Both the position numbers and the translations under genes were made by a program. This document shows, piece after piece, positions 1 to 64,000 of a DNA stretch of 64,000 bases. The notes below the pieces were generated by a model. The model was not told the DNA's origin. It made no database searches and saw only the letters and a program-made list of their open reading frames with translations. Positions within the stretch are counted from its first letter, which is position 1. Each line of letters opens with the position of its first letter. Origin of the DNA: Flavobacterium yafengii (lineage in GTDB: Bacteria > Bacteroidota > Bacteroidia > Flavobacteriales > Flavobacteriaceae); the NCBI RefSeq assembly GCF_030010375.1, contig NZ_JASCRY010000004.1, forward strand, positions 248,001 to 312,000, read 5' to 3'.

Positions 1-204
1 TGTATCATCAACAACTGTAACATCAACACCAACTGCTGTTAGTTTTTCGACAAAAGCATCAAATTCTTGTTGCGCTTTGGCATTTACGGTTGCAGGCAAA
101 AGTCCGTCTACTACTTTTTGATAATAATTATTTACTGCCGTTTGTTCGTTCATTCTAAACGCAACTGGGCGAATCATCAATATGGAATTTGTTGTTTGTT
201 TCAT
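1..204 (-). CDS. ctlX: Citrulline hydrolase CtlX-like amidinotransferase (N-terminal part, cut by window edge)
   Basis: The first 68 codons of a gene that runs off the left edge. The peptide starts MKQTTNSILMIRPVAF and continues with RMNEQTAVNNYYQK, the N-terminal pattern of the CtlX branch of the amidinotransferase (pentein) superfamily. Characterised CtlX enzymes hydrolyse citrulline to ornithine, CO2 and ammonia. The ATG at 202-204 is the first possible start and is preceded on its own strand by an A-rich stretch. The catalytic His and Cys lie outside the window, so activity cannot be judged. The neighbour upstream (271-1185) is another amidinotransferase-fold enzyme on the same strand, which suggests a joint role in arginine/citrulline breakdown. 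The family call rests on a short fragment. Confidence 0.72.
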   Translation of the reverse strand, partial: MKQTTNSILMIRPVAFRMNEQTAVNNYYQKVVDGLLPATVNAKAQQEFDAFVEKLTAVGVDVTVVDDT

Positions 205-225
205 GATTTTATTTTTTTATTATTG

Positions 226-262
226 TAGAGACGCACCGAAGAGAGGCTGCAGTGCCTCTCTA
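226..262. repeat. REP-like palindrome between the two amidinotransferase genes
   Basis: Outer arms TAGAGACGCAC (226-236) and GTGCCTCTCTA (252-262) are inverted repeats with one mismatch. An alternative perfect 8-bp stem, AGAGAGGC/GCCTCTCT (240-247 and 254-261), nests inside. The GAGACGC core resembles the short palindromes scattered through flavobacterial intergenic regions and is related to those at 14497-14553. It lies in the 66-base gap after the 271-1185 gene and could act as a weak terminator or mRNA-stabilising hairpin; it lacks a clean U-tract. Confidence 0.55.
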
Positions 263-270
263 TATCAAGA

Positions 271-1185
271 TTAATCTCTTATTAAAGGTAAGGTAGAACA
301 TCGCAATAATCCTTCTTGTTTTGCAATTTCTGCGTATGGAATTTCTTCAACCACAAAACCGTTTCCACGCAACCAATTGTTAAGTCTCGTAAAATTTCTT
401 TCAGAAACGACAACATTAGTATCGATAGAAAAAACATTGGAATTCATATTATACATTTCTTCTCTGGTAATATGAAATAGATTTTCTTTTCCAAAAAGAT
501 TCACCAGAAATAAATAATCTGCTTCTTCACGGAATCCATTTTTATAGATAATCCCTTTATCGTTCCCTACCGGTTGAAAACAACAATCTAAATGCAATGC
601 GTTGTCACGAGCTTCAATTTTAGATTTTACCAAATCAAATTCTTTAACAATTTTATTTGGGAATAAGTCTTTAATGTATTGCACTCCTTGCACATTCGTT
701 CTTGCGGTAATATAATCTTTGTAGTCACTCCCTTTATAAGTTCCAATGAAAATATAATCGTTCCACAACATAACATCACCACCTTCTATGTGAACTTCCT
801 CTGGAGGGCGAACTACTTTTTTAGGATCAATTTGGTCAATTATATATTGAATGGCATCTAATTCTCGCTCTCTATCCGGCAAAATATTTGATTTAACAAA
901 AACGTCATTAATAACAAAACCAATATCTCTTGTAAATATCTGATTGTAATTTTCAATCATTTCCGGACGATAAACGGTCACATCATATTTTTTCAGTACA
1001 GTATTAAATGCTTCCATTTCATTTACCATGTCTTTCTCCTGCGGATATGTGCCTGCTAAAATATGCTCTAATGATTTTGGATCGTAGGCATCTTCAACCT
1101 TTGGCGTAGATCCATTATTGACCGCTGACCCTAGAACAACTGCTCTAAGCCTTGAAGTTTCATTCTTTATATTTAACTCTAACAT
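271..1185 (-). CDS. Arginine deiminase-like / dimethylarginine dimethylaminohydrolase family protein
   Basis: A 304-residue enzyme of the pentein fold. Catalytic signatures are intact: EGGD at 134-137, the general-base His in HLD at 198-200, and a C-terminal nucleophile Cys at 296 in LLRCSTLP. Family members cleave the guanidino group of arginine or methylated arginine, or transfer it; the exact substrate cannot be read from the sequence. Probable products would be citrulline plus ammonia or an amine, and citrulline is the substrate of the CtlX-like neighbour 66 bases downstream. The start at ATG 1183-1185 gives the expected family length. The protein is cytoplasmic, with no signal peptide. 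I am sure of the superfamily and unsure of the reaction. Confidence 0.8.
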   Translation of the reverse strand: MLELNIKNETSRLRAVVLGSAVNNGSTPKVEDAYDPKSLEHILAGTYPQEKDMVNEMEAFNTVLKKYDVTVYRPEMIENYNQIFTRDIGFVINDVFVKSNILPDRERELDAIQYIIDQIDPKKVVRPPEEVHIEGGDVMLWNDYIFIGTYKGSDYKDYITARTNVQGVQYIKDLFPNKIVKEFDLVKSKIEARDNALHLDCCFQPVGNDKGIIYKNGFREEADYLFLVNLFGKENLFHITREEMYNMNSNVFSIDTNVVVSERNFTRLNNWLRGNGFVVEEIPYAEIAKQEGLLRCSTLPLIRD

Positions 1186-1210
1186 GTATTTTAGCTTTTG
1201 GCAAATATAA

Positions 1211-1240
1211 AAAAAGCTTCACTAATTAGTGAAGCTTTTT
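1211..1240. terminator. Perfect 30-bp palindrome, terminator of gltA
   Basis: A perfect self-complementary stretch, core AAGCTTCACTA/TAGTGAAGCTT, flanked by A5 on the left and T5 on the right, so it has U-tracts in both directions. It begins 9 bases after the gltA stop codon and lies just upstream of the 1185 start. It most likely ends gltA transcription. Confidence 0.85.
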
Positions 1241-1249
1241 AAACTGATT

Positions 1250-2533
1250 TTATCTTTTATCTGTTGGTACAAAATCCCTCAAAGGGTGCCCCGTATAAAC
1301 TTGTCTTGGCCTTCCGATAGGCTCCTTATTTTCACGCATTTCTTTCCATTGTGCGATCCAACCCGGTAAACGACCTATTGCAAACATTACCGTAAACATA
1401 TCTGTAGGAATTCCTAAAGCTCTGTAAATAATTCCAGAATAGAAATCTACATTAGGATATAAATTTCTTGATTTGAAATACTCATCTTCTAAAGCTGCTT
1501 CTTCTAGTTTCTTAGCAATTGCAAGAATTGGATCTTCAACTCCTAAAGTTGCTAAAACTTCGTTAGCTGCTTTTTTGATAATTTTCGCTCTTGGATCAAA
1601 ATTCTTGTAGACTCTATGGCCAAAACCCATTAATCGGAAAGGATCATTTTTATCTTTGGCTTTAGCCATATATTTATCAGCGTCTCCACCATTTCTATGG
1701 ATTTCCTCTAACATTTCAAGAACTGCCTGATTAGCTCCTCCGTGTAATGGGCCCCAAAGTGCAGAAACTCCAGCAGAAATCGATGCAAATAATCCTGCAT
1801 GAGAAGAACCTACCATTCTCACTGTAGATGTAGAACAGTTTTGCTCATGATCTCCATGAAGAATAAACAATTTATCCAATGCATCTATAACTACAGGATT
1901 TGCAGTGTAAGGCTCTGTAGGCAATTCAAACATTAAACGCATGAAGTTTTCTACATATCCTTTAGTATTATCATAATAATTCAAAGGATAGCCCATGCTT
2001 TTTCTATACGTCCAAGTTGCTATAACTAGGAATTTACCCATAGTTTTACACACAGCCTCATACATTTCTTTCTCATTCTCAACATTCACCGATTTAGGGT
2101 TAAATGCTGTTAATGCACTTGTCAAAGCGGCTAAAACCCCCATTGGATGGGCTGTTTTAGGAAAACCATCAATGATGTTTTTCATTTCTTCATTGACCAA
2201 AGTGTATTTTCTGATATCCGTTTCAAATTGCGCTAACTGCTTAGTAGTTGGCAATTCTCCAAAAATCAAAAGGTAAGATACTTCAAGAAAATCAGCTTTT
2301 TCTGCTAAATCCTCAATCGAATATCCTCTGTAACGAAGAATTCCTAATTCCCCATCTAAAAAAGTGATATCACTTTTACAAGAACCTGAATTTTTATAGC
2401 CTGGATCTAGTGTAATTATACCGGATAAATCACGTAATTTGTTAATATCGATGGCAACTTCATTTTCACTTCCTACAATTATAGGCAGTTCAATTTTCTT
2501 CCCATCAATTTCTAATGTTGCTGTTTTTGACAT
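1250..2533 (-). CDS. gltA: Citrate synthase
   Basis: Condenses oxaloacetate and acetyl-CoA to citrate, the entry step of the TCA cycle. The 427 residues match the length of the type II (hexameric, Gram-negative) enzymes. Catalytic residues are in place: His264 in GPLHGG, His306 in GFGHRVY and Asp363 in NVDFYSG; the HGDHEQNCST substrate-binding block lies at 226-235. The ATG at 2531-2533 is followed by the usual N-terminal beta-rich domain. A possible -7 element (TAGATTTG on the minus strand, 2572-2579) lies about 40 bases upstream. It is a single-gene unit ended by the palindrome at 1211-1240. Enolase lies upstream, on the same strand but with its own terminator. Confidence 0.98.
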   Translation of the reverse strand: MSKTATLEIDGKKIELPIIVGSENEVAIDINKLRDLSGIITLDPGYKNSGSCKSDITFLDGELGILRYRGYSIEDLAEKADFLEVSYLLIFGELPTTKQLAQFETDIRKYTLVNEEMKNIIDGFPKTAHPMGVLAALTSALTAFNPKSVNVENEKEMYEAVCKTMGKFLVIATWTYRKSMGYPLNYYDNTKGYVENFMRLMFELPTEPYTANPVVIDALDKLFILHGDHEQNCSTSTVRMVGSSHAGLFASISAGVSALWGPLHGGANQAVLEMLEEIHRNGGDADKYMAKAKDKNDPFRLMGFGHRVYKNFDPRAKIIKKAANEVLATLGVEDPILAIAKKLEEAALEDEYFKSRNLYPNVDFYSGIIYRALGIPTDMFTVMFAIGRLPGWIAQWKEMRENKEPIGRPRQVYTGHPLRDFVPTDKR

Positions 2534-2634
2534 AATATATTTGAAAATAAACTTTTAAAATAATAATTTCTCAAATCTAAGGAATTAAACACTAATTAAA
2601 AAGAGAATAACACAATGAAATTGTTAAATATTAT

Positions 2635-2667
2635 ACAAAAAAGCCACTCACACAAGGTGAATGGCTT
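2635..2667 (-). terminator. Terminator of eno
   Basis: On the minus strand, AAGCCATTCAC pairs with GTGAGTGGCTT (one mismatch) around a short loop, followed by a run of six or more U. It starts about 20 bases beyond the eno stop codon. Confidence 0.85.
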
Positions 2668-2688
2668 CTGATAAAATATCGTAAGAAT

Positions 2689-4365
<1,677 letters not shown>

Positions 4366-4368
4366 GTG

Positions 4369-5706
4369 ATGGATGCTTTAAAAAACCTTAACAATTTAAT
4401 CAATTCTAGTGAAATTGTAGCTTTATTGAATAAAACGGCTTCTGCATTGGAAAATACAGAAGATTTAAACCCACTAATTGACTATATAGGAGATGCAAAA
4501 TATGTTCTTTTAGGTGAAGCCTCTCACGGCACGCATGAATATTATACCTGGAGAGCTAAAATAACACAACGGCTCATTCAGGAAAAAGGATTTTCGTTTG
4601 TAGGAGTCGAGGGAGATTGGCCTGATTCTTATCGTTTAAATCGGTATGCAAAAGGATATTTAGATTCCGGGAAAGACATCTTTAGCGTGATGAATGAGTT
4701 TAAAAGATGGCCTACTTGGATGTGGGCAAATTGGGAAACAGCAGCATTCATAGATTGGCTGAAGGTTTTCAACGAAAATTTTACGGCAGATAAAAGAATA
4801 GGATTTTACGGATTAGATGTGTACAGTTTCAGAGAATCTATGAATTCAATCATTCAATATTTAGAAAAAAACGATCCAAAAGCACTCGCTATTGCAAAAA
4901 CAGCCATGAAATGTTTTGAGCCCTACAATAAAGACGAAGGGCAATCTTATGCCAGAGCCTCTTCATACATTCCGGAATTATGCGAAAAAGAAATCTTGCA
5001 CATGCTTACGGAAATCATAAAAAATGTTCCCAATTACAATCATGATGCTGAAAATGTTTTGAGCACAGAACAAAACGCATTCATTACCAGAAATGCCGAA
5101 AAGTATTATCGCGCCATGATAAAAAGAGGTTCGGCCTCTTGGAATATTAGAGATGAACACATGGTTTCCACCATACAACGTCTTATGAAATTTCATGGAA
5201 AGGATGCAAAAATCATAGTTTGGGAACACAACACTCACATTGGTGACGCACGTGCAACAGAAATGGCCTCGGAAGGAATGGTAAATGTAGGACAACTAAT
5301 AAGAGAGCAATATTCAAGCGAAGGAGTTGTTGCGGTAGGATTTGGCTCTTACAAAGGAAGTGTAGTTGCCGGTAGAGAATGGGGAGATTCCATGCGAAAA
5401 ATAAAAGTTCCTGAAGCCGTGGAAGGAAGCTGGGAACATGCTTTTCATCTTGCAAGCAATGGAAAAAATAAATTGTTATTAATGACTAAAGTAAAGGACG
5501 AAAAATGCCTTTCTTCCTACATAGGGCATCGTGCAATAGGGGTTGTTTATAATCCAGAACATGAAAGATTCGGAAATTACGTCCCAACAATATTACCCAA
5601 AAGATATGATGCCTTTATTTTTCTAGATGAAACAAGTGCATTACACCCCATACACATCAAACCGGATGGAAACCAAATTCCCGAAACCTATCCCTTTGGG
5701 ATGTAA
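4369..5706 (+). CDS. Erythromycin esterase family protein
   Basis: A 445-residue homologue of the EreA/EreB family, whose characterised members hydrolyse the lactone of macrolides; many chromosomal homologues have other or unknown substrates. The key block GEASHGTHEYY, with the conserved Glu and His, is near residues 49-59, followed by EGDWPD and later WEHNTHIGD near residue 289. There is no signal peptide. A GTG at 4366 directly precedes the ATG at 4369; I chose the ATG. It is a single gene, divergent from eno and convergent with carA, with a shared terminator at 5721-5759. Codon use looks like the neighbours, with no mobile element nearby, so it is probably resident and not an acquired resistance gene. 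Confidence 0.85.
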   Translation: MDALKNLNNLINSSEIVALLNKTASALENTEDLNPLIDYIGDAKYVLLGEASHGTHEYYTWRAKITQRLIQEKGFSFVGVEGDWPDSYRLNRYAKGYLDSGKDIFSVMNEFKRWPTWMWANWETAAFIDWLKVFNENFTADKRIGFYGLDVYSFRESMNSIIQYLEKNDPKALAIAKTAMKCFEPYNKDEGQSYARASSYIPELCEKEILHMLTEIIKNVPNYNHDAENVLSTEQNAFITRNAEKYYRAMIKRGSASWNIRDEHMVSTIQRLMKFHGKDAKIIVWEHNTHIGDARATEMASEGMVNVGQLIREQYSSEGVVAVGFGSYKGSVVAGREWGDSMRKIKVPEAVEGSWEHAFHLASNGKNKLLLMTKVKDEKCLSSYIGHRAIGVVYNPEHERFGNYVPTILPKRYDAFIFLDETSALHPIHIKPDGNQIPETYPFGM

Positions 5707-5720
5707 GTATACTTTATAAA

Positions 5721-5759
5721 AAAAAGGGTTTGACTTTAAATTAAGCCAAACCCTTTTTT
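5721..5759. terminator. Bidirectional terminator between the esterase gene and carA
   Basis: AAAAAGGGTTTG pairs perfectly with CAAACCCTTTTT across a 15-base loop that itself contains CTT/AAG. A- and T-tracts on both sides let it serve both convergent genes. Confidence 0.9.
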
Positions 5760-5789
5760 AAATATCTAATCTTGGAGGTTACTCCAATT

Positions 5790-6890
5790 TTAACCCTTTA
5801 TGTTCTCTATAAATTGATCAAATAAATAAGAAGAATCATGTGGTCCTGGGCTTGCTTCCGGATGGTATTGAACTGAGAAACAATTTTTGTTTTTCATACG
5901 CATCCCTGCAACCGTTCCATCATTTAGATGAAGATGTGTAATTTCTAAATCAGGATGATTATCCAATTCTTCTTTGTTAACGGCAAAACCATGATTTTGA
6001 GAAGTAATTTCTCCTTTTCCGGTAATGATGTTTTTTACAGGATGATTGATTCCTCTGTGCCCATTAAACATTTTATAAGTCGAAATTCCGTTTGCCAAAC
6101 CAATTACTTGATGTCCAAGGCAGATTCCGAATAAAGGCTTGTCATTTTCAAGAATTTCTTTTGCAACTTGAATAGCTCCAGAAAGCGGCTCTGGATCACC
6201 AGGTCCATTGGATAAAAAATATCCATCCGGGTTAAAACCAGCTAAATCTTGGTAAGAAGAATCAAAAGGAAATACTTTGATATAGCAATCTCTTTTGGCA
6301 AGATTACGAAGGATATTCATTTTTATTCCCAAATCTAGAGCGGAAATCTTATAGGTTGCATTCTCGTCACCAAAGAAATAAGGTTCCTTAGTTGATACTT
6401 TAGAAGCTAATTCTAACCCATTCATGTCTGGAACTTTTGCCAATGCAATTTTTAGATCTTCAATTGAAGTTTCATCCGTACAAATTACAGCATTCATCGC
6501 TCCGTTATCACGAATGTAACTTACCAGAGCACGCGTATCTACGTCAGATATGCAGATCAGGTTTTGTTTAATAAAATAGTCTTCTAAACTCCCTGAAGCG
6601 TCTTCACGAGAATAATTGAAGCTAAAATTTTTACAAACCAATCCAGCAATTTTAATGCTATCTGATTCAATTTCTTTCTCATTCACCCCATAATTTCCAA
6701 TATGGGCATTTGTAGCTACCATTAATTGACCAAAATAAGAAGGGTCAGTAAATATTTCTTGGTAACCTGTCATTCCTGTGTTAAAACAAACTTCTCCAAA
6801 AGTAGTTCCACTGATTCCAATAGATTTACCATGGAATATGGTTCCGTCACTTAATAGAAGAATTGCTTTTTGTCGTGTTGTATATTTCAT
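5790..6890 (-). CDS. carA: Carbamoyl-phosphate synthase small (glutaminase) subunit
   Basis: Provides ammonia from glutamine to the CarB subunit for carbamoyl phosphate, the precursor of pyrimidines and arginine. The 366 residues comprise the N-terminal CarA-specific domain (about 1-175) and a class I glutamine amidotransferase domain. The nucleophile Cys257 is in GICLGHQ, and the partners His343 and Glu345 are in QYHPEA. carB is not adjacent, at least within this window, which is common in this group. It starts at ATG 6888-6890, about 75 bases downstream of a full Bacteroidota promoter. It converges with the esterase gene. Confidence 0.97.
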   Translation of the reverse strand: MKYTTRQKAILLLSDGTIFHGKSIGISGTTFGEVCFNTGMTGYQEIFTDPSYFGQLMVATNAHIGNYGVNEKEIESDSIKIAGLVCKNFSFNYSREDASGSLEDYFIKQNLICISDVDTRALVSYIRDNGAMNAVICTDETSIEDLKIALAKVPDMNGLELASKVSTKEPYFFGDENATYKISALDLGIKMNILRNLAKRDCYIKVFPFDSSYQDLAGFNPDGYFLSNGPGDPEPLSGAIQVAKEILENDKPLFGICLGHQVIGLANGISTYKMFNGHRGINHPVKNIITGKGEITSQNHGFAVNKEELDNHPDLEITHLHLNDGTVAGMRMKNKNCFSVQYHPEASPGPHDSSYLFDQFIENIKG

Positions 6891-6965
6891 TCGTTGATTT
6901 CTATTATTTTTTTAATAGTCTCATGGAACTCGCAAAGCTCGTTTCATTTGTAGTTAAATATTGTG

Positions 6966-6996
6966 CAAATTTAATTCATTAAAGCAATGGATGCAA
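6966..6996 (-). promoter_or_regulatory. Promoter of carA
   Basis: Read on the minus strand: TTG (6994-6996), a 20-base spacer, then TAAATTTG (6966-6973), matching the Bacteroidota -33/-7 consensus. Transcription would begin near 6960, giving a leader of about 70 bases before carA. Confidence 0.65.
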
Positions 6997-7033
6997 GTTT
7001 TTGAAATTTATTGTAAAATAAAAACATTCTAAT

Positions 7034-7117
7034 CTAGCCTTGATGGAAACGGCATCCTTTTGCTTTTTCTTTTAAAGCAAAAAATACGGTGAACAGCAGG
7101 ACAATACGCCATTAAAT
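7034..7117 (+). repeat. Structured intergenic repeat, copy A
   Basis: Shares the block GATGGAAACGGCATCCTTTT with the copy at 32865-32955, and a similar 3' block (GTGAACAGCAGGACAATACGCC here). Between them, TTTTGCTTT (7058-7066) pairs perfectly with AAAGCAAAA (7074-7082). It sits between the rplQ terminator and the carA promoter. No convincing protein is encoded. The family resembles short repeats seen in other Flavobacterium intergenic regions; its function is unknown. Orientation is defined by the GATGG end as 5'. Confidence 0.7.
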
Positions 7118-7143
7118 CCCAAGGTTTTTGCTCCGAAAAAATC

Positions 7144-7178
7144 AAAAAAAAAGGATAAACTATAAATAGCTTATCCTT
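7144..7178 (-). terminator. Terminator of the ribosomal supercluster after rplQ
   Basis: On the minus strand AAGGATAAGCTA pairs with TAGTTTATCCTT (one G-U pair) around a TTTA loop, and eight or more U follow. It lies about 30 bases past the rplQ stop and closes the long leftward ribosomal transcript. Confidence 0.92.
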
Positions 7179-7206
7179 GATTTTTATTGAATGATTATTT
7201 TCATAA

Positions 7207-7692
7207 TTACTCAGCAGTCTCTGTAGTTGTTTCAGTTTCGGCAGCTGGAGCTTCAGTAGCTTCATCTTTCTTAGCTTTACCACCACGACGGCTTTTTGCT
7301 TTTTTAACTTCTTTTTTACCACCATTGTAAAGTTCATTGAAATCTACTAATTCGATCATTGCCATATCAGCATTATCTCCTAAACGATTTCCAACTTTAA
7401 TGATACGAGTGTATCCACCTGGACGGTCTCCTACTTTAGCAGCTACGTCTCTGAACAAGTCAGTTACGGCATATTTGCTACGTAAGTAAGCAAAAACGAT
7501 ACGACGATTGTGAGTCGTATCAGCTTTAGATTTTGTTATAAGCGGCTCAACGAATTGTTTAAGCGCTTTTGCTTTAGCGACAGTAGTGTTAATACGTTTG
7601 TGCTCGATAAGAGAACAAGCCATATTAGCTAACATAGATTTTCTATGTGCAGTCTGTCTGCTTAAGTGATTGAATTTTTTTCCGTGTCTCAT
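7207..7692 (-). CDS. rplQ: 50S ribosomal protein L17
   Basis: Large-subunit protein near the exit tunnel. Residues 1-120 carry the L17 fold, with an N-terminal [20 protein letters not shown] close to universal. The protein has 161 residues, about 40 more than the E. coli form, because of a Lys/Arg-rich stretch and then an Ala/Glu/Thr-rich tail ([18 protein letters not shown]) that is low-complexity and probably disordered. Such tails are frequent in Bacteroidota. It is the last gene of the alpha block, 31 bases after rpoA and followed by a strong terminator. Confidence 0.98.
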
Positions 7693-7723
7693 TGCTATGT
7701 AAATTTAAACCTTGCGGCTTAGA

Positions 7724-8716
7724 TTATTCTTTATCTAGTTTGTATTTTGCCAAATCCATTCCGAAGTTTAAATTTTTAACTGCAACAAGTTCATCAAGCT
7801 CAGTTAAAGATTTTTTACCAAAATTACGGAATTTCATTAGGTCATTTTTATTGAACGATACTAAATCACCAAGTGTATCAACTTCAGCCGCTTTCAAACA
7901 ATTTAATGCTCTTACAGATAAATCCATATCAACAAGCTTAGTTTTAAGCAATTGTCTCATATGTAATGACTCTTCATCATACGATTCTGTTTGTGCAATT
8001 TCGTCAGCCTCAAGTGTAATTCTTTCGTCAGAAAACAACATGAAATGGTGAATAAGAACTTTGGCAGCTTCAGTAAGAGCGTCTTTTGGATTAATAGAAC
8101 CATCCGTTTTTATTTCAAAAACTAATTTTTCATAATCTGTTTTTTGCTCTACACGGAAGTTTTCAATTGCATACTTCACATTTTTTACCGGAGTAAAAAT
8201 TGAGTCAGTAAAAATAGTTCCAATTGCAGCATTCTGTTTTTTGTTCTCTTCAGCAGGAACATATCCTCTACCTTTTTCGATAGTTAAATCGAAATTCAGT
8301 TTGATTTTACTGTCTAAATTACAGATAACAAGTTCTGGATTCAAAACTTGGAAACCTGAAATAAATTTTTGAAAATCACCAGCAGTTAATTGATCTTTAC
8401 CTGAAACAGAAATAGTAACTGATTCATTATCTATATCTTCAATTTGACGTTTGAAACGCACTTGTTTTAGATTAAGAATAATTTCGGTAACATCTTCAAC
8501 AACTCCTGAGATAGTAGAAAATTCATGATCTACACCTTCAATGCGAACAGATGTAATTGCATAACCTTCTAATGCTGAAAGCAAAACTCTTCTAAGTGCA
8601 TTACCAACGGTCAATCCGTATCCAGGTTCTAAAGGTCTAAACTCAAATTTACCTTCAAAATCGGTTGAATCGATCATGATAACTTTATCGGGCTTCTGAA
8701 AATTAAATATTGCCAT
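7724..8716 (-). CDS. rpoA: DNA-directed RNA polymerase alpha subunit
   Basis: Scaffold subunit of RNA polymerase; the N-terminal domain dimerises and binds beta/beta', the C-terminal domain contacts DNA and activators. The protein has 330 residues. The N-terminal domain shows [24 protein letters not shown], and the C-terminal helix-hairpin-helix domain (about 250-330) has [14 protein letters not shown] and [12 protein letters not shown]. The linker is short, as in other bacteria. It lies between rpsD (21 bases upstream) and rplQ (31 bases downstream) in the usual alpha-operon order. Confidence 0.99.
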
Positions 8717-8737
8717 AAATTTCGACTAAGTCAATTA

Positions 8738-9343
8738 TTATTTGTTGTACAACTCTACGATTAATTGTTCTTTAATGTTTTCTGGGATTTGAAGTCTCGC
8801 AGGTACAGAAACGAAAGTACCTTCTTTGATATCATTATTCCAAGTAATCCATTCATAAACATGACTTGAATTAGATAAAGAACGTTCGATAGCTTCTAAT
8901 GATTTAGATTTTTCACGAACAGCAACTTTATCACCAGGTTTAAGGTGGTAAGAAGCAATATTTACTACATCACCGTTAACGGTAACGTGTCTGTGAGAAA
9001 CTAATTGTCTAGCACCTCTTCTAGAAGGAGCAATACCCATTCTAAAAACTACGTTATCTAATCTTGCTTCACACAATTGTAAAAGAACTTCACCAGTAAC
9101 ACCTTTAGTAGCTGATGCTTTTTTGAATAAACCTCTGAATTGTTTTTCTAAAATTCCGTAAGAATATTTAGCTTTTTGCTTTTCCATTAACTGGATTGCA
9201 TATTCAGATTTTTTACCTCTTTTTTTAGCCATCCCGTGTTGTCCAGGTGGGTAATTTCTTTTTTCGAAAGATTTGTCATCTCCGAAGATTGCTTCGCCAA
9301 ATTTACGAGCAATTCTAGTTTTTGGACCAGTATATCTTGCCAT
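8738..9343 (-). CDS. rpsD: 30S ribosomal protein S4
   Basis: Primary 16S rRNA binder that nucleates 30S assembly, and in E. coli the translational repressor of the alpha operon. It has 201 residues. The N-terminal [17 protein letters not shown] is typical and lacks the zinc-binding Cys cluster (the C-minus form). The S4 RNA-binding domain lies near 93-155 ([19 protein letters not shown]). The gap of 90 bases to rpsK is longer than most in this cluster and could hold a regulatory structure; I see no strong hairpin there. Confidence 0.99.
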
Positions 9344-9433
9344 TTCTAAAAATTAAATTAAGGTAGAGATTATGAATTCAGGTCATATCCTTCGATAATC
9401 GTATATTCTACCTAGTTATACTTAAATATATAA

Positions 9434-9817
9434 TTAAACTCTACGTCTTTTAGGAGGACGACATCCATTGTGAGGCATTGGAGTAACATCGATAATCTCA
9501 GTCACTTCAATTCCACCGTTATGCAAAGAACGGATAGCAGACTCACGTCCGTTTCCTGGTCCTTTTACATAAACCTTTACTTTTTTAAGTCCAGCTTCAA
9601 GAGCTACTTTACTACAATCTTCTGCTGCCATTTGGGCTGCGTATGGAGTGTTCTTTTTAGAACCTCTAAAACCCATTTTTCCAGCTGAAGACCAAGAAAT
9701 AACTTCACCTTTTTTGTTAGTCAAAGAAATGATGATATTGTTAAAAGTAGCAGAAATATGAGCTTCTCCCGTTGATTCAACGATAACTTTACGTTTTTTT
9801 GCAGTTGCTTTAGCCAT
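9434..9817 (-). CDS. rpsK: 30S ribosomal protein S11
   Basis: Platform protein of the small subunit that contacts 16S rRNA near the E-site mRNA path. It has 127 residues. Clear signatures are [15 protein letters not shown] at the N-terminal side and [17 protein letters not shown] at the C-terminus. It lies 8 bases downstream of rpsM, so it is co-transcribed and probably translationally coupled. Confidence 0.99.
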
Positions 9818-9825
9818 ATTACTTA

Positions 9826-10200
9826 TTATTTAGTTGCTTTTTTCTTGTTGGCAACAGTTTTTCTCTTACCTTTTCTTGTTCTAGAGTTGTTTTTAGTTCT
9901 TTGTCCTCTTAAAGGAAGACCAGTTCTATGACGGATACCCCTATAACATCCAATATCCATTAAACGTTTGATGTTTAAAGAAACTTCAGAACGTAATTCT
10001 CCTTCAATTTTAAAAGCTGATACCGCCTCACGAATTGCTCCGATCTCGTCATCATTCCAATCTTGAACTTTTTTATCTTGGCTAACTTGAGCTTTCTCTA
10101 AAATCTCAACAGCTCTACTTTTTCCTAATCCGAAGATATAGGTAAGTGCTATAACACCTCTCTTATTTTTTGGGATATCTACCCCTGCTATTCTTGCCAT
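9826..10200 (-). CDS. rpsM: 30S ribosomal protein S13
   Basis: Small-subunit head protein forming bridges to the 50S subunit and contacting P-site tRNA. It has 124 residues. Signatures are [20 protein letters not shown] and the C-terminal [20 protein letters not shown]. The Lys-rich tail is slightly longer than in E. coli. It follows rpmJ by 2 bases. Confidence 0.99.
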
Positions 10201-10202
10201 AA

Positions 10203-10319
10203 TTATCCTTGTCTTTGTTTAAATCTAGGATTCTTTTTGTTTATTACGTACAATCTCCCTTTTCTTCGCACAATTTTGCACTCGGGACTTCTCTTTTTTA
10301 CTGAAGCTCTAACTTTCAT
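10203..10319 (-). CDS. rpmJ: 50S ribosomal protein L36, zinc-free form
   Basis: A 38-codon gene between infA and rpsM. The product begins [20 protein letters not shown] and ends NPRFKQRQG, which is unmistakable L36. The classical form has a Cys-Cys-Cys-His zinc ribbon; here only Cys14 remains and the other ligand positions carry Ser, Asn and Arg, so zinc binding is lost (the C-minus type, usual in Bacteroidota). It starts at ATG 10317-10319, 12 bases after the infA stop, and ends 2 bases before rpsM. Confidence 0.97.
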
Positions 10320-10331
10320 TTTGAATATCCT

Positions 10332-10547
10332 TTAATATCTATAAGTAATTCTTGCTTTTGACAAATCGTAAGGGCTCATTTCTAGTTTCACTTTATCACC
10401 AGGTAATAATTTGATGTAATGCATACGCATTTTTCCAGATATATGGGCGATTACAATATGTCCATTTTCTAACTCTACACGGAACATAGCATTTGATAAT
10501 GCTTCAATGATAGATCCGTCTTGTTCTATTGCTGATTGTTTTGCCAT
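10332..10547 (-). CDS. infA: Translation initiation factor IF-1
   Basis: Binds the A site of the 30S subunit during initiation. The 71 residues form a single S1/OB-fold domain: [30 protein letters not shown], then [34 protein letters not shown]. It lies 3 bases after secY and 12 before rpmJ, the standard secY-infA-rpmJ order. Confidence 0.99.
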
Positions 10548-10550
10548 AAA

Positions 10551-11897
10551 TTAAGCTACTGCTTTTCTATTTTTACCACTTTTCATCAAACCATCATAAT
10601 GCTTATTCAACAAGTATGAATTGATTTGCTGCATCGTGTCTATGGCAACTCCAACCATAATTATTAATGAAGTACCTCCAAAAAACATTGCCCAAGATTG
10701 TTGAACATCCATAAGACTCACAACAATTGCTGGGAACACAGCTATCAAAGCAAGAAATAAAGATCCTGGAAAAGTTATCAAGGACATCACTTTGTCAAGA
10801 TAATCAGAAGTTTCAACCCCTGGTCTGATACCAGGAATAAAACCACCACTTCTCTTTAAATCATCAGACATTTTATTAGTAGGAACTGTGATTGCAGTAT
10901 AAAAGAAAGTAAATACAATTATTAAAGTTGCAAATACAAAATTATACCAAAATCCGAACATATTACTAAAAGCGCCAACGATTGATTGTGATGCATCTGA
11001 TTTAGACAAACCTGCTAAGGCTGCTGGAATAAACATAATTGCTTGCGCAAAGATTATTGGCATAACCCCTGAAGCATTAAGCTTCAAAGGAATCCATTGT
11101 CTGTTTCCACCCAACATGTCTTGTTCAAAATCACCTGATGTCGTACGACGGGCGTATTGAACAGGAATCTTCCTGATCGCCATAACCAATAGCACACAAC
11201 AAATGATAACTAATAACCAAATGATAATTTCAATAACCAACAACATCGGCCCACCATTATTATTGGTAACTCTTGTTGTAAATTCTTGAATAAAAGCCTG
11301 AGGTAATCTAGCCAAAATTCCAACCATGATTAACAAAGAAATACCATTTCCAATTCCTTTATCAGTAATTTTTTCTCCTAACCACATGGCAAAAATTGTC
11401 CCTGTAACTAAAATAATAACTGAAGAAAATAAGAATTCAAATGAATTGAATCCCAATAAAAATGCATTACTAGGTAATGTTCTATATAAATTATAGATGT
11501 AAGTCGGACCTTGAACTAAAGTAATTCCTATTGTCAACCAACGAGTAATTTGATTAATCTTTTTTCTACCGCTTTCTCCATCACTTTGAAGTTTTTGCAA
11601 ATATGGAATCGCAATTCCCATTAACTGAACAACAATAGAAGCAGAAATATAAGGCATAATCCCCAAAGCAAAAACAGAAGCTTGAGAAAATGCACCTCCA
11701 GTAAACATGTCAAGAATTGAACCAATTCCTTCTTTAGTTTGCCCAGCTAAATTACCTAACTGCGTAGCATCAATACCTGGCAGGGTTACTTGAGCCCCAA
11801 AACGATAAACTAAAAGCAAACCCAATGTTATTAGGATTCTATTTTTCAGTTCCTCGATTTTCCAAACATTACTTATTGATTCAATAAATTTCTTCAT
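10551..11897 (-). CDS. secY: Protein translocase subunit SecY
   Basis: Pore subunit of the SecYEG translocon in the inner membrane. The 448 residues contain ten hydrophobic segments; the first follows IEELKNRILITLGLLLVYRFGAQVTLPG. Cytoplasmic loop residues KIPVQYARR are conserved, and PGIRPG near residue 350 is a SecY hallmark. It is translated 13 bases downstream of rplO and stops 3 bases before infA. Confidence 0.98.
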   Translation of the reverse strand: MKKFIESISNVWKIEELKNRILITLGLLLVYRFGAQVTLPGIDATQLGNLAGQTKEGIGSILDMFTGGAFSQASVFALGIMPYISASIVVQLMGIAIPYLQKLQSDGESGRKKINQITRWLTIGITLVQGPTYIYNLYRTLPSNAFLLGFNSFEFLFSSVIILVTGTIFAMWLGEKITDKGIGNGISLLIMVGILARLPQAFIQEFTTRVTNNNGGPMLLVIEIIIWLLVIICCVLLVMAIRKIPVQYARRTTSGDFEQDMLGGNRQWIPLKLNASGVMPIIFAQAIMFIPAALAGLSKSDASQSIVGAFSNMFGFWYNFVFATLIIVFTFFYTAITVPTNKMSDDLKRSGGFIPGIRPGVETSDYLDKVMSLITFPGSLFLALIAVFPAIVVSLMDVQQSWAMFFGGTSLIIMVGVAIDTMQQINSYLLNKHYDGLMKSGKNRKAVA

Positions 11898-11910
11898 ATT
11901 AATTGAAAAA

Positions 11911-12363
11911 TTACATTGTTACAGCTTCTCCACCAGCAGCTTCAATAGCAGCTTTTGCAGTAGCAGTAAATTTGTGAGCGGTTACTTTTAATTTTGCTGT
12001 CAATTCACCTCTACCTAAAATCTTAACGATTTCATTTTTAGTAGCCAAACGATTAGCAACATAAACTGTCATATCAACAGTATCTTTAATAACACCATTA
12101 TCAACTAAAAGTTGAAGTGTATCAAGATTTACACCTTCGTAATCTTTACGATTGATGTTTGTAAAACCAAACTTAGGCACACGTCTTTGAAGTGGCATTT
12201 GCCCTCCTTCAAAACCAATCTTTTTAGAATAACCAGAACGAGATTTTGCTCCTTTGTGACCTCTTGCAGAAGTACCACCTTTTCCAGAACCTTCTCCTCT
12301 ACCTAATCTTTTATTTTGATTGTGTGTAGAACCTTCAGCAGGTTGTAAGTTACTTAAATTCAT
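11911..12363 (-). CDS. rplO: 50S ribosomal protein L15
   Basis: Late-assembling 50S protein. It has 150 residues. The Gly/Arg-rich N-terminal extension ([25 protein letters not shown]) threads into 23S rRNA, and a globular domain covers about 70-148. It lies between rpmD (11 bases upstream) and secY (13 bases downstream), the canonical order. Confidence 0.99.
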
Positions 12364-12374
12364 AACAGTATTTG

Positions 12375-12557
12375 TTATTTAGCTTCTTCAACAGAAACTA
12401 AGTGTTTAACTTTATTTATCATCCCAAGGATTGTAGGGTTTGAATCATGCTCTACAACTTGTCCCATTTTACGTAGACCTAAAGCTTCTAATCCTCTCTT
12501 TTGAGTAAGAGGACAGTTGATTTTGCTTCTAACTTGTTTTACTAATAATTTAGCCAT
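12375..12557 (-). CDS. rpmD: 50S ribosomal protein L30
   Basis: Small 60-residue 50S protein. [35 protein letters not shown] carries the L30 signature (SxI.cp..qr.TLkaLGLrk). It lies 12 bases from rpsE and 11 from rplO. Confidence 0.98.
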
Positions 12558-12569
12558 AATTTCCTTGAA

Positions 12570-13097
12570 TTAACCTTTAAAAACTTTTTCTAAAGAAACA
12601 CCTCTTTGTTTTGCAACAGTATAAGCGCTTCTCATTTGTAATAAAGCATCAAAAGTTGCTTTTACCACGTTGTGAGGATTTGAAGATCCTTGAGATTTAG
12701 ATAATACATCATGAATTCCTACTGATTCAAGAACTGAACGAACAGCTCCACCAGCAATAACTCCTGTACCGTGAGAGGCAGGAATTAAGAATACACGTGC
12801 ACCACCAAATTTACCTTTTTGTTCGTGAGGAACTGATTGACCATTCAAAGGAATTTTTACTAGATTTTTCTTAGCATCTTCTACTGCTTTCGCAATTGCT
12901 TCAGAAACGTCTTTAGATTTTCCTAATCCGTGTCCAACCACTCCGTTTTCATCACCTACAACTACAATAGCAGAAAAACCAAAAGCTCTACCACCCTTTG
13001 TAACCTTAGTAACACGATTTACACTTACCAAACGATCTTTTAATTCAAGACCACTTGGTTTTACTAACTCTACATTCTTGTATTTACTATTAGACAT
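12570..13097 (-). CDS. rpsE: 30S ribosomal protein S5
   Basis: Shapes the mRNA entry tunnel and decoding fidelity with S4. It has 175 residues. The dsRBD-like N-terminal domain includes [22 protein letters not shown], and the C-terminal domain has [13 protein letters not shown]. It starts at ATG 13095-13097, 6 bases after rplR. Confidence 0.99.
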
Positions 13098-13103
13098 ACT
13101 ATA

Positions 13104-13454
13104 TTAGAATTTAAGTCCAGCCGCTCTTGCGCCTTCCGCTAATGATTTAATACGTCCGTGATATAAATAACCTCCTCTATCGAAAGTTACTACGTCTATC
13201 CCAGCTTTTAAAGCTTTTTCAGCAACTAGTTTTCCAACTGCTGTAGCAACTTCAATGTTCGTACCGTTACCTATTTCTTTTTCTCTTGAAGAAGCCGCCA
13301 ATAAAGTAACTCCGTTTACGTCATCAATAAGTTGAGCGTAAATTTCTTTGTTACTTCTAAATACAGATAGTCTTGGATTAGTAGCAGTACCACTAATTGA
13401 TTTTCTAATTCTGAATCTAATTCGTTGTCTTCTTTCAGGTTTTGTTAATGACAT
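13104..13454 (-). CDS. rplR: 50S ribosomal protein L18
   Basis: Binds 5S rRNA together with L5 and L25 in the central protuberance. It has 116 residues, with [18 protein letters not shown] and the C-terminal [20 protein letters not shown] typical of the family. It lies between rplF and rpsE with short gaps of 11 and 6 bases. Confidence 0.99.
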
Positions 13455-13465
13455 AATCTTATTTT

Positions 13466-14008
13466 TTAAGCTGATTTACCTGCTTTTCTTCTTAATACTT
13501 CACCTACAAATTTAACACCTTTTCCTTTGTACGGCTCAGGCTTACGGAAACCTCTGATTTTCGCAGCTACCTGACCTAAAAGTTGTTTGTCAAATGACGT
13601 TAATTTAACGATAGGGTTTTTACCTTTTTCAGATATAGTTTCTAAAGTTACTTCTGAAGCAATTTCTAAAACTATATTGTGAGAGTAACCAAGTGCTAAA
13701 TCTAATTTTTGCCCTTGATTTGAAGCTCTATAACCAACTCCTACCAATTCTAATGACTTAGTAAAACCATCTGTTACACCGATAATCATGTTATTGATTA
13801 AAGATCGGTACAAACCGTGTTTTGCTCTTTGGTCTTTGTGATCAGAAGATCTTTCTACTTGAACTAGATCCCCTTCAACTGTTACAGTTACGTCCGAAAA
13901 CTCCTGAGTTAGTTGACCATTTTTTCCTTTTACCGTAATAATACCATCAGCAACTGAAACAGTCACTCCAGCTGGTATTGTTACTGGGCTTTTACCTATT
14001 CTTGACAT
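13466..14008 (-). CDS. rplF: 50S ribosomal protein L6
   Basis: Sits near the factor-binding site and stabilises the sarcin-ricin region. The 180 residues form two duplicated domains; [15 protein letters not shown] opens the protein and the signature [18 protein letters not shown] closes it. It is preceded by rpsH with an 18-base gap. Confidence 0.99.
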
Positions 14009-14026
14009 CTTATATAGTCTTTAAAA

Positions 14027-14425
14027 TTAGTATACGTAACAAATTACTTCGCCACCAACATTCAATTGTTTAGCTTTCTTTCCAGTCATTAAACCTTTAG
14101 AAGTAGAAACAATAGCAATTCCTAATCCGTTAAGGATTCTAGGAATGGTAGAAGAACTTGAATATTTACGTAAACCTGGTTTACTAATTCTTTGGATATC
14201 TTTAATTACGGACTCTTTCGTATCTTTATCATACTTCAAAGCAATTTTGATTGAACCCTGAACAGCGTTGTCTTCAAATTTGTAACTCAAGATATAACCT
14301 TGATCAAATAAGATCTTTGTTATTTCTTTTTTTAGATTAGATGCAGGAATTTCAACAACTTTGTGGTTTGCAGCCACAGCGTTACGAACTCTTGTCAAAT
14401 AATCGGCAATAGGATCTGTATACAT
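14027..14425 (-). CDS. rpsH: 30S ribosomal protein S8
   Basis: Binds helix 21 of 16S rRNA; in E. coli it also represses translation of the spc operon. It has 132 residues, with [16 protein letters not shown] at the start and [26 protein letters not shown] at the end. It lies 127 bases downstream of rpsN, the only large gap inside the spc block, and that gap contains two palindromes (14497-14553). Confidence 0.99.
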
Positions 14426-14496
14426 ATGTATTAATTTGCGGTTTTGGTTTTCGACAAACTATTTGCCGAACCTGAAACCAATTTATAAATGTTTAT

Positions 14497-14553
14497 GATA
14501 CAGACGAAACTTCTTACGTTGCGTCTGTATCAGAGACGTAATAAATTACGTCT
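14497..14553. repeat. Two adjacent REP-like palindromes between rpsN and rpsH
   Basis: GATACAGACG (14497-14506) and CGTCTGTATC (14522-14531) are perfect 10-base inverted repeats. Immediately beside them, AGACGTAAT (14534-14542) and ATTACGTCT (14545-14553) form a perfect 9-bp stem with a 2-base loop, touching the rpsN stop codon. No U-tract follows either. The pieces share GACG and ACGTAA words, so alternative pairings are possible. It is either a repeat insertion or an mRNA regulatory structure upstream of the S8 start. Confidence 0.7.
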
Positions 14554-14822
14554 TACCAAGATGCTTTTTTAACACCAGGGATCAATCCATTATTAGCCAT
14601 TTCACGAAATGTAACACGTGAAAGACCGAATTGACGCATATACCCTCTTGGTCTACCTGTTAATTTACAACGATTGTGCAAACGAACTGGTGAAGCATTT
14701 TTTGGTAACTTTTGCAAACCTACGAAATCTCCAGCTTCTAACAAAGCTTTTCTTTTCTCAGCATACTTAGCTACTGTTTTTTCTCTCTTAACCTCGCGGG
14801 CTTTCATTGATTCTTTAGCCAT
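14553..14822 (-). CDS. rpsN: 30S ribosomal protein S14
   Basis: Head-domain protein of the 30S subunit, 89 residues. This is the zinc-independent form: the region that would carry CxxC..CxxC reads [20 protein letters not shown], with one Cys. The C-terminus is [14 protein letters not shown]. It follows rplE by 3 bases. Its stop codon abuts a palindrome. Confidence 0.99.
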
Positions 14823-14825
14823 GTC

Positions 14826-15377
14826 TTAATTCTTTTTAAAAGGTAATCCTAATTCTGTCAATAGAGACTTTGCTTCTTTATCTGTTTTTGCAGTAGTTAC
14901 AAAAGAGATATCCATTCCTGAAATTTTGTTTACTTTATCAATATCAATTTCTGGGAAAATGATTTGTTCCAAAACTCCAAGGTTGTAATTTCCTCTTCCA
15001 TCAAATCCAGTAGCTTTAATACCACTGAAATCTCTTACACGTGGCAAAGCTGAAGTAATAAGTCTATCTAAAAACTCATACATTCTTTCTCCACGCAAAG
15101 TAACTTTTGCTCCAATAGGCATCCCTTTTCTCAATTTGAATGACGCAACGTCTTTCTTTGAAATAGTAGATACTGCTTTCTGTCCAGTGATCTTTGTTAA
15201 CTCATCAACTGCATAGTCAATTAGTTTTTTATCAGATACAGCTGCACCAACTCCTTTACTTAAAACGATTTTTTCCAATTTTGGAACTTGCATTACGTTT
15301 ACGTATCCGAATTCCTCTTTAAGAGCAGCGATTACTCTGCTCTTATATTCTTCTTTTAGTCTAGGTATATACGCCAT
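14826..15377 (-). CDS. rplE: 50S ribosomal protein L5
   Basis: 5S rRNA-binding protein of the central protuberance that contacts P-site tRNA. It has 183 residues, with [12 protein letters not shown] and the signature [15 protein letters not shown] visible. The start ATG lies 2 bases after the rplX stop; the operon is tightly packed here. Confidence 0.99.
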
Positions 15378-15379
15378 TA

Positions 15380-15694
15380 CTATAGTACTTGATTAGATTT
15401 TTTTGAAAATCTTACTTTCTTATCTCCTTCTACTCTAATACCAACTCTAGTTGTTTCCTTAGTTTTAGGATCAATTAAAGAAATATTAGATATTTGTATA
15501 GAAGCTTCTTTCTTTACGATACCACCTTGAGGGCTTTTTGCACTAGGTTTCGTATGTTTTGAAACCATGTTTACACCTTCAACAATCGCTTTGTTTTTCT
15601 CACGGTACACACGTAAAACTTTACCTTCAGCACCTTTATGGTCTCCAGCAATTACTCTTACAATGTCACCTGATTTTATTTTTAGCTTTATCAT
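15380..15694 (-). CDS. rplX: 50S ribosomal protein L24
   Basis: Early 50S assembly initiator near the tunnel exit. It has 104 residues. The KOW motif is at the N-terminus ([20 protein letters not shown]), followed by [21 protein letters not shown]. It lies 11 bases downstream of rplN. Confidence 0.99.
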
Positions 15695-15705
15695 CTTAAA
15701 ACGAA

Positions 15706-16074
15706 TTAAAGCACTTCTGGTGCTAATGATACAATTTTCATGAATTGTTTTTCACGAAGTTCTCTTGCTACCGGACCAAAAACACGAGTTCCTCTCATTT
15801 CACCAGCAGCATTCAATAACACACATGCGTTGTCATCAAATCTAATGTATGAACCATCGGCTCTTCTTACTTCTTTTTTGGTACGTACAACAACTGCAGT
15901 TGAAACAGCTCCTTTTTTAACGCTTCCGTTAGGTGCTGTATCTTTAATAGAAACTACAATCTTGTCTCCAACAGAGGCATACCTTCTTTTGGTACCTCCT
16001 AAAACACGGATAGTTAAAACTTCTTTTGCTCCCGTGTTATCTGCTACTTTTAGTCTTGATTCTTGTTGTACCAT
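15706..16074 (-). CDS. rplN: 50S ribosomal protein L14
   Basis: 50S interface protein forming a bridge with the 30S subunit. The 122 residues match the family length. It begins [20 protein letters not shown], with the signature [18 protein letters not shown] near 75-92. It is packed 2 bases after rpsQ. Confidence 0.99.
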
Positions 16075-16076
16075 AA

Positions 16077-16337
16077 TTATTTAGCTCTTTCTAAGATTTC
16101 AACTAATCTCCAACATTTTGTTTTACTTAAAGGGCGAGTTTCGCTAATCTTTACAGTATCTCCAATGTTACAGTCGTTATTTTCGTCGTGTGCATGATAC
16201 TTTTTAGTCTTCAACACGAACTTACCGTATAATGGGTGTTTTACTTTACGCACTTCAGCAACAACAATAGATTTATCCATCTTGTCTGAAGTAACAACAC
16301 CAACTCTTTCTTTTCTTAAATTTCTTTTTTCTTCCAT
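16077..16337 (-). CDS. rpsQ: 30S ribosomal protein S17
   Basis: OB-fold small-subunit protein binding the 5' domain of 16S rRNA. It has 86 residues: [22 protein letters not shown], then [22 protein letters not shown]. It lies 17 bases after rpmC. Confidence 0.99.
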
Positions 16338-16354
16338 CTTTCAGCAGATTACAA

Positions 16355-16546
16355 TTATTGCAACTCTCTTTTAGTAAGTTCCGTGGCTAATCTTGCAACT
16401 GTTCTTCTTACACTTCTAATTTGAAGTGGATTCTCAATTGGAGAAATAGCGTGAGCCATTTTTAGGTCGGCATATGCCTTCTTAGTCTGGCTAAGTTTTT
16501 CTTGCAACTCCGCTGCAGAAAGATCTTTTATTTCTGATTGTTTCAT
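16355..16546 (-). CDS. rpmC: 50S ribosomal protein L29
   Basis: Small helical protein at the tunnel exit near the SRP and trigger-factor docking site. It has 63 residues: MKQSEIKDLSAAELQEKLSQ, then ENPLQIRSVRRTVARLATEL. It lies between rplP and rpsQ, as in other bacteria. Confidence 0.98.
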   Translation of the reverse strand: MKQSEIKDLSAAELQEKLSQTKKAYADLKMAHAISPIENPLQIRSVRRTVARLATELTKRELQ

Positions 16547-16559
16547 AATATATTATAAA

Positions 16560-16985
16560 TTATGCTTCGAAATCTCTAGCAACGACGAATTTAGTTTTTA
16601 CTGGAAGCTTTTGAGCTGCAAGACGTAACGCCTCTTTTGCAACTGACAAAGGTACTCCTCCAACTTCAAACATAATTCTTCCGGGTTTAACAACGGCAGC
16701 CCAATACTCAACTGCACCTTTACCTTTACCCATACGTACCTCAAGAGGTTTCTTAGTGATAGGTTTGTCTGGAAATATTTTGATCCATAATTGTCCTTCT
16801 CTTTTCATAAAACGAGTTGCAGCAATACGTGCAGCTTCAATTTGACGAGAGGTTAAGAACATTCCATCTTCATGTACAGATTTAATACCAAACATTCCAT
16901 TAGAAAGTTCATGTCCTCTTTGAGAGTTCCCTTTCATTTTACCTTTTTGTACCTTACGGTATTTTGTTCTTTTAGGCTGTAACAT
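16560..16985 (-). CDS. rplP: 50S ribosomal protein L16
   Basis: Contacts A-site tRNA and 5S rRNA. It has 141 residues, with [19 protein letters not shown] at the start and [20 protein letters not shown] in the middle as the L16 signature. It follows rpsC by 19 bases. Confidence 0.99.
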
Positions 16986-17004
16986 TTTTCTTTAGTTTAA
17001 AAAT

Positions 17005-17763
17005 TTACTTTCGTTTACGAGCGTCTGGTTTTCCACCTTTGTTAAAAGGCTTTCTGTCTCCTCTAGGAGAATCACCACCTTTACCACCAGCACCAGATTG
17101 TTTTTTGTCCATTCCAGCAAGCGGAGAAAGATCTCTCTTTCCATAAACTTCACCTTTCATGATCCACACTTTGATACCCATTCTACCATAAGTAGTATGC
17201 GCTTCAGCCAAAGCATAATCAATATCAGCTCTGAAAGTTGATAGAGGAACTCTACCTTCTTTGAAACCTTCTGAACGTGCCATCTCTGCACCATTCAAAC
17301 GACCAGAAATCAAAACTTTGATACCTTCAGCGTTCATACGCATAGAAGCAGCAATAGCCATTTTGATTGCACGTCTGTAAGAAATTCTGCTTTCGATTTG
17401 ACGACAGATGCTTGTAGCAACTAGATACGCGTCAAGTTCAGGTCTTTTTATTTCAAAGATGTTGATTTGAACCTCTTTGTCAGTAATTTTCTTAAGTTCT
17501 TCTTTTAACTTGTCTACCTCTTGTCCACCTTTTCCGATAATAATACCAGGTCTGGCAGTAGTGATAGTAACGGTTACAAGTTTCAAAGTTCTCTCGATGA
17601 TTACTTTTGATACACTAGCTTTTGATAAACGAGCATGGATATACTTTCTGATTTTGTGATCTTCGGCAAGTTTATCACCGTAATCATTTCCACCATACCA
17701 GTTTGAGTCCCATCCTCTGATGATACCAAGTCTATTTCCAATTGGATTTGTCTTTTGTCCCAT
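17005..17763 (-). CDS. rpsC: 30S ribosomal protein S3
   Basis: mRNA entry-channel protein with helicase-associated function. The 252 residues include a type-II KH domain ([18 protein letters not shown], about 75-92) and a C-terminal domain ([15 protein letters not shown]). The last 35 residues form a Gly/Lys/Arg-rich extension ([18 protein letters not shown]...) longer than in E. coli and probably disordered. It lies 6 bases after rplV. Confidence 0.99.
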
Positions 17764-17769
17764 CTTGTA

Positions 17770-18180
17770 TTAAATTGCTTGTGTGTTATTAATAGATCCA
17801 AGCACGATTGTTACGTGATTAGAACGTTTTCTTATTCTGTGCGCACGACCTTGTGGAGCTGGACGAAGTCTTTTCAACATCATTCCACCATCTACTGTAA
17901 TCGTTTTAACAAATAAACCTGCTTCTTCCATATTAGCATCAGGGTTTTTTGCTTGCCAGTTGGCAATTACAGATAAAACCAATTTTTCTAATTTTCTTGA
18001 AGCTTCTTTAGAACTGAATCTTAAGATGTTTAGTGCTCTTTCTACCTTCTGACCTCTTACCAAGTCCGCTACTAAGCGCATTTTTCTAGGTGAAGTAGGG
18101 CAGTTATTCAATTTTGCGAAAGCAATAGACTTATTAGCCTCTTTTCTCGCATCTGCTGTTTCTCTTTTACGAACTCCCAT
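17770..18180 (-). CDS. rplV: 50S ribosomal protein L22
   Basis: Its hairpin lines the exit tunnel. It has 136 residues; the N-terminus carries about 20 extra residues ([20 protein letters not shown]) before the usual [20 protein letters not shown] start. The tunnel loop [22 protein letters not shown] is intact. Loop mutations give macrolide resistance in other bacteria; none is evident here. Confidence 0.98.
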
Positions 18181-18186
18181 TGCTTC

Positions 18187-18465
18187 TTATTTTTTACCTT
18201 TATTTTTTGCTCCAGCATGACCTCTAAAAGATCTAGTTGGTGAAAATTCTCCTAATTTGTGACCTACCATGTTTTCTGTTACGTAAACTGGTACAAATTG
18301 ACGACCGTTATGAACTGCGATAGTTTGTCCAACAAAGTCTGGAGTAATCATAGAAGCTCTAGACCATGTCTTAACCACTCCTTTATTTCCACCTGCGATG
18401 TTTTCTTGAACTTTCTTGTCTAACTTATAATGAACGAAAGGTCCTTTTTTTAATGAACGTGCCAT
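18187..18465 (-). CDS. rpsS: 30S ribosomal protein S19
   Basis: Head protein that pairs with S13 and contacts tRNA. It has 92 residues: [15 protein letters not shown], then [20 protein letters not shown] and the signature [17 protein letters not shown]. It lies 6 bases after rplB. Confidence 0.99.
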
Positions 18466-18471
18466 ATCTTA

Positions 18472-19296
18472 TTATTTCTTTCTACGTTCTACGATATACT
18501 TGTTACTCGGGTTTTTCTTAGAACGAGTTCTATAACCTTTAGCTGGTATTCCATTTCTTGAACGTGGATGTCCACCAGAAGAACGTCCTTCACCACCACC
18601 CATTGGGTGATCGACAGGGTTCATTGCAACAGGTCTTGTTCTAGGTCTTCTTCCTAACCATCTTGTTCTACCTGCTTTACCAGATACAACTAATTGGTGG
18701 TCTGAATTAGAAACCGCTCCAATTGTAGCCGAACAAGTCAACAAGATTAATCTTGTTTCCCCAGAAGGCATTTTAATTGTAGCATATTTTCCATCTCTTG
18801 CCATTAATTGAGCAAATGTTCCAGCAGAACGAGCAATTACAGCTCCTTGTCCTGGTCTCAATTCGATACAAGAAATTACAGTTCCAAGTGGAACTCTACT
18901 TAAAGGTAAAGTATTACCAATTTCAGGTTGAGATTCCGGACCAGAAACTAATTTCTGACCAACTTTCAATCCGTTTTGAGCAATAACATACGTTTTCTCT
19001 CCATCAGCGTAAGCTAACAAAGCGATAAATGCAGTACGATTTGGATCATATTCAATTGATTTAACCGTCGCAGGAATTCCTTCTTTTGTACGTTTAAAAT
19101 CAATGATACGATATCTCTGCTTGTGACCACCACCCGTATAACGCATGGTCATCTTTCCTTGACTATTTCTACCACCAGAGTTTTTTATCGGCGCTATCAA
19201 AGAGCGTTCCGGCTTATCAGTTGTAATGGCGTCATAACCATTCACAACTCTAAATCGCTGACCTGGGGTAATAGGTTTTAATTTTCTTACTGACAT
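18472..19296 (-). CDS. rplB: 50S ribosomal protein L2
   Basis: Essential for subunit association and peptidyl-transferase centre structure. It has 274 residues. The conserved C-terminal region [20 protein letters not shown] contains the His needed for peptidyl transfer in reconstitution studies. The N-terminal OB-like domain includes [19 protein letters not shown]. It lies 6 bases after rplW. Confidence 0.99.
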
Positions 19297-19302
19297 TTTA
19301 TC

Positions 19303-19593
19303 TTAGATATTGTTGTAAAAATCAATTGTTTCTCCTTCTTGTACTTGAACAATTGCTTTTTTAATTGCATTCGTCTTTCCACTGATTAAACCACTTTTAG
19401 TGTATTTAGTAGTTCTATCCGGCCTTACGTTCATCGTGTTAACACTCAAAATAGTTACTCCGTAAGCAGCTTCAACAGCTTTCTTAATTTGCACTTTGTT
19501 TGCTTTTTTATCAACAACGAATCCGAAGCGGTTTAAAACTTCACTTTCTTTGGTTACTTTTTCCGTTACTATAGGCTTAATTATGATGCTCAT
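19303..19593 (-). CDS. rplW: 50S ribosomal protein L23
   Basis: Docking site for trigger factor and SRP at the tunnel exit. It has 96 residues: MSIIIKPIVTEKVTKESEVL with a typical IVTEK start, and NKVQIKKAVEAAYGVTILSVNTMN as the RNA-binding loop. It lies 6 bases after rplD. Confidence 0.98.
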   Translation of the reverse strand: MSIIIKPIVTEKVTKESEVLNRFGFVVDKKANKVQIKKAVEAAYGVTILSVNTMNVRPDRTTKYTKSGLISGKTNAIKKAIVQVQEGETIDFYNNI

Positions 19594-19599
19594 ATCCTA

Positions 19600-20229
19600 T
19601 TATTTACTTAAATTTTCTTCAATTATCTCCAAAGAACTCTCTAAAAGCACTAAATTATTAGCGTTTAATATAGCGTAAGTACTTAATTCTAAGCTACTTA
19701 CTACACTAGAGCCTTTTAAATTGCGTGACGACAAATATACATTTTTATTTACATCACCCAACACAAACAGGGATTTTTTATTCTCTAACTCTAAAGCTTT
19801 CAAAACGTTGATGAAATTTTTAGTGTTTGGAGTTTCAAAATTAAAGTCTTCAAGAACGATAATGTTCGACTCTTTTGCTTTAATTGAGAAAGCAGATTTT
19901 CTAGCCAAACGCTTCAAGCTTTTATTCAATTTGAATGAATAACTTCTTGGTCTTGGTCCGAAAACTGTTCCACCACCTTTAAACAATGGATTCTTTGCAC
20001 TACCCGCACGAGCAGTACCAGTTCCTTTTTGTTTTTTAATCTTACGTGTACTTCCCGCAACTTCAGCTCTTTCTTTAGCTTTGTGCGTTCCTTGTCTTTG
20101 ATTAGCAAGATATTGCTTAACATCAAGGTATACTGCGTGATTGTTTGGTTCTATACCAAATACTGAATCAGAAAGTTGAACTTTTCTTCCAGTATCTTTT
20201 CCGTTGAAATCTAATACTTTTGCTTCCAT
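19600..20229 (-). CDS. rplD: 50S ribosomal protein L4
   Basis: Tunnel-lining 50S protein; in E. coli also the autogenous regulator of the S10 operon. It has 209 residues. The tunnel loop is in KKQKGTGTARAGSAKNPLFKGGGTVFGPRPRSY (about 70-102). Its ATG overlaps the rplC stop codon as TAATG (20227-20231), so translation of the two is coupled. Confidence 0.99.
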   Translation of the reverse strand: MEAKVLDFNGKDTGRKVQLSDSVFGIEPNNHAVYLDVKQYLANQRQGTHKAKERAEVAGSTRKIKKQKGTGTARAGSAKNPLFKGGGTVFGPRPRSYSFKLNKSLKRLARKSAFSIKAKESNIIVLEDFNFETPNTKNFINVLKALELENKKSLFVLGDVNKNVYLSSRNLKGSSVVSSLELSTYAILNANNLVLLESSLEIIEENLSK

Positions 20230-20846
20230 TACTTCTGAATGATTACATAAGAGTTGTTATGACCAGGAACACATCCTTTAATAACAAGTAGGTTCTTATC
20301 AGCCACTACTTTTAAAACTCTAAGGTTTTGAACTTTTACATTGTCTCCTCCCATTCTTCCAGCCATACGCATTCCTTTGAATACTCTAGATGGATAAGAA
20401 GAAGCTCCTACAGAACCCGGCGCTCTTAAACGGTTGTGTTGACCGTGAGTTGCCTGACCAACACCACCAAAACCGTGACGTTTTACAACCCCTTGAAAAC
20501 CTTTACCTTTAGACACACCTTGCACATCTACAAATTCTCCTTCAGCAAAAATAGAAACATCAATAAGATCTCCTAATTTTTGTTCAGTTGCGAAATCTTG
20601 GAATTCAACGACTTTTTTCTTAGCTACAGTTCCCGCTTTTTTAAAGTGACCCAAAGCCGCTTTTGTGGAATGTTTCTCGTTTTTGTCATCGAAACCAAGT
20701 TGCAACGCTTCATACCCGTCAACACCTTTGGTTCTGACTTGGGTAACAACACATGGCCCAGCTTCGATTACTGTACAAGGAATATTCTTCCCGTTCTCGT
20801 CGAAAATGCTAGTCATGCCGATTTTTCTACCAATTAACCCAGACAT
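20229..20846 (-). CDS. rplC: 50S ribosomal protein L3
   Basis: Early assembly protein near the peptidyl-transferase centre. The 205 residues begin [20 protein letters not shown] and carry the signature [19 protein letters not shown]. It is the first gene after the 155-base gap from rpsJ and probably starts a transcript of its own from the promoter at 20921-20952, in addition to read-through from rpsJ. Confidence 0.99.
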
Positions 20847-20920
20847 AATTATTAATTATTAATTATTAAATATAAATATAGAACGCAGCTTTTAACCGAA
20901 TCCTATTTTTTTAGTGGGTG

Positions 20921-20952
20921 CAAATGTATAACTTATTTACACACAAACCAAA
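20921..20952 (-). promoter_or_regulatory. Promoter upstream of rplC within the str-S10 cluster
   Basis: On the minus strand TTTG (20949-20952), a 20-base spacer and TACATTTG (20921-20928) match the Bacteroidota consensus exactly at -7. The predicted transcript has a leader of about 70 bases before rplC. A 12-base perfect palindrome (20986-20997) lies between the rpsJ stop and this promoter. Confidence 0.75.
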
Positions 20953-21001
20953 AAAATAATTTTCGCTTAAAAACAGCGTCCTTTTCTTACTAGTAAGCTA
21001 T

Positions 21002-21307
21002 TTAAACTTTGATCTCTACTTCAACACCGCTAGGCAATTCAAGTTTCATCAAGGCATCAATAGTTTTTGATGAAGATGAGTAAATGTCAATTAATCTCTT
21101 GTATGACATTACTTCAAATTGCTCTCTCGCTTTTTTGTTAACGTGTGGAGAACGTAATACTGTGAAAAGTTTTTTGTGAGTTGGTAATGGAATTGGTCCT
21201 GTAACAACTGCTCCTGTACTTTTAACCGTTTTTACAATCTTTTCAGCAGACTTGTCTACCAACATGTGATCGTAAGATTTTAGTTTTATTCTGATTTTTT
21301 GACTCAT
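21002..21307 (-). CDS. rpsJ: 30S ribosomal protein S10
   Basis: Small-subunit head protein, and NusE in transcription antitermination with NusB. It has 101 residues: [22 protein letters not shown], then [28 protein letters not shown]. It lies 11 bases after fusA. Here rpsJ sits with the str genes and is separated from rplC by 155 bases. Confidence 0.99.
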
Positions 21308-21318
21308 TTTCTTAAAGA

Positions 21319-23475
21319 TTAAGCGTTTCCTTTTGCTTTTTTGATAACTGCTTCCGAAATATTCGAAGGAGTTTCAGCGTAATGTGAAAATTCCATTGTT
21401 GATGTTGCACGACCTGAAGACAAAGTTCTCAACGTTGTTACATAACCAAACATTTCTGATAATGGCACATCGGCTTTGATAGTTTTTGCACCAGCTCTGT
21501 CACCCATATCATTCACCTGACCTCTACGACGGTTGATATCACCTACGATATCCCCCATGTTTTCTTCTGGTGTAATAACCTCCATTTTCATGATTGGCTC
21601 AAGAATTACAGCTCCAGCAGCTTTAGCCACTTCTCTGTATCCCATTCTAGCTGCTAACTCAAAAGAAAGCGCATCAGAATCGACAGGGTGAAAAGATCCA
21701 TCTAACAAAGTTACTTTCAAACTATCAACTTGGTATCCTGCTAAAGGACCAGTTTTCATAGCTTCTCTGAAACCTTTTTCTACAGATGGGATATATTCTT
21801 TAGGAACGTTACCACCTTTTACAGCATTAACAAACTGCAATCCTACAGGAGCTTTACCATCAACTTCATCAGCAGGCTCTAGTCTAAATACGATATCACC
21901 GAATTTACCACGACCACCAGATTGTTTCTTGTAAGTTTCTCTGTGTTGAGCAGATTTTGTAAAAGCTTCTTTATATTCTACTTGAGGCTCACCTTGATTT
22001 ACTTCAACTTTAAACTCACGTTTCATTCTATCAACCAAGATATCTAAGTGAAGCTCACCCATACCGGAAATAATAGTCTGACCTGAAGCCTCATCAGTTC
22101 TAACAGTAAATGTAGGATCTTCTTCCGCTAATTTAGCCAAAGCCATACCCATTTTATCTACGTCAGCCTTAGTTTTAGGCTCAATAGCAATACCAATTAC
22201 CGGCGCAGGGAATTTCATTGACTCAAGAATGATTGGGTGTTTTTCATCACACAATGTATCTCCAGTTTTAATATCCTTAAATCCAACCGCCGCTCCAATA
22301 TCACCTGCTTCGATATAATCGATTGGGTTTTGCTTGTTGGCATGCATTTGGTAGATACGAGAAATTCTTTCTTTGTTTCCTGAACGAGTGTTCAAAACAT
22401 AAGAACCTGCATCCAAGCGTCCTGAATAAGCACGGAAGAAAGCTAAACGACCTACGAATGGGTCAGTAGCAATTTTAAACGCTAAAGCAGCAAAAGGCTC
22501 TTTAACATCTGGCTTACGCAATATTTTAGTTTGATCTTCTTCTAATAATTCAGCATCATCAGGATGAATCCCTTCGATACCTTCTTTATCCATTGGAGAC
22601 GGCAAATATTTACATACCGCATCTAACATGAATTGAACTCCTTTGTTTTTAAAAGAAGAACCCGCAATCATAGGAATGATGGCCATATCCATTACAGCTG
22701 CTCTTAATGCAATGTTGATTTCTTCCTCTGTAATAGAGTTTTCGTCTTCCATGAATTTTTCAAGCAAAGTCTCATCATAATCAGCAACTGCCTCAATAAG
22801 AATCGATCTGTATTCTTTAACCTCGTCAAGCATATCTTCTGGAATAGGCACAATCTCGTAAGTTGCTCCCAAACCTTCTTCATCCCAAACAATAGCCTGG
22901 TTTCTTACTAAATCCACAACACCTTTGAAATCATTTTCTTCACCAATCGGCAAAGTGATCGCAACTGCATTTGATTTTAACATATCTCTTACTTGTTGAC
23001 AAACCATCAAAAAGTTAGAACCTTGTCTATCCATTTTATTAACGAAACCAATACGTGGTACTCTGTATTGATCTGCTAATCTCCAGTTAGTTTCTGATTG
23101 TGGCTCAACACCATCAACAGCACTAAACAAGAAAACCAAACCATCAAGCACACGTAAAGAACGGTTTACTTCAACTGTAAAGTCAACGTGTCCCGGTGTA
23201 TCGATAATATTAAAGTGATAAGGTAATGTTTCAGGTAAAACTTTACCCTGAGTAGTTGGAAAATTCCATTCACAAGTTGTAGCAGCAGAAGTAATTGTAA
23301 TACCTCTTTCTTGCTCTTGCGCCATCCAGTCCATTGTTGCAGCACCATCGTGTACTTCACCGATTTTATGTGATTTTCCAGTATAGAATAATATACGCTC
23401 CGTTGTTGTTGTTTTACCAGCATCAATGTGAGCAGCAATTCCTATGTTTCTTGTATATTTAAGTTCTCTAGCCAT
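21319..23475 (-). CDS. fusA: Elongation factor G
   Basis: GTPase that drives translocation and, with RRF, ribosome recycling. The protein has 718 residues in five domains. G1 is [16 protein letters not shown] (about 16-31), G3 is DTPGHVDF (near 92) and G4 is NKMD (near 146). Domain IV carries the [14 protein letters not shown] stretch, and the C-terminus ends in a Lys-rich helix. It lies 10 bases after rpsG. Confidence 0.99.
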
Positions 23476-23485
23476 TTCTTAAGAA

Positions 23486-23962
23486 TTAAAATCTAAAGTG
23501 AGAGAATGCTTTATTAGCTTCTGCCATCTTGTGAGTATCCATTCTCTTTTTAACAGCAGCTCCTTCTTCTTTAGCCGCAGCTAAACATTCTGAAGCCAAC
23601 CTTTGAGCCATAGATTTTTCATTTCTTCTTCTAGAATAAAGTATCAACCACTTCATTGCCATAGAAATTTTTCTATCTGGACGAATTTGCATTGGAATTT
23701 GAAATGTAGCTCCACCTACTCTACGACTACGTACTTCTACGTGAGGCATAACATTGGTTAACGCATCTTTCCAAATTTCTAATGATGGTTTCTCTGCATC
23801 TTGTTTTTTAGACTCAATGATGTCAATTGCATCATAAAATACTTTAAACGCTGTCGATTTTTTTCCATCCCACATTAAGTTGTTCACAAAACGTGTTACC
23901 AGTTGATCATTAAACCTTGGATCTGGTAAAAGTGGTCTCTTCTTTGCCGCTCTTTTTCTCAT
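23486..23962 (-). CDS. rpsG: 30S ribosomal protein S7
   Basis: Nucleates the 30S head and, in E. coli, represses the str operon. It has 158 residues: MRKRAAKKRPLLPDPRFNDQLVTRFVNNLM and EVRSRRVGGATFQIPMQIRPDRK. It lies 72 bases after rpsL, a gap with room for a regulatory structure such as the S7-binding site known between rpsL and rpsG in E. coli; I see no strong hairpin. Confidence 0.99.
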   Translation of the reverse strand: MRKRAAKKRPLLPDPRFNDQLVTRFVNNLMWDGKKSTAFKVFYDAIDIIESKKQDAEKPSLEIWKDALTNVMPHVEVRSRRVGGATFQIPMQIRPDRKISMAMKWLILYSRRRNEKSMAQRLASECLAAAKEEGAAVKKRMDTHKMAEANKAFSHFRF

Positions 23963-24034
23963 GTCTTTTTTTTAATAAAATGCCACACTTGCTTCGTTGC
24001 GAATAATCACAACCTACAAGAGCAACGTTTTAAA

Positions 24035-24418
24035 TTACTTTTTTGCTTCTTTTGGGCGTTTTGCTCCGTACTTAGATCTTCTTTGCGTTCTTCCTGCTAC
24101 TCCTGACGTATCAAGCGCACCACGAACGATGTGATATCTAACTCCTGGTAAATCTTTTACCCTTCCACCCCTAACTAATACTATCGAGTGCTCTTGTAAA
24201 TTGTGTCCTTCACCAGGGATGTAAGCATTCACTTCATTACCATTTGTCAAACGTACACGCGCTACTTTACGCATTGCAGAGTTTGGTTTTTTTGGTGTTG
24301 TAGTGTAAACACGCGTACAAACCCCTCTTCTTTGAGGACAAGAATCTAAAGCAACCGATTTACTCTTCTTAGTTATCTGAGTTCTTCCTGTTCTTACTAA
24401 TTGTTGAATTGTTGGCAT
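24035..24418 (-). CDS. rpsL: 30S ribosomal protein S12
   Basis: Decoding-centre protein of the 30S subunit. It has 127 residues. The [13 protein letters not shown] loop keeps the lysines (Lys43/Lys44) whose substitution gives streptomycin resistance in other bacteria, so this position is wild type; [17 protein letters not shown] is also intact. It is the first gene of the leftward supercluster, about 50 bases below a consensus promoter. Confidence 0.99.
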
Positions 24419-24471
24419 AATTAATACTAAAAATTTCTTATTATATTAAATTCCCGCTTTTTACGGGGTTG

Positions 24472-24502
24472 CAAATGTAGAAAATATTTTTTACTCTACA
24501 AA
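24472..24502 (-). promoter_or_regulatory. Promoter of the str operon (rpsL-rpsG-fusA-rpsJ)
   Basis: On the minus strand TTTG (24499-24502), a 19-base spacer and TACATTTG (24472-24479). The leader of about 50 bases contains a small CCCG/CGGG hairpin. The -7 octamer is identical to the one before rplC. Confidence 0.8.
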
Positions 24503-24539
24503 CGTTAATCTATTAATTTTCAATAAGATTATTTTATCA

Positions 24540-24570
24540 TTTGATTTTCATCACAAACATTAGATATTTG
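24540..24570 (+). promoter_or_regulatory. Promoter of the Omp85-like gene
   Basis: TTTG (24540-24543), a 19-base spacer, then GATATTTG (24563-24570), one base off the TAnnTTTG consensus. It places the transcript start about 25 bases before the TTG start at 24600 and runs divergently from the rpsL promoter. Confidence 0.55.
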
Positions 24571-24599
24571 CGTTACTTTTATTAAAAACACATACTCAT

Positions 24600-26306
24600 T
24601 TGAAATCCACTTTTATTTTACTATTCTTTCTGAATTTTTGCCTTAACTGTTCTGCGCAGAATTTTCGATTATTGATAACAGGAAGTAATTCATTAGAAAC
24701 AAAAACTATAGACTCCCTACAATACAATACAATACACAAAAACATAAAATCAATAAGTGAAGAGATAAACCGAATTTCAGGAAAATTATCAGAAATAGGC
24801 TATATAGACAACTCCAACCTCGAATTCACTGAAAAGGACTCAAGTTATGTAGCGAATTTTGCATTAGGGAAAAAAATAAAATCAATCCATATATATATAG
24901 GTACAAATAATCTATTTAACAACCCAGCAGACCAAGATACAAAAAAGGACATTTTAGTATTACCTTACAAAGAAATTGATTCTTTTCTAAAACAAGCCGT
25001 TCAAAAATTAGAACAAAATGGATTTGCATTAGCAAAACTAAAACTGATAAATATCAAAAGAGTCGATACTGAAATTTACGCTGATTTAAAACTAGAATCA
25101 GACGAGAAAAGAACACTAAACTCCATCACAATAAATTACACAGAAAACAACCGATCAAATAAATTTCCTAGTGGGCATTTAGCACAAATCAACAGAAAAT
25201 ACAAAAACAGCATTTTTAATCAAAAAATAGTTGCTGAAATTTACAATGATTTTGAAAAATTTGGATTTATTAGCCAAGTAAAATATCCAGAAATTTTATT
25301 CACTAAAGACACAACAAAAGTTTATGTGTATCTTGAGAAAAAAAAATCCAATACTTTTGACGGATTTATTGGATTTTCAAACAATGAAAATAAAAAAATA
25401 ACCCTAAATGGCTACTTAGACATAAAGCTAGAAAATATTTTAGGCTCTGGAGAACAATTATCAGTTTACTGGAAAAGTGACGGAAACGATCAAAAAACAT
25501 TTAATGCCAGCATTGAACTTCCATATTTACTCAAGACACCAATAGGATTAAAAGCACAAATTCAATTATTCAGACAAGACAGCACTTTTCAAAACACAAA
25601 AACAGCAATAGACTTAAGCTACTTTTCAAATTACAACAAACGCTTTTATTTAGGATTTCAAACTACAGAGTCAAGTGATATTCAAAATTCAAGCAACACT
25701 TCAATAAGCGATTTTAGCAATTCTTTTTTAACATCCAGTTTTAATTACACAAAACTAGACTTAGCTAATTACACTTTTCCAATAAAATCATTTTTCTCAA
25801 TAACTGCCGGAACCGGAAAACGAGAAATCAACAATCAATTAGAAAACACAACGAAAAGCAATCAGTTTTTTTTAAATATTCAAGCCTCACACAACTTTAA
25901 CTTAAATAAAAAGAATACAATAAATATAAATAGTCAGAATTATTATTTACAAAGTAACAGGTATATCGTAAATGAACTTTTCCGTTTTGGAGGATTAAAC
26001 AGCATAAGAGGATTTACAGAAAATAGCTTACAAGCTTATTTCACAACCTCAATTCTTACAGAATACAGACACATACTATCTTCAAATCTCTACGTCCATT
26101 CAATACTAGATTATTGCATTTACAAGAACAAATCAGACACACAACAAACGGACAAGACCGAAAAACTTCTAGGAATCGGGCTTGGATTTGGACTACAAAC
26201 AAAAAATGGCTTATTAAAATTTGCCCTAGCAAATGGTAGCAGCCAAAACCAACAAATTGAAATTTATAACACTATCATCCACATCTGTTATAATGTTAAA
26301 TTTTAA
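24600..26306 (+). CDS. Omp85/BamA-superfamily outer-membrane protein
   Basis: 568 residues with a signal peptide (MKSTFILLFFLNFCLNCSAQ, likely cut before QNF). The region to about 240 looks like POTRA-type modules, followed by an amphipathic beta-barrel. The Omp85 hallmark RGF occurs in GGLNSIRGFTE near residue 466, and the protein ends in Phe, as barrel proteins usually do. Its length is shorter than BamA, so it is more like a surface-antigen/TamA- or ShlB-type member. It begins with TTG: no in-frame ATG lies upstream, and the promoter at 24540-24570 fits this start. The substrate is unknown. SusC follows 84 bases later on the same strand, possibly as a separate unit. Confidence 0.75.
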   Translation: MKSTFILLFFLNFCLNCSAQNFRLLITGSNSLETKTIDSLQYNTIHKNIKSISEEINRISGKLSEIGYIDNSNLEFTEKDSSYVANFALGKKIKSIHIYIGTNNLFNNPADQDTKKDILVLPYKEIDSFLKQAVQKLEQNGFALAKLKLINIKRVDTEIYADLKLESDEKRTLNSITINYTENNRSNKFPSGHLAQINRKYKNSIFNQKIVAEIYNDFEKFGFISQVKYPEILFTKDTTKVYVYLEKKKSNTFDGFIGFSNNENKKITLNGYLDIKLENILGSGEQLSVYWKSDGNDQKTFNASIELPYLLKTPIGLKAQIQLFRQDSTFQNTKTAIDLSYFSNYNKRFYLGFQTTESSDIQNSSNTSISDFSNSFLTSSFNYTKLDLANYTFPIKSFFSITAGTGKREINNQLENTTKSNQFFLNIQASHNFNLNKKNTININSQNYYLQSNRYIVNELFRFGGLNSIRGFTENSLQAYFTTSILTEYRHILSSNLYVHSILDYCIYKNKSDTQQTDKTEKLLGIGLGFGLQTKNGLLKFALANGSSQNQQIEIYNTIIHICYNVKF

Positions 26307-26390
26307 TTACACTAAAAAATAGAGTTTCATTAATTAGGAAAGTTAACAAATTATTAAGATTTTTGCGAGACTAATTCAAAATATTAAAAA

Positions 26391-29300
26391 ATGAAACTAA
26401 AGTTCAATGGAATCTTAGTACTACTAGTAGTACTTATGACGCAACTAACTTTTGCGCAAGAAAGATCTGTTTCAGGTGTTGTTTCTGATAATGCAGGATT
26501 GCCTATACCAGGCGTGAGTGTATTAGTAAAGGGAACAAATTCTGGAACACAAACTGATTTTGATGGAAAATACTCTATCAAAGCATCTCCAAGCCAAGTC
26601 TTGATATTTAGCTACATTGGGATGAAAACTCAAGAAGTTACAGCTAGTTCATCTACTGTGAATGTAAAATTAGCAAGTAGTGCATTAGAACTTGAAGGTG
26701 TTGTAGTAACAGCTTTGGGAATTAAAAGAGAAAAAAAATCTCTTGGTTACGCTACTCAAGAAGTAAAAGCAGAAGACTTAAATTCTGGTGCTGGTAGTGG
26801 AAACTTCATCAACGAACTTTCTGGTAAAGTAGCTGGTGTTAACATTAAAAGAAACAATAACTTTGGTGGTTCATCAAGTATTGTATCTAGAGGTGTCAAA
26901 AGTTTAAGTGGAAACAATGAAATGCTTATTGTTATTGACGGAATGCCTATCAACAACTCCAACATCAACTCTAACACTGCAAGTCAAAATACAGGAGCAG
27001 GTAATACATACGATTATGGTAATGCAGCTATGGACATCAACCCTGATGACATTGAAAGTGTAAACATCCTTAAAGGAGCAGCGGCATCAGCTTTATATGG
27101 TTATTTAGGTGGAAATGGCGTTGTAATGATTACCACTAAAAAAGGAAAATCTAAAAAAGGATTAGGAATTACTATCTCTAGTGAATTTGTTGCTGGAACT
27201 ATAGACAAATCTACATTTGTTAAGTATCAAAATAAATATGGAGCAGGTTATGGCCCATATTACGAAGACGCATCAGGATACTTTTTATCAAGAGATATTG
27301 ATGGAGATGGTGTTGAAGATTTAGTTGTACCAACTTCTGAAGATGCTTCTTATGGAGCTGCATTTGATCCTAACTTACTGGTTTACAACTGGAATGCTTT
27401 CACACCGTGGTCTGATAGCTATCAAAAAGCGACTCCTTGGGTAGCCGCTAAAAACGACCCTACTACATTTTTCGACACAGCTACTTCTTTTAACAACTCT
27501 ATATCATTAGAAGACGGTAATGACACTACAAATTTTGTTTTGAATTTCACAAATTCTAAACAAACTGGTATTTTACCAAATAGTGACATGAAGAAGAATA
27601 ACATGAGCGCAAAAATAAATCATCAATTTTCAGATAAATTATCTACTAGTGTATTTGCGAATTTTAGCACGCAATCTACAGTAGGTAGAAACTCAACTGG
27701 ATATAATGAAAACATTATGTCTATGTTCCGTCAATGGTGGCAAACTAACGTTGATGTTCAAGAATTGAAACAAGTTTATGAAAGATCAGGCGGGCAAAAC
27801 ATCAACTGGAATTACTCAGATCCTTCAGACTTAACTCAAATTTACTGGGACAATCCATACTTTATCAGGAATAAAAACTTTCAATCTGATGAAAGAAATA
27901 GATTCTTAGGTTATGGTAGATTAGATTACAAACTGACAGACTGGTTAACAGTCTCAGGTAAAATATCTACAGATTCTTACAGCGAATTACGTGAAGAAAG
28001 AAGAGCATTTGGTTCTATTGCTGGAGACTTTGGAATTAACAGGTTAGCAGAAACTTCAGGATACCAAAAATATAACAGAACTTTCTCTGAACAAAATTAT
28101 GATTTCATCTTAACCTTCAAAAAAGACATCTCAGAAAACATTAGTTTTAATGGAGTAGCCGGAGGAACAGCTGTAAGAACTAGAATTATTTCTACTTTAA
28201 ACTCAACTCAAGGAGGACTTATTGTACCAGACCTTTTTAGTTTATCAAATTCAGTTGCAGGAGTACCTTTCCCAATTGAATCAGAAGTAAACCAAGGAGT
28301 TAACAGTTATTATGCTTCCGCATCTTTTGGATATAAAGACTTTTTATTCTTAGATGGAACTATAAGAAGAGACGCTTTTTCTAGCTTACCACAAGATGAA
28401 AATGCAATCAACACTTATTCAGCTTCTGGATCTTATGTTTTCACAAATCACATCAACAAACCGTGGTTAAGTTTTGGTAAAATAAGAGCCGGATATTCTG
28501 AAAGTCCACTTGGAACACCAAATCAATCTTTAATTGATACCTATATCAAGAATGATCCATTTGGAACTAACCAACAATATTCTGTTGCGTCAACCAAAAA
28601 TAATCCAGATTTGAAAGCTGTAAAAACTAACACCCAAGAAATTGGTTTAGAAATGCAATTTTTAAACAGAAGAGTTGGTTTTGAAGTAAGTGCTTACAAA
28701 AATGTAAATCAAGGAGAAGCAATTTCAGTTCCTTATTCTACAGCGACAGGTAACAGCGCAAGATTCATTAATGCAGCAACTGTAGAAAACAGAGGTATTG
28801 AAGTACAATTTAACGCTACTCCTATAAAAACAAAAGATTTTGCATGGGATATTTTCGTAAACTGGTCAACCAATAAAAATAAAGTTACCAAATTAATTGA
28901 TGGTATCGATAACCTTAGATTAAGTTCTTTTGGACAAGGGGTAACTCTTAACGCTGCTGTAGGTGAAGCTTATGGTGTACTTAGGGGTACTGATTTCACT
29001 TATTTGAATGGTGAAAAAGTAGTTGGAGCAAACGGAAGATATGTTGTCAATGCTTCAGCAAACAATGTTATTGGAGACGTTAATCCTGACTGGTTAGGTG
29101 GAGTACGTAATAAATTTACATACAAAAACTTATCATTTGGCTTTTTAATTGACATGAAAAAAGGAGGAGATATCTTTTCTCTTGACCAAGCATACGGTTT
29201 AGCTACTGGTCTATATGATATAACTGCAGGTAATAACGAACTAGGAAATCCTATAAGAAATACTATCGCAAATGGTGGTGGTGTTATCCTTCCTGGTGTA

Positions 29301-29648
29301 CAAGCAGATGGTTCTGCAAACACTGTAAGAACTCCTTCACCAGACCAATACGGAAACGTATCTGGATACAGAAGAGCACCAAACAAAGCTTTTGTATATG
29401 ACGCTTCTTTTATAAAATTAAGAGAAGTAAGCATTACTTATTCTTTACCAACTACAATCGTTTCAAAATTAAAACTTACTGATATGAAATTCAGTATCGT
29501 AGGCTCAAATTTATGGATAATCGACAAAAACCTTCCTTATGCTGATCCAGAAAGTGGACTAAGTGCTAATTCTAATTCAGCAGGATACTCAATAGGTTCA
29601 TTGCCATCAACTAGAAATATTGGTTGTAACGTAACATTTAAATTTTAA
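26391..29648 (+). CDS. SusC/RagA-family TonB-linked outer-membrane transporter
   Basis: A 1085-residue TonB-dependent receptor. The signal peptide (about 1-22, ending LTFA) is followed by a carboxypeptidase-like beta-sandwich domain (SGVVSDNAGLPIPGVSVLVKG..., about 27-100), a TonB-box-like stretch VVVTALGIKREKKSLG, the plug domain (VIDGMPINNSN, DDIESVNILKGAAASALYG) and a long barrel ending in CNVTFKF. It works with the SusD lipoprotein encoded 3 bases downstream to import oligomers, typically glycans or peptides, across the outer membrane. No glycosidase, peptidase or SusR/ECF regulator is adjacent, so the substrate cannot be inferred. Confidence 0.95.
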   Translation: MKLKFNGILVLLVVLMTQLTFAQERSVSGVVSDNAGLPIPGVSVLVKGTNSGTQTDFDGKYSIKASPSQVLIFSYIGMKTQEVTASSSTVNVKLASSALELEGVVVTALGIKREKKSLGYATQEVKAEDLNSGAGSGNFINELSGKVAGVNIKRNNNFGGSSSIVSRGVKSLSGNNEMLIVIDGMPINNSNINSNTASQNTGAGNTYDYGNAAMDINPDDIESVNILKGAAASALYGYLGGNGVVMITTKKGKSKKGLGITISSEFVAGTIDKSTFVKYQNKYGAGYGPYYEDASGYFLSRDIDGDGVEDLVVPTSEDASYGAAFDPNLLVYNWNAFTPWSDSYQKATPWVAAKNDPTTFFDTATSFNNSISLEDGNDTTNFVLNFTNSKQTGILPNSDMKKNNMSAKINHQFSDKLSTSVFANFSTQSTVGRNSTGYNENIMSMFRQWWQTNVDVQELKQVYERSGGQNINWNYSDPSDLTQIYWDNPYFIRNKNFQSDERNRFLGYGRLDYKLTDWLTVSGKISTDSYSELREERRAFGSIAGDFGINRLAETSGYQKYNRTFSEQNYDFILTFKKDISENISFNGVAGGTAVRTRIISTLNSTQGGLIVPDLFSLSNSVAGVPFPIESEVNQGVNSYYASASFGYKDFLFLDGTIRRDAFSSLPQDENAINTYSASGSYVFTNHINKPWLSFGKIRAGYSESPLGTPNQSLIDTYIKNDPFGTNQQYSVASTKNNPDLKAVKTNTQEIGLEMQFLNRRVGFEVSAYKNVNQGEAISVPYSTATGNSARFINAATVENRGIEVQFNATPIKTKDFAWDIFVNWSTNKNKVTKLIDGIDNLRLSSFGQGVTLNAAVGEAYGVLRGTDFTYLNGEKVVGANGRYVVNASANNVIGDVNPDWLGGVRNKFTYKNLSFGFLIDMKKGGDIFSLDQAYGLATGLYDITAGNNELGNPIRNTIANGGGVILPGVQADGSANTVRTPSPDQYGNVSGYRRAPNKAFVYDASFIKLREVSITYSLPTTIVSKLKLTDMKFSIVGSNLWIIDKNLPYADPESGLSANSNSAGYSIGSLPSTRNIGCNVTFKF

Positions 29649-29651
29649 ATT

Positions 29652-31103
29652 ATGAAAAAGATACTTTTATTAATCTCATTTATAACCCTATCAGTATCAT
29701 GTTCTGATGATATTACAGGATTAAATGCAGATACAAAAAACCCAACTACCACAAAGCCAGAGTATTTGTTTACAAATGCTCAAAAAACTTTAGTTGATCA
29801 GATGGTTAATGCGTCTGTAAACAGGAATGTTTTCAGATTGTTTACTCAATACTGGGCAGAAACAACGTATCCAGATGAAAGTCAATATAACTTAACAACT
29901 AGACCTATTCCTGACACTCATTTTACAACTCTTTACAGAGATGTATTAAGAGATTTGAAAGAATCTAAAACAGCATTAGATAAACAAGTTGTAGCAGGTA
30001 CTGATGAAACAGCAATCTTAAACAATAAAAAAGCTATTGTTGATATAATGTCTGCATATACTTTCAGTGTATTAGTTGATACTTTTGGAGATGTTCCTTA
30101 CTCTGAGGCTTTGGATATTGAAGGTAACCCTTTACCAAAATATGATGATGCCCAAACAATCTATAAAGATCTTATCAGCAAATTAACTGTAGCTTCAACA
30201 TCTTTGAATGCTTCTGCTGGAAGTTTTGGATCTGCTGACCTAATTTATGCTGGAAATACTGCAAAATGGAAAAAATTTGCAAACTCTCTTAGATTAAGAC
30301 TTGCAGTAAATATGCATGATGTAGATGCTGCTTATGCTACTACACAAATTAGTGCCGCTGTTAGCGCAGGTGTAATGTCTAGCAACTCTGACGATGCTAA
30401 CCTAGTATATTTAGGAGCTGAACCAAATGCAAATCCATTGTATGTTGATATTGTAGCTAGTGGTAGAAACGATTTTGTTATTGCTGATACGTTTGTAAAC
30501 AAACTAAACACACTTACAGATCCAAGAAGAGCTAAATACTTTACATTTGCTCCAGGAACTACTAACTATATTGGAGGTATCTACGGATCATCTAACAGTT
30601 ATACAAATTTTTCTCATATTAATGAAACTATAGTTGAACCAACTTTTCCAGGCACAATATTTGATTTCGTAGAGACAGAATTCTTGTTAGCTGAGGCAGC
30701 TGCAAGAGGAGTAGCTGTTGGAGGTACTGCTATTCTACATTACAATACTGCTATTACTGCATCAATGCAACGCTGGGGTGTAGTAGATGCTACAGATATC
30801 GCAACATATTTAGCACAACCAAGCGTAGTCTATAATGCTACAAACTGGAAAAAAAGTATAGGCGAACAAGCTTGGATAGGTTTGTACAATAGAGGTTTTG
30901 AAGCATGGATTTCTTGGAGAAGATTAGACTTCCCAGTTTTAGTTGCACCAGCTTCAACATACAACGACATCACTAAAGTCCCTACAAGATACACTTACCC
31001 TGCTGGAGAGCAAACAGTTAACGCCACAAATGTTACTGCTGCATCTGCACTTATTAGTGGTGGAGATTTATTAACAACAAAAGTATTCTGGGATAAATTC
31101 TAA
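29652..31103 (+). CDS. SusD/RagB-family substrate-binding lipoprotein
   Basis: 483 residues, surface-exposed partner that forms the lid of the SusC barrel. The lipoprotein signal is clear: MKKILLLISFITLSVSC with the lipidated Cys at 17, followed by SDD, an acidic context typical of surface export in Bacteroidota. TPR-like helices occupy the N-terminal half (FRLFTQYWAETTYPDE, TFGDVPYSEAL), and the C-terminal WKKSIGEQAWIGLYNRGFEAWISWRR is the SusD-like hallmark of this subfamily, which often co-occurs with peptide- or unknown-substrate loci. It is co-transcribed with susC and followed by a strong terminator. Confidence 0.95.
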   Translation: MKKILLLISFITLSVSCSDDITGLNADTKNPTTTKPEYLFTNAQKTLVDQMVNASVNRNVFRLFTQYWAETTYPDESQYNLTTRPIPDTHFTTLYRDVLRDLKESKTALDKQVVAGTDETAILNNKKAIVDIMSAYTFSVLVDTFGDVPYSEALDIEGNPLPKYDDAQTIYKDLISKLTVASTSLNASAGSFGSADLIYAGNTAKWKKFANSLRLRLAVNMHDVDAAYATTQISAAVSAGVMSSNSDDANLVYLGAEPNANPLYVDIVASGRNDFVIADTFVNKLNTLTDPRRAKYFTFAPGTTNYIGGIYGSSNSYTNFSHINETIVEPTFPGTIFDFVETEFLLAEAAARGVAVGGTAILHYNTAITASMQRWGVVDATDIATYLAQPSVVYNATNWKKSIGEQAWIGLYNRGFEAWISWRRLDFPVLVAPASTYNDITKVPTRYTYPAGEQTVNATNVTAASALISGGDLLTTKVFWDKF

Positions 31104-31124
31104 TTATCACTTAATTCTATTATT

Positions 31125-31160
31125 AAAAACCATCCCATTTTTTGGGGTGGTTTTTTTTTA
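31125..31160 (+). terminator. Terminator of the susCD unit
   Basis: AACCATCCCA pairs with TGGGGTGGTT (one G-U) around a T-rich loop, followed by nine T. The T-run ends exactly where the -7 box of rlmB begins. Confidence 0.92.
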
Positions 31161-31168
31161 TATCTTTG
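31161..31168 (+). promoter_or_regulatory. -7 promoter element of rlmB, predicted near-leaderless transcript
   Basis: TATCTTTG is a perfect TAnnTTTG box only 4 bases before the rlmB ATG (31173). Since Bacteroidota transcripts start a few bases after this box, the mRNA would be leaderless or nearly so. No TTTG is found at the ideal distance upstream; a TTTG at 31141-31144 is 16 bases away. Confidence 0.6.
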
Positions 31169-31172
31169 CACC

Positions 31173-31907
31173 ATGGAAAAAGAACATCAAATATTTGGGA
31201 TTAGAGCGATAATTGAAGCTATACAAGCGGGTGCAACTGTAGATAAAGTCTATATTCAAAAGGAAGCGAGCAGCGAACTGATGAAAGACTTAATGAAAGT
31301 AATGAAGCGCGGTAATATTAACTTCTCTTATGTTCCTGTTGAGAAGTTAAATAGATTGACACCTAATAATCATCAAGGCGCCGTAGCTACAATCTCTCCT
31401 ATTTCCTTTTTTGACTTAGAATCTTTGATAGAATCAGTAATCGAAAATGGTAAAAAACCATTATTTTTAATATTAGATCAAATATCTGATGCGCGTAATT
31501 TTGGTGCTATCATCAGAACTGCTGAATGTACCGGAGTAAATGGTATCATTGTTCAAAAAGCAGGATCAGCTCCTGTTAATGGCGACACAGTAAAAACATC
31601 AGCTGGAGCAGTTTTCAACATTCCAATTTGTAAAGTAGAGCACATTAAGGATGCTATATTTCTTTTGCAAGCCAGTGGCATCAAAACTGTAGCAGCTACC
31701 GAGAAAACAGATCAAAATATTTATGACATTTCTTTAAACGAGCCCGTAGCAATCATAATGGGATCTGAAGATCGAGGGGTAAACCCATCAGTACTTAAAA
31801 TTGTTGATGAGAAGGCTAAACTTCCAATGTTTGGAACCATTGGCTCATTGAATGTATCAGTGGCTTGTGGTGCTTTTTTATACGAAGCGGTAAGACAACG
31901 ATCTTAG
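31173..31907 (+). CDS. rlmB: 23S rRNA (guanosine-2'-O-)-methyltransferase RlmB, SpoU/TrmH family
   Basis: Methylates the 2'-OH of a guanosine in the peptidyl-transferase loop of 23S rRNA (G2251 in E. coli) using S-adenosylmethionine. The 244 residues include an N-terminal substrate-binding domain (EHQIFGIRAIIEAI) and the SPOUT knot with motif 1 (DARNFGAIIRTAE), motif 2 (IIMGSEDRGV) and motif 3 (SLNVSVACGAFLYEAVR). Assignment to RlmB rather than another TrmH-like paralogue rests on length and N-terminal domain. It converges with the rhomboid gene. Confidence 0.88.
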   Translation: MEKEHQIFGIRAIIEAIQAGATVDKVYIQKEASSELMKDLMKVMKRGNINFSYVPVEKLNRLTPNNHQGAVATISPISFFDLESLIESVIENGKKPLFLILDQISDARNFGAIIRTAECTGVNGIIVQKAGSAPVNGDTVKTSAGAVFNIPICKVEHIKDAIFLLQASGIKTVAATEKTDQNIYDISLNEPVAIIMGSEDRGVNPSVLKIVDEKAKLPMFGTIGSLNVSVACGAFLYEAVRQRS

Positions 31908-31959
31908 ATTGTTAGACTTCTTAGATTTTTAGAATCTTACACCTCTAAACTCTTTACTG

Positions 31960-31997
31960 AAAAATGAATCAAGACTCCGGTTTTGATTCATTTTTTT
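31960..31997. terminator. Bidirectional terminator overlapping the rhomboid stop codon
   Basis: AAAAATGAATCAA pairs with TTGATTCATTTTT over a 9-11-base loop. The hairpin spans the last codons and the TGA of the leftward rhomboid gene and also lies 50 bases past rlmB, so it can end both transcripts. Confidence 0.8.
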
Positions 31998-32757
31998 CAT
32001 TTGAGACAATCTCATAACCGACAGGATAATTGGAAGTATAATACGTTGAGAATTCCTGCTGCTCTTCGTTTTCTTCAATTTTTGGAATATTTACAAAATT
32101 TCCATTGGCATCGAAACGTTGCATAAATTTATCTTCTGAAGCATCAAAATCTGGGTGCTCCCAATCATACTTAATGACCTTTTTATACTCAGGAGTTTTA
32201 TAAACTAACGAAAGAAAGAATCCAGTAAGTAATCCCCCCAAATGACCTTCCCATGAAATGGATTTATTTCCCGTTATCTCAGGGCTAGGAAAAACATACC
32301 AAACCAATCCACCATACACAACTATTACGGCAAGAGACAAAGCTACCAATCGATTATATTTCGTTTGTATACCTTTAAAAAAAACAAAACTAAAGAGGAC
32401 ATAAATTAACCCGCTTGCCCCTATGTGATAATTTTCTCTGCCAATAACCCAAGTAATAAATCCCGATATTAAAATTCCGTATCCAATAACTTTTATGGAT
32501 TGATCCGCATAAAAAAATTGCAAAGCTGCCAATAAAATTAGCAAGGGAATCGAATTATTATAAAGATGTTCCATATCAGCATGAATGAATGGACTAAACA
32601 AAACACCTTGTAAACCTGAAAAAGTTCTAGGGTAAATACCGTTTTGCACAAAATCAAAATCAAATCGGATTTCGAGCCAAAAAACAAACCACAGGAATAC
32701 CACAAAAAAAAGTGGCAACCCAATAACTGAATTGGTAAATTTAAAATGCTTTTCCAT
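31969..32757 (-). CDS. Rhomboid-family intramembrane serine protease
   Basis: 262 residues with at least six hydrophobic segments. The catalytic dyad is intact: Ser115 in GASGL and His172 in GHLGG; the HADMEHLYNN motif (59-68) is the conserved loop-1/TM2 His-Asn block. Rhomboids cleave transmembrane substrates within the lipid bilayer; the substrate here is unknown. A charged cytoplasmic tail of about 65 residues (191-262), rich in Glu and Asn, follows the last membrane segment. It is divergent from rarA across about 300 bases that hold a structured repeat. Confidence 0.92.
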   Translation of the reverse strand: MEKHFKFTNSVIGLPLFFVVFLWFVFWLEIRFDFDFVQNGIYPRTFSGLQGVLFSPFIHADMEHLYNNSIPLLILLAALQFFYADQSIKVIGYGILISGFITWVIGRENYHIGASGLIYVLFSFVFFKGIQTKYNRLVALSLAVIVVYGGLVWYVFPSPEITGNKSISWEGHLGGLLTGFFLSLVYKTPEYKKVIKYDWEHPDFDASEDKFMQRFDANGNFVNIPKIEENEEQQEFSTYYTSNYPVGYEIVSNEKNESKPES

Positions 32758-32864
32758 TAATCTTATAAAGTTTTATGCTCTTGTTATAATTCAAAAACTT
32801 CTCCAAAAGCAATTTAATGCTATTTTGTCATATTTAAACTGAAAACCATTTTTTAATGCTACTC

Positions 32865-32955
32865 CCTAGCCCAGATGGAAACGGCATCCTTTTATATCTC
32901 GTTTTTTCAACGAGATATAAAAGATATAGTGTACAGCTGGAAATAGCTCCAAATA
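32865..32955 (+). repeat. Structured intergenic repeat, copy B
   Basis: It begins CCTAGCCCAGATGGAAACGG and ends GTACAGCTGGAAATAGCTCC. Inside, CTTTTATATCTCGTT (32889-32903) pairs perfectly, 15 of 15, with AACGAGATATAAAAG (32909-32923) over a 5-base loop. The outer blocks match copy A (7034-7117) and partly copy C (41729-41873), whereas the inner arms differ in sequence but still pair. It lies between the divergent rhomboid and rarA genes and encodes no evident protein. Function unknown. Confidence 0.75.
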
Positions 32956-33015
32956 AAAATAGTAATTTTACCAGAGTTATATTTATGCTTTAAGATTAAC
33001 TAATTCAGACCCGAG

Positions 33016-33031
33016 CGCCAGCGAACTGGCG
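33016..33031 (+). promoter_or_regulatory. GC-rich tetraloop hairpin in the rarA leader
   Basis: CGCCAG-CGAA-CTGGCG: a perfect 6-bp G/C-rich stem with a 4-base loop, 24 bases before the rarA ATG. It is conspicuous in AT-rich surroundings and has no U-tract, so it is not a terminator. It could be an mRNA leader structure or a protein-binding palindrome. Confidence 0.5.
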
Positions 33032-33055
33032 AAGCATTTCAGATTTAAAAAATAA

Positions 33056-34333
33056 ATGGAAGCACCACTTGCAGAACGCATACGACCACAAAAATTAGAA
33101 GACTACATCAGTCAATCCCATCTTGTAGGACCAAATGGCTCATTAACGCAACAAATTGCAAAAGGAATTATTCCGTCATTAATTTTTTGGGGACCACCCG
33201 GAACAGGAAAAACAACTTTGGCACAAATTATTGCACAAGAATCAAAACGACCCTTTTATATTTTAAGCGCTATCAATTCTGGTGTTAAAGATATACGTGA
33301 TGTGATAGAAAAAGCGAAGCAAAGTGGTGGTTTATTTACCGCTAAAAACCCTATTTTATTCATCGATGAGATTCATCGTTTTAGCAAATCACAACAAGAT
33401 TCCCTGCTGGCAGCGGTAGAAAAAGGTTGGATTACTCTTATTGGCGCCACTACAGAAAACCCGAGTTTTGAAGTAATTCCTGCATTACTATCTCGTTGTC
33501 AGGTATATATTTTGAATGCTTTTACCAAAAAAGATTTAGAATCTCTGCTAGAACGCGCCATGAGAACAGACAGCTATTTGTCTACAAAAAATATTATTTT
33601 AAGCGAAACAGAAGCGCTACTAAGACTTTCCGGTGGAGACGGACGCAAACTATTAAATATATTTGAACTTGTCGTAAATGCATCTAATGAAGATGAAATT
33701 TTAATCACAAATGACCTCGTTTTCTCCTTAGTGCAACAAAATACCGTTTTGTATGACAAAACCGGCGAACAACATTATGACATTGTATCTGCTTTTATAA
33801 AATCAATTAGAGGAAGTGATCCTAATGGTGCTGTATATTGGCTTGCCCGAATGATTGAAGGCGGTGAAGATGTAAAATTTATTGCCCGAAGAATGCTCAT
33901 TTTAAGTAGTGAAGATATAGGAAATGCTAATCCAACTGCTTTTATTATGGCTAATAATACTTTTCAGGCTGTTGCTACAATTGGATATCCTGAAAGCAGA
34001 ATTATTTTGAGCCAATGCGCCGTTTACCTAGCGACTTCTCCTAAAAGTAACGCTTCCTATTTAGCCATCGGAACGGCTCAACAACTTGTAAAACAAACTG
34101 GAGATTTACCGGTTCCTATTCACTTACGTAATGCTCCCACGAAATTAATGAAAGAATTAGGTTATGGTGAAGAATACAAATATTCGCACGATTACACCAA
34201 TAATTTTGCTGAACAAGAATTTTTACCTGAGGCATTAAGCAAAACTCCAATATATGTTCCTGGAAACAATTCCAGAGAAAACAGTATCCGAGAATTTCTT
34301 AAAAACCGTTGGAAAGATAAATACGGATATTAA
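33056..34333 (+). CDS. rarA: Replication-associated recombination protein A (RarA/MgsA AAA+ ATPase)
   Basis: Clamp-loader-like AAA+ ATPase acting at stalled replication forks. It has 425 residues. Walker A is GPPGTGKTT (46-54), Walker B is DEIH (104-107), and sensor 1 is in GATTEN. The C-terminal tetramerisation domain includes [14 protein letters not shown] and SEDIGNANP, hallmarks of the family. The start ATG begins [17 protein letters not shown], the standard N-terminus. It is a single-gene unit ending in the long palindrome at 34335-34381. Confidence 0.96.
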
Positions 34334-34334
34334 A

Positions 34335-34381
34335 TTTCATAAAAAAAATGTCTTGATTTCTCAAGACATTTTTTTATGAAA
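34335..34381. terminator. Long near-perfect palindrome, bidirectional terminator after rarA
   Basis: TTTCATA and A7 on the left, core ATGTCTTGA/TCAAGACAT with a TTTC loop, then T7 and ATGAAA on the right. The palindrome spans 47 bases and has tracts for both the rightward rarA and the leftward gene ending at 34409. Confidence 0.9.
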
Positions 34382-34408
34382 CTATTTTCGGCAACAGATT
34401 TCTGAAGC

Positions 34409-35185
34409 CTAAAACTTAACGGCTACTTTTTCAGACATTAATTTATCGTTTTGATAATATTCAAAATACCACTGATTGTCTTTTAGAATTAATGACCCTT
34501 GAACCGTGTCTTTAATTGCGATAAAAGAATTCGGCTGAGAGGTTTTAAATAACTTCATAATAACCTTTGGTGTGCTATCTATCAATTGAAAACCAGTAGC
34601 TGTAGGCTGTGCATACAGCAAATTAGAATTCGCGAGTACAGTATTAACCACAACTGGCTCACTAACTGTATTCTTAACCACAGCAACAGGAGCTTGCGTA
34701 GCCTTGACAACTTCTGGTTGTATAGCAGACGCAACTTTCGCTGCCAAACTTCCATTGTATTTATATTGCAAATCATAAACAGATTTAAATGCTTCGTTCA
34801 ACGCTTCGGTATAAGCAACCTGATACTCCTTTTCTTTACTTTTTCCAGTTATCGATTGGAAAATTATTTTCCCATAACAATCTTTCAGTGTTATAAAAAG
34901 TTTAGTCGTCAAAAAGCCATTTTCTTTTACCACATCAACATACAATAAACTACATCTTTCATTATATTCAGCAGGTATCGTTTCACTTGCATAAAATGAA
35001 ACAAAGCCTGACTTATTAAGATTAAACTTAGTCAATGTATTCAAACGATATTGATTCTCGCCATTAAGGAAATCGTATTTTAAAGGAATAATTATAGCTT
35101 TGTAATCGTTCACAGATTGGGATTGGGATTGGGAGTAGGAATAACTAACGACCAATAATAACAATAATAGAAATTGTTTTTTCAT
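34409..35185 (-). CDS. Secreted protein of unknown function
   Basis: 258 residues with a signal peptide (MKKQFLLLLLLVVSYSYSQS). I do not recognise a domain. Residues 20-135 look like an alpha/beta module (YKAIIIPLKYDFLNGENQYR, LFITLKDCYGKIIFQS), then an Ala/Val/Pro-rich linker near 150-185 and a C-terminal beta-rich part (FIAIKDTVQGSLILKDNQWYFEYY). The signal-peptide boundary is encoded by three tandem GATTGG hexamers (35115-35132), giving repeated Gln-Ser. It is probably periplasmic or outer-membrane associated. It begins 2 bases after the HAD gene, so it is co-transcribed with the repair/nucleotidase genes upstream. Confidence 0.7.
   Translation of the reverse strand: MKKQFLLLLLLVVSYSYSQSQSQSVNDYKAIIIPLKYDFLNGENQYRLNTLTKFNLNKSGFVSFYASETIPAEYNERCSLLYVDVVKENGFLTTKLFITLKDCYGKIIFQSITGKSKEKEYQVAYTEALNEAFKSVYDLQYKYNGSLAAKVASAIQPEVVKATQAPVAVVKNTVSEPVVVNTVLANSNLLYAQPTATGFQLIDSTPKVIMKLFKTSQPNSFIAIKDTVQGSLILKDNQWYFEYYQNDKLMSEKVAVKF
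35115..35132. repeat. Tandem hexanucleotide repeat (GATTGG)3
   Basis: Three perfect GATTGG units within the coding sequence of the 34409-35185 gene, at the predicted signal-peptide cleavage site, encoding repeated Gln-Ser on the minus strand. Being a multiple of three, unit changes would keep the frame. Confidence 0.8.
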
Positions 35186-35187
35186 CT

Positions 35188-35877
35188 TTATAAATATTTT
35201 TTAAGTTCTAATAAATGATTAATTTGTTTAATATGCTGCTCTACTTGTATTTTACTTTCATTAAAAAAAATAGCATCTAATCCAGCGTCAAGAGCACCTT
35301 GAACATCTGCATCTAAGCTATCCCCTATCATGATGCTGTTTTCTTTTTTGGCTTTGGCCAAATCTAAAGCATAATCAAAAATAATGGGATTTGGTTTTTT
35401 CACTCCTGCCATCTCAGAATTTGTGACAGTTTGAAAATAACTCCCAATATTAGAATTATTTATTTTTTTATATTGAACGTCAGCAAATCCATTTGTAATT
35501 ATATGAAGATTATATTTTTGATTCAAGTATTCTAAAACTTCAAAAGTTCCATCAAAAAGATGATTGTTTTCGGGTAAAAAACGAATATAATCATTCGCAA
35601 TAGTGTCAATTTCTTCATCAGAAATCGAATAATCAAGTGCATCAAAAGAATACTTCAGTCTATTGTAACGCAATTCTGCATGCGTAATTTTATCATATTG
35701 ATAAAGCTTCCAACATTCTTGATTTATCGGAACATATTTTTCAATAAAGACCTTGGTTTCAATTGCTGGATGATTTTTATTAAAAATAGTCTCAAATGTC
35801 AACTCTGAATTTTTATCGAAATCCCAAAGTGTATGATCTAAATCAAAGAAAACATCAGTTATTATAGTATGTTTCAT
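35188..35877 (-). CDS. YjjG-type HAD family noncanonical pyrimidine nucleotidase
   Basis: 229-residue HAD hydrolase, subfamily I. Motif I is FDLDHTLWDF (Asp12, Asp14), motif II is the Thr in HIITNG, and motif III and the acidic motif IV are KKPNP and IGDSLDADVQGALDAG. The TLWDF..N pattern and length match the YjjG group, which dephosphorylates non-canonical pyrimidine nucleotides such as 5-fluoro-UMP and dTMP. It lies 8 bases after radC. Confidence 0.88.
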   Translation of the reverse strand: MKHTIITDVFFDLDHTLWDFDKNSELTFETIFNKNHPAIETKVFIEKYVPINQECWKLYQYDKITHAELRYNRLKYSFDALDYSISDEEIDTIANDYIRFLPENNHLFDGTFEVLEYLNQKYNLHIITNGFADVQYKKINNSNIGSYFQTVTNSEMAGVKKPNPIIFDYALDLAKAKKENSIMIGDSLDADVQGALDAGLDAIFFNESKIQVEQHIKQINHLLELKKYL

Positions 35878-35885
35878 TTTCTGTC

Positions 35886-36581
35886 TTAAAATATTCCTTC
35901 ATCAACAAAACTAAAATAATTCTTTTCAGTAACAATCAAATGATCTAGTACTTTTATTTCTAAACTATCGCCTGCTAATTTTAATTTTCTTGTAATCTGT
36001 TTATCCGCATCACTTGGAATCAAAGTTCCCGAAGGATGATTGTGACACAAGATTAACCCTGTCGCACCCATTTCGAGTGCCGTTTTAAAAACGATTCGAA
36101 CATCTACCAAGGTTCCGGTTATTCCACCTTTGCTTAACTGTGATTTCGAAATCACTTTATTTGAATTATTTAAATAAATGATCCAAAATTCCTCGTGTGG
36201 CAATTCCCCAATAATAGGCTGCATGATTTCGAAAATTATCTTACTGGAAGTAACTTTCTTTAATTCCACTGCATCTTCCGCTCTTCTTCGTCTTCCTAAT
36301 TCTAAAGCGGCAATAATCGAAATTGCTTTCGCCTCTCCTATTCCTTTAAATTGCATTAGCTGAGATAACGATAATTTCCCTAAGGCATTTAAGTTATTTT
36401 CCACGCTTGCCAAGATCCTTTTACTCAAATCAACTGCAGATTCGTTTCTACTTCCTGATCCAATCAAAATGGCAATTAATTCGGCGTCACTCAAAACACT
36501 TTTACCTTTCAGCATAAGTTTTTCACGTGGCTTATCATTTTCGGACCAATTCGTTATAGGAAAAAAGGAATTTTCAGCCAT
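35886..36581 (-). CDS. radC: RadC family JAMM/MPN-domain protein
   Basis: 231 residues. An N-terminal helix-hairpin-helix region (FKGIGEAKA, 78-86) is followed by the RadC JAB/JAMM metal site HxHPSG..D with His180, His182 and Asp191 in HNHPSGTLIPSDAD. The name is historical: the DNA-repair role of E. coli RadC has been withdrawn and the true activity is uncertain. It is the second gene of a leftward set GNAT-radC-HAD-unknown with gaps of 12, 8 and 2 bases. Confidence 0.95.
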   Translation of the reverse strand: MAENSFFPITNWSENDKPREKLMLKGKSVLSDAELIAILIGSGSRNESAVDLSKRILASVENNLNALGKLSLSQLMQFKGIGEAKAISIIAALELGRRRRAEDAVELKKVTSSKIIFEIMQPIIGELPHEEFWIIYLNNSNKVISKSQLSKGGITGTLVDVRIVFKTALEMGATGLILCHNHPSGTLIPSDADKQITRKLKLAGDSLEIKVLDHLIVTEKNYFSFVDEGIF

Positions 36582-36593
36582 TAATCTTGTTGT

Positions 36594-37052
36594 TTAAATT
36601 TGTTTCTGCATGCAAATACTATTTTCTAAACCCACATAAGGCTCGTAATTATCAACAATATTATATCCCGTTTTTTGATACAAAGCAATAGCTTCCTTTT
36701 GTTTGTATAAAGTTTCTAAAACAGAAAATGAATATCCTAAGTCATGTGCCCAAAGTTCTAATTCACGTAAAATATTTTGAGCTAAACCCATTCCTCTGGC
36801 TTCAGGCGAAACAAACATACGTTTTATTTCAATTGTATTTTTATCGTATTTTTTAAAACAACCACAAGCGACAGGTTTGTCATCCAAATAAATAACAACA
36901 ACATTTGGATTTAATTCTAAAATATTATTACCCCAATAATTTGTTTTCAATTCCGGATAACGCTCCCATAAACTTTTATCTAATGCTGTGATGAGAGTAA
37001 TGAAGTCGGGATTTTCACTTGTAGTTTTAGAAATTTTTAAAGCATCTTTCAT
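36594..37052 (-). CDS. GNAT family N-acetyltransferase
   Basis: 152 residues, a single acetyltransferase domain. Motif A, binding the acetyl-CoA pyrophosphate, is RMFVSPEARGMGLAQNILRELE (Arg/Gln-x-x-Gly-x-Gly/Ala pattern as RGMGLA), followed by the family-typical TLYKQKEAIALYQKTGYNIV. The substrate is unknown. It lies 8 bases downstream of the mpl-like gene, so it is likely in the same transcript. Confidence 0.9.
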   Translation of the reverse strand: MKDALKISKTTSENPDFITLITALDKSLWERYPELKTNYWGNNILELNPNVVVIYLDDKPVACGCFKKYDKNTIEIKRMFVSPEARGMGLAQNILRELELWAHDLGYSFSVLETLYKQKEAIALYQKTGYNIVDNYEPYVGLENSICMQKQI

Positions 37053-37060
37053 ATCACTAT

Positions 37061-38416
37061 TTATTTTACTAATTCCTTTACTTCATCAAAGTTTAATCCG
37101 CCATAATTACCGGAACTCATCAACAATAAAGCAGAATTTTCAAGATTTAAGTTAAATAAATAGTCTTTGAAATCTTTTGGATTGGTATAAATAATTAAAT
37201 CTTCACGATTAAAAGATTTGGCAATTTGGTCGTAAGTCACTTCTTCAAGCTGTTTGATTTTTACTGCATCGGGCGAATAGAAAACTACCGCTTTATCGGC
37301 ATATTCTAATGCGCCTTCATATTCTTTCAGGAATTCTGCATTCAAACTACTATAGGTATGCAATTCTAAACAAGCTACCAAAGTTCTGTTTGGATATTGT
37401 TCTTTGACCGCTTTTGTAGTTGCGGCAACTTTACTAGGTGAATGGGCAAAATCTTTATAGGCAACTTTTGTTTTGCTCTCAGCAATTTTTTCCAATCGTT
37501 TTGATGCGCCTTTGAAACTCGCGATAGCTTCATAAAAATCAGCTTCATCGACTCCCATATTTTGACAAATCCATTTGGCTCCAGCCAAATTATTAAGATT
37601 ATGCGCTCCAAAAACTTCAATTGGCATGTCGCCTTCTGGAGTTTCCAGCAGTGTCACACCATCACTTACGGCATATTTTGGGGTATGATACGCTAGTTTT
37701 CTAATTGGGTTCGTAGCGGCTTCGGAAACTCGTTTTACTTCAGCATCATCTTCATTGTAGACTAAAATCCCTCCATTGGTAATTTTACCAATAAAAATTT
37801 CAAACTGTTCTACGTAATTATCATACGTTGGAAAAACATTAATATGATCCCACGCAATCCCTGAAATCAGAGCAATATTTGGTTGGTACAAATGAAATTT
37901 AGGTCTTCGGTCAATTGGCGAGGACAAATATTCATCTCCTTCCAAAACGATAAAATCATTCTCTTCCGTAAGATGCACCATCGTATCGAAGCCTTCCAGT
38001 TGCGCGCCAACCATATAATCTACCGCTATATCATGGTAATGCATCACGTGCAAAATCATTGAAGTTATAGTTGTTTTTCCATGGGAACCACCAATAACAA
38101 CACGTGTTTTATTTTTGGATTGTTCGTAAAGGAATTCAGGATAAGAATATATTTTCAGTCCTAATTCTTGTGCTTTTAATAATTCCGGATTATCTGCTTT
38201 GGCATGCATACCAAGAATAACTGCTTCAATTGCTGACGTTATTTTTTCAGGAAACCATCCCAATTCAGGAGGCAAAATACCTTTTTTGTCTAATCTTGAT
38301 TTTGAAGGTTCAAAAATAGCATCGTCACTTCCAGTAACTTGATACCCTTTGTTGTGTAGTGCTAAAGCCAGATTGTGCATAGCACTTCCTCCGATAGCTA
38401 TAAAATGTGTACGCAT
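37061..38416 (-). CDS. mpl: UDP-N-acetylmuramate:L-alanyl-gamma-D-glutamyl-meso-diaminopimelate ligase-like (Mpl)
   Basis: A Mur ligase of 451 residues. The N-terminal Rossmann domain starts MRTHFIAIGGSAMHNLALAL, as in Mpl and MurC; the ATP P-loop is GSHGKTT (110-116); the central domain has LEGDEYLSS, and the C-terminal domain includes FAHSPSKVAATTKAV. Mpl joins recycled tripeptide to UDP-MurNAc in peptidoglycan recycling. MurC is the main alternative, but the AMHNLALAL start and overall length favour Mpl. It is followed by the GNAT gene at 8 bases. Confidence 0.85.
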   Translation of the reverse strand: MRTHFIAIGGSAMHNLALALHNKGYQVTGSDDAIFEPSKSRLDKKGILPPELGWFPEKITSAIEAVILGMHAKADNPELLKAQELGLKIYSYPEFLYEQSKNKTRVVIGGSHGKTTITSMILHVMHYHDIAVDYMVGAQLEGFDTMVHLTEENDFIVLEGDEYLSSPIDRRPKFHLYQPNIALISGIAWDHINVFPTYDNYVEQFEIFIGKITNGGILVYNEDDAEVKRVSEAATNPIRKLAYHTPKYAVSDGVTLLETPEGDMPIEVFGAHNLNNLAGAKWICQNMGVDEADFYEAIASFKGASKRLEKIAESKTKVAYKDFAHSPSKVAATTKAVKEQYPNRTLVACLELHTYSSLNAEFLKEYEGALEYADKAVVFYSPDAVKIKQLEEVTYDQIAKSFNREDLIIYTNPKDFKDYLFNLNLENSALLLMSSGNYGGLNFDEVKELVK

Positions 38417-38454
38417 TCTAATTTTCGGTTTATGGTTGTTGAATTCCAGAGAGA

Positions 38455-39162
38455 TTAAAATCTATCTTGAACTTTTTTACTATTATAGGTTTCTAATATC
38501 GTTTTTGCTTTTTCAGGCTCTCTCATTTTGTTCTTGTACAAGCTAGCTAACTTTTGATAACTTGTTTTAGAACCTCCTGCAATTATCGCTTTTTTATACT
38601 GTTGTTCCGCAACTTTATATCTTTTAAAATATTCCTCAATATGACCTCTTGACAAATAACCGTCAATGGGTGATAATCGCAATAATTCATTGGAATATTT
38701 GATGGCTTTAGACTCGCTTCCACCCACAATTCCTGGCAACTGAATGTATATTTCTATCAAAGCCCAACGCGATTCAATATGCTTTGGATTGAGGCTTATG
38801 GCTTTTTCAAATGAAGCTTTAACTTCATCAATCATTCCTAGGGCCTTAAATTTATTAGATTCTTTTGCTTTCATGCCTAAAGCTCCACCATATTTATAAT
38901 GATAATCGGCTTCAGAAGGTTTCAACTGTTTGAGTTTTTTATAATACCCAATCGCTTTATCCCATGATTTATAATGACCTGCAATATCTCCTAAATATTC
39001 AATTGTTTTTAAATCCGATGGACTGGACTTTAAAACAGATTCAAAGGCCAACTCGGCCTGATCCATTTTATTGGCCTTATATAGTTTTTCTGCTCTGTCA
39101 AAATCAGATTGAGCCCACATTATCACCGGTAGAAATACAAATAAATAAATAATATGTTTCAT
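38455..39162 (-). CDS. Secreted tetratricopeptide-repeat protein
   Basis: 235 residues with a signal peptide (MKHIIYLFVFLPVIMWA). About four TPR-like helical pairs follow: AEKLYKANKMDQAELAFESVL, IGYYKKLKQLKPSEADYHYKYG, FEKAISLNPKHIESRWALIEIY and EQQYKKAIIAGGSKTSYQKLA. It is probably a periplasmic scaffold with unknown partners. It stops 38 bases before the mpl start on the same strand. Confidence 0.85.
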   Translation of the reverse strand: MKHIIYLFVFLPVIMWAQSDFDRAEKLYKANKMDQAELAFESVLKSSPSDLKTIEYLGDIAGHYKSWDKAIGYYKKLKQLKPSEADYHYKYGGALGMKAKESNKFKALGMIDEVKASFEKAISLNPKHIESRWALIEIYIQLPGIVGGSESKAIKYSNELLRLSPIDGYLSRGHIEEYFKRYKVAEQQYKKAIIAGGSKTSYQKLASLYKNKMREPEKAKTILETYNSKKVQDRF

Positions 39163-39230
39163 TCTTCAAAAATAAGGAAATTTATAATTGTAATTCTCCA
39201 AGTATATGAAAGGTTTAACTATTTTTATAA

Positions 39231-39266
39231 AAAAAACCGCCTCATATATCATACGAGGCGGTTTTT
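39231..39266 (-). terminator. Terminator of obgE
   Basis: AAAAACCGCCTC pairs perfectly with GAGGCGGTTTTT around a 10-12-base loop; on the minus strand a U-run follows. It is 25 bases after the obgE stop. Confidence 0.92.
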
Positions 39267-39290
39267 ATAATTTATTTAAAAAATTAAGAA

Positions 39291-40292
39291 TTAGTCATTC
39301 AACATTTTCCATAATTTATCTTTCAACTCAGTCAAACCTTGTTGGGCAACAGAAGAAATAAACATATAAGGAATATCCTTAAAAGCAACGTCTAATTCTA
39401 TTTTCAATTCTGCTTTTAGCTCATCATCAAGCATATCGCATTTTGAAATTACTAATAAACGCTCTTTATCAAGCATTTCAGGATTGTATTTCGTCAATTC
39501 GTTTACCAAAATATCGTATTCGGCTTTAATGTCTGGCGTATCAACCGGAACTAGAAAAAGTAACGTTGAATTACGTTCAATATGACGCAAGAAATAATGT
39601 CCTAATCCTTTTCCTTCAGCAGCTCCTTCTATAATTCCGGGAATATCTGCAATTACAAAAGATTGAAAATCTCTGTAGGCTACAATTCCAAGATTTGGTT
39701 TTAAAGTTGTAAAAGGATAATCTGCAATTTTTGGCTTAGCTGAAGTCAGCACTGATAATAAAGTTGATTTTCCTGCATTAGGAAAACCTACCAAACCTAC
39801 ATCAGCAAGTACTTTTAGTTCTAAAATCACATCCATTTCTGAACCTGGCAAACCTGGTTGAGAATATCTAGGTGTTTGATTGGTTGAACTTCTAAAGTGC
39901 CAGTTTCCTAAACCACCTTTTCCACCACGAGAAAGTATTTGCTTTTCACCGTCTTCAGTAATTTCAAATAATATTTCTCCAGTTTCTTTATCTTTTACTA
40001 CCGTTCCTAATGGAACTTCAATAAATTTATCGTCTCCGTCAGCACCTGTGCTTCTGTCACCACTACCATCTCCACCATTACCCGCTTTAATATGACGCGC
40101 AAATTTGAGATGAAACAATGTCCAAAGACCTTTGTTACCAACCAAAAAAACATGACCACCACGACCACCATCACCACCATCAGGACCACCTTTTTCAATA
40201 AATTTTTCTCTATGCAAATGCGTAGATCCTTTTCCTCCTTTTCCGGAAGAAACATATATTTTAACGTAATCTACAAAATTCCCTTCAGTCAT
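39291..40292 (-). CDS. obgE: GTPase Obg (ObgE/CgtA)
   Basis: Ribosome-associated GTPase needed for 50S maturation. It has 333 residues. The Gly-rich OBG fold spans about 1-160 ([25 protein letters not shown]), and the G domain has G1 GFPNAGKST (169-177), G3 [10 protein letters not shown] and G4 SKCD. There is no C-terminal OCT domain, as is usual outside Firmicutes. It starts at ATG 40290-40292. The upstream gap holds CAGATTT-type repeats and then the CNNM gene. Confidence 0.97.
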
Positions 40293-40302
40293 TTTTTTAA
40301 AT

Positions 40303-40335
40303 TTCAGATTTCAGATTTCGGATTTCAGATTGAAA
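40303..40335. repeat. Short tandem AT-rich repeat (TTTCAGA units) before obgE
   Basis: TTTCAGATTTCAGATTTCGG followed by ATTTCAGATT: about four imperfect 7-8-base units. A similar array in the opposite orientation lies at 41682-41727 on the far side of the CNNM gene. Confidence 0.6.
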
Positions 40336-40381
40336 AAATTCAAAAAGCCATCAGTCTCCTGTCCTCTATTTTTATTATTAA

Positions 40382-41653
40382 TTATTTAAGTGCTTTCACC
40401 ATCACTTTATCAATCTTCACGCCATCCATATCAATGACTTCCAACTCAAATTTTTGCCAAATCAATTTCTCTCCTTGTTTAGGAATATGAGAGAGTTCCG
40501 TCATTATTAAACCACTCACCGTGGTTACTTCGTAATCATTGATCAATTCATCTAATTCAAAGTAAGTCAAGAAATCATGTAACGAATAATGTCCGTCAAC
40601 AAGCCATGTTCCATCTTCTCTTTCAATCAATTGAAAATCATCTTTATAAAAATCAGAAGCATCACCAACTAGAGCTTCCAGAATATCATTTAATGTAATA
40701 ACTCCCTGAAAAACACCGTACTCGTCAGAGACAAATGCATAATGTATTCCTGATTTTTTAAAATTTTCCAGAGCTACGTATGCCGTGGTTTGCTCCATCA
40801 TAAAAGGAGCTTCGGTCATTATATCTGCCAAATTGAAGTTTTCATTTTCAAAATGTGCAAAGATATTTTTTAGGTTAACCACTCCAACAATATCATCATA
40901 ATTTTCACCGTAAACCGGATAAATAGAATGTAATTCCTTAAGCATAAATTCCTTAACCTGTTCTTTATCAGAATGAAAAGGCAAAAAAACCACCGACTTC
41001 CTATGCGTCATCAATGAGTTTATTTTTCTATCTCCAATATGAAAAACGCGTTCTACAATATCTTGTTCTATTTCCTGCACTTCTCCTCCTTCGGTTCCTT
41101 CTTTGATAATCGCCTTTATTTCCTCTTCGGTTACTTTACCATCAGCAGTAGGTTTTATTTGCAAAATATCCAATAAAAAATCTGTTGAATGCGTTAACAA
41201 CCAAATAAATGGTGCCGTAACTATCGAAACTATTTTCATGGGTAGTGCAACTGCTTTTGCTATTGCTTCCGGATGATTTAATCCAATTCTTTTAGGCAAT
41301 AACTCTCCTAGAACTAAAGAGAAAAAGGTCAAAATAACTACAACTAGACCTACTGCAACTGGATGCGCGTAGGGTTTTATAAATTCAAATCCGCTTACAA
41401 AAGTTTCTACATCTAAAGTTATTTTATCACCACTATAAATACCGGTAAGAATTCCTATCAGTGTGATTCCTATTTGTACCGTTGATAAAAATTTATTTGG
41501 CGAATTGGCCAAATCTAATGCGATTTTAGCACTTTTATTCCCTTTTTTTGCTGCGGTCTCTAATCTGTTTTTTCGAGCTGAAATCAATGCAATTTCCGAC
41601 ATAGAGAAAACCCCATTTAATAGTATTAGAAAGAATATAATTAGTATTTCCAA
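40382..41653 (-). CDS. CNNM/CorC (hemolysin-C-like) family membrane protein with CBS domains
   Basis: 423 residues. The N-terminal DUF21 domain has three to four membrane segments (MEILIIFFLILLNGVFSMSEIALISARKNRLE, TVQIGITLIGILTGIYSG, LVVVILTFFSLVLGELLPKRIGL). Two CBS motifs follow at about 205-325 (LMTHRKSVVFLPF, IMTEAPFMMEQTTAYVALENFKKSGIHYAFVSDEYG), then a CorC_HlyC transporter-associated domain (FQLIEREDGTWLVDG). Family members are implicated in magnesium/cobalt efflux; haemolysin is a legacy name. It lies between adk and obgE and is bordered by repeats on both sides. Confidence 0.92.
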   Translation of the reverse strand: MEILIIFFLILLNGVFSMSEIALISARKNRLETAAKKGNKSAKIALDLANSPNKFLSTVQIGITLIGILTGIYSGDKITLDVETFVSGFEFIKPYAHPVAVGLVVVILTFFSLVLGELLPKRIGLNHPEAIAKAVALPMKIVSIVTAPFIWLLTHSTDFLLDILQIKPTADGKVTEEEIKAIIKEGTEGGEVQEIEQDIVERVFHIGDRKINSLMTHRKSVVFLPFHSDKEQVKEFMLKELHSIYPVYGENYDDIVGVVNLKNIFAHFENENFNLADIMTEAPFMMEQTTAYVALENFKKSGIHYAFVSDEYGVFQGVITLNDILEALVGDASDFYKDDFQLIEREDGTWLVDGHYSLHDFLTYFELDELINDYEVTTVSGLIMTELSHIPKQGEKLIWQKFELEVIDMDGVKIDKVMVKALK

Positions 41654-41681
41654 TTGTTTAGTTGATTCGTTTTTTTATTAA

Positions 41682-41727
41682 AAATCTGATTTCTGAATTT
41701 TTACTTTCTGAAATCTGCAATCTGGAT
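41682..41727. repeat. Short AT-rich repeat array upstream of the CNNM gene
   Basis: Imperfect units AATCTGATTTCTGAATTT and TTCTGAAATCTGCAATCTGG, which in reverse complement give CAGATTGCAGATTTCAGAA. They are the inverted counterpart of the CAGATTT array at 40303-40335, so the CNNM gene is framed by inverted low-complexity repeats. Confidence 0.5.
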
Positions 41728-41728
41728 T

Positions 41729-41873
41729 TTAGCCCAGATGGTAATGAAAAGCCCGGAGTTAAAAAAGCTAATTTTTCTTGTCAAAAAAGAGCGACCAAAG
41801 GAACCTCCTTTTATGACTTAGAAAGATAGATTTTTTTAACGAGGACTTGTAATGTACAACTGGAATTGCTCCT
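41729..41873 (+). repeat. Structured intergenic repeat, copy C (longer variant)
   Basis: It starts TTAGCCCAGATGGTAATG and ends GTACAACTGGAATTGCTCC, matching the ends of copy B. The middle is longer and different: GTTAAAAAA (41758-41766) pairs perfectly with TTTTTTAAC (41832-41840), and AAGCCCGGAG nearby can partly pair with GAGGACTT. The 3' end touches the adk stop codon (41872-41874). It lies between the CNNM start and adk. Confidence 0.65.
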
Positions 41874-42444
41874 ATAAATTATCAATCACGTTACTTACTC
41901 TTTCTGTAATTTCTGCAATAGAACCTATTCCATTTACTGCGTGAAATTTCCCTTGCTCCTGATAATAATTCATTAAAGGAGCTGTTTTTTCATTGTATTC
42001 CTGGTAGCGATTTCTGATTTTTTCTTCATCTTGATCGTCAATTCTTCCACTTGTTTTTCCTCTTTCCAATAGGCGTTGCACTAAAATCTCATCATCGGCT
42101 TCGAGTGCAATTGTCGCTGCAACTTGAGAACCTATTGAAGTAAGAAATGCGTCTAAAGCTTCGGCTTGTGAAATTGTTCTTGGATATCCGTCAAACAATA
42201 TCCCATTAGTATCCGGATGTTTATTTACCTCATCAATAAGCATTTTTGTAGTCAATTCATCTGGAACTAAATCTCCAGCATCCATAAATACTCTTGCTTG
42301 TTTGCCTAGTTCTGTATCGTTTTTTAAATTAAAACGAAATACATCACCAGTTGATATATGTGTTAATTTGTATTTTTCTTTCAAAAACTCTGCTTGAGTT
42401 CCTTTACCAGCTCCTGGTTTTCCAAATAAAACAATGTTAGTCAT
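41872..42444 (-). CDS. adk: Adenylate kinase
   Basis: Interconverts ATP + AMP and 2 ADP. It has 190 residues with P-loop GKPGAGKGT (8-16), the AMP-binding LTHISTGDVFR and DGYPRTISQAEAL, and an ATP-lid region VQRLLERGKTSGRIDDQ that is short and lacks zinc-binding Cys residues, hence the short-lid form. It lies 12 bases after hpt. Its stop codon abuts repeat copy C. Confidence 0.98.
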   Translation of the reverse strand: MTNIVLFGKPGAGKGTQAEFLKEKYKLTHISTGDVFRFNLKNDTELGKQARVFMDAGDLVPDELTTKMLIDEVNKHPDTNGILFDGYPRTISQAEALDAFLTSIGSQVAATIALEADDEILVQRLLERGKTSGRIDDQDEEKIRNRYQEYNEKTAPLMNYYQEQGKFHAVNGIGSIAEITERVSNVIDNL

Positions 42445-42456
42445 GTTGTTGTGTCG

Positions 42457-42987
42457 TTATTCTTTTAGTTTATATACTTCAGGTAAATTTCTTCCTAATC
42501 CATCGTAGTCTAAGCCAAACCCCACAATAAATTTATTTGGAATTCTAATTCCAATGTAATCTATTTTGATGTCTTTTGTGTATGCTTCTGGTTTAAAAAA
42601 AAGTGTTGCTATTTTAAAATGTTTTACATTTTGTTTTTTGAATAATTCTTTCAGTTCAACCAATGTATTACCGGTGTCAACTATATCTTCGATTATGACT
42701 ACACTGCGTCCCGTTAAATCCTGGTTTATACCTATTAATTGTTTTACTTCGTTTGTGGTAGCAGTTCCTTCGTATGATGCCATTTTGATGAAAGATACTT
42801 CACACGGCTTTTTATATTGTTTCATAAAATCAGAAACCACCATAAAAGCACCATTCAATACCCCAACAAATACTGGTATTTCATCAGCAAAATCGTCTTC
42901 AACTTGCGCCACCATTTTAGCGATGGCAAATTCAATTTCTTTAGCAGAAATAAACGGAACAAATTGTTTATCGTGAAGTTGTATCAT
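42457..42987 (-). CDS. hpt: Hypoxanthine phosphoribosyltransferase
   Basis: Purine salvage: converts hypoxanthine or guanine plus PRPP to IMP or GMP. 176 residues from ATG 42985-42987 (MIQLHDKQFVPFISAKEIE). The PRPP-binding loop VVIIEDIVDTGNTL is clear. The frame is open upstream to 43044, but a TATCTTTG -7 box on the minus strand (43011-43018) lies in that stretch and the extra residues look non-coding, so the shorter start is chosen. Co-transcribed with adk. Confidence 0.95.
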   Translation of the reverse strand: MIQLHDKQFVPFISAKEIEFAIAKMVAQVEDDFADEIPVFVGVLNGAFMVVSDFMKQYKKPCEVSFIKMASYEGTATTNEVKQLIGINQDLTGRSVVIIEDIVDTGNTLVELKELFKKQNVKHFKIATLFFKPEAYTKDIKIDYIGIRIPNKFIVGFGLDYDGLGRNLPEVYKLKE

Positions 42988-43398
42988 TTTTTGATGTTTA
43001 AAATAATGCGCAAAGATACAGAATTCGGATTTGACAATTGACACTTGGACATTAATTTCTAATTTTAAGTAAATTCCATAAAAAAACGACTCAAAAATGA
43101 ATTACAACAACAAATCTTGTACTATAAATTCCGAAAAAATAAAATAGTATTTTCAACAGTAAAGTTCTTAGAGGAAATTCAAAAATATTCAGCCTACTGT
43201 TTTACTTTCTCTTTATTGTCGACTTGAATCATCAGAAAAACAAAAAAAGGCTGCCTTTATAAAAAAGAAAGCCTTTGATTATTTTTAAATTAAAACACTT
43301 TTAAAACGAAAGCAAAAACCCCCTCAGTTCATTTGTGTATTTTTTTTTACTATTTAGTCTCCTATAGCATCTTGATTATACATTAGCCACAACAGAAT
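42988..43398. other. Intergenic region between hpt and the barrel gene
   Basis: About 410 bases. It holds the hpt -7 box TATCTTTG (minus strand, 43011-43018), an AT-rich stretch with no ORF, and the terminator at 43242-43276 for the leftward gene at 43399. Nothing else was recognised. Confidence 0.5.
43242..43276 (-). terminator. Terminator downstream of the outer-membrane barrel gene
   Basis: On the minus strand AAAGGCT (43276-43270) pairs with AGCCTTT (43252-43246) across a 17-base loop, and seven U follow. It is about 120 bases past the stop at 43399. Confidence 0.6.
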
Positions 43399-44232
43399 TT
43401 ATTCAAAATTCCAACCCAATGTTAAACCGAATGCAACGGGTTTGATAGTCGCATCTTTGTCAGTACTGTACAATCCGTTTGCTTTTCTGTCAGTACTTGA
43501 TGTTGGGTTATAGCTTAAATAAGACTCGTTTTGTTTTTGATCAAGGATTGTTCCATAACCGCTGTCAAGAAACATAGCGGCGTACAAAGCACTCTTTTCT
43601 CCCATTTCAAAAGTAAAACCTAACTCAAACGTACTCATCAAAATGCCTTTTGTATTGTACTCTCCTGATGCAGCGTAATTTGTTTGATTCCCAAAACCAT
43701 ATTCTGGCAAATTATCAATGAATAAATTAACATCTGGGTAGTAAGCAACTCCTTTAACTGTTGTTGCCGATGATTTGATTTTGTAATTTACAGGTAAGAA
43801 GTATTTAACACCTGCTCTAAAATTGAAATCAATTCCTTTATTAATATTCTTTTTATACTGTAAAAAAAGCGGAATCTGAATGGCTTGTAATATTTGAGAT
43901 TCTTTGTAATTTCCTGTAGTCACACTATAAGAAAATGCCGAGCCAGTTTGATCAACCTCAAAATTAGTCAGCGTTGCTGAGGGTTGTTCTAAAAACACCT
44001 TTTGCTTGTATTGTGCAAACTCAACTCCAGACCCGATACCTATGTGATCCGTCAATGAGTATATGTAACCTGCCTTTAATGCTCCGCCAATATCAGTGGC
44101 TGACCTCACCCCTTTTACATCACTTTGAATATTCCCTATTCCTGTTTGTACGCCTACATAAAACTGCGCTTTAATTCCTTGAGAGAATAAAATTAGTGCA
44201 AACCCTACTATATATTTAACATCAAATTTCAT
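43399..44232 (-). CDS. Outer-membrane beta-barrel protein (PorT-like)
   Basis: 277 residues from ATG 44230-44232 (MKFDVKYIVGFALILFSQGIKAQFYVGVQTG), which gives a proper signal peptide; the open frame extends 11 codons upstream into the previous gene. The mature part shows alternating strands with Gly/aromatic turns typical of the OMP_b-brl families (GALKAGYIYSLTDHIGIGSGVEF, FTFEMGEKSALYAAMFLDSGYG) and ends LTLGWNFE, close to the C-terminal aromatic rule. It lies directly after the giant T9SS protein and may help display or anchor it; this is inference from position. Confidence 0.75.
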   Translation of the reverse strand: MKFDVKYIVGFALILFSQGIKAQFYVGVQTGIGNIQSDVKGVRSATDIGGALKAGYIYSLTDHIGIGSGVEFAQYKQKVFLEQPSATLTNFEVDQTGSAFSYSVTTGNYKESQILQAIQIPLFLQYKKNINKGIDFNFRAGVKYFLPVNYKIKSSATTVKGVAYYPDVNLFIDNLPEYGFGNQTNYAASGEYNTKGILMSTFELGFTFEMGEKSALYAAMFLDSGYGTILDQKQNESYLSYNPTSSTDRKANGLYSTDKDATIKPVAFGLTLGWNFE

Positions 44233-47200
44233 ATTTATTTGTTTTATTGCATTTGAATAATCCATCCTCGTCGCTATTAAACGAGGATTTCCTACTCTTA
44301 ATAATTTGATTTCTAATTTTTACTAAAAGATTTTTTGTAAAGTATTTACCATTTGTTAAGGTCATCCTTACCACATAAATCCCTTCCGTATTTGGCGCAA
44401 TCATATCCGTTGTTATGCCATCAACTATTTTATCGTTCACTAGTACTCCAAGTATAGTAAAAACTGTAATACGAGCATTTTGCAACTTAGCTGAATCTAC
44501 ATTAGTAAGGATTTGGTAGCTTGCATTACTCTTAACCGGATTAGGTGCAATCTTTAAATATTCATCTACTATTGACACAGAAAACGTCAAAGGACATGTT
44601 GTAACAAACGTACCGTCTGTTTTTTTAGCGATAGCGTAATAACTTCCATTGAGAATCCCATTATCTTTGAAATACTGTGCTGTTTGACCAGATACTAAAA
44701 CTCCATTTTTGTACCAGCTGTATGCAATGAAGGCTTTAGAACTGTTATCAAAGAAAATAACATCGTCAAAATGTTTTCTAATTATATTAGGCCTAGTATT
44801 TACAACTGTTACAATAGCTGTTTTAGTAGCAACATTTCCACTATTATCTGTTACTTTTAGAGTAACGATATTATCACCTACATTGGCACAACTGAATAAT
44901 GCTTTATCGAGTTCTAATAAACTGATTCCACAATTATCAGTCGAACCATTATTAACATCGGCAGCAGCTATCAATATATTTGACGAAGCATCAAGTTGAA
45001 CGGTGATGTTTTTTGTAAATACTACCGGTGCAATTTTATCTTCAACAGTTATAACAGCTGTTTGAGTAGCAACATTTCCGTTATTATCTGTAACTTTCAA
45101 TGTTACTGTGTTTGCTCCAACATTAGCACATGTGAATGCCATTTTATCCAACTCTACTAAACTGATTCCGCAATTATCTGTTGAACCATTGTTTACATCT
45201 GCAACAACTATCGAAGCTGTTCCTACTGCATTCAATTGAATAGTCTTATTTTTAGTAATTACAACTGGAGCTACTTTATCTTCAACTGTAACAATCGCCG
45301 TTTGAGTAGCAACGTTTCCGTTATTATCTGTAACGGTTAATATCACTGTATTTACTCCAAAATTCGCACAACTAAATGAAGTTTTGTCTAATACCAAAGT
45401 CGCAATTCCACAAGCATCTGTTGAACCATTATTTACGTCAGCAGCCAATATTGTTGCATTTCCTGCAGCATTGAGCTGAACCGTGATGTTTTTAGTAATA
45501 GCTACTGGTTTTTGAATGTCAGTTACAACTATGGTTTGAGTTACCGCTACCGCATTGTTGTTATTAGCATCTGTTGCATTCCAGGCTATTGTTGTTGTCC
45601 CCACCGGGTAAAGTGCATCTAGTACTAAACCATCACTACGAACCCCAGTTGGCAATCCAACAGTACAATTATCTACTGCTGTTGCCGTAACAACTACTGT
45701 CGCACTGCAAACATTCAAATCTGTATTTACATTTTTATCGCCGTTAGAAGTAATTACCGGGATTTGATTATCCGTTACGATAATGGTCTGGACAACTTCA
45801 ACTGCTGTATTACTGTTAGCATCTGATACATTCCAAGTAATCGTTGTCGTTCCCACTGGATAAACCGCATCCAATGCCAATGCATCGCTTCTTACTCCAG
45901 TTGGTGCGTCAACAGTGCAATTGTCTGCTGCTGTTGCCGAAACAACTACAGTTGCGCCACAAACATTCAAATCTGTAGTTACATTTTTATTGCCATTGGA
46001 AGTAATCACAGGAAGTTGATTATCCGTTACAACTATTGTTTGAGTTACTTCTACAGCGTCATTGCTATTAGCATCTGATACATTCCAAGTAATCGTTGTC
46101 GTTCCTACTGGATAAACCGCATCTAATGCTAAACCATCACTACGAACGCCAGTTGGCAATCCAACAGTACAATTATCTCCTGCTGTTGCCAAAACAACTA
46201 CGCTTGCTCCGCAAACATTTAAATCAGTAGTTACATTTTTATCGCCGTTAGAAGTAATTACCGGGATTTGATTATCCGTTACAACTACATCAAATGAAGA
46301 ACTTGAAGAGTTACCACTTGCATCTGTCGCTTTAAATGTGTTTGTTGTTGTCCCCACAGGAAAAACGCTTCCACTTGGTAATCCTGCAGTTTGAACAATA
46401 GTAGGGTTGTTATCACAATTATCTGTGGCAGACACTCCGCCGTTTCCGTTAAGTTCAAATACAACGGTTATAGTTTGTGAGTCCGCATTACAAGTGGCTG
46501 TTCCTGCACCTCCCCAGTTACTATTTCCTATACATGGGCGTACAACATATTCATTAGTTTCACAAGCACAAAAGTTTCCAGAAGCACTTAACTCAACTCC
46601 TGAACCACATCCTTCGCTCACTAGCCAAGTTCTTCCTCCATCAGTTATTGACACAGAAGTTTCTGTACGAAGTGCATTTGCAATTTGCAAAACTTTTGCC
46701 GGATCAGTTACTGAAACACCCGTAAGACCTAAAGATCCTTTTATAGTAAGTTTTTTATAGGAAAGGGTTGAGAGTAATTGTGACTGAAATGTATTCCAGG
46801 CGCCACAACTTGCCGAACTCTGATTTTGAACAAATGATTCCGAAAAAGTTATGTTAGCCGGAGTTTGATATTCAACCACTGCTCCACATGTGTTCAAATC
46901 CGTATTTACATTTATTTGTGGAACACTTGTAAATATCGGAGCAATATTGTCTTCAACTGTAAATATAAAAGTTGAAATTGCCGTTCCTCCTTGACCATCA
47001 TCAACCGTCACTACAACACTTGAAGTTCCATTTTCGCCTAGAGCTGGGGTAAGAGAAACTGTTCTATTTGCTCCTGAACCTCCAAAAACAATATTAGCAC
47101 CTGGCAATAAAGTCTGATTTGAAGAAGTAGCCGATAAAGTCAAACTACCAGCAACGGTTTCCGCATCAGAGATTGTAAAAGCAAGGTTAGAAACAGCAGT

Positions 47201-48901
47201 ATTAGGACAAGTAGATTGATTAGAAATTATTGATATTGTTGGAGGAGTATTTGCACTAACAGTAATTGGAATAACCTGAAATGGAATACCACCAATGTTG
47301 TCATGATGATTAATATCATGAGCCTCTATCTTAAAAGTAAAAGTACCAACATCTGCAAGCGTCGGAGTACCAGTAAGTTTTGCTGAACCATCACCGTTAT
47401 CTGTAAAGGTAAGCCATGTAGGCATGCCAATAGCATGTAAATCCAAAATGTCGCCATATGTAATATCAGCATCATTCGCCATTACATCATAACTATAGGC
47501 CTCAGCTACTTTAACTATTGCAGTAGGTGGAGTAGAAATAAAGAATGGGTTTGTATTTATTAAAACATTAACTTCATGACGCGTTCTATCCCCGAAACTG
47601 TCCTCAGCCCAAAAATAAATATGTTTATGTCCCCAATCAGAACCTTGAGTAGCCCAATTAAAAACACCATTAGTTGGATTAGCTGCTGGCGAAGGTAATG
47701 TACTAAAAGTCGCAGTAGAATATAACGGAATCTCTTGCCCCATCATATCCTTTCCTTTCACATCTACAATCCGAACAACATCAGCTGGATCTGGATCAGA
47801 CACTTGTACAGGAAAAGAAATTATTTGTCCAGGTGAGTAAACATTATGAACTCCAGCAGCCGGCGTTGGCGGTACGTCAAAACGTGGCTTAAGACTAACT
47901 TGGATAGTAACAGAAGAAAACACTTGAACACCTACATTATCTTGCGCCACAAAATTCAAAACATAGCTTCCAAAATCACTTGAAGTCGGTGTCCAGTTAA
48001 AAGTAGAGATGGCCGGATTACCTGAAGCAGTAGTAAAGCTAGCTCCACCAGGAATTCCAGTCGCATACAAGCTAGATACGCTCCCTCCAACATCTAGATC
48101 TTGAGCACTTACTTGAAAGTTTACATTTTGTCCAGGCGAAACTATTATCACACTCGCATTTACAGGTGTTGGCCCATAAAGAAATTCTGGAGGAGTTGAA
48201 GGCTGAGTAATAGCGATAAGGAAATCGACAAAAACAGATGTTTTACCATCAGATACAATAATACCTGCCATATACAACTGGCCTGCAATATAATTAGAAA
48301 GAGATGTATTTACAGTAGCTAAACCAGTTGTAGCATCAATAGAAAAACCTGCAGGTTGATTTCCATTTAATTCAGCTACTGTTGCAAGACGGTATGATAA
48401 TACATCACCATCTAAATCGTTAGCAGGAACCTGAAATGTTGCTGCGGTTAAACCTATCGGAAGGTTAACAGTTGCAGGTAAAGAGCAAACTGGACTATTC
48501 TTATTACCACCTGTAAGATCAACAATTGTAGACAAAACCATACTTCCAGAACTACCTCCACCACTCAAACCATTAATCCTACAACAGCTACTCCATGAAA
48601 CGGTGTACGGTCCTAAATCAGGATAGGTTACAACAATTTTTTGCACTCGAGTCGCAACTCCATTTACGTCGCTTACTATCTGATTTGATGTCTCTTGCTC
48701 ATTTGTTACCGCTGCGCCGTAGTCTAAATAAACGACATCAGCAGCACCACTTCTCCAAGAAGTAGTTACAGTAAATTCAACAACTCGTGGAGAAACTTCC
48801 CTCCATGTTATCGAACCAGATCTATAATGGCTTGCAAATGCAGTAGATGATAAAGTTAACAAGAAAATCAACGTCAAATAAATGTGTAATTTTTTTTTCA
48901 T
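44222..48901 (-). CDS. Giant secreted HYR/Ig-like repeat protein with T9SS C-terminal sorting domain
   Basis: 1559 residues. Signal peptide 1-23 (cut after AFA). The N-terminal module begins SHYRSGSITWREV, with CC in WSSCCRINGL. Cadherin/He-PIG-like domains follow to about 650 (PAGFSIDATTGLATV, PTWLTFTDNGDGSAKLTG). An HYR repeat near 660-870 is split by a Cys-rich insert (about 678-818). Three HYR repeats of about 84 residues (about 872-1125, DNQIPVITSNGDKNV type) and three related repeats of about 81 residues (about 1127-1368, SCANxGxNTV..VTDNNGNVATQ type) precede a T9SS type A sorting domain (about 1444-1528, LKIAPNPVKSN to FTKNLLVK). It is a surface or extracellular protein, probably adhesive. 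After the sorting domain there is a 31-residue extra tail overlapping the next gene, which may reflect a one-base indel in an A-run at 44317-44321. Confidence 0.9.
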   Translation of the reverse strand: MKKKLHIYLTLIFLLTLSSTAFASHYRSGSITWREVSPRVVEFTVTTSWRSGAADVVYLDYGAAVTNEQETSNQIVSDVNGVATRVQKIVVTYPDLGPYTVSWSSCCRINGLSGGGSSGSMVLSTIVDLTGGNKNSPVCSLPATVNLPIGLTAATFQVPANDLDGDVLSYRLATVAELNGNQPAGFSIDATTGLATVNTSLSNYIAGQLYMAGIIVSDGKTSVFVDFLIAITQPSTPPEFLYGPTPVNASVIIVSPGQNVNFQVSAQDLDVGGSVSSLYATGIPGGASFTTASGNPAISTFNWTPTSSDFGSYVLNFVAQDNVGVQVFSSVTIQVSLKPRFDVPPTPAAGVHNVYSPGQIISFPVQVSDPDPADVVRIVDVKGKDMMGQEIPLYSTATFSTLPSPAANPTNGVFNWATQGSDWGHKHIYFWAEDSFGDRTRHEVNVLINTNPFFISTPPTAIVKVAEAYSYDVMANDADITYGDILDLHAIGMPTWLTFTDNGDGSAKLTGTPTLADVGTFTFKIEAHDINHHDNIGGIPFQVIPITVSANTPPTISIISNQSTCPNTAVSNLAFTISDAETVAGSLTLSATSSNQTLLPGANIVFGGSGANRTVSLTPALGENGTSSVVVTVDDGQGGTAISTFIFTVEDNIAPIFTSVPQINVNTDLNTCGAVVEYQTPANITFSESFVQNQSSASCGAWNTFQSQLLSTLSYKKLTIKGSLGLTGVSVTDPAKVLQIANALRTETSVSITDGGRTWLVSEGCGSGVELSASGNFCACETNEYVVRPCIGNSNWGGAGTATCNADSQTITVVFELNGNGGVSATDNCDNNPTIVQTAGLPSGSVFPVGTTTNTFKATDASGNSSSSSFDVVVTDNQIPVITSNGDKNVTTDLNVCGASVVVLATAGDNCTVGLPTGVRSDGLALDAVYPVGTTTITWNVSDANSNDAVEVTQTIVVTDNQLPVITSNGNKNVTTDLNVCGATVVVSATAADNCTVDAPTGVRSDALALDAVYPVGTTTITWNVSDANSNTAVEVVQTIIVTDNQIPVITSNGDKNVNTDLNVCSATVVVTATAVDNCTVGLPTGVRSDGLVLDALYPVGTTTIAWNATDANNNNAVAVTQTIVVTDIQKPVAITKNITVQLNAAGNATILAADVNNGSTDACGIATLVLDKTSFSCANFGVNTVILTVTDNNGNVATQTAIVTVEDKVAPVVITKNKTIQLNAVGTASIVVADVNNGSTDNCGISLVELDKMAFTCANVGANTVTLKVTDNNGNVATQTAVITVEDKIAPVVFTKNITVQLDASSNILIAAADVNNGSTDNCGISLLELDKALFSCANVGDNIVTLKVTDNSGNVATKTAIVTVVNTRPNIIRKHFDDVIFFDNSSKAFIAYSWYKNGVLVSGQTAQYFKDNGILNGSYYAIAKKTDGTFVTTCPLTFSVSIVDEYLKIAPNPVKSNASYQILTNVDSAKLQNARITVFTILGVLVNDKIVDGITTDMIAPNTEGIYVVRMTLTNGKYFTKNLLVKIRNQIIKSRKSSFNSDEDGLFKCNKTNKYEI
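44264..44288. repeat. Inverted repeat in the extra 3' end of the giant gene
   Basis: ATCCTCGT (44264-44271) and ACGAGGAT (44281-44288) form a perfect 8-bp stem with a 9-base loop. It lies after the point where the T9SS sorting domain normally ends and about 30 bases before the next start codon. No U-tract follows. It behaves more like intergenic than coding DNA. Confidence 0.7.
44795..45522. repeat. Three tandem intragenic repeats of about 243 bases
   Basis: Units beginning near 45522, 45280 and 45037 (minus strand) each encode about 81 residues with the shared words ITKNxTxQLxA, ADVNNGSTDxCGI, FSCAN and VTDNNGNVATQTA. Nucleotide identity between units is visibly high (for example gtagcaacattTCC and ccattatctgt). 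Confidence 0.85.
45525..46285. repeat. Three tandem intragenic HYR repeats of about 252 bases
   Basis: Units share DNA words such as GATTATCCGTTAC (near 46269, 46017 and 45767) and encode DNQxPVITSNGxKNVxTDLNVC, DNCTVxxPTGVRSD and YPVGTTTIxWNxxDAN. The near-identity over long runs suggests recent duplication or gene conversion. Confidence 0.85.
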
Positions 48902-48997
48902 AAAAAATTAATTAAAGTTTATTTTAGAATTTTAATAATTCTAACTTTTAAATATTGTTTTGAAACTAATTGTATATGTTAGTTAAAAAGATAAAAT

Positions 48998-49198
48998 TTA
49001 GGCCAAAATAATATTCACCTTTTTATTTAAGATCAAAATATCTTTCATGCTTTGCTTAATTTCATTTGGGATTTTTTTCTGAAGTTCTTGTAAAGCAACA
49101 CATTGCTTTATGATCTCCCCTTGGGATTCTGACTGAGCATATATTGTATTAAAACACACACACAATACACTCATAAAAAAGAGTAATTTTAATTTCAT
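48998..49198 (-). CDS. Small secreted protein, function unknown
   Basis: 66 residues with a convincing signal peptide (MKLKLLFFMSVLCVCFNTIYAQS, cut before QSES). The mature part of about 44 residues (GEIIKQCVALQELQKKIPNE...) is short, mostly helical and has one Cys. It precedes the giant T9SS gene by 97 bases on the same strand, so it may be co-transcribed. I recognise no family. It could be a genuine small exported peptide; its size leaves some doubt. Confidence 0.55.
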   Translation of the reverse strand: MKLKLLFFMSVLCVCFNTIYAQSESQGEIIKQCVALQELQKKIPNEIKQSMKDILILNKKVNIILA

Positions 49199-49478
49199 AT
49201 AGTTTTAGTTTGTTTTAGATTTATTTGGAAGCAAAAATAAAAGGAAAAAAAATGATTGAATAGCCCATTAGGACATATCAATAGCCTATTAAGACCAGTT
49301 GTTGCTTTTGAAATATTAAATCGAAAAAATCGACTTATATATTTATTAAAGCAATCAAAAACAGCATTTTATATTTTTAAATTAAAAATATAAAATGAAA
49401 TAAAATTAAAAAAATCAGAAAAATAGTCCTAAAAAAAATAAAATAATTTGTTAAAACAATCAAAAGCCATTTACAAGG

Positions 49479-50543
49479 CTATAAAAAACGTACTTCTGAC
49501 GGGAGTTTGTCAAAGCGTTTTTTAAAATTGGCTGTAAATTTACTCGCGCTTTCATAACCCGTTGCAAAAGCAATATTTTTTATTTGCATATCGGTATTTG
49601 TAACCATTTGCATAGCGAGAAGCAAGTTTTTTTCTTTATGGTATTGCAACATAGAAATCCCATGAACAGACTTAAAAGTCAATTTTAGTTTTGTAGGGGA
49701 CAAGTTCACCTGTTGCGCAATATTATCTACACCCTGAAAAGGTGCGGTTAGATTATCGGTAATTAATTTTTCGGCCTTGGCAATTTTCCTATAATCCGTT
49801 GTATTAACAGGTATGTAATTACCGATGCGTAGGTCGACAAATGCATTCTTAAAAAAAGTGGAAACTAAATGAAATGTTTGAGATTTTAAAATTGATTTAT
49901 TCAATTGATCGGTTTTAACCGTTTTTAAATTCAGCCAAATTTCTTTAGACAATTCACCTGCATTAGGCACAATATCCTGATAAGATATAAAGCCTTGGTC
50001 TGAATTTAAAAAACTTTTAATTTGGTTGTCTTCGGGCAAAGTTTCAAACGAAAAATTTTTTTCTGCCCATTTTTTACTGAATCCGTAGAGGTAAAATTCA
50101 CAAACAGAACCTTTATAAAAATAAGCGCCAACTTCGGTCCCTGGTCTTTTGAAACCCCAATATTTGCTTGAAAAAGGAGTCTTATCTGCAAATGTGTTTT
50201 GCAATTTCACTTCGCTCTCAAAAACTGTAAATGTAAGTGTGTAATAATCACTAACAAAGTCCTCGTCATAAATTGCTTTTAGCATCACATTTTTCTTAAA
50301 TGTAATATTTGTTGCAATAATCCAAAAACCCTCTTCAATCTCTCTATAACGCATAACACCTTTAGAAAAAGGATTGTTTCTGTAAACCGCTTGTTCATCC
50401 CGAACGTGACGGGAAGAAGGGGAATTGACAATGCTTTTTATTAAAATTTCAGGAGAATTAGATAAATAAGGTAACTCAAAGAAACCATCCCTGTAAAAAT
50501 TTATATTCTCTTTTATGAATTTAATCCACTTTGCTAAACGCAT
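49479..50543 (-). CDS. AraC-family transcriptional regulator (paralogue 1)
   Basis: 354 residues. The C-terminal about 100 residues form the double helix-turn-helix: first HTH in GVDNIAQQVNLSPTKLKLTFKSVHG, second in QIKNIAFATGYESASKFTANFKKRFDKLPSEVR. The N-terminal 240 residues have no domain I can name but share motifs with the neighbour: LPYLSNSP, GVMRYREIEEGFWIIAT and RPGTEVGAYFYKG. That region probably senses a ligand. It lies 280 bases upstream of the small secreted protein and giant T9SS gene, the likeliest targets by position. Confidence 0.92.
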   Translation of the reverse strand: MRLAKWIKFIKENINFYRDGFFELPYLSNSPEILIKSIVNSPSSRHVRDEQAVYRNNPFSKGVMRYREIEEGFWIIATNITFKKNVMLKAIYDEDFVSDYYTLTFTVFESEVKLQNTFADKTPFSSKYWGFKRPGTEVGAYFYKGSVCEFYLYGFSKKWAEKNFSFETLPEDNQIKSFLNSDQGFISYQDIVPNAGELSKEIWLNLKTVKTDQLNKSILKSQTFHLVSTFFKNAFVDLRIGNYIPVNTTDYRKIAKAEKLITDNLTAPFQGVDNIAQQVNLSPTKLKLTFKSVHGISMLQYHKEKNLLLAMQMVTNTDMQIKNIAFATGYESASKFTANFKKRFDKLPSEVRFL

Positions 50544-50668
50544 ATTTGATAGGTATAAAATTTTAATTAACAGGAATTATTATAGGAATTTATTATGTAA
50601 ATATAGATTAAATGAAAATACAAAATAGGCTGTTACAACATCTTTTATTCGATAAAAGCATTTACAAT

Positions 50669-51727
50669 TTAATTATTTCTAAAAGCTGATGGCAATTTTC
50701 CGAAACGTTCTTTGAATGTTGCCGTAAATTTACTGGCACTTTCATAACCTGTTGCAGTTGCTATATCCTGAATTGGAATATCCGAATTTTGGATCAATTG
50801 CATCGCCAGCAACATGTTTTTTTCTTTGTGATATTGCAACATAGAAAACCCAAAGACCGTTTTGAAATCAGACTTTAATTTTGTAGGCGAAGTATTCACA
50901 TCCTTTGCAATACTTTCAATACCTAAGAACGGAAGATGCAAATGGTGCAAAATCATTTTCTCGGCCTTGGCAACATTATAGTAATCTAAATTGTTTAGCG
51001 AAACATTATCTAGTATACGGTTGTCTTCAAAAGAATTATCAAAAAATGCAGCAATCAATTTCATACACTGTTTTTTTAAATCAACTGTATTAAACGAATC
51101 CTCACTTTCGGTTTCTAAAATTTTTGATATTTTTTTTGCCAAACCGTGCGCTTTTGGAGCGATGTCTAACCAAGTATAAAAACCTTTTTTAGTGTTGAAA
51201 AAATCTTCAACAGCCTTTTTTTGAGGAAAATTTTTAGACGAAATATTTTTATCAGCCCATTCTTTACTAATGGCAAGATTAAAAAACGTACCTGTCGTAC
51301 CCTTATAAAAATAGGTAGCCACTTCGGTTCCAGGTTTGTAAAAAGTCCAACATGTACTTAGAAGTGTAATGTCATTTGAATTTTTAAAAGGATATTTATA
51401 TTCAAATACAGAAAAGGACAGGAAATAATAATCCCTTAATTGATTTTCATCATAAACTGCTTTAGCGATGATATTTTCTTTGATACTTATATCTGTTGCC
51501 AAAAGCCAAAAACCGTCTTCCATTTCGCGATAACGCATTACCCCTTTACAAAAAGCATTGTTCAAATAAATGTATTGTTGTAGAGTTTTATGATGGGTCA
51601 CCGGTAATTTCACTAAACTATCCAACATGGTTTGAGGAGAATTGGACAAATAGGGTAATTCAAGAAAGCCATCTTTGAGAAGGAATAGATATTTTTGAAT
51701 GTGTTTAGGCCAATTATTTAAGGTCAT
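50669..51727 (-). CDS. AraC-family transcriptional regulator (paralogue 2)
   Basis: 352 residues, same architecture as the gene at 49479-50543, with many identical blocks (FLELPYLSNSP, GVMRYREMEDGFWLLATDI, KPGTEVATYFYKGT, FSMLQYHKEKNMLLAMQ, GYESASKFTATFKERFGKLPS). The pair is a tandem duplication whose N-terminal halves have diverged more than the DNA-binding domain. It has a start at ATG 51725-51727, 125 bases of separation from paralogue 1, and a 473-base region upstream shared with purK. Confidence 0.92.
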   Translation of the reverse strand: MTLNNWPKHIQKYLFLLKDGFLELPYLSNSPQTMLDSLVKLPVTHHKTLQQYIYLNNAFCKGVMRYREMEDGFWLLATDISIKENIIAKAVYDENQLRDYYFLSFSVFEYKYPFKNSNDITLLSTCWTFYKPGTEVATYFYKGTTGTFFNLAISKEWADKNISSKNFPQKKAVEDFFNTKKGFYTWLDIAPKAHGLAKKISKILETESEDSFNTVDLKKQCMKLIAAFFDNSFEDNRILDNVSLNNLDYYNVAKAEKMILHHLHLPFLGIESIAKDVNTSPTKLKSDFKTVFGFSMLQYHKEKNMLLAMQLIQNSDIPIQDIATATGYESASKFTATFKERFGKLPSAFRNN

Positions 51728-52154
51728 GCATATAACGCTTTAGTTATTTTAAAAATCAAATCAAATGTAAAATTAGAAATCAATATAAAACCTACACATT
51801 AAAGGTTAATCACACTAAAATCAAAAAATTCAGCAAATAAACCACCTTAGACATGTCTTTATTTCCTGTTTTCAAGATCAAAGCAGCAACAAATACTTTT
51901 CCTGTTCTTTTTTTAATTGGTACTAATTTTAAATTTGTTTTAAAACCAAGCTTTAACAAATACAATAAGTAACAATCGACTTATTTTACCCAATAACTGG
52001 CTCAAATCAGACTGCTAAACTAAACAAAAATTAACACCCTAAAGCAGGTAAAAATACCTGTTTATCCATTATTACATAAATGTATCCGAATATATCATTA
52101 TTACCTTCAAATTTGAAAAATACCCATAACCAACTCAAATCAACAAACAATAAA
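51728..52154. other. Divergent intergenic region between the AraC regulators and purK
   Basis: About 430 AT-rich bases. One hairpin is visible, CAGGTA-AAAA-TACCTG (52045-52060), followed by TTTA; it may be a weak terminator or operator. No ORF with family features and no RNA gene was recognised. Confidence 0.5.
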
Positions 52155-52184
52155 TTGACATTTGTTTTTTATCAATTATCTTTG
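52155..52184 (+). promoter_or_regulatory. Promoter of purK-purE
   Basis: TTG (52155-52157), a 19-base spacer and TATCTTTG (52177-52184), a full Bacteroidota promoter. Transcription would start about 10 bases before the ATG at 52201, which excludes the longer open frame beginning at 52162. Confidence 0.8.
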
Positions 52185-52200
52185 CACAAATTACTACACA

Positions 52201-53358
52201 ATGAATTATTTTTCTTCTGATTTTAAATTGGGAATTCTCGGCGGCGGACAACTGGGCAAAATGCTTTTGTTTGACACCCGAAAATTCGACATACAAACTT
52301 ATGTTCTTGATCCAAGTGATGAAGCACCATGTAAAATAGCCTGTAATCAATTCTTCAAAGGTGATTTAATGGATTTTGAAACGGTTTACAATTTTGGAAA
52401 AAAAGTTGATGTTTTGACTTTCGAAATTGAGTTGGTAAATCTTGAAGCTTTACTAAAACTCGAGGAAGAGGGAGTAAAAGTATTTCCTTCGCCAAAGACG
52501 TTGAAATTGATTCAAAACAAAGGAATTCAGAAAGATTTTTATATTCAACATGCTATTCCAACAGCAAATTACAAGCGATTTGAGAATCTAAAAAGTCTAA
52601 TTGTTGACATCTTGGATTCTAAAACAAAACTTCCGTTTGTATGGAAATGTACGGAATTTGGTTATGACGGAAATGGCGTTAAAGTCATTCGACAAATCTC
52701 GGATTTAGACAACTTAGCCAATGTAGAATGTATTGCCGAAGAAATGGTTCCGTTCAAAAATGAATTAGCCGTTATCGTTTGTCGCAATCCATCAGGCGAA
52801 ATAAAAACCTATCCTGTGGTAGAAATGGAATTTCATCCAGAAGCCAACCAAGTGGAATATGTGATTTGTCCTGCTCGTATTGATGATAAAGTAGCCGAAA
52901 AAGCAAGAGCAATAGCATTGAATGTTTCCGAAAAGTTCAATCATGTTGGTTTATTAGCCGTTGAAATGTTTCAAACTGAAGATGATGAAATCCTTGTAAA
53001 CGAAGTTGCTCCTCGCCCACACAATTCAGGTCATTATTCCATTGAAGCCAGTTATACTTCACAATTTGAAAATCATTTGCGAGCGATTCTTAATTTACCT
53101 TTGGGAAATACGGATAGTAAAGTAGCTGGAATTATGGTAAATCTCTCGGGTGAAGAAGGTTATTCCGGAGATGTAGTGTATCAAAATATTGAAAAAATAC
53201 TAGGTTGGAATGGTGTTACACCTCACATTTATGGAAAAAAACAGACACGCCCTTTTAGAAAAATGGGACATGTAACGATAATAAATCAAGACATCAACGA
53301 AGCTCGAAGAATAGCCGAGGATGTAAAAAACACCATTAGAGTGATCAGTGGTCAGTAA
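52201..53358 (+). CDS. purK: 5-(carboxyamino)imidazole ribonucleotide synthase (ATP-grasp)
   Basis: Uses ATP and bicarbonate to carboxylate AIR to N5-CAIR in purine synthesis. 385 residues from ATG 52201 (MNYFSSDFKLGILGGGQLGKML), which places the nucleotide-binding LGGGQLGKM at the proper N-terminal distance. The ATP-grasp signatures PFVWKCTEFGYDGNG, ECIAEEMVPFKNELAVIV and NEVAPRPHNSGHYSIEA are intact. Paired with purE 63 bases downstream, which supplies the next step. Confidence 0.97.
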   Translation: MNYFSSDFKLGILGGGQLGKMLLFDTRKFDIQTYVLDPSDEAPCKIACNQFFKGDLMDFETVYNFGKKVDVLTFEIELVNLEALLKLEEEGVKVFPSPKTLKLIQNKGIQKDFYIQHAIPTANYKRFENLKSLIVDILDSKTKLPFVWKCTEFGYDGNGVKVIRQISDLDNLANVECIAEEMVPFKNELAVIVCRNPSGEIKTYPVVEMEFHPEANQVEYVICPARIDDKVAEKARAIALNVSEKFNHVGLLAVEMFQTEDDEILVNEVAPRPHNSGHYSIEASYTSQFENHLRAILNLPLGNTDSKVAGIMVNLSGEEGYSGDVVYQNIEKILGWNGVTPHIYGKKQTRPFRKMGHVTIINQDINEARRIAEDVKNTIRVISGQ

Positions 53359-53386
53359 ATAGTGTTCAGTATCAAGTCGCAGCTTA

Positions 53387-53420
53387 CAACTATAAACAAT
53401 AAACTACAAACTATAAACAT
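53387..53420. repeat. Degenerate tandem repeat (AACTATAAAC units) in the purK-purE gap
   Basis: About three imperfect copies of a 10-11-base unit: AACTATAAAC, AATAAACTAC, AAACTATAAAC. It is low-complexity spacer DNA directly before the purE start. It explains why the frame upstream of 53422 is open without being coding. Confidence 0.6.
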
Positions 53421-53421
53421 A

Positions 53422-53907
53422 ATGAGCAAAGTAGCCGTAATCATGGGAAGCATTTCTGACATGCCCGTAATGCAAGAAGCCATAGACATCCTAAAAGCAT
53501 TCGATATAGAAATAGAAGTCGATATTGTATCGGCACACAGAACACCCGAAAAATTGTTTGATTTCAGCAAAAATGCGCACACCCGTGGCATTTCGGTAAT
53601 TATTGCCGGCGCTGGCGGTGCTGCACATTTACCCGGAATGGTTGCTTCGATGTCACCATTACCTGTTATTGGGGTTCCTGTAAAATCAAGCAATTCAATT
53701 GATGGCTGGGACAGCGTTTTATCCATTCTTCAAATGCCGGGTGGAGTTCCCGTAGCAACTGTCGCATTAAATGGCTCCAAAAACGCAGGGATTCTTGCCG
53801 CTCAAATCATAGGAAGTCACGACAAAAGTGTGATGGAAAAAATAATTAAGTATAAAACAGGATTGAAAGAAGCGGTTAACATCGCTTCAGAAAGTTTAAA
53901 AAAATAA
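53422..53907 (+). CDS. purE: N5-carboxyaminoimidazole ribonucleotide mutase
   Basis: Converts N5-CAIR to CAIR, the class I PurE reaction that requires PurK, which is encoded just upstream. 161 residues from ATG 53422 (MSKVAVIMGSISDMPVM). Active-site blocks are GSISD, SAHRTPEKLFDF and GAGGAAHLPGM. The upstream-extended frame to 53362 consists of repeat DNA and was not used. Confidence 0.97.
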   Translation: MSKVAVIMGSISDMPVMQEAIDILKAFDIEIEVDIVSAHRTPEKLFDFSKNAHTRGISVIIAGAGGAAHLPGMVASMSPLPVIGVPVKSSNSIDGWDSVLSILQMPGGVPVATVALNGSKNAGILAAQIIGSHDKSVMEKIIKYKTGLKEAVNIASESLKK

Positions 53908-53936
53908 AAAAAAGCTCCATTATGGAGCTTTTTTTA
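53906..53936. terminator. Bidirectional terminator after purE
   Basis: AAAAAAGCTCCAT and ATGGAGCTTTTTT pair perfectly around one base, with A- and T-runs at each side. It serves purE and the convergent gene ending at 53955. Confidence 0.92.
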
Positions 53937-53954
53937 TTTAAAATCTTGAATCAA

Positions 53955-54626
53955 TTATTCAACATCTACTACTATTTCTAAGACTCCTTCAAATTCCGAA
54001 GCAATGATATCTTCTTTATTCAACCAATACTCGGAAGTAGTGATTGTATAATTCAGATTATCCGCAGTTGTTAAATCCCATAAAACATCCTCTGCTTCTG
54101 GAAAAGGTGCATTTTCATTCATCGCGTGATCAAACAATCTTTTGATAAGATTACTGTCAGACAATCCTTTACTCAATAATTTAAGTACGTACTCTTTTGT
54201 CAACTGCATCTCATTTTCACTTTCTAATGGTGCAATTGTAGCAGTTACAATTGTTGCTTTTGCATTAGGAAACTTACCGTTATAGGCTTTAAAAAGCAAT
54301 TGATTGATATGAAATAAAGTCGAATGCAAACCGATCTCAGGATATTCCTCACACACTTTATCCAAGAACATATCATTAGAAATTTGTTGAATTTGTCCTT
54401 CATTCAAATGTTCTGATAATTTATATTCTAATACGATCACTGCAGCCTCTTTGGGCTCAAAATCAGAAATTGCCATAAAAAGCAACTCTCTTAAACTGGA
54501 AGCATCCGCATCTGAAGCATCCGGATAATCAAATTTTTCAAGCAGTTTAATGTAATCATCATTTGTCCAATAGCTTTCAATTTCATCTACAGTATTCGCT
54601 CTATTTATTGTAATTTGATAGTTCAT
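53955..54626 (-). CDS. Conserved-looking acidic protein of unknown function
   Basis: 223 residues, no signal peptide, strongly acidic. I do not recognise the family. Visible stretches are LLFMAISDFEPKEAAVIVLEYKLSEHLNEGQIQQISNDM, mostly helical, and a C-terminal beta-rich part (LNYTITTSEYWLNKEDIIASEFEGVLEIVVDVE). It is probably cytoplasmic. It starts at ATG 54624-54626, a single-gene unit between purE (convergent) and the M3 peptidase (divergent). Confidence 0.75.
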   Translation of the reverse strand: MNYQITINRANTVDEIESYWTNDDYIKLLEKFDYPDASDADASSLRELLFMAISDFEPKEAAVIVLEYKLSEHLNEGQIQQISNDMFLDKVCEEYPEIGLHSTLFHINQLLFKAYNGKFPNAKATIVTATIAPLESENEMQLTKEYVLKLLSKGLSDSNLIKRLFDHAMNENAPFPEAEDVLWDLTTADNLNYTITTSEYWLNKEDIIASEFEGVLEIVVDVE

Positions 54627-54804
54627 ATTTTCTTTGAATATTTATTTCTTACTTTGATTTGTTTCTTCAGAAACCAATCTTTTTTTACAATTTAGGGCTT
54701 TATTACTGCGAAACGAAATAAATAACATTTAAATAACACAATCAACAGCGCCATTTTGGAGTAAATCAATTGCTTTATCAACTTCATCTTTTTCATTAAA
54801 TCCG

Positions 54805-54812
54805 TACCTTTG
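54805..54812 (+). promoter_or_regulatory. -7 promoter element before the M3 peptidase gene
   Basis: TACCTTTG matches TAnnTTTG, 40 bases before the ATG at 54853. No TTTG is present at the ideal -33 distance. Confidence 0.4.
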
Positions 54813-54852
54813 GTATCTTTAAACATCGAATTTTTTTTATCAAAAAACACAA

Positions 54853-56880
54853 ATGAGCATCCTAACACACCATTTCAATACAAAATATAACACTGCACCT
54901 TTTTCGAAAATCAAAAACGAAGATTTCCTTCCTGCTTTTCAAAAAGGGATCGAATTGGCAAAAGCCGAAATCGATGCTATTGTTCGAAATCCTATACAAC
55001 CAACATTCGAAAATACGATTGAAGCATTAGCGTTCAGCGGCGATGTTTTGGATAGAATCTCAAGCATCTTTTTTAATTTGAATTCAGCGGAGACGAACGA
55101 CGAAATTCAAAAAATAGCTCAGGAAGTTTCTCCTTTATTATCTGAATTCGGAAATGATGTTCGCCTTAACCCTGATTTATTCGCCCGAGTAAAAACGGTT
55201 TACGAGCAACGAGAAAAACTGAATCTAAATCCGGAACAAACCACGCTTTTGGATAAAAAATACAAAAGCTTCTCCAGAAACGGAGCTAATTTGCCAGAAG
55301 ACAAAAAGAATCAATTGCGAGAAATAGACAAAGAATTATCGAAATTGAGTTTGCAATTTGGCGAAAATGTTTTGGCCGAAACACAGGCCTATCAATTGCA
55401 TATTACAAATGAATCTGATTTAGCCGGCTTACCGGAAGGAACTATCGAAGCCGCTCATTCTTTGGCTAAAAGCCAAGAAAAAGAAGGTTGGATTTTCACG
55501 TTGGATTACCCCAGTTATGTTCCGTTTGTAACCTATGCTGACAATCGTGAATTACGTAAGAAAATGGCAATTGCTTTTGGTGCCAAAGGTTTTCAAAACA
55601 ATGAATTTGACAACCAAGAAATTGTGCTTAAAATTGCAAAATTGCGTTTTGACAGAGCACAAGTTTTAGGTTATGCAACTCATGCTCATTTTGTACTTGA
55701 AGAACGAATGGCAGAAAGTCCGGAGAAAGTGAAAACATTCTCGAATGATTTGTTGGAAAAAGCCAAACCGGCAGCTTTAAAAGAATTTGCTCAATTGACT
55801 GTTTTCGCAAAAGAGCTAGACGGTATTGAACAACTGGAAAAATGGGATGGCGCTTATTATTCGGAGAAACTGAAGCAACAATTATTCAATTTGGATGATG
55901 AAATATTAAAACCCTATTTTCAATTAGAAAAAGTTCTGGACGGTGCTTTTGCTGTAGCACAAAAATTATATGGAATCACTTTCGAAGAAATTTTCGAAAT
56001 AGATAAATACCATGAGGAAGTAAAAACATACGCAGTAAAAGACGAAGAAGACCAATTAGTTGCTGTTTTTTATGCTGATTTCTTTCCAAGAAAAGGCAAA
56101 AGAAACGGAGCCTGGATGACGTCTTTTAAATCGCAATACATCAAAAAGGAAATCAACGAAAGACCGCATATTTCAATTGTTTGCAATTTCACGAAACCTA
56201 CCGAAACAAAACCATCATTATTAACTTTTAACGAAGTAACGACTTTGTTTCATGAATTTGGTCATGCGTTACACGGAATGTTGGCGAACACGACATACCC
56301 AAGTTTATCCGGAACAAGTGTATATTGGGATTTTGTGGAATTACCAAGCCAGATTTTAGAAAACTGGTGTTACGAGCCGGAAGCTTTGGCTTTGTTTGCG
56401 TATCATTATCAAACTGGCGAAATGATTCCGATGAAATTAGTGCATAAAATTAAAGAAAGCGCCAGTTTCCAAGAAGGAATTGCAACGATGCGTCAATTGA
56501 GTTTTGGATTATTGGATATGGGATGGCATGCGCAAGATCCTTCCTATATCAAAGACATCAAAGCTTTTGAAACCGAACAGTTTGCAGCCACACAATTGTA
56601 TCCTGAAGTGGAAGCAAATGCGATGAGCACCTCTTTCTCCCATATTTTTCAAGGCGGCTATTCTTCAGGTTATTACAGTTATAAATGGGCAGAAGTTCTG
56701 GATGCAGATGCTTTTGAATATTTCCAGGAAAAAGGGATTTTCAATAAAGAAGTGGCAACCAAATTCAAGGAAAATGTACTTTCTAAAGGCGGAACAGAAC
56801 ATCCTATGATTTTGTACAAACGCTTTAGAGGACAAGAACCAAAACCGGAAGCTTTGTTAAGAAGAGCTGGATTGGTTTAG
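54853..56880 (+). CDS. M3-family zinc metallopeptidase (oligopeptidase A / peptidyl-dipeptidase Dcp type)
   Basis: 675 residues, cytoplasmic, matching the oligopeptidase A/Dcp length. The zinc motif HEFGH is at 467-471 (TTLFHEFGHALHGM), and the third ligand Glu follows in WDFVELPSQILENW. The C-terminal HIFQGGYSSGYYSYKWAEVLDADAFEYF is a family signature involved in substrate binding. It degrades short peptides for amino-acid recycling. It is a single-gene unit with a terminator at 56913-56942. Confidence 0.94.
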   Translation: MSILTHHFNTKYNTAPFSKIKNEDFLPAFQKGIELAKAEIDAIVRNPIQPTFENTIEALAFSGDVLDRISSIFFNLNSAETNDEIQKIAQEVSPLLSEFGNDVRLNPDLFARVKTVYEQREKLNLNPEQTTLLDKKYKSFSRNGANLPEDKKNQLREIDKELSKLSLQFGENVLAETQAYQLHITNESDLAGLPEGTIEAAHSLAKSQEKEGWIFTLDYPSYVPFVTYADNRELRKKMAIAFGAKGFQNNEFDNQEIVLKIAKLRFDRAQVLGYATHAHFVLEERMAESPEKVKTFSNDLLEKAKPAALKEFAQLTVFAKELDGIEQLEKWDGAYYSEKLKQQLFNLDDEILKPYFQLEKVLDGAFAVAQKLYGITFEEIFEIDKYHEEVKTYAVKDEEDQLVAVFYADFFPRKGKRNGAWMTSFKSQYIKKEINERPHISIVCNFTKPTETKPSLLTFNEVTTLFHEFGHALHGMLANTTYPSLSGTSVYWDFVELPSQILENWCYEPEALALFAYHYQTGEMIPMKLVHKIKESASFQEGIATMRQLSFGLLDMGWHAQDPSYIKDIKAFETEQFAATQLYPEVEANAMSTSFSHIFQGGYSSGYYSYKWAEVLDADAFEYFQEKGIFNKEVATKFKENVLSKGGTEHPMILYKRFRGQEPKPEALLRRAGLV

Positions 56881-56912
56881 ATTGTTGAACAATTAGATTT
56901 TTAGATAATTAG

Positions 56913-56942
56913 AAACCGGAGTGAAAGCTTCGGTTTTTTTTT
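56913..56942 (+). terminator. Terminator of the M3 peptidase gene
   Basis: ACCGGAG-TGAAA-GCTTCGGT (one G-U pair) followed by nine T, about 35 bases after the stop codon. Confidence 0.85.
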
Positions 56943-57130
56943 AAAAAATGTCTGCAAATTTGAAATTAAAATACTTTTTTATTTACTTTTGAATAATTAA
57001 CTATTTGATTTTATGATAAATACATTAAAATCAGACTATAAAAATAATTAGCTTTTATAAGGATTTAAATACAACTTCTTTTTCTGTCAGTTCCAAAATT
57101 ATCATTTAAAGACAAACTAAAAATCTAAAT

Positions 57131-57592
57131 ATGATGACAACTATTAAGGTCTTAACAAAAATAAACGCCCCAATACAAACTGTTTTTGATTTATCCAGAA
57201 ATGTTGATGCACATCAACAATCTGCTGATTTCACAAAAGAAACTGCAATCGACGGAATCACTTCCGGGTTAATCAATTACAAAGAAACAGTCACTTGGCG
57301 AGGCAAACATTTCGGTGTTTATTTGACTCATAAAAGCCGAATCACAGCAATGAGCTTATACGATTATTTTGTTGATGAAATGGAGGAAGGAAAATTCAAA
57401 TCATTCCGACATGAACATATATTTAATGAAAAAGACGGAGTTACCATAATGAAGGATAAATTACATTACGAAGTTCCTTATGGTTTTTTTGGAGAATTAT
57501 TCGATTTACTATTTTTAAAAAATCATTTGATTAATTTTATTATCGAAAGAAATAAAACACTGAAAGCTTTATCAGAAAATGAGAAGCAATAA
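57131..57592 (+). CDS. SRPBCC (START/Bet v1-like) superfamily protein
   Basis: 153 residues, one hydrophobic-cavity domain typical of cell-division-inhibitor-like or coenzyme-Q-binding SRPBCC proteins. It shows TKINAPIQTVFDLSRNVDAHQQSA at the N-terminus, YKETVTWRGKHFGVYLTHKSRIT in the middle and a final long helix (IIERNKTLKALSEN). The ligand is unknown. Two consecutive ATG codons (57131, 57134) are both possible starts. Its 3' end overlaps the convergent gene at 57572 by 21 bases. Confidence 0.82.
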   Translation: MMTTIKVLTKINAPIQTVFDLSRNVDAHQQSADFTKETAIDGITSGLINYKETVTWRGKHFGVYLTHKSRITAMSLYDYFVDEMEEGKFKSFRHEHIFNEKDGVTIMKDKLHYEVPYGFFGELFDLLFLKNHLINFIIERNKTLKALSENEKQ

Positions 57593-58384
57593 CCACCAAA
57601 CAATCGGGACACTTTCTACCCAAAAAGAAGTGTAATATTTAGACCGTTTTTCATTGGCAAAAAGCATAAATAATGAAATGATAATCACTAAAATCAAGTT
57701 GATAATCAATTGGTTTTTATCAAAATTACTTTTAAAAAATTCTAAAAAATAAAACGGAAGTAAAAGTAACAACCCTAATATTTTAGTGTGCTTCACTCCT
57801 ATTTGCTGCGGCACGGTTTTTAAATGCGGATCGTCTTTTGCCAAATCAATAATTTCAAAAATAAGAATCAACACAAAAATTAAGATAAAGCGCTGTATGC
57901 ATTTTAAATAGAAATCGGAAGTAATTGAAATATTGGCATTCAAAACCGGCAAAGCCAATGTCACTCCTACCCAACACAATGCTACGATATAAATTTTAAC
58001 TCCAGCCCAATTCCTGGCATTCTTCTTATTTGGAAAAAAGGAAAGTGTGTACAATAATGTAATACTCAAGAAAACTACTGCAACTATTTGAGTTATCCTC
58101 TGGAGCTGAAAAAAATAATATCCGACAAAAAAAAGAGCAAAAAAGCTAAATAAAGCAATCGTTTTTAACTCCTTGCGCATTTGTAACCTTTGAACTCTGG
58201 CGAGCGCATCGTATTTTACAAAATTATATCCTACAATTGTTCCAAAAAAAGCAAAGATAGCAACTGGCTCATCTACAGAAATTTGGAACATATGTTGCGT
58301 CATTCTCACTAAGGCATAACATGATAAACCCACGTGAATACTACTATTAATGTAAAAATTGAATATTAGTTTTAAAAACCCCAT
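57572..58384 (-). CDS. UbiA-like integral membrane protein with degenerate motifs
   Basis: 270 residues with seven or more hydrophobic segments, resembling the UbiA prenyltransferase fold. The first Asp-rich motif, normally NDxxDxxxD, reads NFVKYDALA (about 54-62), and the second is EIIDLAKDDPHLKTVPQQIG (about 179-198). The second keeps the typical Asp spacing and PQQIG end; the first keeps only one Asp. It may be a diverged prenyltransferase or a family member with another role. It overlaps the SRPBCC gene tail to tail by 21 bases and is divergent from gcvP. Confidence 0.7.
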   Translation of the reverse strand: MGFLKLIFNFYINSSIHVGLSCYALVRMTQHMFQISVDEPVAIFAFFGTIVGYNFVKYDALARVQRLQMRKELKTIALFSFFALFFVGYYFFQLQRITQIVAVVFLSITLLYTLSFFPNKKNARNWAGVKIYIVALCWVGVTLALPVLNANISITSDFYLKCIQRFILIFVLILIFEIIDLAKDDPHLKTVPQQIGVKHTKILGLLLLLPFYFLEFFKSNFDKNQLIINLILVIIISLFMLFANEKRSKYYTSFWVESVPIVWWLLLLIF

Positions 58385-58531
58385 TAGACAAAATTAATCA
58401 AAGTGTTAACAAGAATGGCTTTTAGTTGAAAAATTCACAGAAAATCAAGTTAAAAAAGTCTTTTAATAGCAGATTAATATTTATTTTTACAGCCTTTTAA
58501 AACAAGAAACACACAACCCATTTTATATATA

Positions 58532-61381
58532 ATGAAAACAGACGCTTTTGCATTAAGACACATTGGCCCAAGAGAAAATGATTTAGAACACATGTTGAAG
58601 ACAATTGGGGCAGCAACACTTGACCAATTGATCCATGAAACTATCCCAAGTGATATTCGTTTAAAATCTGATTTGGACTTGGAACCTGCAATGACTGAAT
58701 ATGAATTTGCAAATCACATACAGAAATTAGGGAATAAAAATAAAGTTTTTCAATCGTACATTGGTTTAGGGTACAATGCAGCCATTATTCCTGCGGTAAT
58801 CCAACGAAATGTATTTGAAAACCCAGGATGGTACACAGCTTACACACCCTATCAAGCCGAAATTGCGCAAGGACGTTTAGAAGCAATTTTGAATTTCCAA
58901 ACGATGGTTATCGAATTGACCGGAATGGAAATCGCAAATGCCTCTTTATTAGACGAAGGAACTGCAGCTGCAGAGGCAATGGCGTTACTTTTTGATGTAC
59001 GTTCTCGCGACAAAAAGAAAAATAACATCAATAAATTCTTCGTTTCAGAGGAAATATTACCACAAACTTTATCGGTTTTACAAACACGTTCTACACCAAT
59101 TGGCGTTGAATTAGTAATAGGGAACCATGAAACATTCGATTTTTCATCGGAATATTTTGGAGCAATCCTTCAATATCCAGGAAAATTTGGACAAGTTCAT
59201 GATTATGCCGCTTTTATCGCTAAAGCAGCCGCAAACGAAATAAAAGTGGCTGTTGCTGCTGATATTTTGAGTTTGGCAAAATTGACTCCTCCGGGAGAAA
59301 TGGGTGCTGCTGTAGTTCTTGGAACAACACAACGTTTCGGAATTCCGTTAGGTTACGGTGGTCCACACGCAGCTTACTTTGCTACGAAAGATGAATACAA
59401 AAGAAGTATGCCGGGAAGAATCATCGGTGTAACTGTTGATACTGATGGAAATCGTGCCTTGCGTATGGCATTACAAACACGTGAGCAACACATTAAACGT
59501 GATAAAGCCACTTCAAATATTTGTACAGCACAAGTTTTATTGTCGGTTATGGCAGGAATGTATGCCGTTTATCATGGTCCAAAAGGATTGCAATATATTG
59601 CTGATAAAGTGCATGCTTCGGCAGCTACATTGGCAAATGCATTAGAAAAATTAGGGTTACAACAAACCAATACTGCTTTCTTTGATACAATTGTTGTTAA
59701 AGCTGACACCAAAAAAGTACGTGCCATTGCCGAACAAAATGAAGTTAACTTTTATTACATCGACGAAAATACAGTTTCAATTTCTTTAAACGAAACAACC
59801 AGTATTGCTGATTTAAATAAAATTGTTACCATTTTCGCTTCCGCAAATGATAAACAAGCAACCACAATTGAAAGTTTATCAGAAACCAATCATTTCCCAG
59901 AAACGATAAACAGAACATCAACGTTCTTACAACATGATGTTTTCAATAAACACCATTCAGAAACCGCTTTGATGCGTTACATCAAAATGCTGGAAAGAAA
60001 AGATTTAGCGTTGAATCACTCCATGATTTCATTGGGTTCTTGTACTATGAAACTAAATGCAGCTTCAGAAATGTTGCCTTTAAGTATGGCACAATGGAAT
60101 AACATTCACCCGTTTGCACCATTGGATCAAGCGCAAGGATACCAGGAAATGTTGGCTAAATTAGAACAACAGTTAAATGTTATTACTGGTTTTGCAGGAA
60201 CAACATTACAACCTAATTCAGGTGCTCAAGGGGAATATGCCGGATTAATGGTAATTCGTGCCTATCATCAATCAAGAGGAGATCACCATAGAAACATTGC
60301 TTTAATTCCATCATCAGCGCACGGAACAAATCCAGCTTCGGCAGCTATGGCAGGAATGAAAGTTGTGGTTACTAAAACATTGGAAAACGGAAATATTGAC
60401 GTTGAAGATTTACGTGAAAAAGCAATTCTTCACAAAGACAATCTTTCTTGTTTGATGGTTACATACCCATCGACTCACGGTGTTTTTGAAAGTGCTATTA
60501 AAGAAATCACACAATTAATCCACGATAATGGTGGACAAGTATATATGGATGGTGCAAATATGAATGCACAAGTTGGATTAACAAATCCTGCAACTATTGG
60601 TGCTGATGTTTGTCACTTGAACTTACACAAAACATTCGCTATTCCTCACGGAGGTGGCGGACCTGGTGTAGGACCAATCTGTGTTGCACCACAACTAGTG
60701 CCATTTTTACCTACAAATCCAGTAATTCCAACAGGTGGAGAAAACGCTATTACTGCTATTTCTGCCGCGCCTTGGGGTTCTGCTTTAGTTTGTTTGATAT
60801 CGTATGGTTACATCTGCATGCTTGGCGCTGAAGGTTTAAAACAATCTACTCAATATGCAATTTTAAACGCGAACTATATTAAAGAGAAATTAAACGGTCA
60901 CTATGATACGTTGTATTCTGGAGAAATGGGTCGTGCGGCACACGAAATGATTTTGGAATGCCGTCCATTTAAAGAAAAAGGAATTGAAGTAACTGATATT
61001 GCAAAACGTTTGATGGATTATGGTTTCCATGCTCCAACCGTTTCTTTCCCAGTTGCCGGAACTTTAATGATTGAACCTACTGAAAGTGAAAACTTAGAAG
61101 AGTTAGATCGTTTTTGTGATGCCATGATTGCGATTAGAAAAGAAATTGAAGCCGCTACTTTAGACAATCCAAATAATGTGTTGAAAAATGCTCCACATAC
61201 TTTGATGATGGTAACTACTGATAATTGGAATTTCCCATACACTCGTGAAGCAGCAGCATTTCCATTAGAATACATCGCCGAAAATAAATTCTGGCCTACC
61301 GTTCGTAGAGCAGATGAAGCGTATGGCGACAGAAATTTAGTTTGTTCTTGCGCGCCAATTGAAGCGTATATGGAAAGCTAG
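58532..61381 (+). CDS. gcvP: Glycine dehydrogenase (decarboxylating), P protein of the glycine cleavage system
   Basis: PLP enzyme that decarboxylates glycine and passes the aminomethyl group to GcvH. It is the full-length 949-residue fused form rather than split P1/P2 subunits. The PLP lysine is Lys700 in [18 protein letters not shown]. The N-terminal half shows [44 protein letters not shown] and [16 protein letters not shown]. It is monocistronic here: gcvT and gcvH are not adjacent. A terminator follows at 61406-61435. Confidence 0.98.
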
Positions 61382-61405
61382 TTTTTAAATATTTTAAAAA
61401 AAAAT

Positions 61406-61435
61406 AAAAATGCCTCGATATATCGGGGCATTTTT
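61406..61435. terminator. Terminator of gcvP
   Basis: AAAAATGCC-T-CGATA and TATCG-G-GGCATTTTT form a 15-bp stem with one G-U pair and essentially no loop, with T-rich DNA after it. Confidence 0.9.
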
Positions 61436-61475
61436 ATTATACTTGTATTAGCAAAACAATTCTTACAAGTGTATT

Positions 61476-62822
61476 TTGAAAACAAAACTCTTATTATTTC
61501 TATTACTATCGTATTTTGGAACTTGCCAATCCCAAAATTATAAATTTAGTTATTCTCCTAACAGCATTGATTCGCTAGAAAATTACCTTACTAAAATAAC
61601 GAATAATAAAATAAACGAGTTCGGCACTAATCAACGAAAGAAAGCGAAAGAAATACTTTTAGAGAGAAAAGTATCCTTTTTAAAAGATGTAGAGGACAGC
61701 ACATTTATTTTTGACAAAACCATTAATGGGTTTCTTCAAAAAATACTTACCGAAGTATACCATTCAAATCCCCAAATTGACACGAAAGATTTTTATTTTC
61801 TGATTAACAAATCACTGATTCCTAATGCTGCATGTTATGGGAACGGAATATTCTCAATTAATTTAGGCCTATTCTCACTTATTGAAAATAATGATGAAAT
61901 GGCTTTTATTATCTGTCATGAATTAGCACATTATATCTTAAAACATAATGACAAAGCTCTCGAAGAGTATCTAGAAACATTCAACTCTAAGGACGTCAAA
62001 CAACAACTAAATACCGCCTCCAATAAAAAATATGGTCGAAGGTCAGCTGTAACTTTATTATTAAAGGATTTGAAATTTAATTTCATGAAACGAAGCAGAA
62101 GTGCAGAGACCCGAGCTGACTCACTTGGTTTCACTATGTTTAATAATACAAAATACAACAAACAGGCTTCAATAAATATTCTAAAAAAACTGGATATGAC
62201 TGACGGTATACTTTTTAATAATCTAACCGATTTAAAACAAAATTTCACATTTGAAGAATATCCATTTAAAGAAGTATGGATTGAAAAAGAAGACAAAATG
62301 TTTGACACTACTGAAAGTGTAAATGATTTAGAACTTGACAAAGATTCCTTAAAAACACATCCTAACATTCCACTTCGTATAGAAAACCTAATTCACAATT
62401 ATACTATCACCACCACAAATACAACTAAAAACGAAATAGAATTAGTCCAAAAAAAAACATCTGAAAATAGCATTAAAATCTTTTTTGACGACTCTAAATT
62501 AGACTTTGCCTTATACCAATTATTATCTCTTCATAAAAAAAATGAATTGGATAAAAAAGCCTTTAATAGTTATGTTGCTTACTTATTAAAAAAAGTATAC
62601 GTTTTAAAAGAAAAACATGTCTTCGGAAAATATGTAGGTCCGGTAAACTCTTTTTCCGAAGAAAAATACATCAATGAAATACGGTTATTTTTAAACAATC
62701 TTGAGCTAAAAGACCTAAGGAAAATTGGTTATTATTTTTGTCAAAAAAATGAATTGATATCCAAAGACGATACTGAATTTCAAGATGCTTATACTTTTTT
62801 CAAGAGTTTAAATAAAAATTAA
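61476..62822 (+). CDS. Secreted M48-family (Ste24/HtpX-like) zinc metallopeptidase
   Basis: 448 residues with a signal peptide (MKTKLLLFLLLSYFGTCQSQ). The catalytic motif HELAH is at 148-152 (FIICHELAHYILKH), and the third zinc ligand Glu lies in SAETRADSLGF near 208. Beyond about 300 the C-terminal region is Lys/Glu-rich and has no domain I recognise. It begins with TTG: the frame upstream reaches a stop at 61449 without any ATG, and a later ATG would remove the signal peptide. It is probably co-transcribed with the next gene 23 bases downstream. Confidence 0.85.
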   Translation: MKTKLLLFLLLSYFGTCQSQNYKFSYSPNSIDSLENYLTKITNNKINEFGTNQRKKAKEILLERKVSFLKDVEDSTFIFDKTINGFLQKILTEVYHSNPQIDTKDFYFLINKSLIPNAACYGNGIFSINLGLFSLIENNDEMAFIICHELAHYILKHNDKALEEYLETFNSKDVKQQLNTASNKKYGRRSAVTLLLKDLKFNFMKRSRSAETRADSLGFTMFNNTKYNKQASINILKKLDMTDGILFNNLTDLKQNFTFEEYPFKEVWIEKEDKMFDTTESVNDLELDKDSLKTHPNIPLRIENLIHNYTITTTNTTKNEIELVQKKTSENSIKIFFDDSKLDFALYQLLSLHKKNELDKKAFNSYVAYLLKKVYVLKEKHVFGKYVGPVNSFSEEKYINEIRLFLNNLELKDLRKIGYYFCQKNELISKDDTEFQDAYTFFKSLNKN

Positions 62823-62845
62823 TACAAATCAAATACAAACCAATT

Positions 62846-64000
62846 ATGAAAAGAATCAGTACTTTACTTTTAATCTCCTTTGTGGCAAATTTGACATTTG
62901 CACAAGAAAAAAAAATTAACGAAGTCAATACTTTTAAAGTAAAGAATTCAGGGGCAATCCTAAACAAAGAGAAAGATGTTGATGGTTATTATTTTTTCTA
63001 TGAATTAGACAAACTAAAAAAAGGTGACCGTGAGTTTGCAATTCAAGTTTTAGATAAAAATCTAGTGGAAGTTGCTAAGAAAACATACATTGACAATAAA
63101 AATACTTTTTTGATGAAAAGTAGCTTTAACAATCAAGGAATAATGTTTGCAATGGCTAATTTTAAAGAAAAAAAAATCAGCCTATTAAGCTATGATAAAA
63201 AAGTCAACCAATTACCAACTATTGACATTCCTTTAGAAAGCAAAGAAATCCGTTATATCCAATACATGCAACAAACAGGTGATTTTAATATTATATTTCC
63301 TGTTGAAAATAAAGGATTCATTTTCAACAAGTTTGAAGACAATAAAAAAATAGGATACTCTTTAAAATATTATCCAACTGATGGTGGAAAATCATGGGAA
63401 TATAACTCTCCCGATGATTCAAAAGAAATGTTGGCAATAAATCCTATTGAAGTAAATGATAAAGTAATTGTTGCTCTAGAAACATCAAAACCAGGTCTTT
63501 TATCAAGAAAACTTACTTTAAAGACAAAAATTATTGATGTAAATACAGGTGTTTTATTGTATGAGAAAGAATATAGTAAAAACAGTAAACCCAGATTAAT
63601 TAATAATGCGTTCCTTGATAAAGACAATAATGTTGTTTTAATGGGGGAATATTTTAAAGAAGGTGATAATATTATAGATGATAAAAGTTTAGGTCTGTTT
63701 ACAGAAGTTGTCGATTTATCTGGGAAAACTTTAAAAGAAAACTTTACTAGTTGGAAAGAAGATGTTGCTAAAATTGCAAAAGTAAGCGGAAATTACATTG
63801 AAGACAAAGGATACATCTATTTCCATAATATTGCAAGAACAAAAAACAATGAGTATTATGCCATTGGAGAATTCTATAAAAGAACCGCAAGTGCTGGAGG
63901 TATAGCATTAACAACATTATCGCTGTTAGGCGGTGGTGGCGGTGGCGCAAGTGTCACACAACTTACAATTACAAATTCTGTAGTCTTTAAGTTCAACTCT
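62846..64000 (+). CDS. Secreted protein of unknown function (C-terminus beyond the window)
   Basis: 385 codons are open from ATG 62846 to the right edge without a stop. The signal peptide is MKRISTLLLISFVANLTFA, cut before QEKK. The mature part is beta-rich with repeated short modules containing Asp-Lys turns (QVLDKNLVEVAKK, VVDLSGKTLKEN), suggesting a propeller- or PKD-like fold of the kind that tracks values per step; I cannot name the family. A Gly-rich stretch LLGGGGGGAS encoded at 63930-63959 is unusual. It follows the M48 protease by 23 bases, so the two may act together in the envelope. Confidence 0.75.
   Translation, partial: MKRISTLLLISFVANLTFAQEKKINEVNTFKVKNSGAILNKEKDVDGYYFFYELDKLKKGDREFAIQVLDKNLVEVAKKTYIDNKNTFLMKSSFNNQGIMFAMANFKEKKISLLSYDKKVNQLPTIDIPLESKEIRYIQYMQQTGDFNIIFPVENKGFIFNKFEDNKKIGYSLKYYPTDGGKSWEYNSPDDSKEMLAINPIEVNDKVIVALETSKPGLLSRKLTLKTKIIDVNTGVLLYEKEYSKNSKPRLINNAFLDKDNNVVLMGEYFKEGDNIIDDKSLGLFTEVVDLSGKTLKENFTSWKEDVAKIAKVSGNYIEDKGYIYFHNIARTKNNEYYAIGEFYKRTASAGGIALTTLSLLGGGGGGASVTQLTITNSVVFKFNS

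Follow-up and report, generated by a model that had tools for sequence, protein, structure and literature searches.

Flavo-1 elements in Flavobacterium yafengii: a base kept by selection as structure, inheritance in place and exchange of the tip

We analysed a 64,000-nucleotide stretch of Flavobacterium yafengii DNA (the window) and found that its three structured intergenic repeats are copies of Flavo-1 (RF01705), an element whose base is kept by selection as structure, which is inherited in place at most sampled loci, and whose tip is now and then exchanged or inverted, as seen at several loci, without disturbing the base. The family itself is already known and catalogued; these three properties are what is new, in a literature searched by the names Flavo-1 and RF01705. 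In its available text, Weinberg 2010 (PMC2864571) presents Flavo-1 as a probable RNA of the Bacteroidetes that is not cis-regulatory. A F. psychrophilum transcriptome study (PMC9723704), in the part available, places Flavo-1 matches sense, antisense or outside transcribed regions, with no consistent transcription and no function given. The preliminary description of the window knew of no described function, and none appears in the portions of the papers found under those two names (for RF01705, the 2010 paper alone); that description did not name the family, which was already described. Among the structured intergenic elements of Flavobacterium, Flavo-1 is one of the more abundant, and a function has been lacking since 2010.

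Flavo-1 copies in the window and their distribution

The sequence TAGCCNNGATGGNAA has three perfect matches in the window, at 7035, 32867 and 41730, where three repeats had been noted. Their borders had to be redrawn: the 3' end is the GCTCC block, and the 3' extension of the first copy had been cut short, giving extents of about 7035-7134 (copy A), 32867-32950 (copy B) and 41730-41872 (copy C), all on the forward strand. When the window was searched with the full set of Rfam families, RF01705 matched copy B (32864-32947, 74.3 bits, E 1.7e-14) and copy A (7032-7107, 64.1 bits, E 1e-11); copy C, with the same basal arms as A and B, scored 34.6 bits, under the curated cut-off of 42 bits. The window also holds an S4-Flavobacteria ribosomal protein leader at 9368-9400 on the reverse strand (RF03141, 50.7 bits).

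Copy B is a full Flavo-1 between two divergently transcribed genes (neighbours of all copies were named from Pfam), a rhomboid gene (31969-32757, reverse) and a rarA/mgsA-like gene (33056-34333, forward). Its 5' basal arm TAGCCCAGATGGAAACGGCATCC (32867-32889) pairs in predicted folds with the 3' basal arm, which runs into the GCTCC border (32923-32950), and the exchangeable tip hairpin TTTTATATCTCG...CGAGATATAAAA lies between them (32890-32922). Copy B folds strongly (RNA z -4.95, DNA z -6.33), its basal helices being predicted in the sense strand and not in the antisense strand. Copy C is a long form between a CNNM/CorC-type gene (40382-41653, reverse) and adk (41872-42444, reverse), its last base coinciding with the C of CTA, which is the adk stop codon on the opposite strand. 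It carries a conserved tip module at 41772-41826, with the core AGAGCGACCAAAGGAACCTCCT at 41788-41809, and its predicted fold is good for RNA (z -3.30) and less clear for DNA (z -1.84). Copy A lies between carA (5790-6890, reverse) and rplQ (7207-7692, reverse), has the 3' extension GGACAATACGCC...TTTTTGCTCC, and is recognised by its RF01705 match and GCTCC border; it or a recognisable derivative is present in 10 of 12 relatives. Although each copy had been described as pairing perfectly, copy A is decayed: shuffled sequence folds as well as its sense strand does (RNA z -0.82, DNA z +0.24). Between rplQ and copy A a terminator-like hairpin follows rplQ at 7151-7178 on the reverse strand (one found against 0.2 expected from shuffles); it is the sole terminator-like site in 6880-7260 and is outside copy A. 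As for Flavo-1 as an intrinsic terminator, no T run follows the hairpin, and A-rich sequence follows the element.

In its plain form the element reads TAGCC C N G A T N G N A H H - loop - ATCC - tip - GAT - loop - H'H' G N A N' A G C N' G G A - AATA - GCTCC. The lower helices have 2-4 pairs each, with GNA/GNA-like 3x3 loops between them, and the upper loop comes in two interchangeable types, GGCATCC with GATANAG and GGAAATCC with GATTGNAAC. The plain form is elaborated in three ways: a 3' extension ahead of GCTCC, as in copy A; GCGTGA...TCACGC ends with a second hairpin (22 copies in F. yafengii by a simple motif test); and the long form with the conserved tip module AGAGCGACCAAAGGAAGCTCCT, as in copy C. 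This last module has 12 matches in the F. yafengii genome, all inside Flavo-1-like arms as judged by eye. A second repeat, TTACTTCACT...GGAGTTCAGTGAACTTCGTTTG, lies within one arm of several F. yafengii copies (C1:781117, C10:512192, C1:444249, C18:99786), and its presence differs between species at the same locus (orthologs in genomes G230 and G193). Basal arms are also interrupted by small palindromes, TCCCGAAGCTTCGGGA for example, at C1:80444 in G007, G215 and G308, and at copy A in G085.

The preliminary description had also proposed a family with further copies, and these are abundant. The F. yafengii genome has at least 108 RF01705 matches at E<=1 and at least 93 above the cut-off, lower bounds because scoring covered 150 of the 1185 first-look candidates. 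Matches at 1e-4 are present in 26 of 40 relatives, and within the genus the number per genome ranges from 0 to at least 87 (up to 89 candidates counted). Among 14 control genomes, five have matches at E<=1 and none has a match above the cut-off. A pattern scan of named genomes gave at least 80 loci; among the 83 matches listed, 68 have a full 3' arm, and their labels include Flavobacterium, Chryseobacterium, Halpernia, Epilithonimonas, Pedobacter and several Bacteroidetes metagenome bins. Viral contigs gave 12 pattern matches, one of them (L298) with a matching 3' arm; copy B had no blastn match in the plasmid or phage collection, and carriage by plasmids or phages was rejected. The full 3' arm is missing from 26 of 95 pattern matches, including two copies in a Treponema metagenome bin (L380). 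These two copies, outside the Bacteroidetes, look genuine: their basal arms are those of Flavo-1, their tips are GC-rich and they end in GGGT. Contamination of the bin is possible.

Selection on the base, inheritance in place and exchange of tips

Pairing was counted at the four variable basal pairs (N10, N14, H18, H19) in 211 parsed copies, 142 from the genus and 69 from the pattern scans (68 on genome contigs and one on a viral contig). The counts leave out a further 69 of 211 pooled sequences, which did not parse as plain-form elements, and the scan pattern fixed some 5' letters, not their 3' partners. The 844 cells comprise 782 Watson-Crick, 20 G-U, 5 A-C and 37 other combinations. In the F. 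yafengii copies (n=75) Watson-Crick pairs number 73, 70, 72 and 67 at the four positions, compared with shuffled means of 26.0, 25.7, 41.5 and 36.9; in the copies from other contigs (n=69) they number 68, 66, 68 and 67, compared with 26.2, 22.5, 44.9 and 34.5. Shuffling leaves 33-65% Watson-Crick pairs, and each pair beats all 2000 shuffles in both sets. Conserved basal pairing with covariation, one of the marks of Flavo-1, is present, and because of this covariation the basal part is seen to be under selection as structure. The expectation that change would preserve pairing beyond chance is thus upheld at the basal pairs; with further copies in the genome as well, neither of the two outcomes named beforehand as refuting the preliminary description holds. 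The evidence for structural selection comes from these helices and not from the inner arms.

Changes at the same locus, given as double compensated/single still paired/broken, number 16/6/3 in G215, a relative at about 83% identity, 17/6/5 for copy B, and 5/4/7 in G193, a relative at about 92% identity, so that G193 alone has no excess of compensation. In ortholog pairs the basal arms are more alike than the flanks, with identities of 0.929 vs 0.842 in G193 (p 0.0017) and 0.868 vs 0.705 in G215 (p 0.0008), a conservation that is partly ascertained, since presence was scored through the arm pattern.

Inheritance was followed by comparing orthologous gaps, as had been suggested for these repeats, in a sample of 60 randomly ordered copies from the 107 with usable context (110 minus 3); 40 anchors per genome were scored, best first, which favours conserved genes. 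Flavo-1 is in the same gap for 34/40 sampled copies in G193 (30 by pattern and 4 by eye, one of these in opposite orientation) and for 28/40 in G215 by pattern (3 anchored on one side only; one remnant uncounted). The variable basal positions agree in orthologs at 0.857 (G193) and 0.678 (G215), well above the 0.40-0.41 of non-orthologs, so copies are not as a rule scrambled wholesale with one another. Copy C has an ortholog in both of these relatives, and the copy at C1:80444 is kept in 10/10 relatives. Copy B is found in 23 of 29 relatives: in all 21 of the first set, which were best matches and biased to presence, and in 2 of 8 added later; its absence from the other six makes its conservation weaker than it seemed at first. 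Where copy B is missing in L163 and L164, TAGTAGCTTC is kept at the expected place, followed by the usual right flank, possibly a deletion scar between the TAG start and the TAGCTCC end. The copy at C1:784226 is present in 3 of 9 relatives, and the other six have different sequence; in G230, the one translated, the gap holds a 57-aa ORF and is not an empty site. Among the absences in G193 and G215, no clean insertion or empty site with target duplication was found.

The tips behave differently from the arms. In the parsed ortholog pairs tip identity is 0.721 vs 0.842 for the flank in G193 (p 0.024) and 0.614 vs 0.705 in G215 (p 0.058), and an arm of at least 0.90 identity is joined to a tip below 0.75 at 7/21 loci in G193 and 4/18 in G215. 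These counts retain the G193 pair at C1:444249, which is probably misaligned, and at C10:226834 (in both genomes) two of the swapped tips reflect presence or absence of an inserted module and not a full swap. Identical basal arms carry unrelated tips at C17:148193 and C1:464180 in G193 and at C1:736807 in G215, and the ortholog of copy B at L149 likewise has identical arms and a different tip. One tip module (AGAAAAACAAGG..., AGAAAAACAAGGCTTTTT...) has 12 matches in eight genomes, 11 of them inside Flavo-1 tips with differing basal arms. At C1:464180, where the F. yafengii tip differs from that of G193, two other relatives have the F. yafengii module; at C1:1360808 the tip module is present in G230 and F. 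yafengii has a plain hairpin. Inversion is seen at C1:937170, where, against 2.6 kb of aligned flank, the G125 tip lies the other way round from the tips of F. yafengii and G007, and at C1:1571679 of F. yafengii, where the long-form module of copy C is inverted relative to its arms as judged by eye. Tip differences also occur in single-contig genomes (G306 at C1:80444), and some drafts could be misassembled. Linkage between tip and basal type is weak (p 0.065 at tip identity >=0.8). The inner arms had been said to differ between copies and yet to pair; the difference stands, but at some orthologous loci much of it is a whole tip exchanged or inverted and not base-by-base compensation.

Folded DNA, transcribed RNA or a repeat without host function

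The reading that we tentatively put foremost, at less than even confidence, is that Flavo-1 is a DNA hairpin bound by a putative host protein, and the weaker conservation of copy B lowered our confidence in it slightly. The sense strand is predicted to fold as an imperfect hairpin, with short basal helices and GNA/GNA-type internal loops; the base would be the putative protein-binding site, acting as folded single-stranded or cruciform DNA and not as transcribed RNA. Any hairpin can serve as tip, as several loci show; closing the hairpin would be its sole requirement, leaving it free to change. Tips would probably be exchanged during replication, either by template switching or by short gene conversion from one copy to another, and would flip through recombination between the tip's own arms. 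For a possible replication-strand bias the signs are mixed. The strand of an element tends to be opposite to that of genes (rho -0.23, p 0.016) and shows no correlation with raw GC skew (rho 0.08, p 0.40); once the skew is corrected for gene strand, the element strand does follow it (rho 0.39). On contig C1 the runs of orientation are unremarkable (p 0.55). Tip exchange through breaks made by the hairpin nuclease SbcCD was rejected for F. yafengii, whose genome has no SbcD (TIGR00619) match. Within the genus, five genomes with SbcD have 0, 61, 0, 15 and 1 Flavo-1 copies vs 3-87 in 20 without (p 0.019, uncorrected for kinship, with a sub-threshold match in G004 counted as absent); among 41 genomes overall the inverse association fails outside the genus, where G025 and G028 combine SbcD with Flavo-1 and many others lack the two. 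A fuller version of the DNA-hairpin reading is a chassis-and-cassette arrangement in which a base that folds as a single strand marks fixed sites and is read by a putative protein, tips swap or flip, and the element is kept mainly in lineages without SbcCD; we consider it improbable in this complete form.

That Flavo-1 is a functional RNA, either a small RNA or a protein-binding hairpin borne on transcripts, is assumed by the Rfam entry and its discoverers and seems to us possible but somewhat doubtful. It would account for the strand-specific fold of copy B, the symmetric purine-rich internal loops and the long form, whose tip module in copy C retains identities of 0.95 in G193 and 0.90 in G215. 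The excess of G-U over A-C combinations (20 vs 5; p 0.004, with cells treated as independent though they are not) is also what RNA predicts, as would a single DNA strand. G-U pairs are nevertheless rare, at 20/802 standard pairs in the base (2.5%) vs 48/461 (10.4%) in 22 tRNAs, and tips are likewise low (17 G-U, 4 A-C, 1341 Watson-Crick); this scarcity could equally come from replacement of whole arms. Upstream of 75 copies there is no conserved promoter-like block or common signal. The 110 contexts comprise 51 codirectional gaps with the element opposite, 24 with it in the same direction, 23 divergent gaps, 9 convergent gaps and 3 unassigned, so that 51/75 elements in codirectional gaps run antisense to the two genes beside them (51 vs 24, p 0.0024). 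Together with the position of copy B between divergent genes, that of copy A beyond a terminator-like hairpin, and the mixed placement and inconsistent transcription of F. psychrophilum matches in the available text of PMC9723704, these observations favour DNA over RNA. The balance is modest: copies in operon-sized gaps are probably transcribed, which counts against DNA, as does the fact that this analysis found no protein partner.

A further possibility, in our view unlikely, is that Flavo-1 is a REP-like or MITE-like repeat without host function, spread by a putative transposase, with template-switch repair and exchange among copies preserving the pairing. The wide range of copy number within the genus, the occurrence of both orientations, the palindromes inserted in or beside the arms and the near-identical whole copies at separate loci (C1:784226, C1:736807, C1:80444) would fit such a repeat, as would the resemblance between the 5' arm and a P. 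mendocina REP, GTAGCCCGGATGCAATCCGGG, in the part of the published record available. Near-identical copies at different loci would also fit the mobile element raised in the preliminary description, but most sampled copies are fixed, with no clean insertion and no transposase linkage in 20 regions, leaving that suggestion weakly supported. The retention of copies in their places across wide divergence also speaks against a neutral repeat, as do compensated changes within helices that mismatched loops keep apart, and the other sequence with a small ORF in relatives lacking the C1:784226 copy. An origin as REP elements of a RAYT was tempting, as the sole F. yafengii Y1_Tnp match (E<=1e-5) is about 0.4 kb from a Flavo-1 copy (41.8 bits, on one side; 15 of 20 regions were rescanned permissively), and was rejected on 20 regions. 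Y1/RAYT-like genes occur in 20/40 genomes; in 20 Y1 regions from 16 genomes Flavo-1 lies near two only, on one side each, where copy density gives a rough expectation of about one, and no RAYT is flanked by it. A copy above the cut-off is near the Y1 gene in one of these regions (L287, about 1.2 kb off), and G004, G011, G019 and G021 have many copies and no Y1 match at 1e-5. The foot of the hairpin reads YYYTAGCC, with G at -1 in about 1% of 75 copies, and lacks the GT[AG]G tetranucleotide. Five RAYT-like loci examined have other hairpins alongside, as likewise reported beside genes of RAYT subclass 2.6 in the available text of PMC6006769. In the F. yafengii region (L275) the RAYT-like gene has a repeat of its own on its flanks, CCGCTACCGCACGAATCCTTTCGTG with inverted copies, and the one lying upstream starts TAGCCCCG, as Flavo-1 does.

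The combination of a selected base, a mostly fixed position and an exchanged tip leads to testable claims about the folding strand, a protein that binds the base, and a mechanism of tip exchange that spares it.

Comparison with known systems

Integron attC sites have a conserved imperfect base and a variable terminal hairpin and are folded as a single strand. Flavo-1 shares this base, terminal hairpin and one-strand fold, but it lacks cassette arrays, and the attC consensus is absent from the Flavo-1 arms examined. REP/RAYT systems, as presented in the available parts of PMC2817692 and PMC6006769, resemble Flavo-1 in consisting of many short intergenic hairpins with preserved pairing, and its TAG-CCNG foot resembles that of GTAG-tagged REPs; Flavo-1 differs in being longer, in having internal loops, in lacking GTAG and in not flanking the RAYT-like genes examined. 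The closest system is RF01705 itself, whose sequence and structure model matches over the full length, with copies A and B above the cut-off and in the same taxa. Differences from it are the long conserved tip module of the low-scoring copy C and the further form with GCGTGA...TCACGC ends and a second hairpin. In Rfam the family is classed as an sRNA gene, whereas no evidence of a discrete transcript was found here; if the DNA reading is true, an entry catalogued as 'RNA' would belong among DNA elements.
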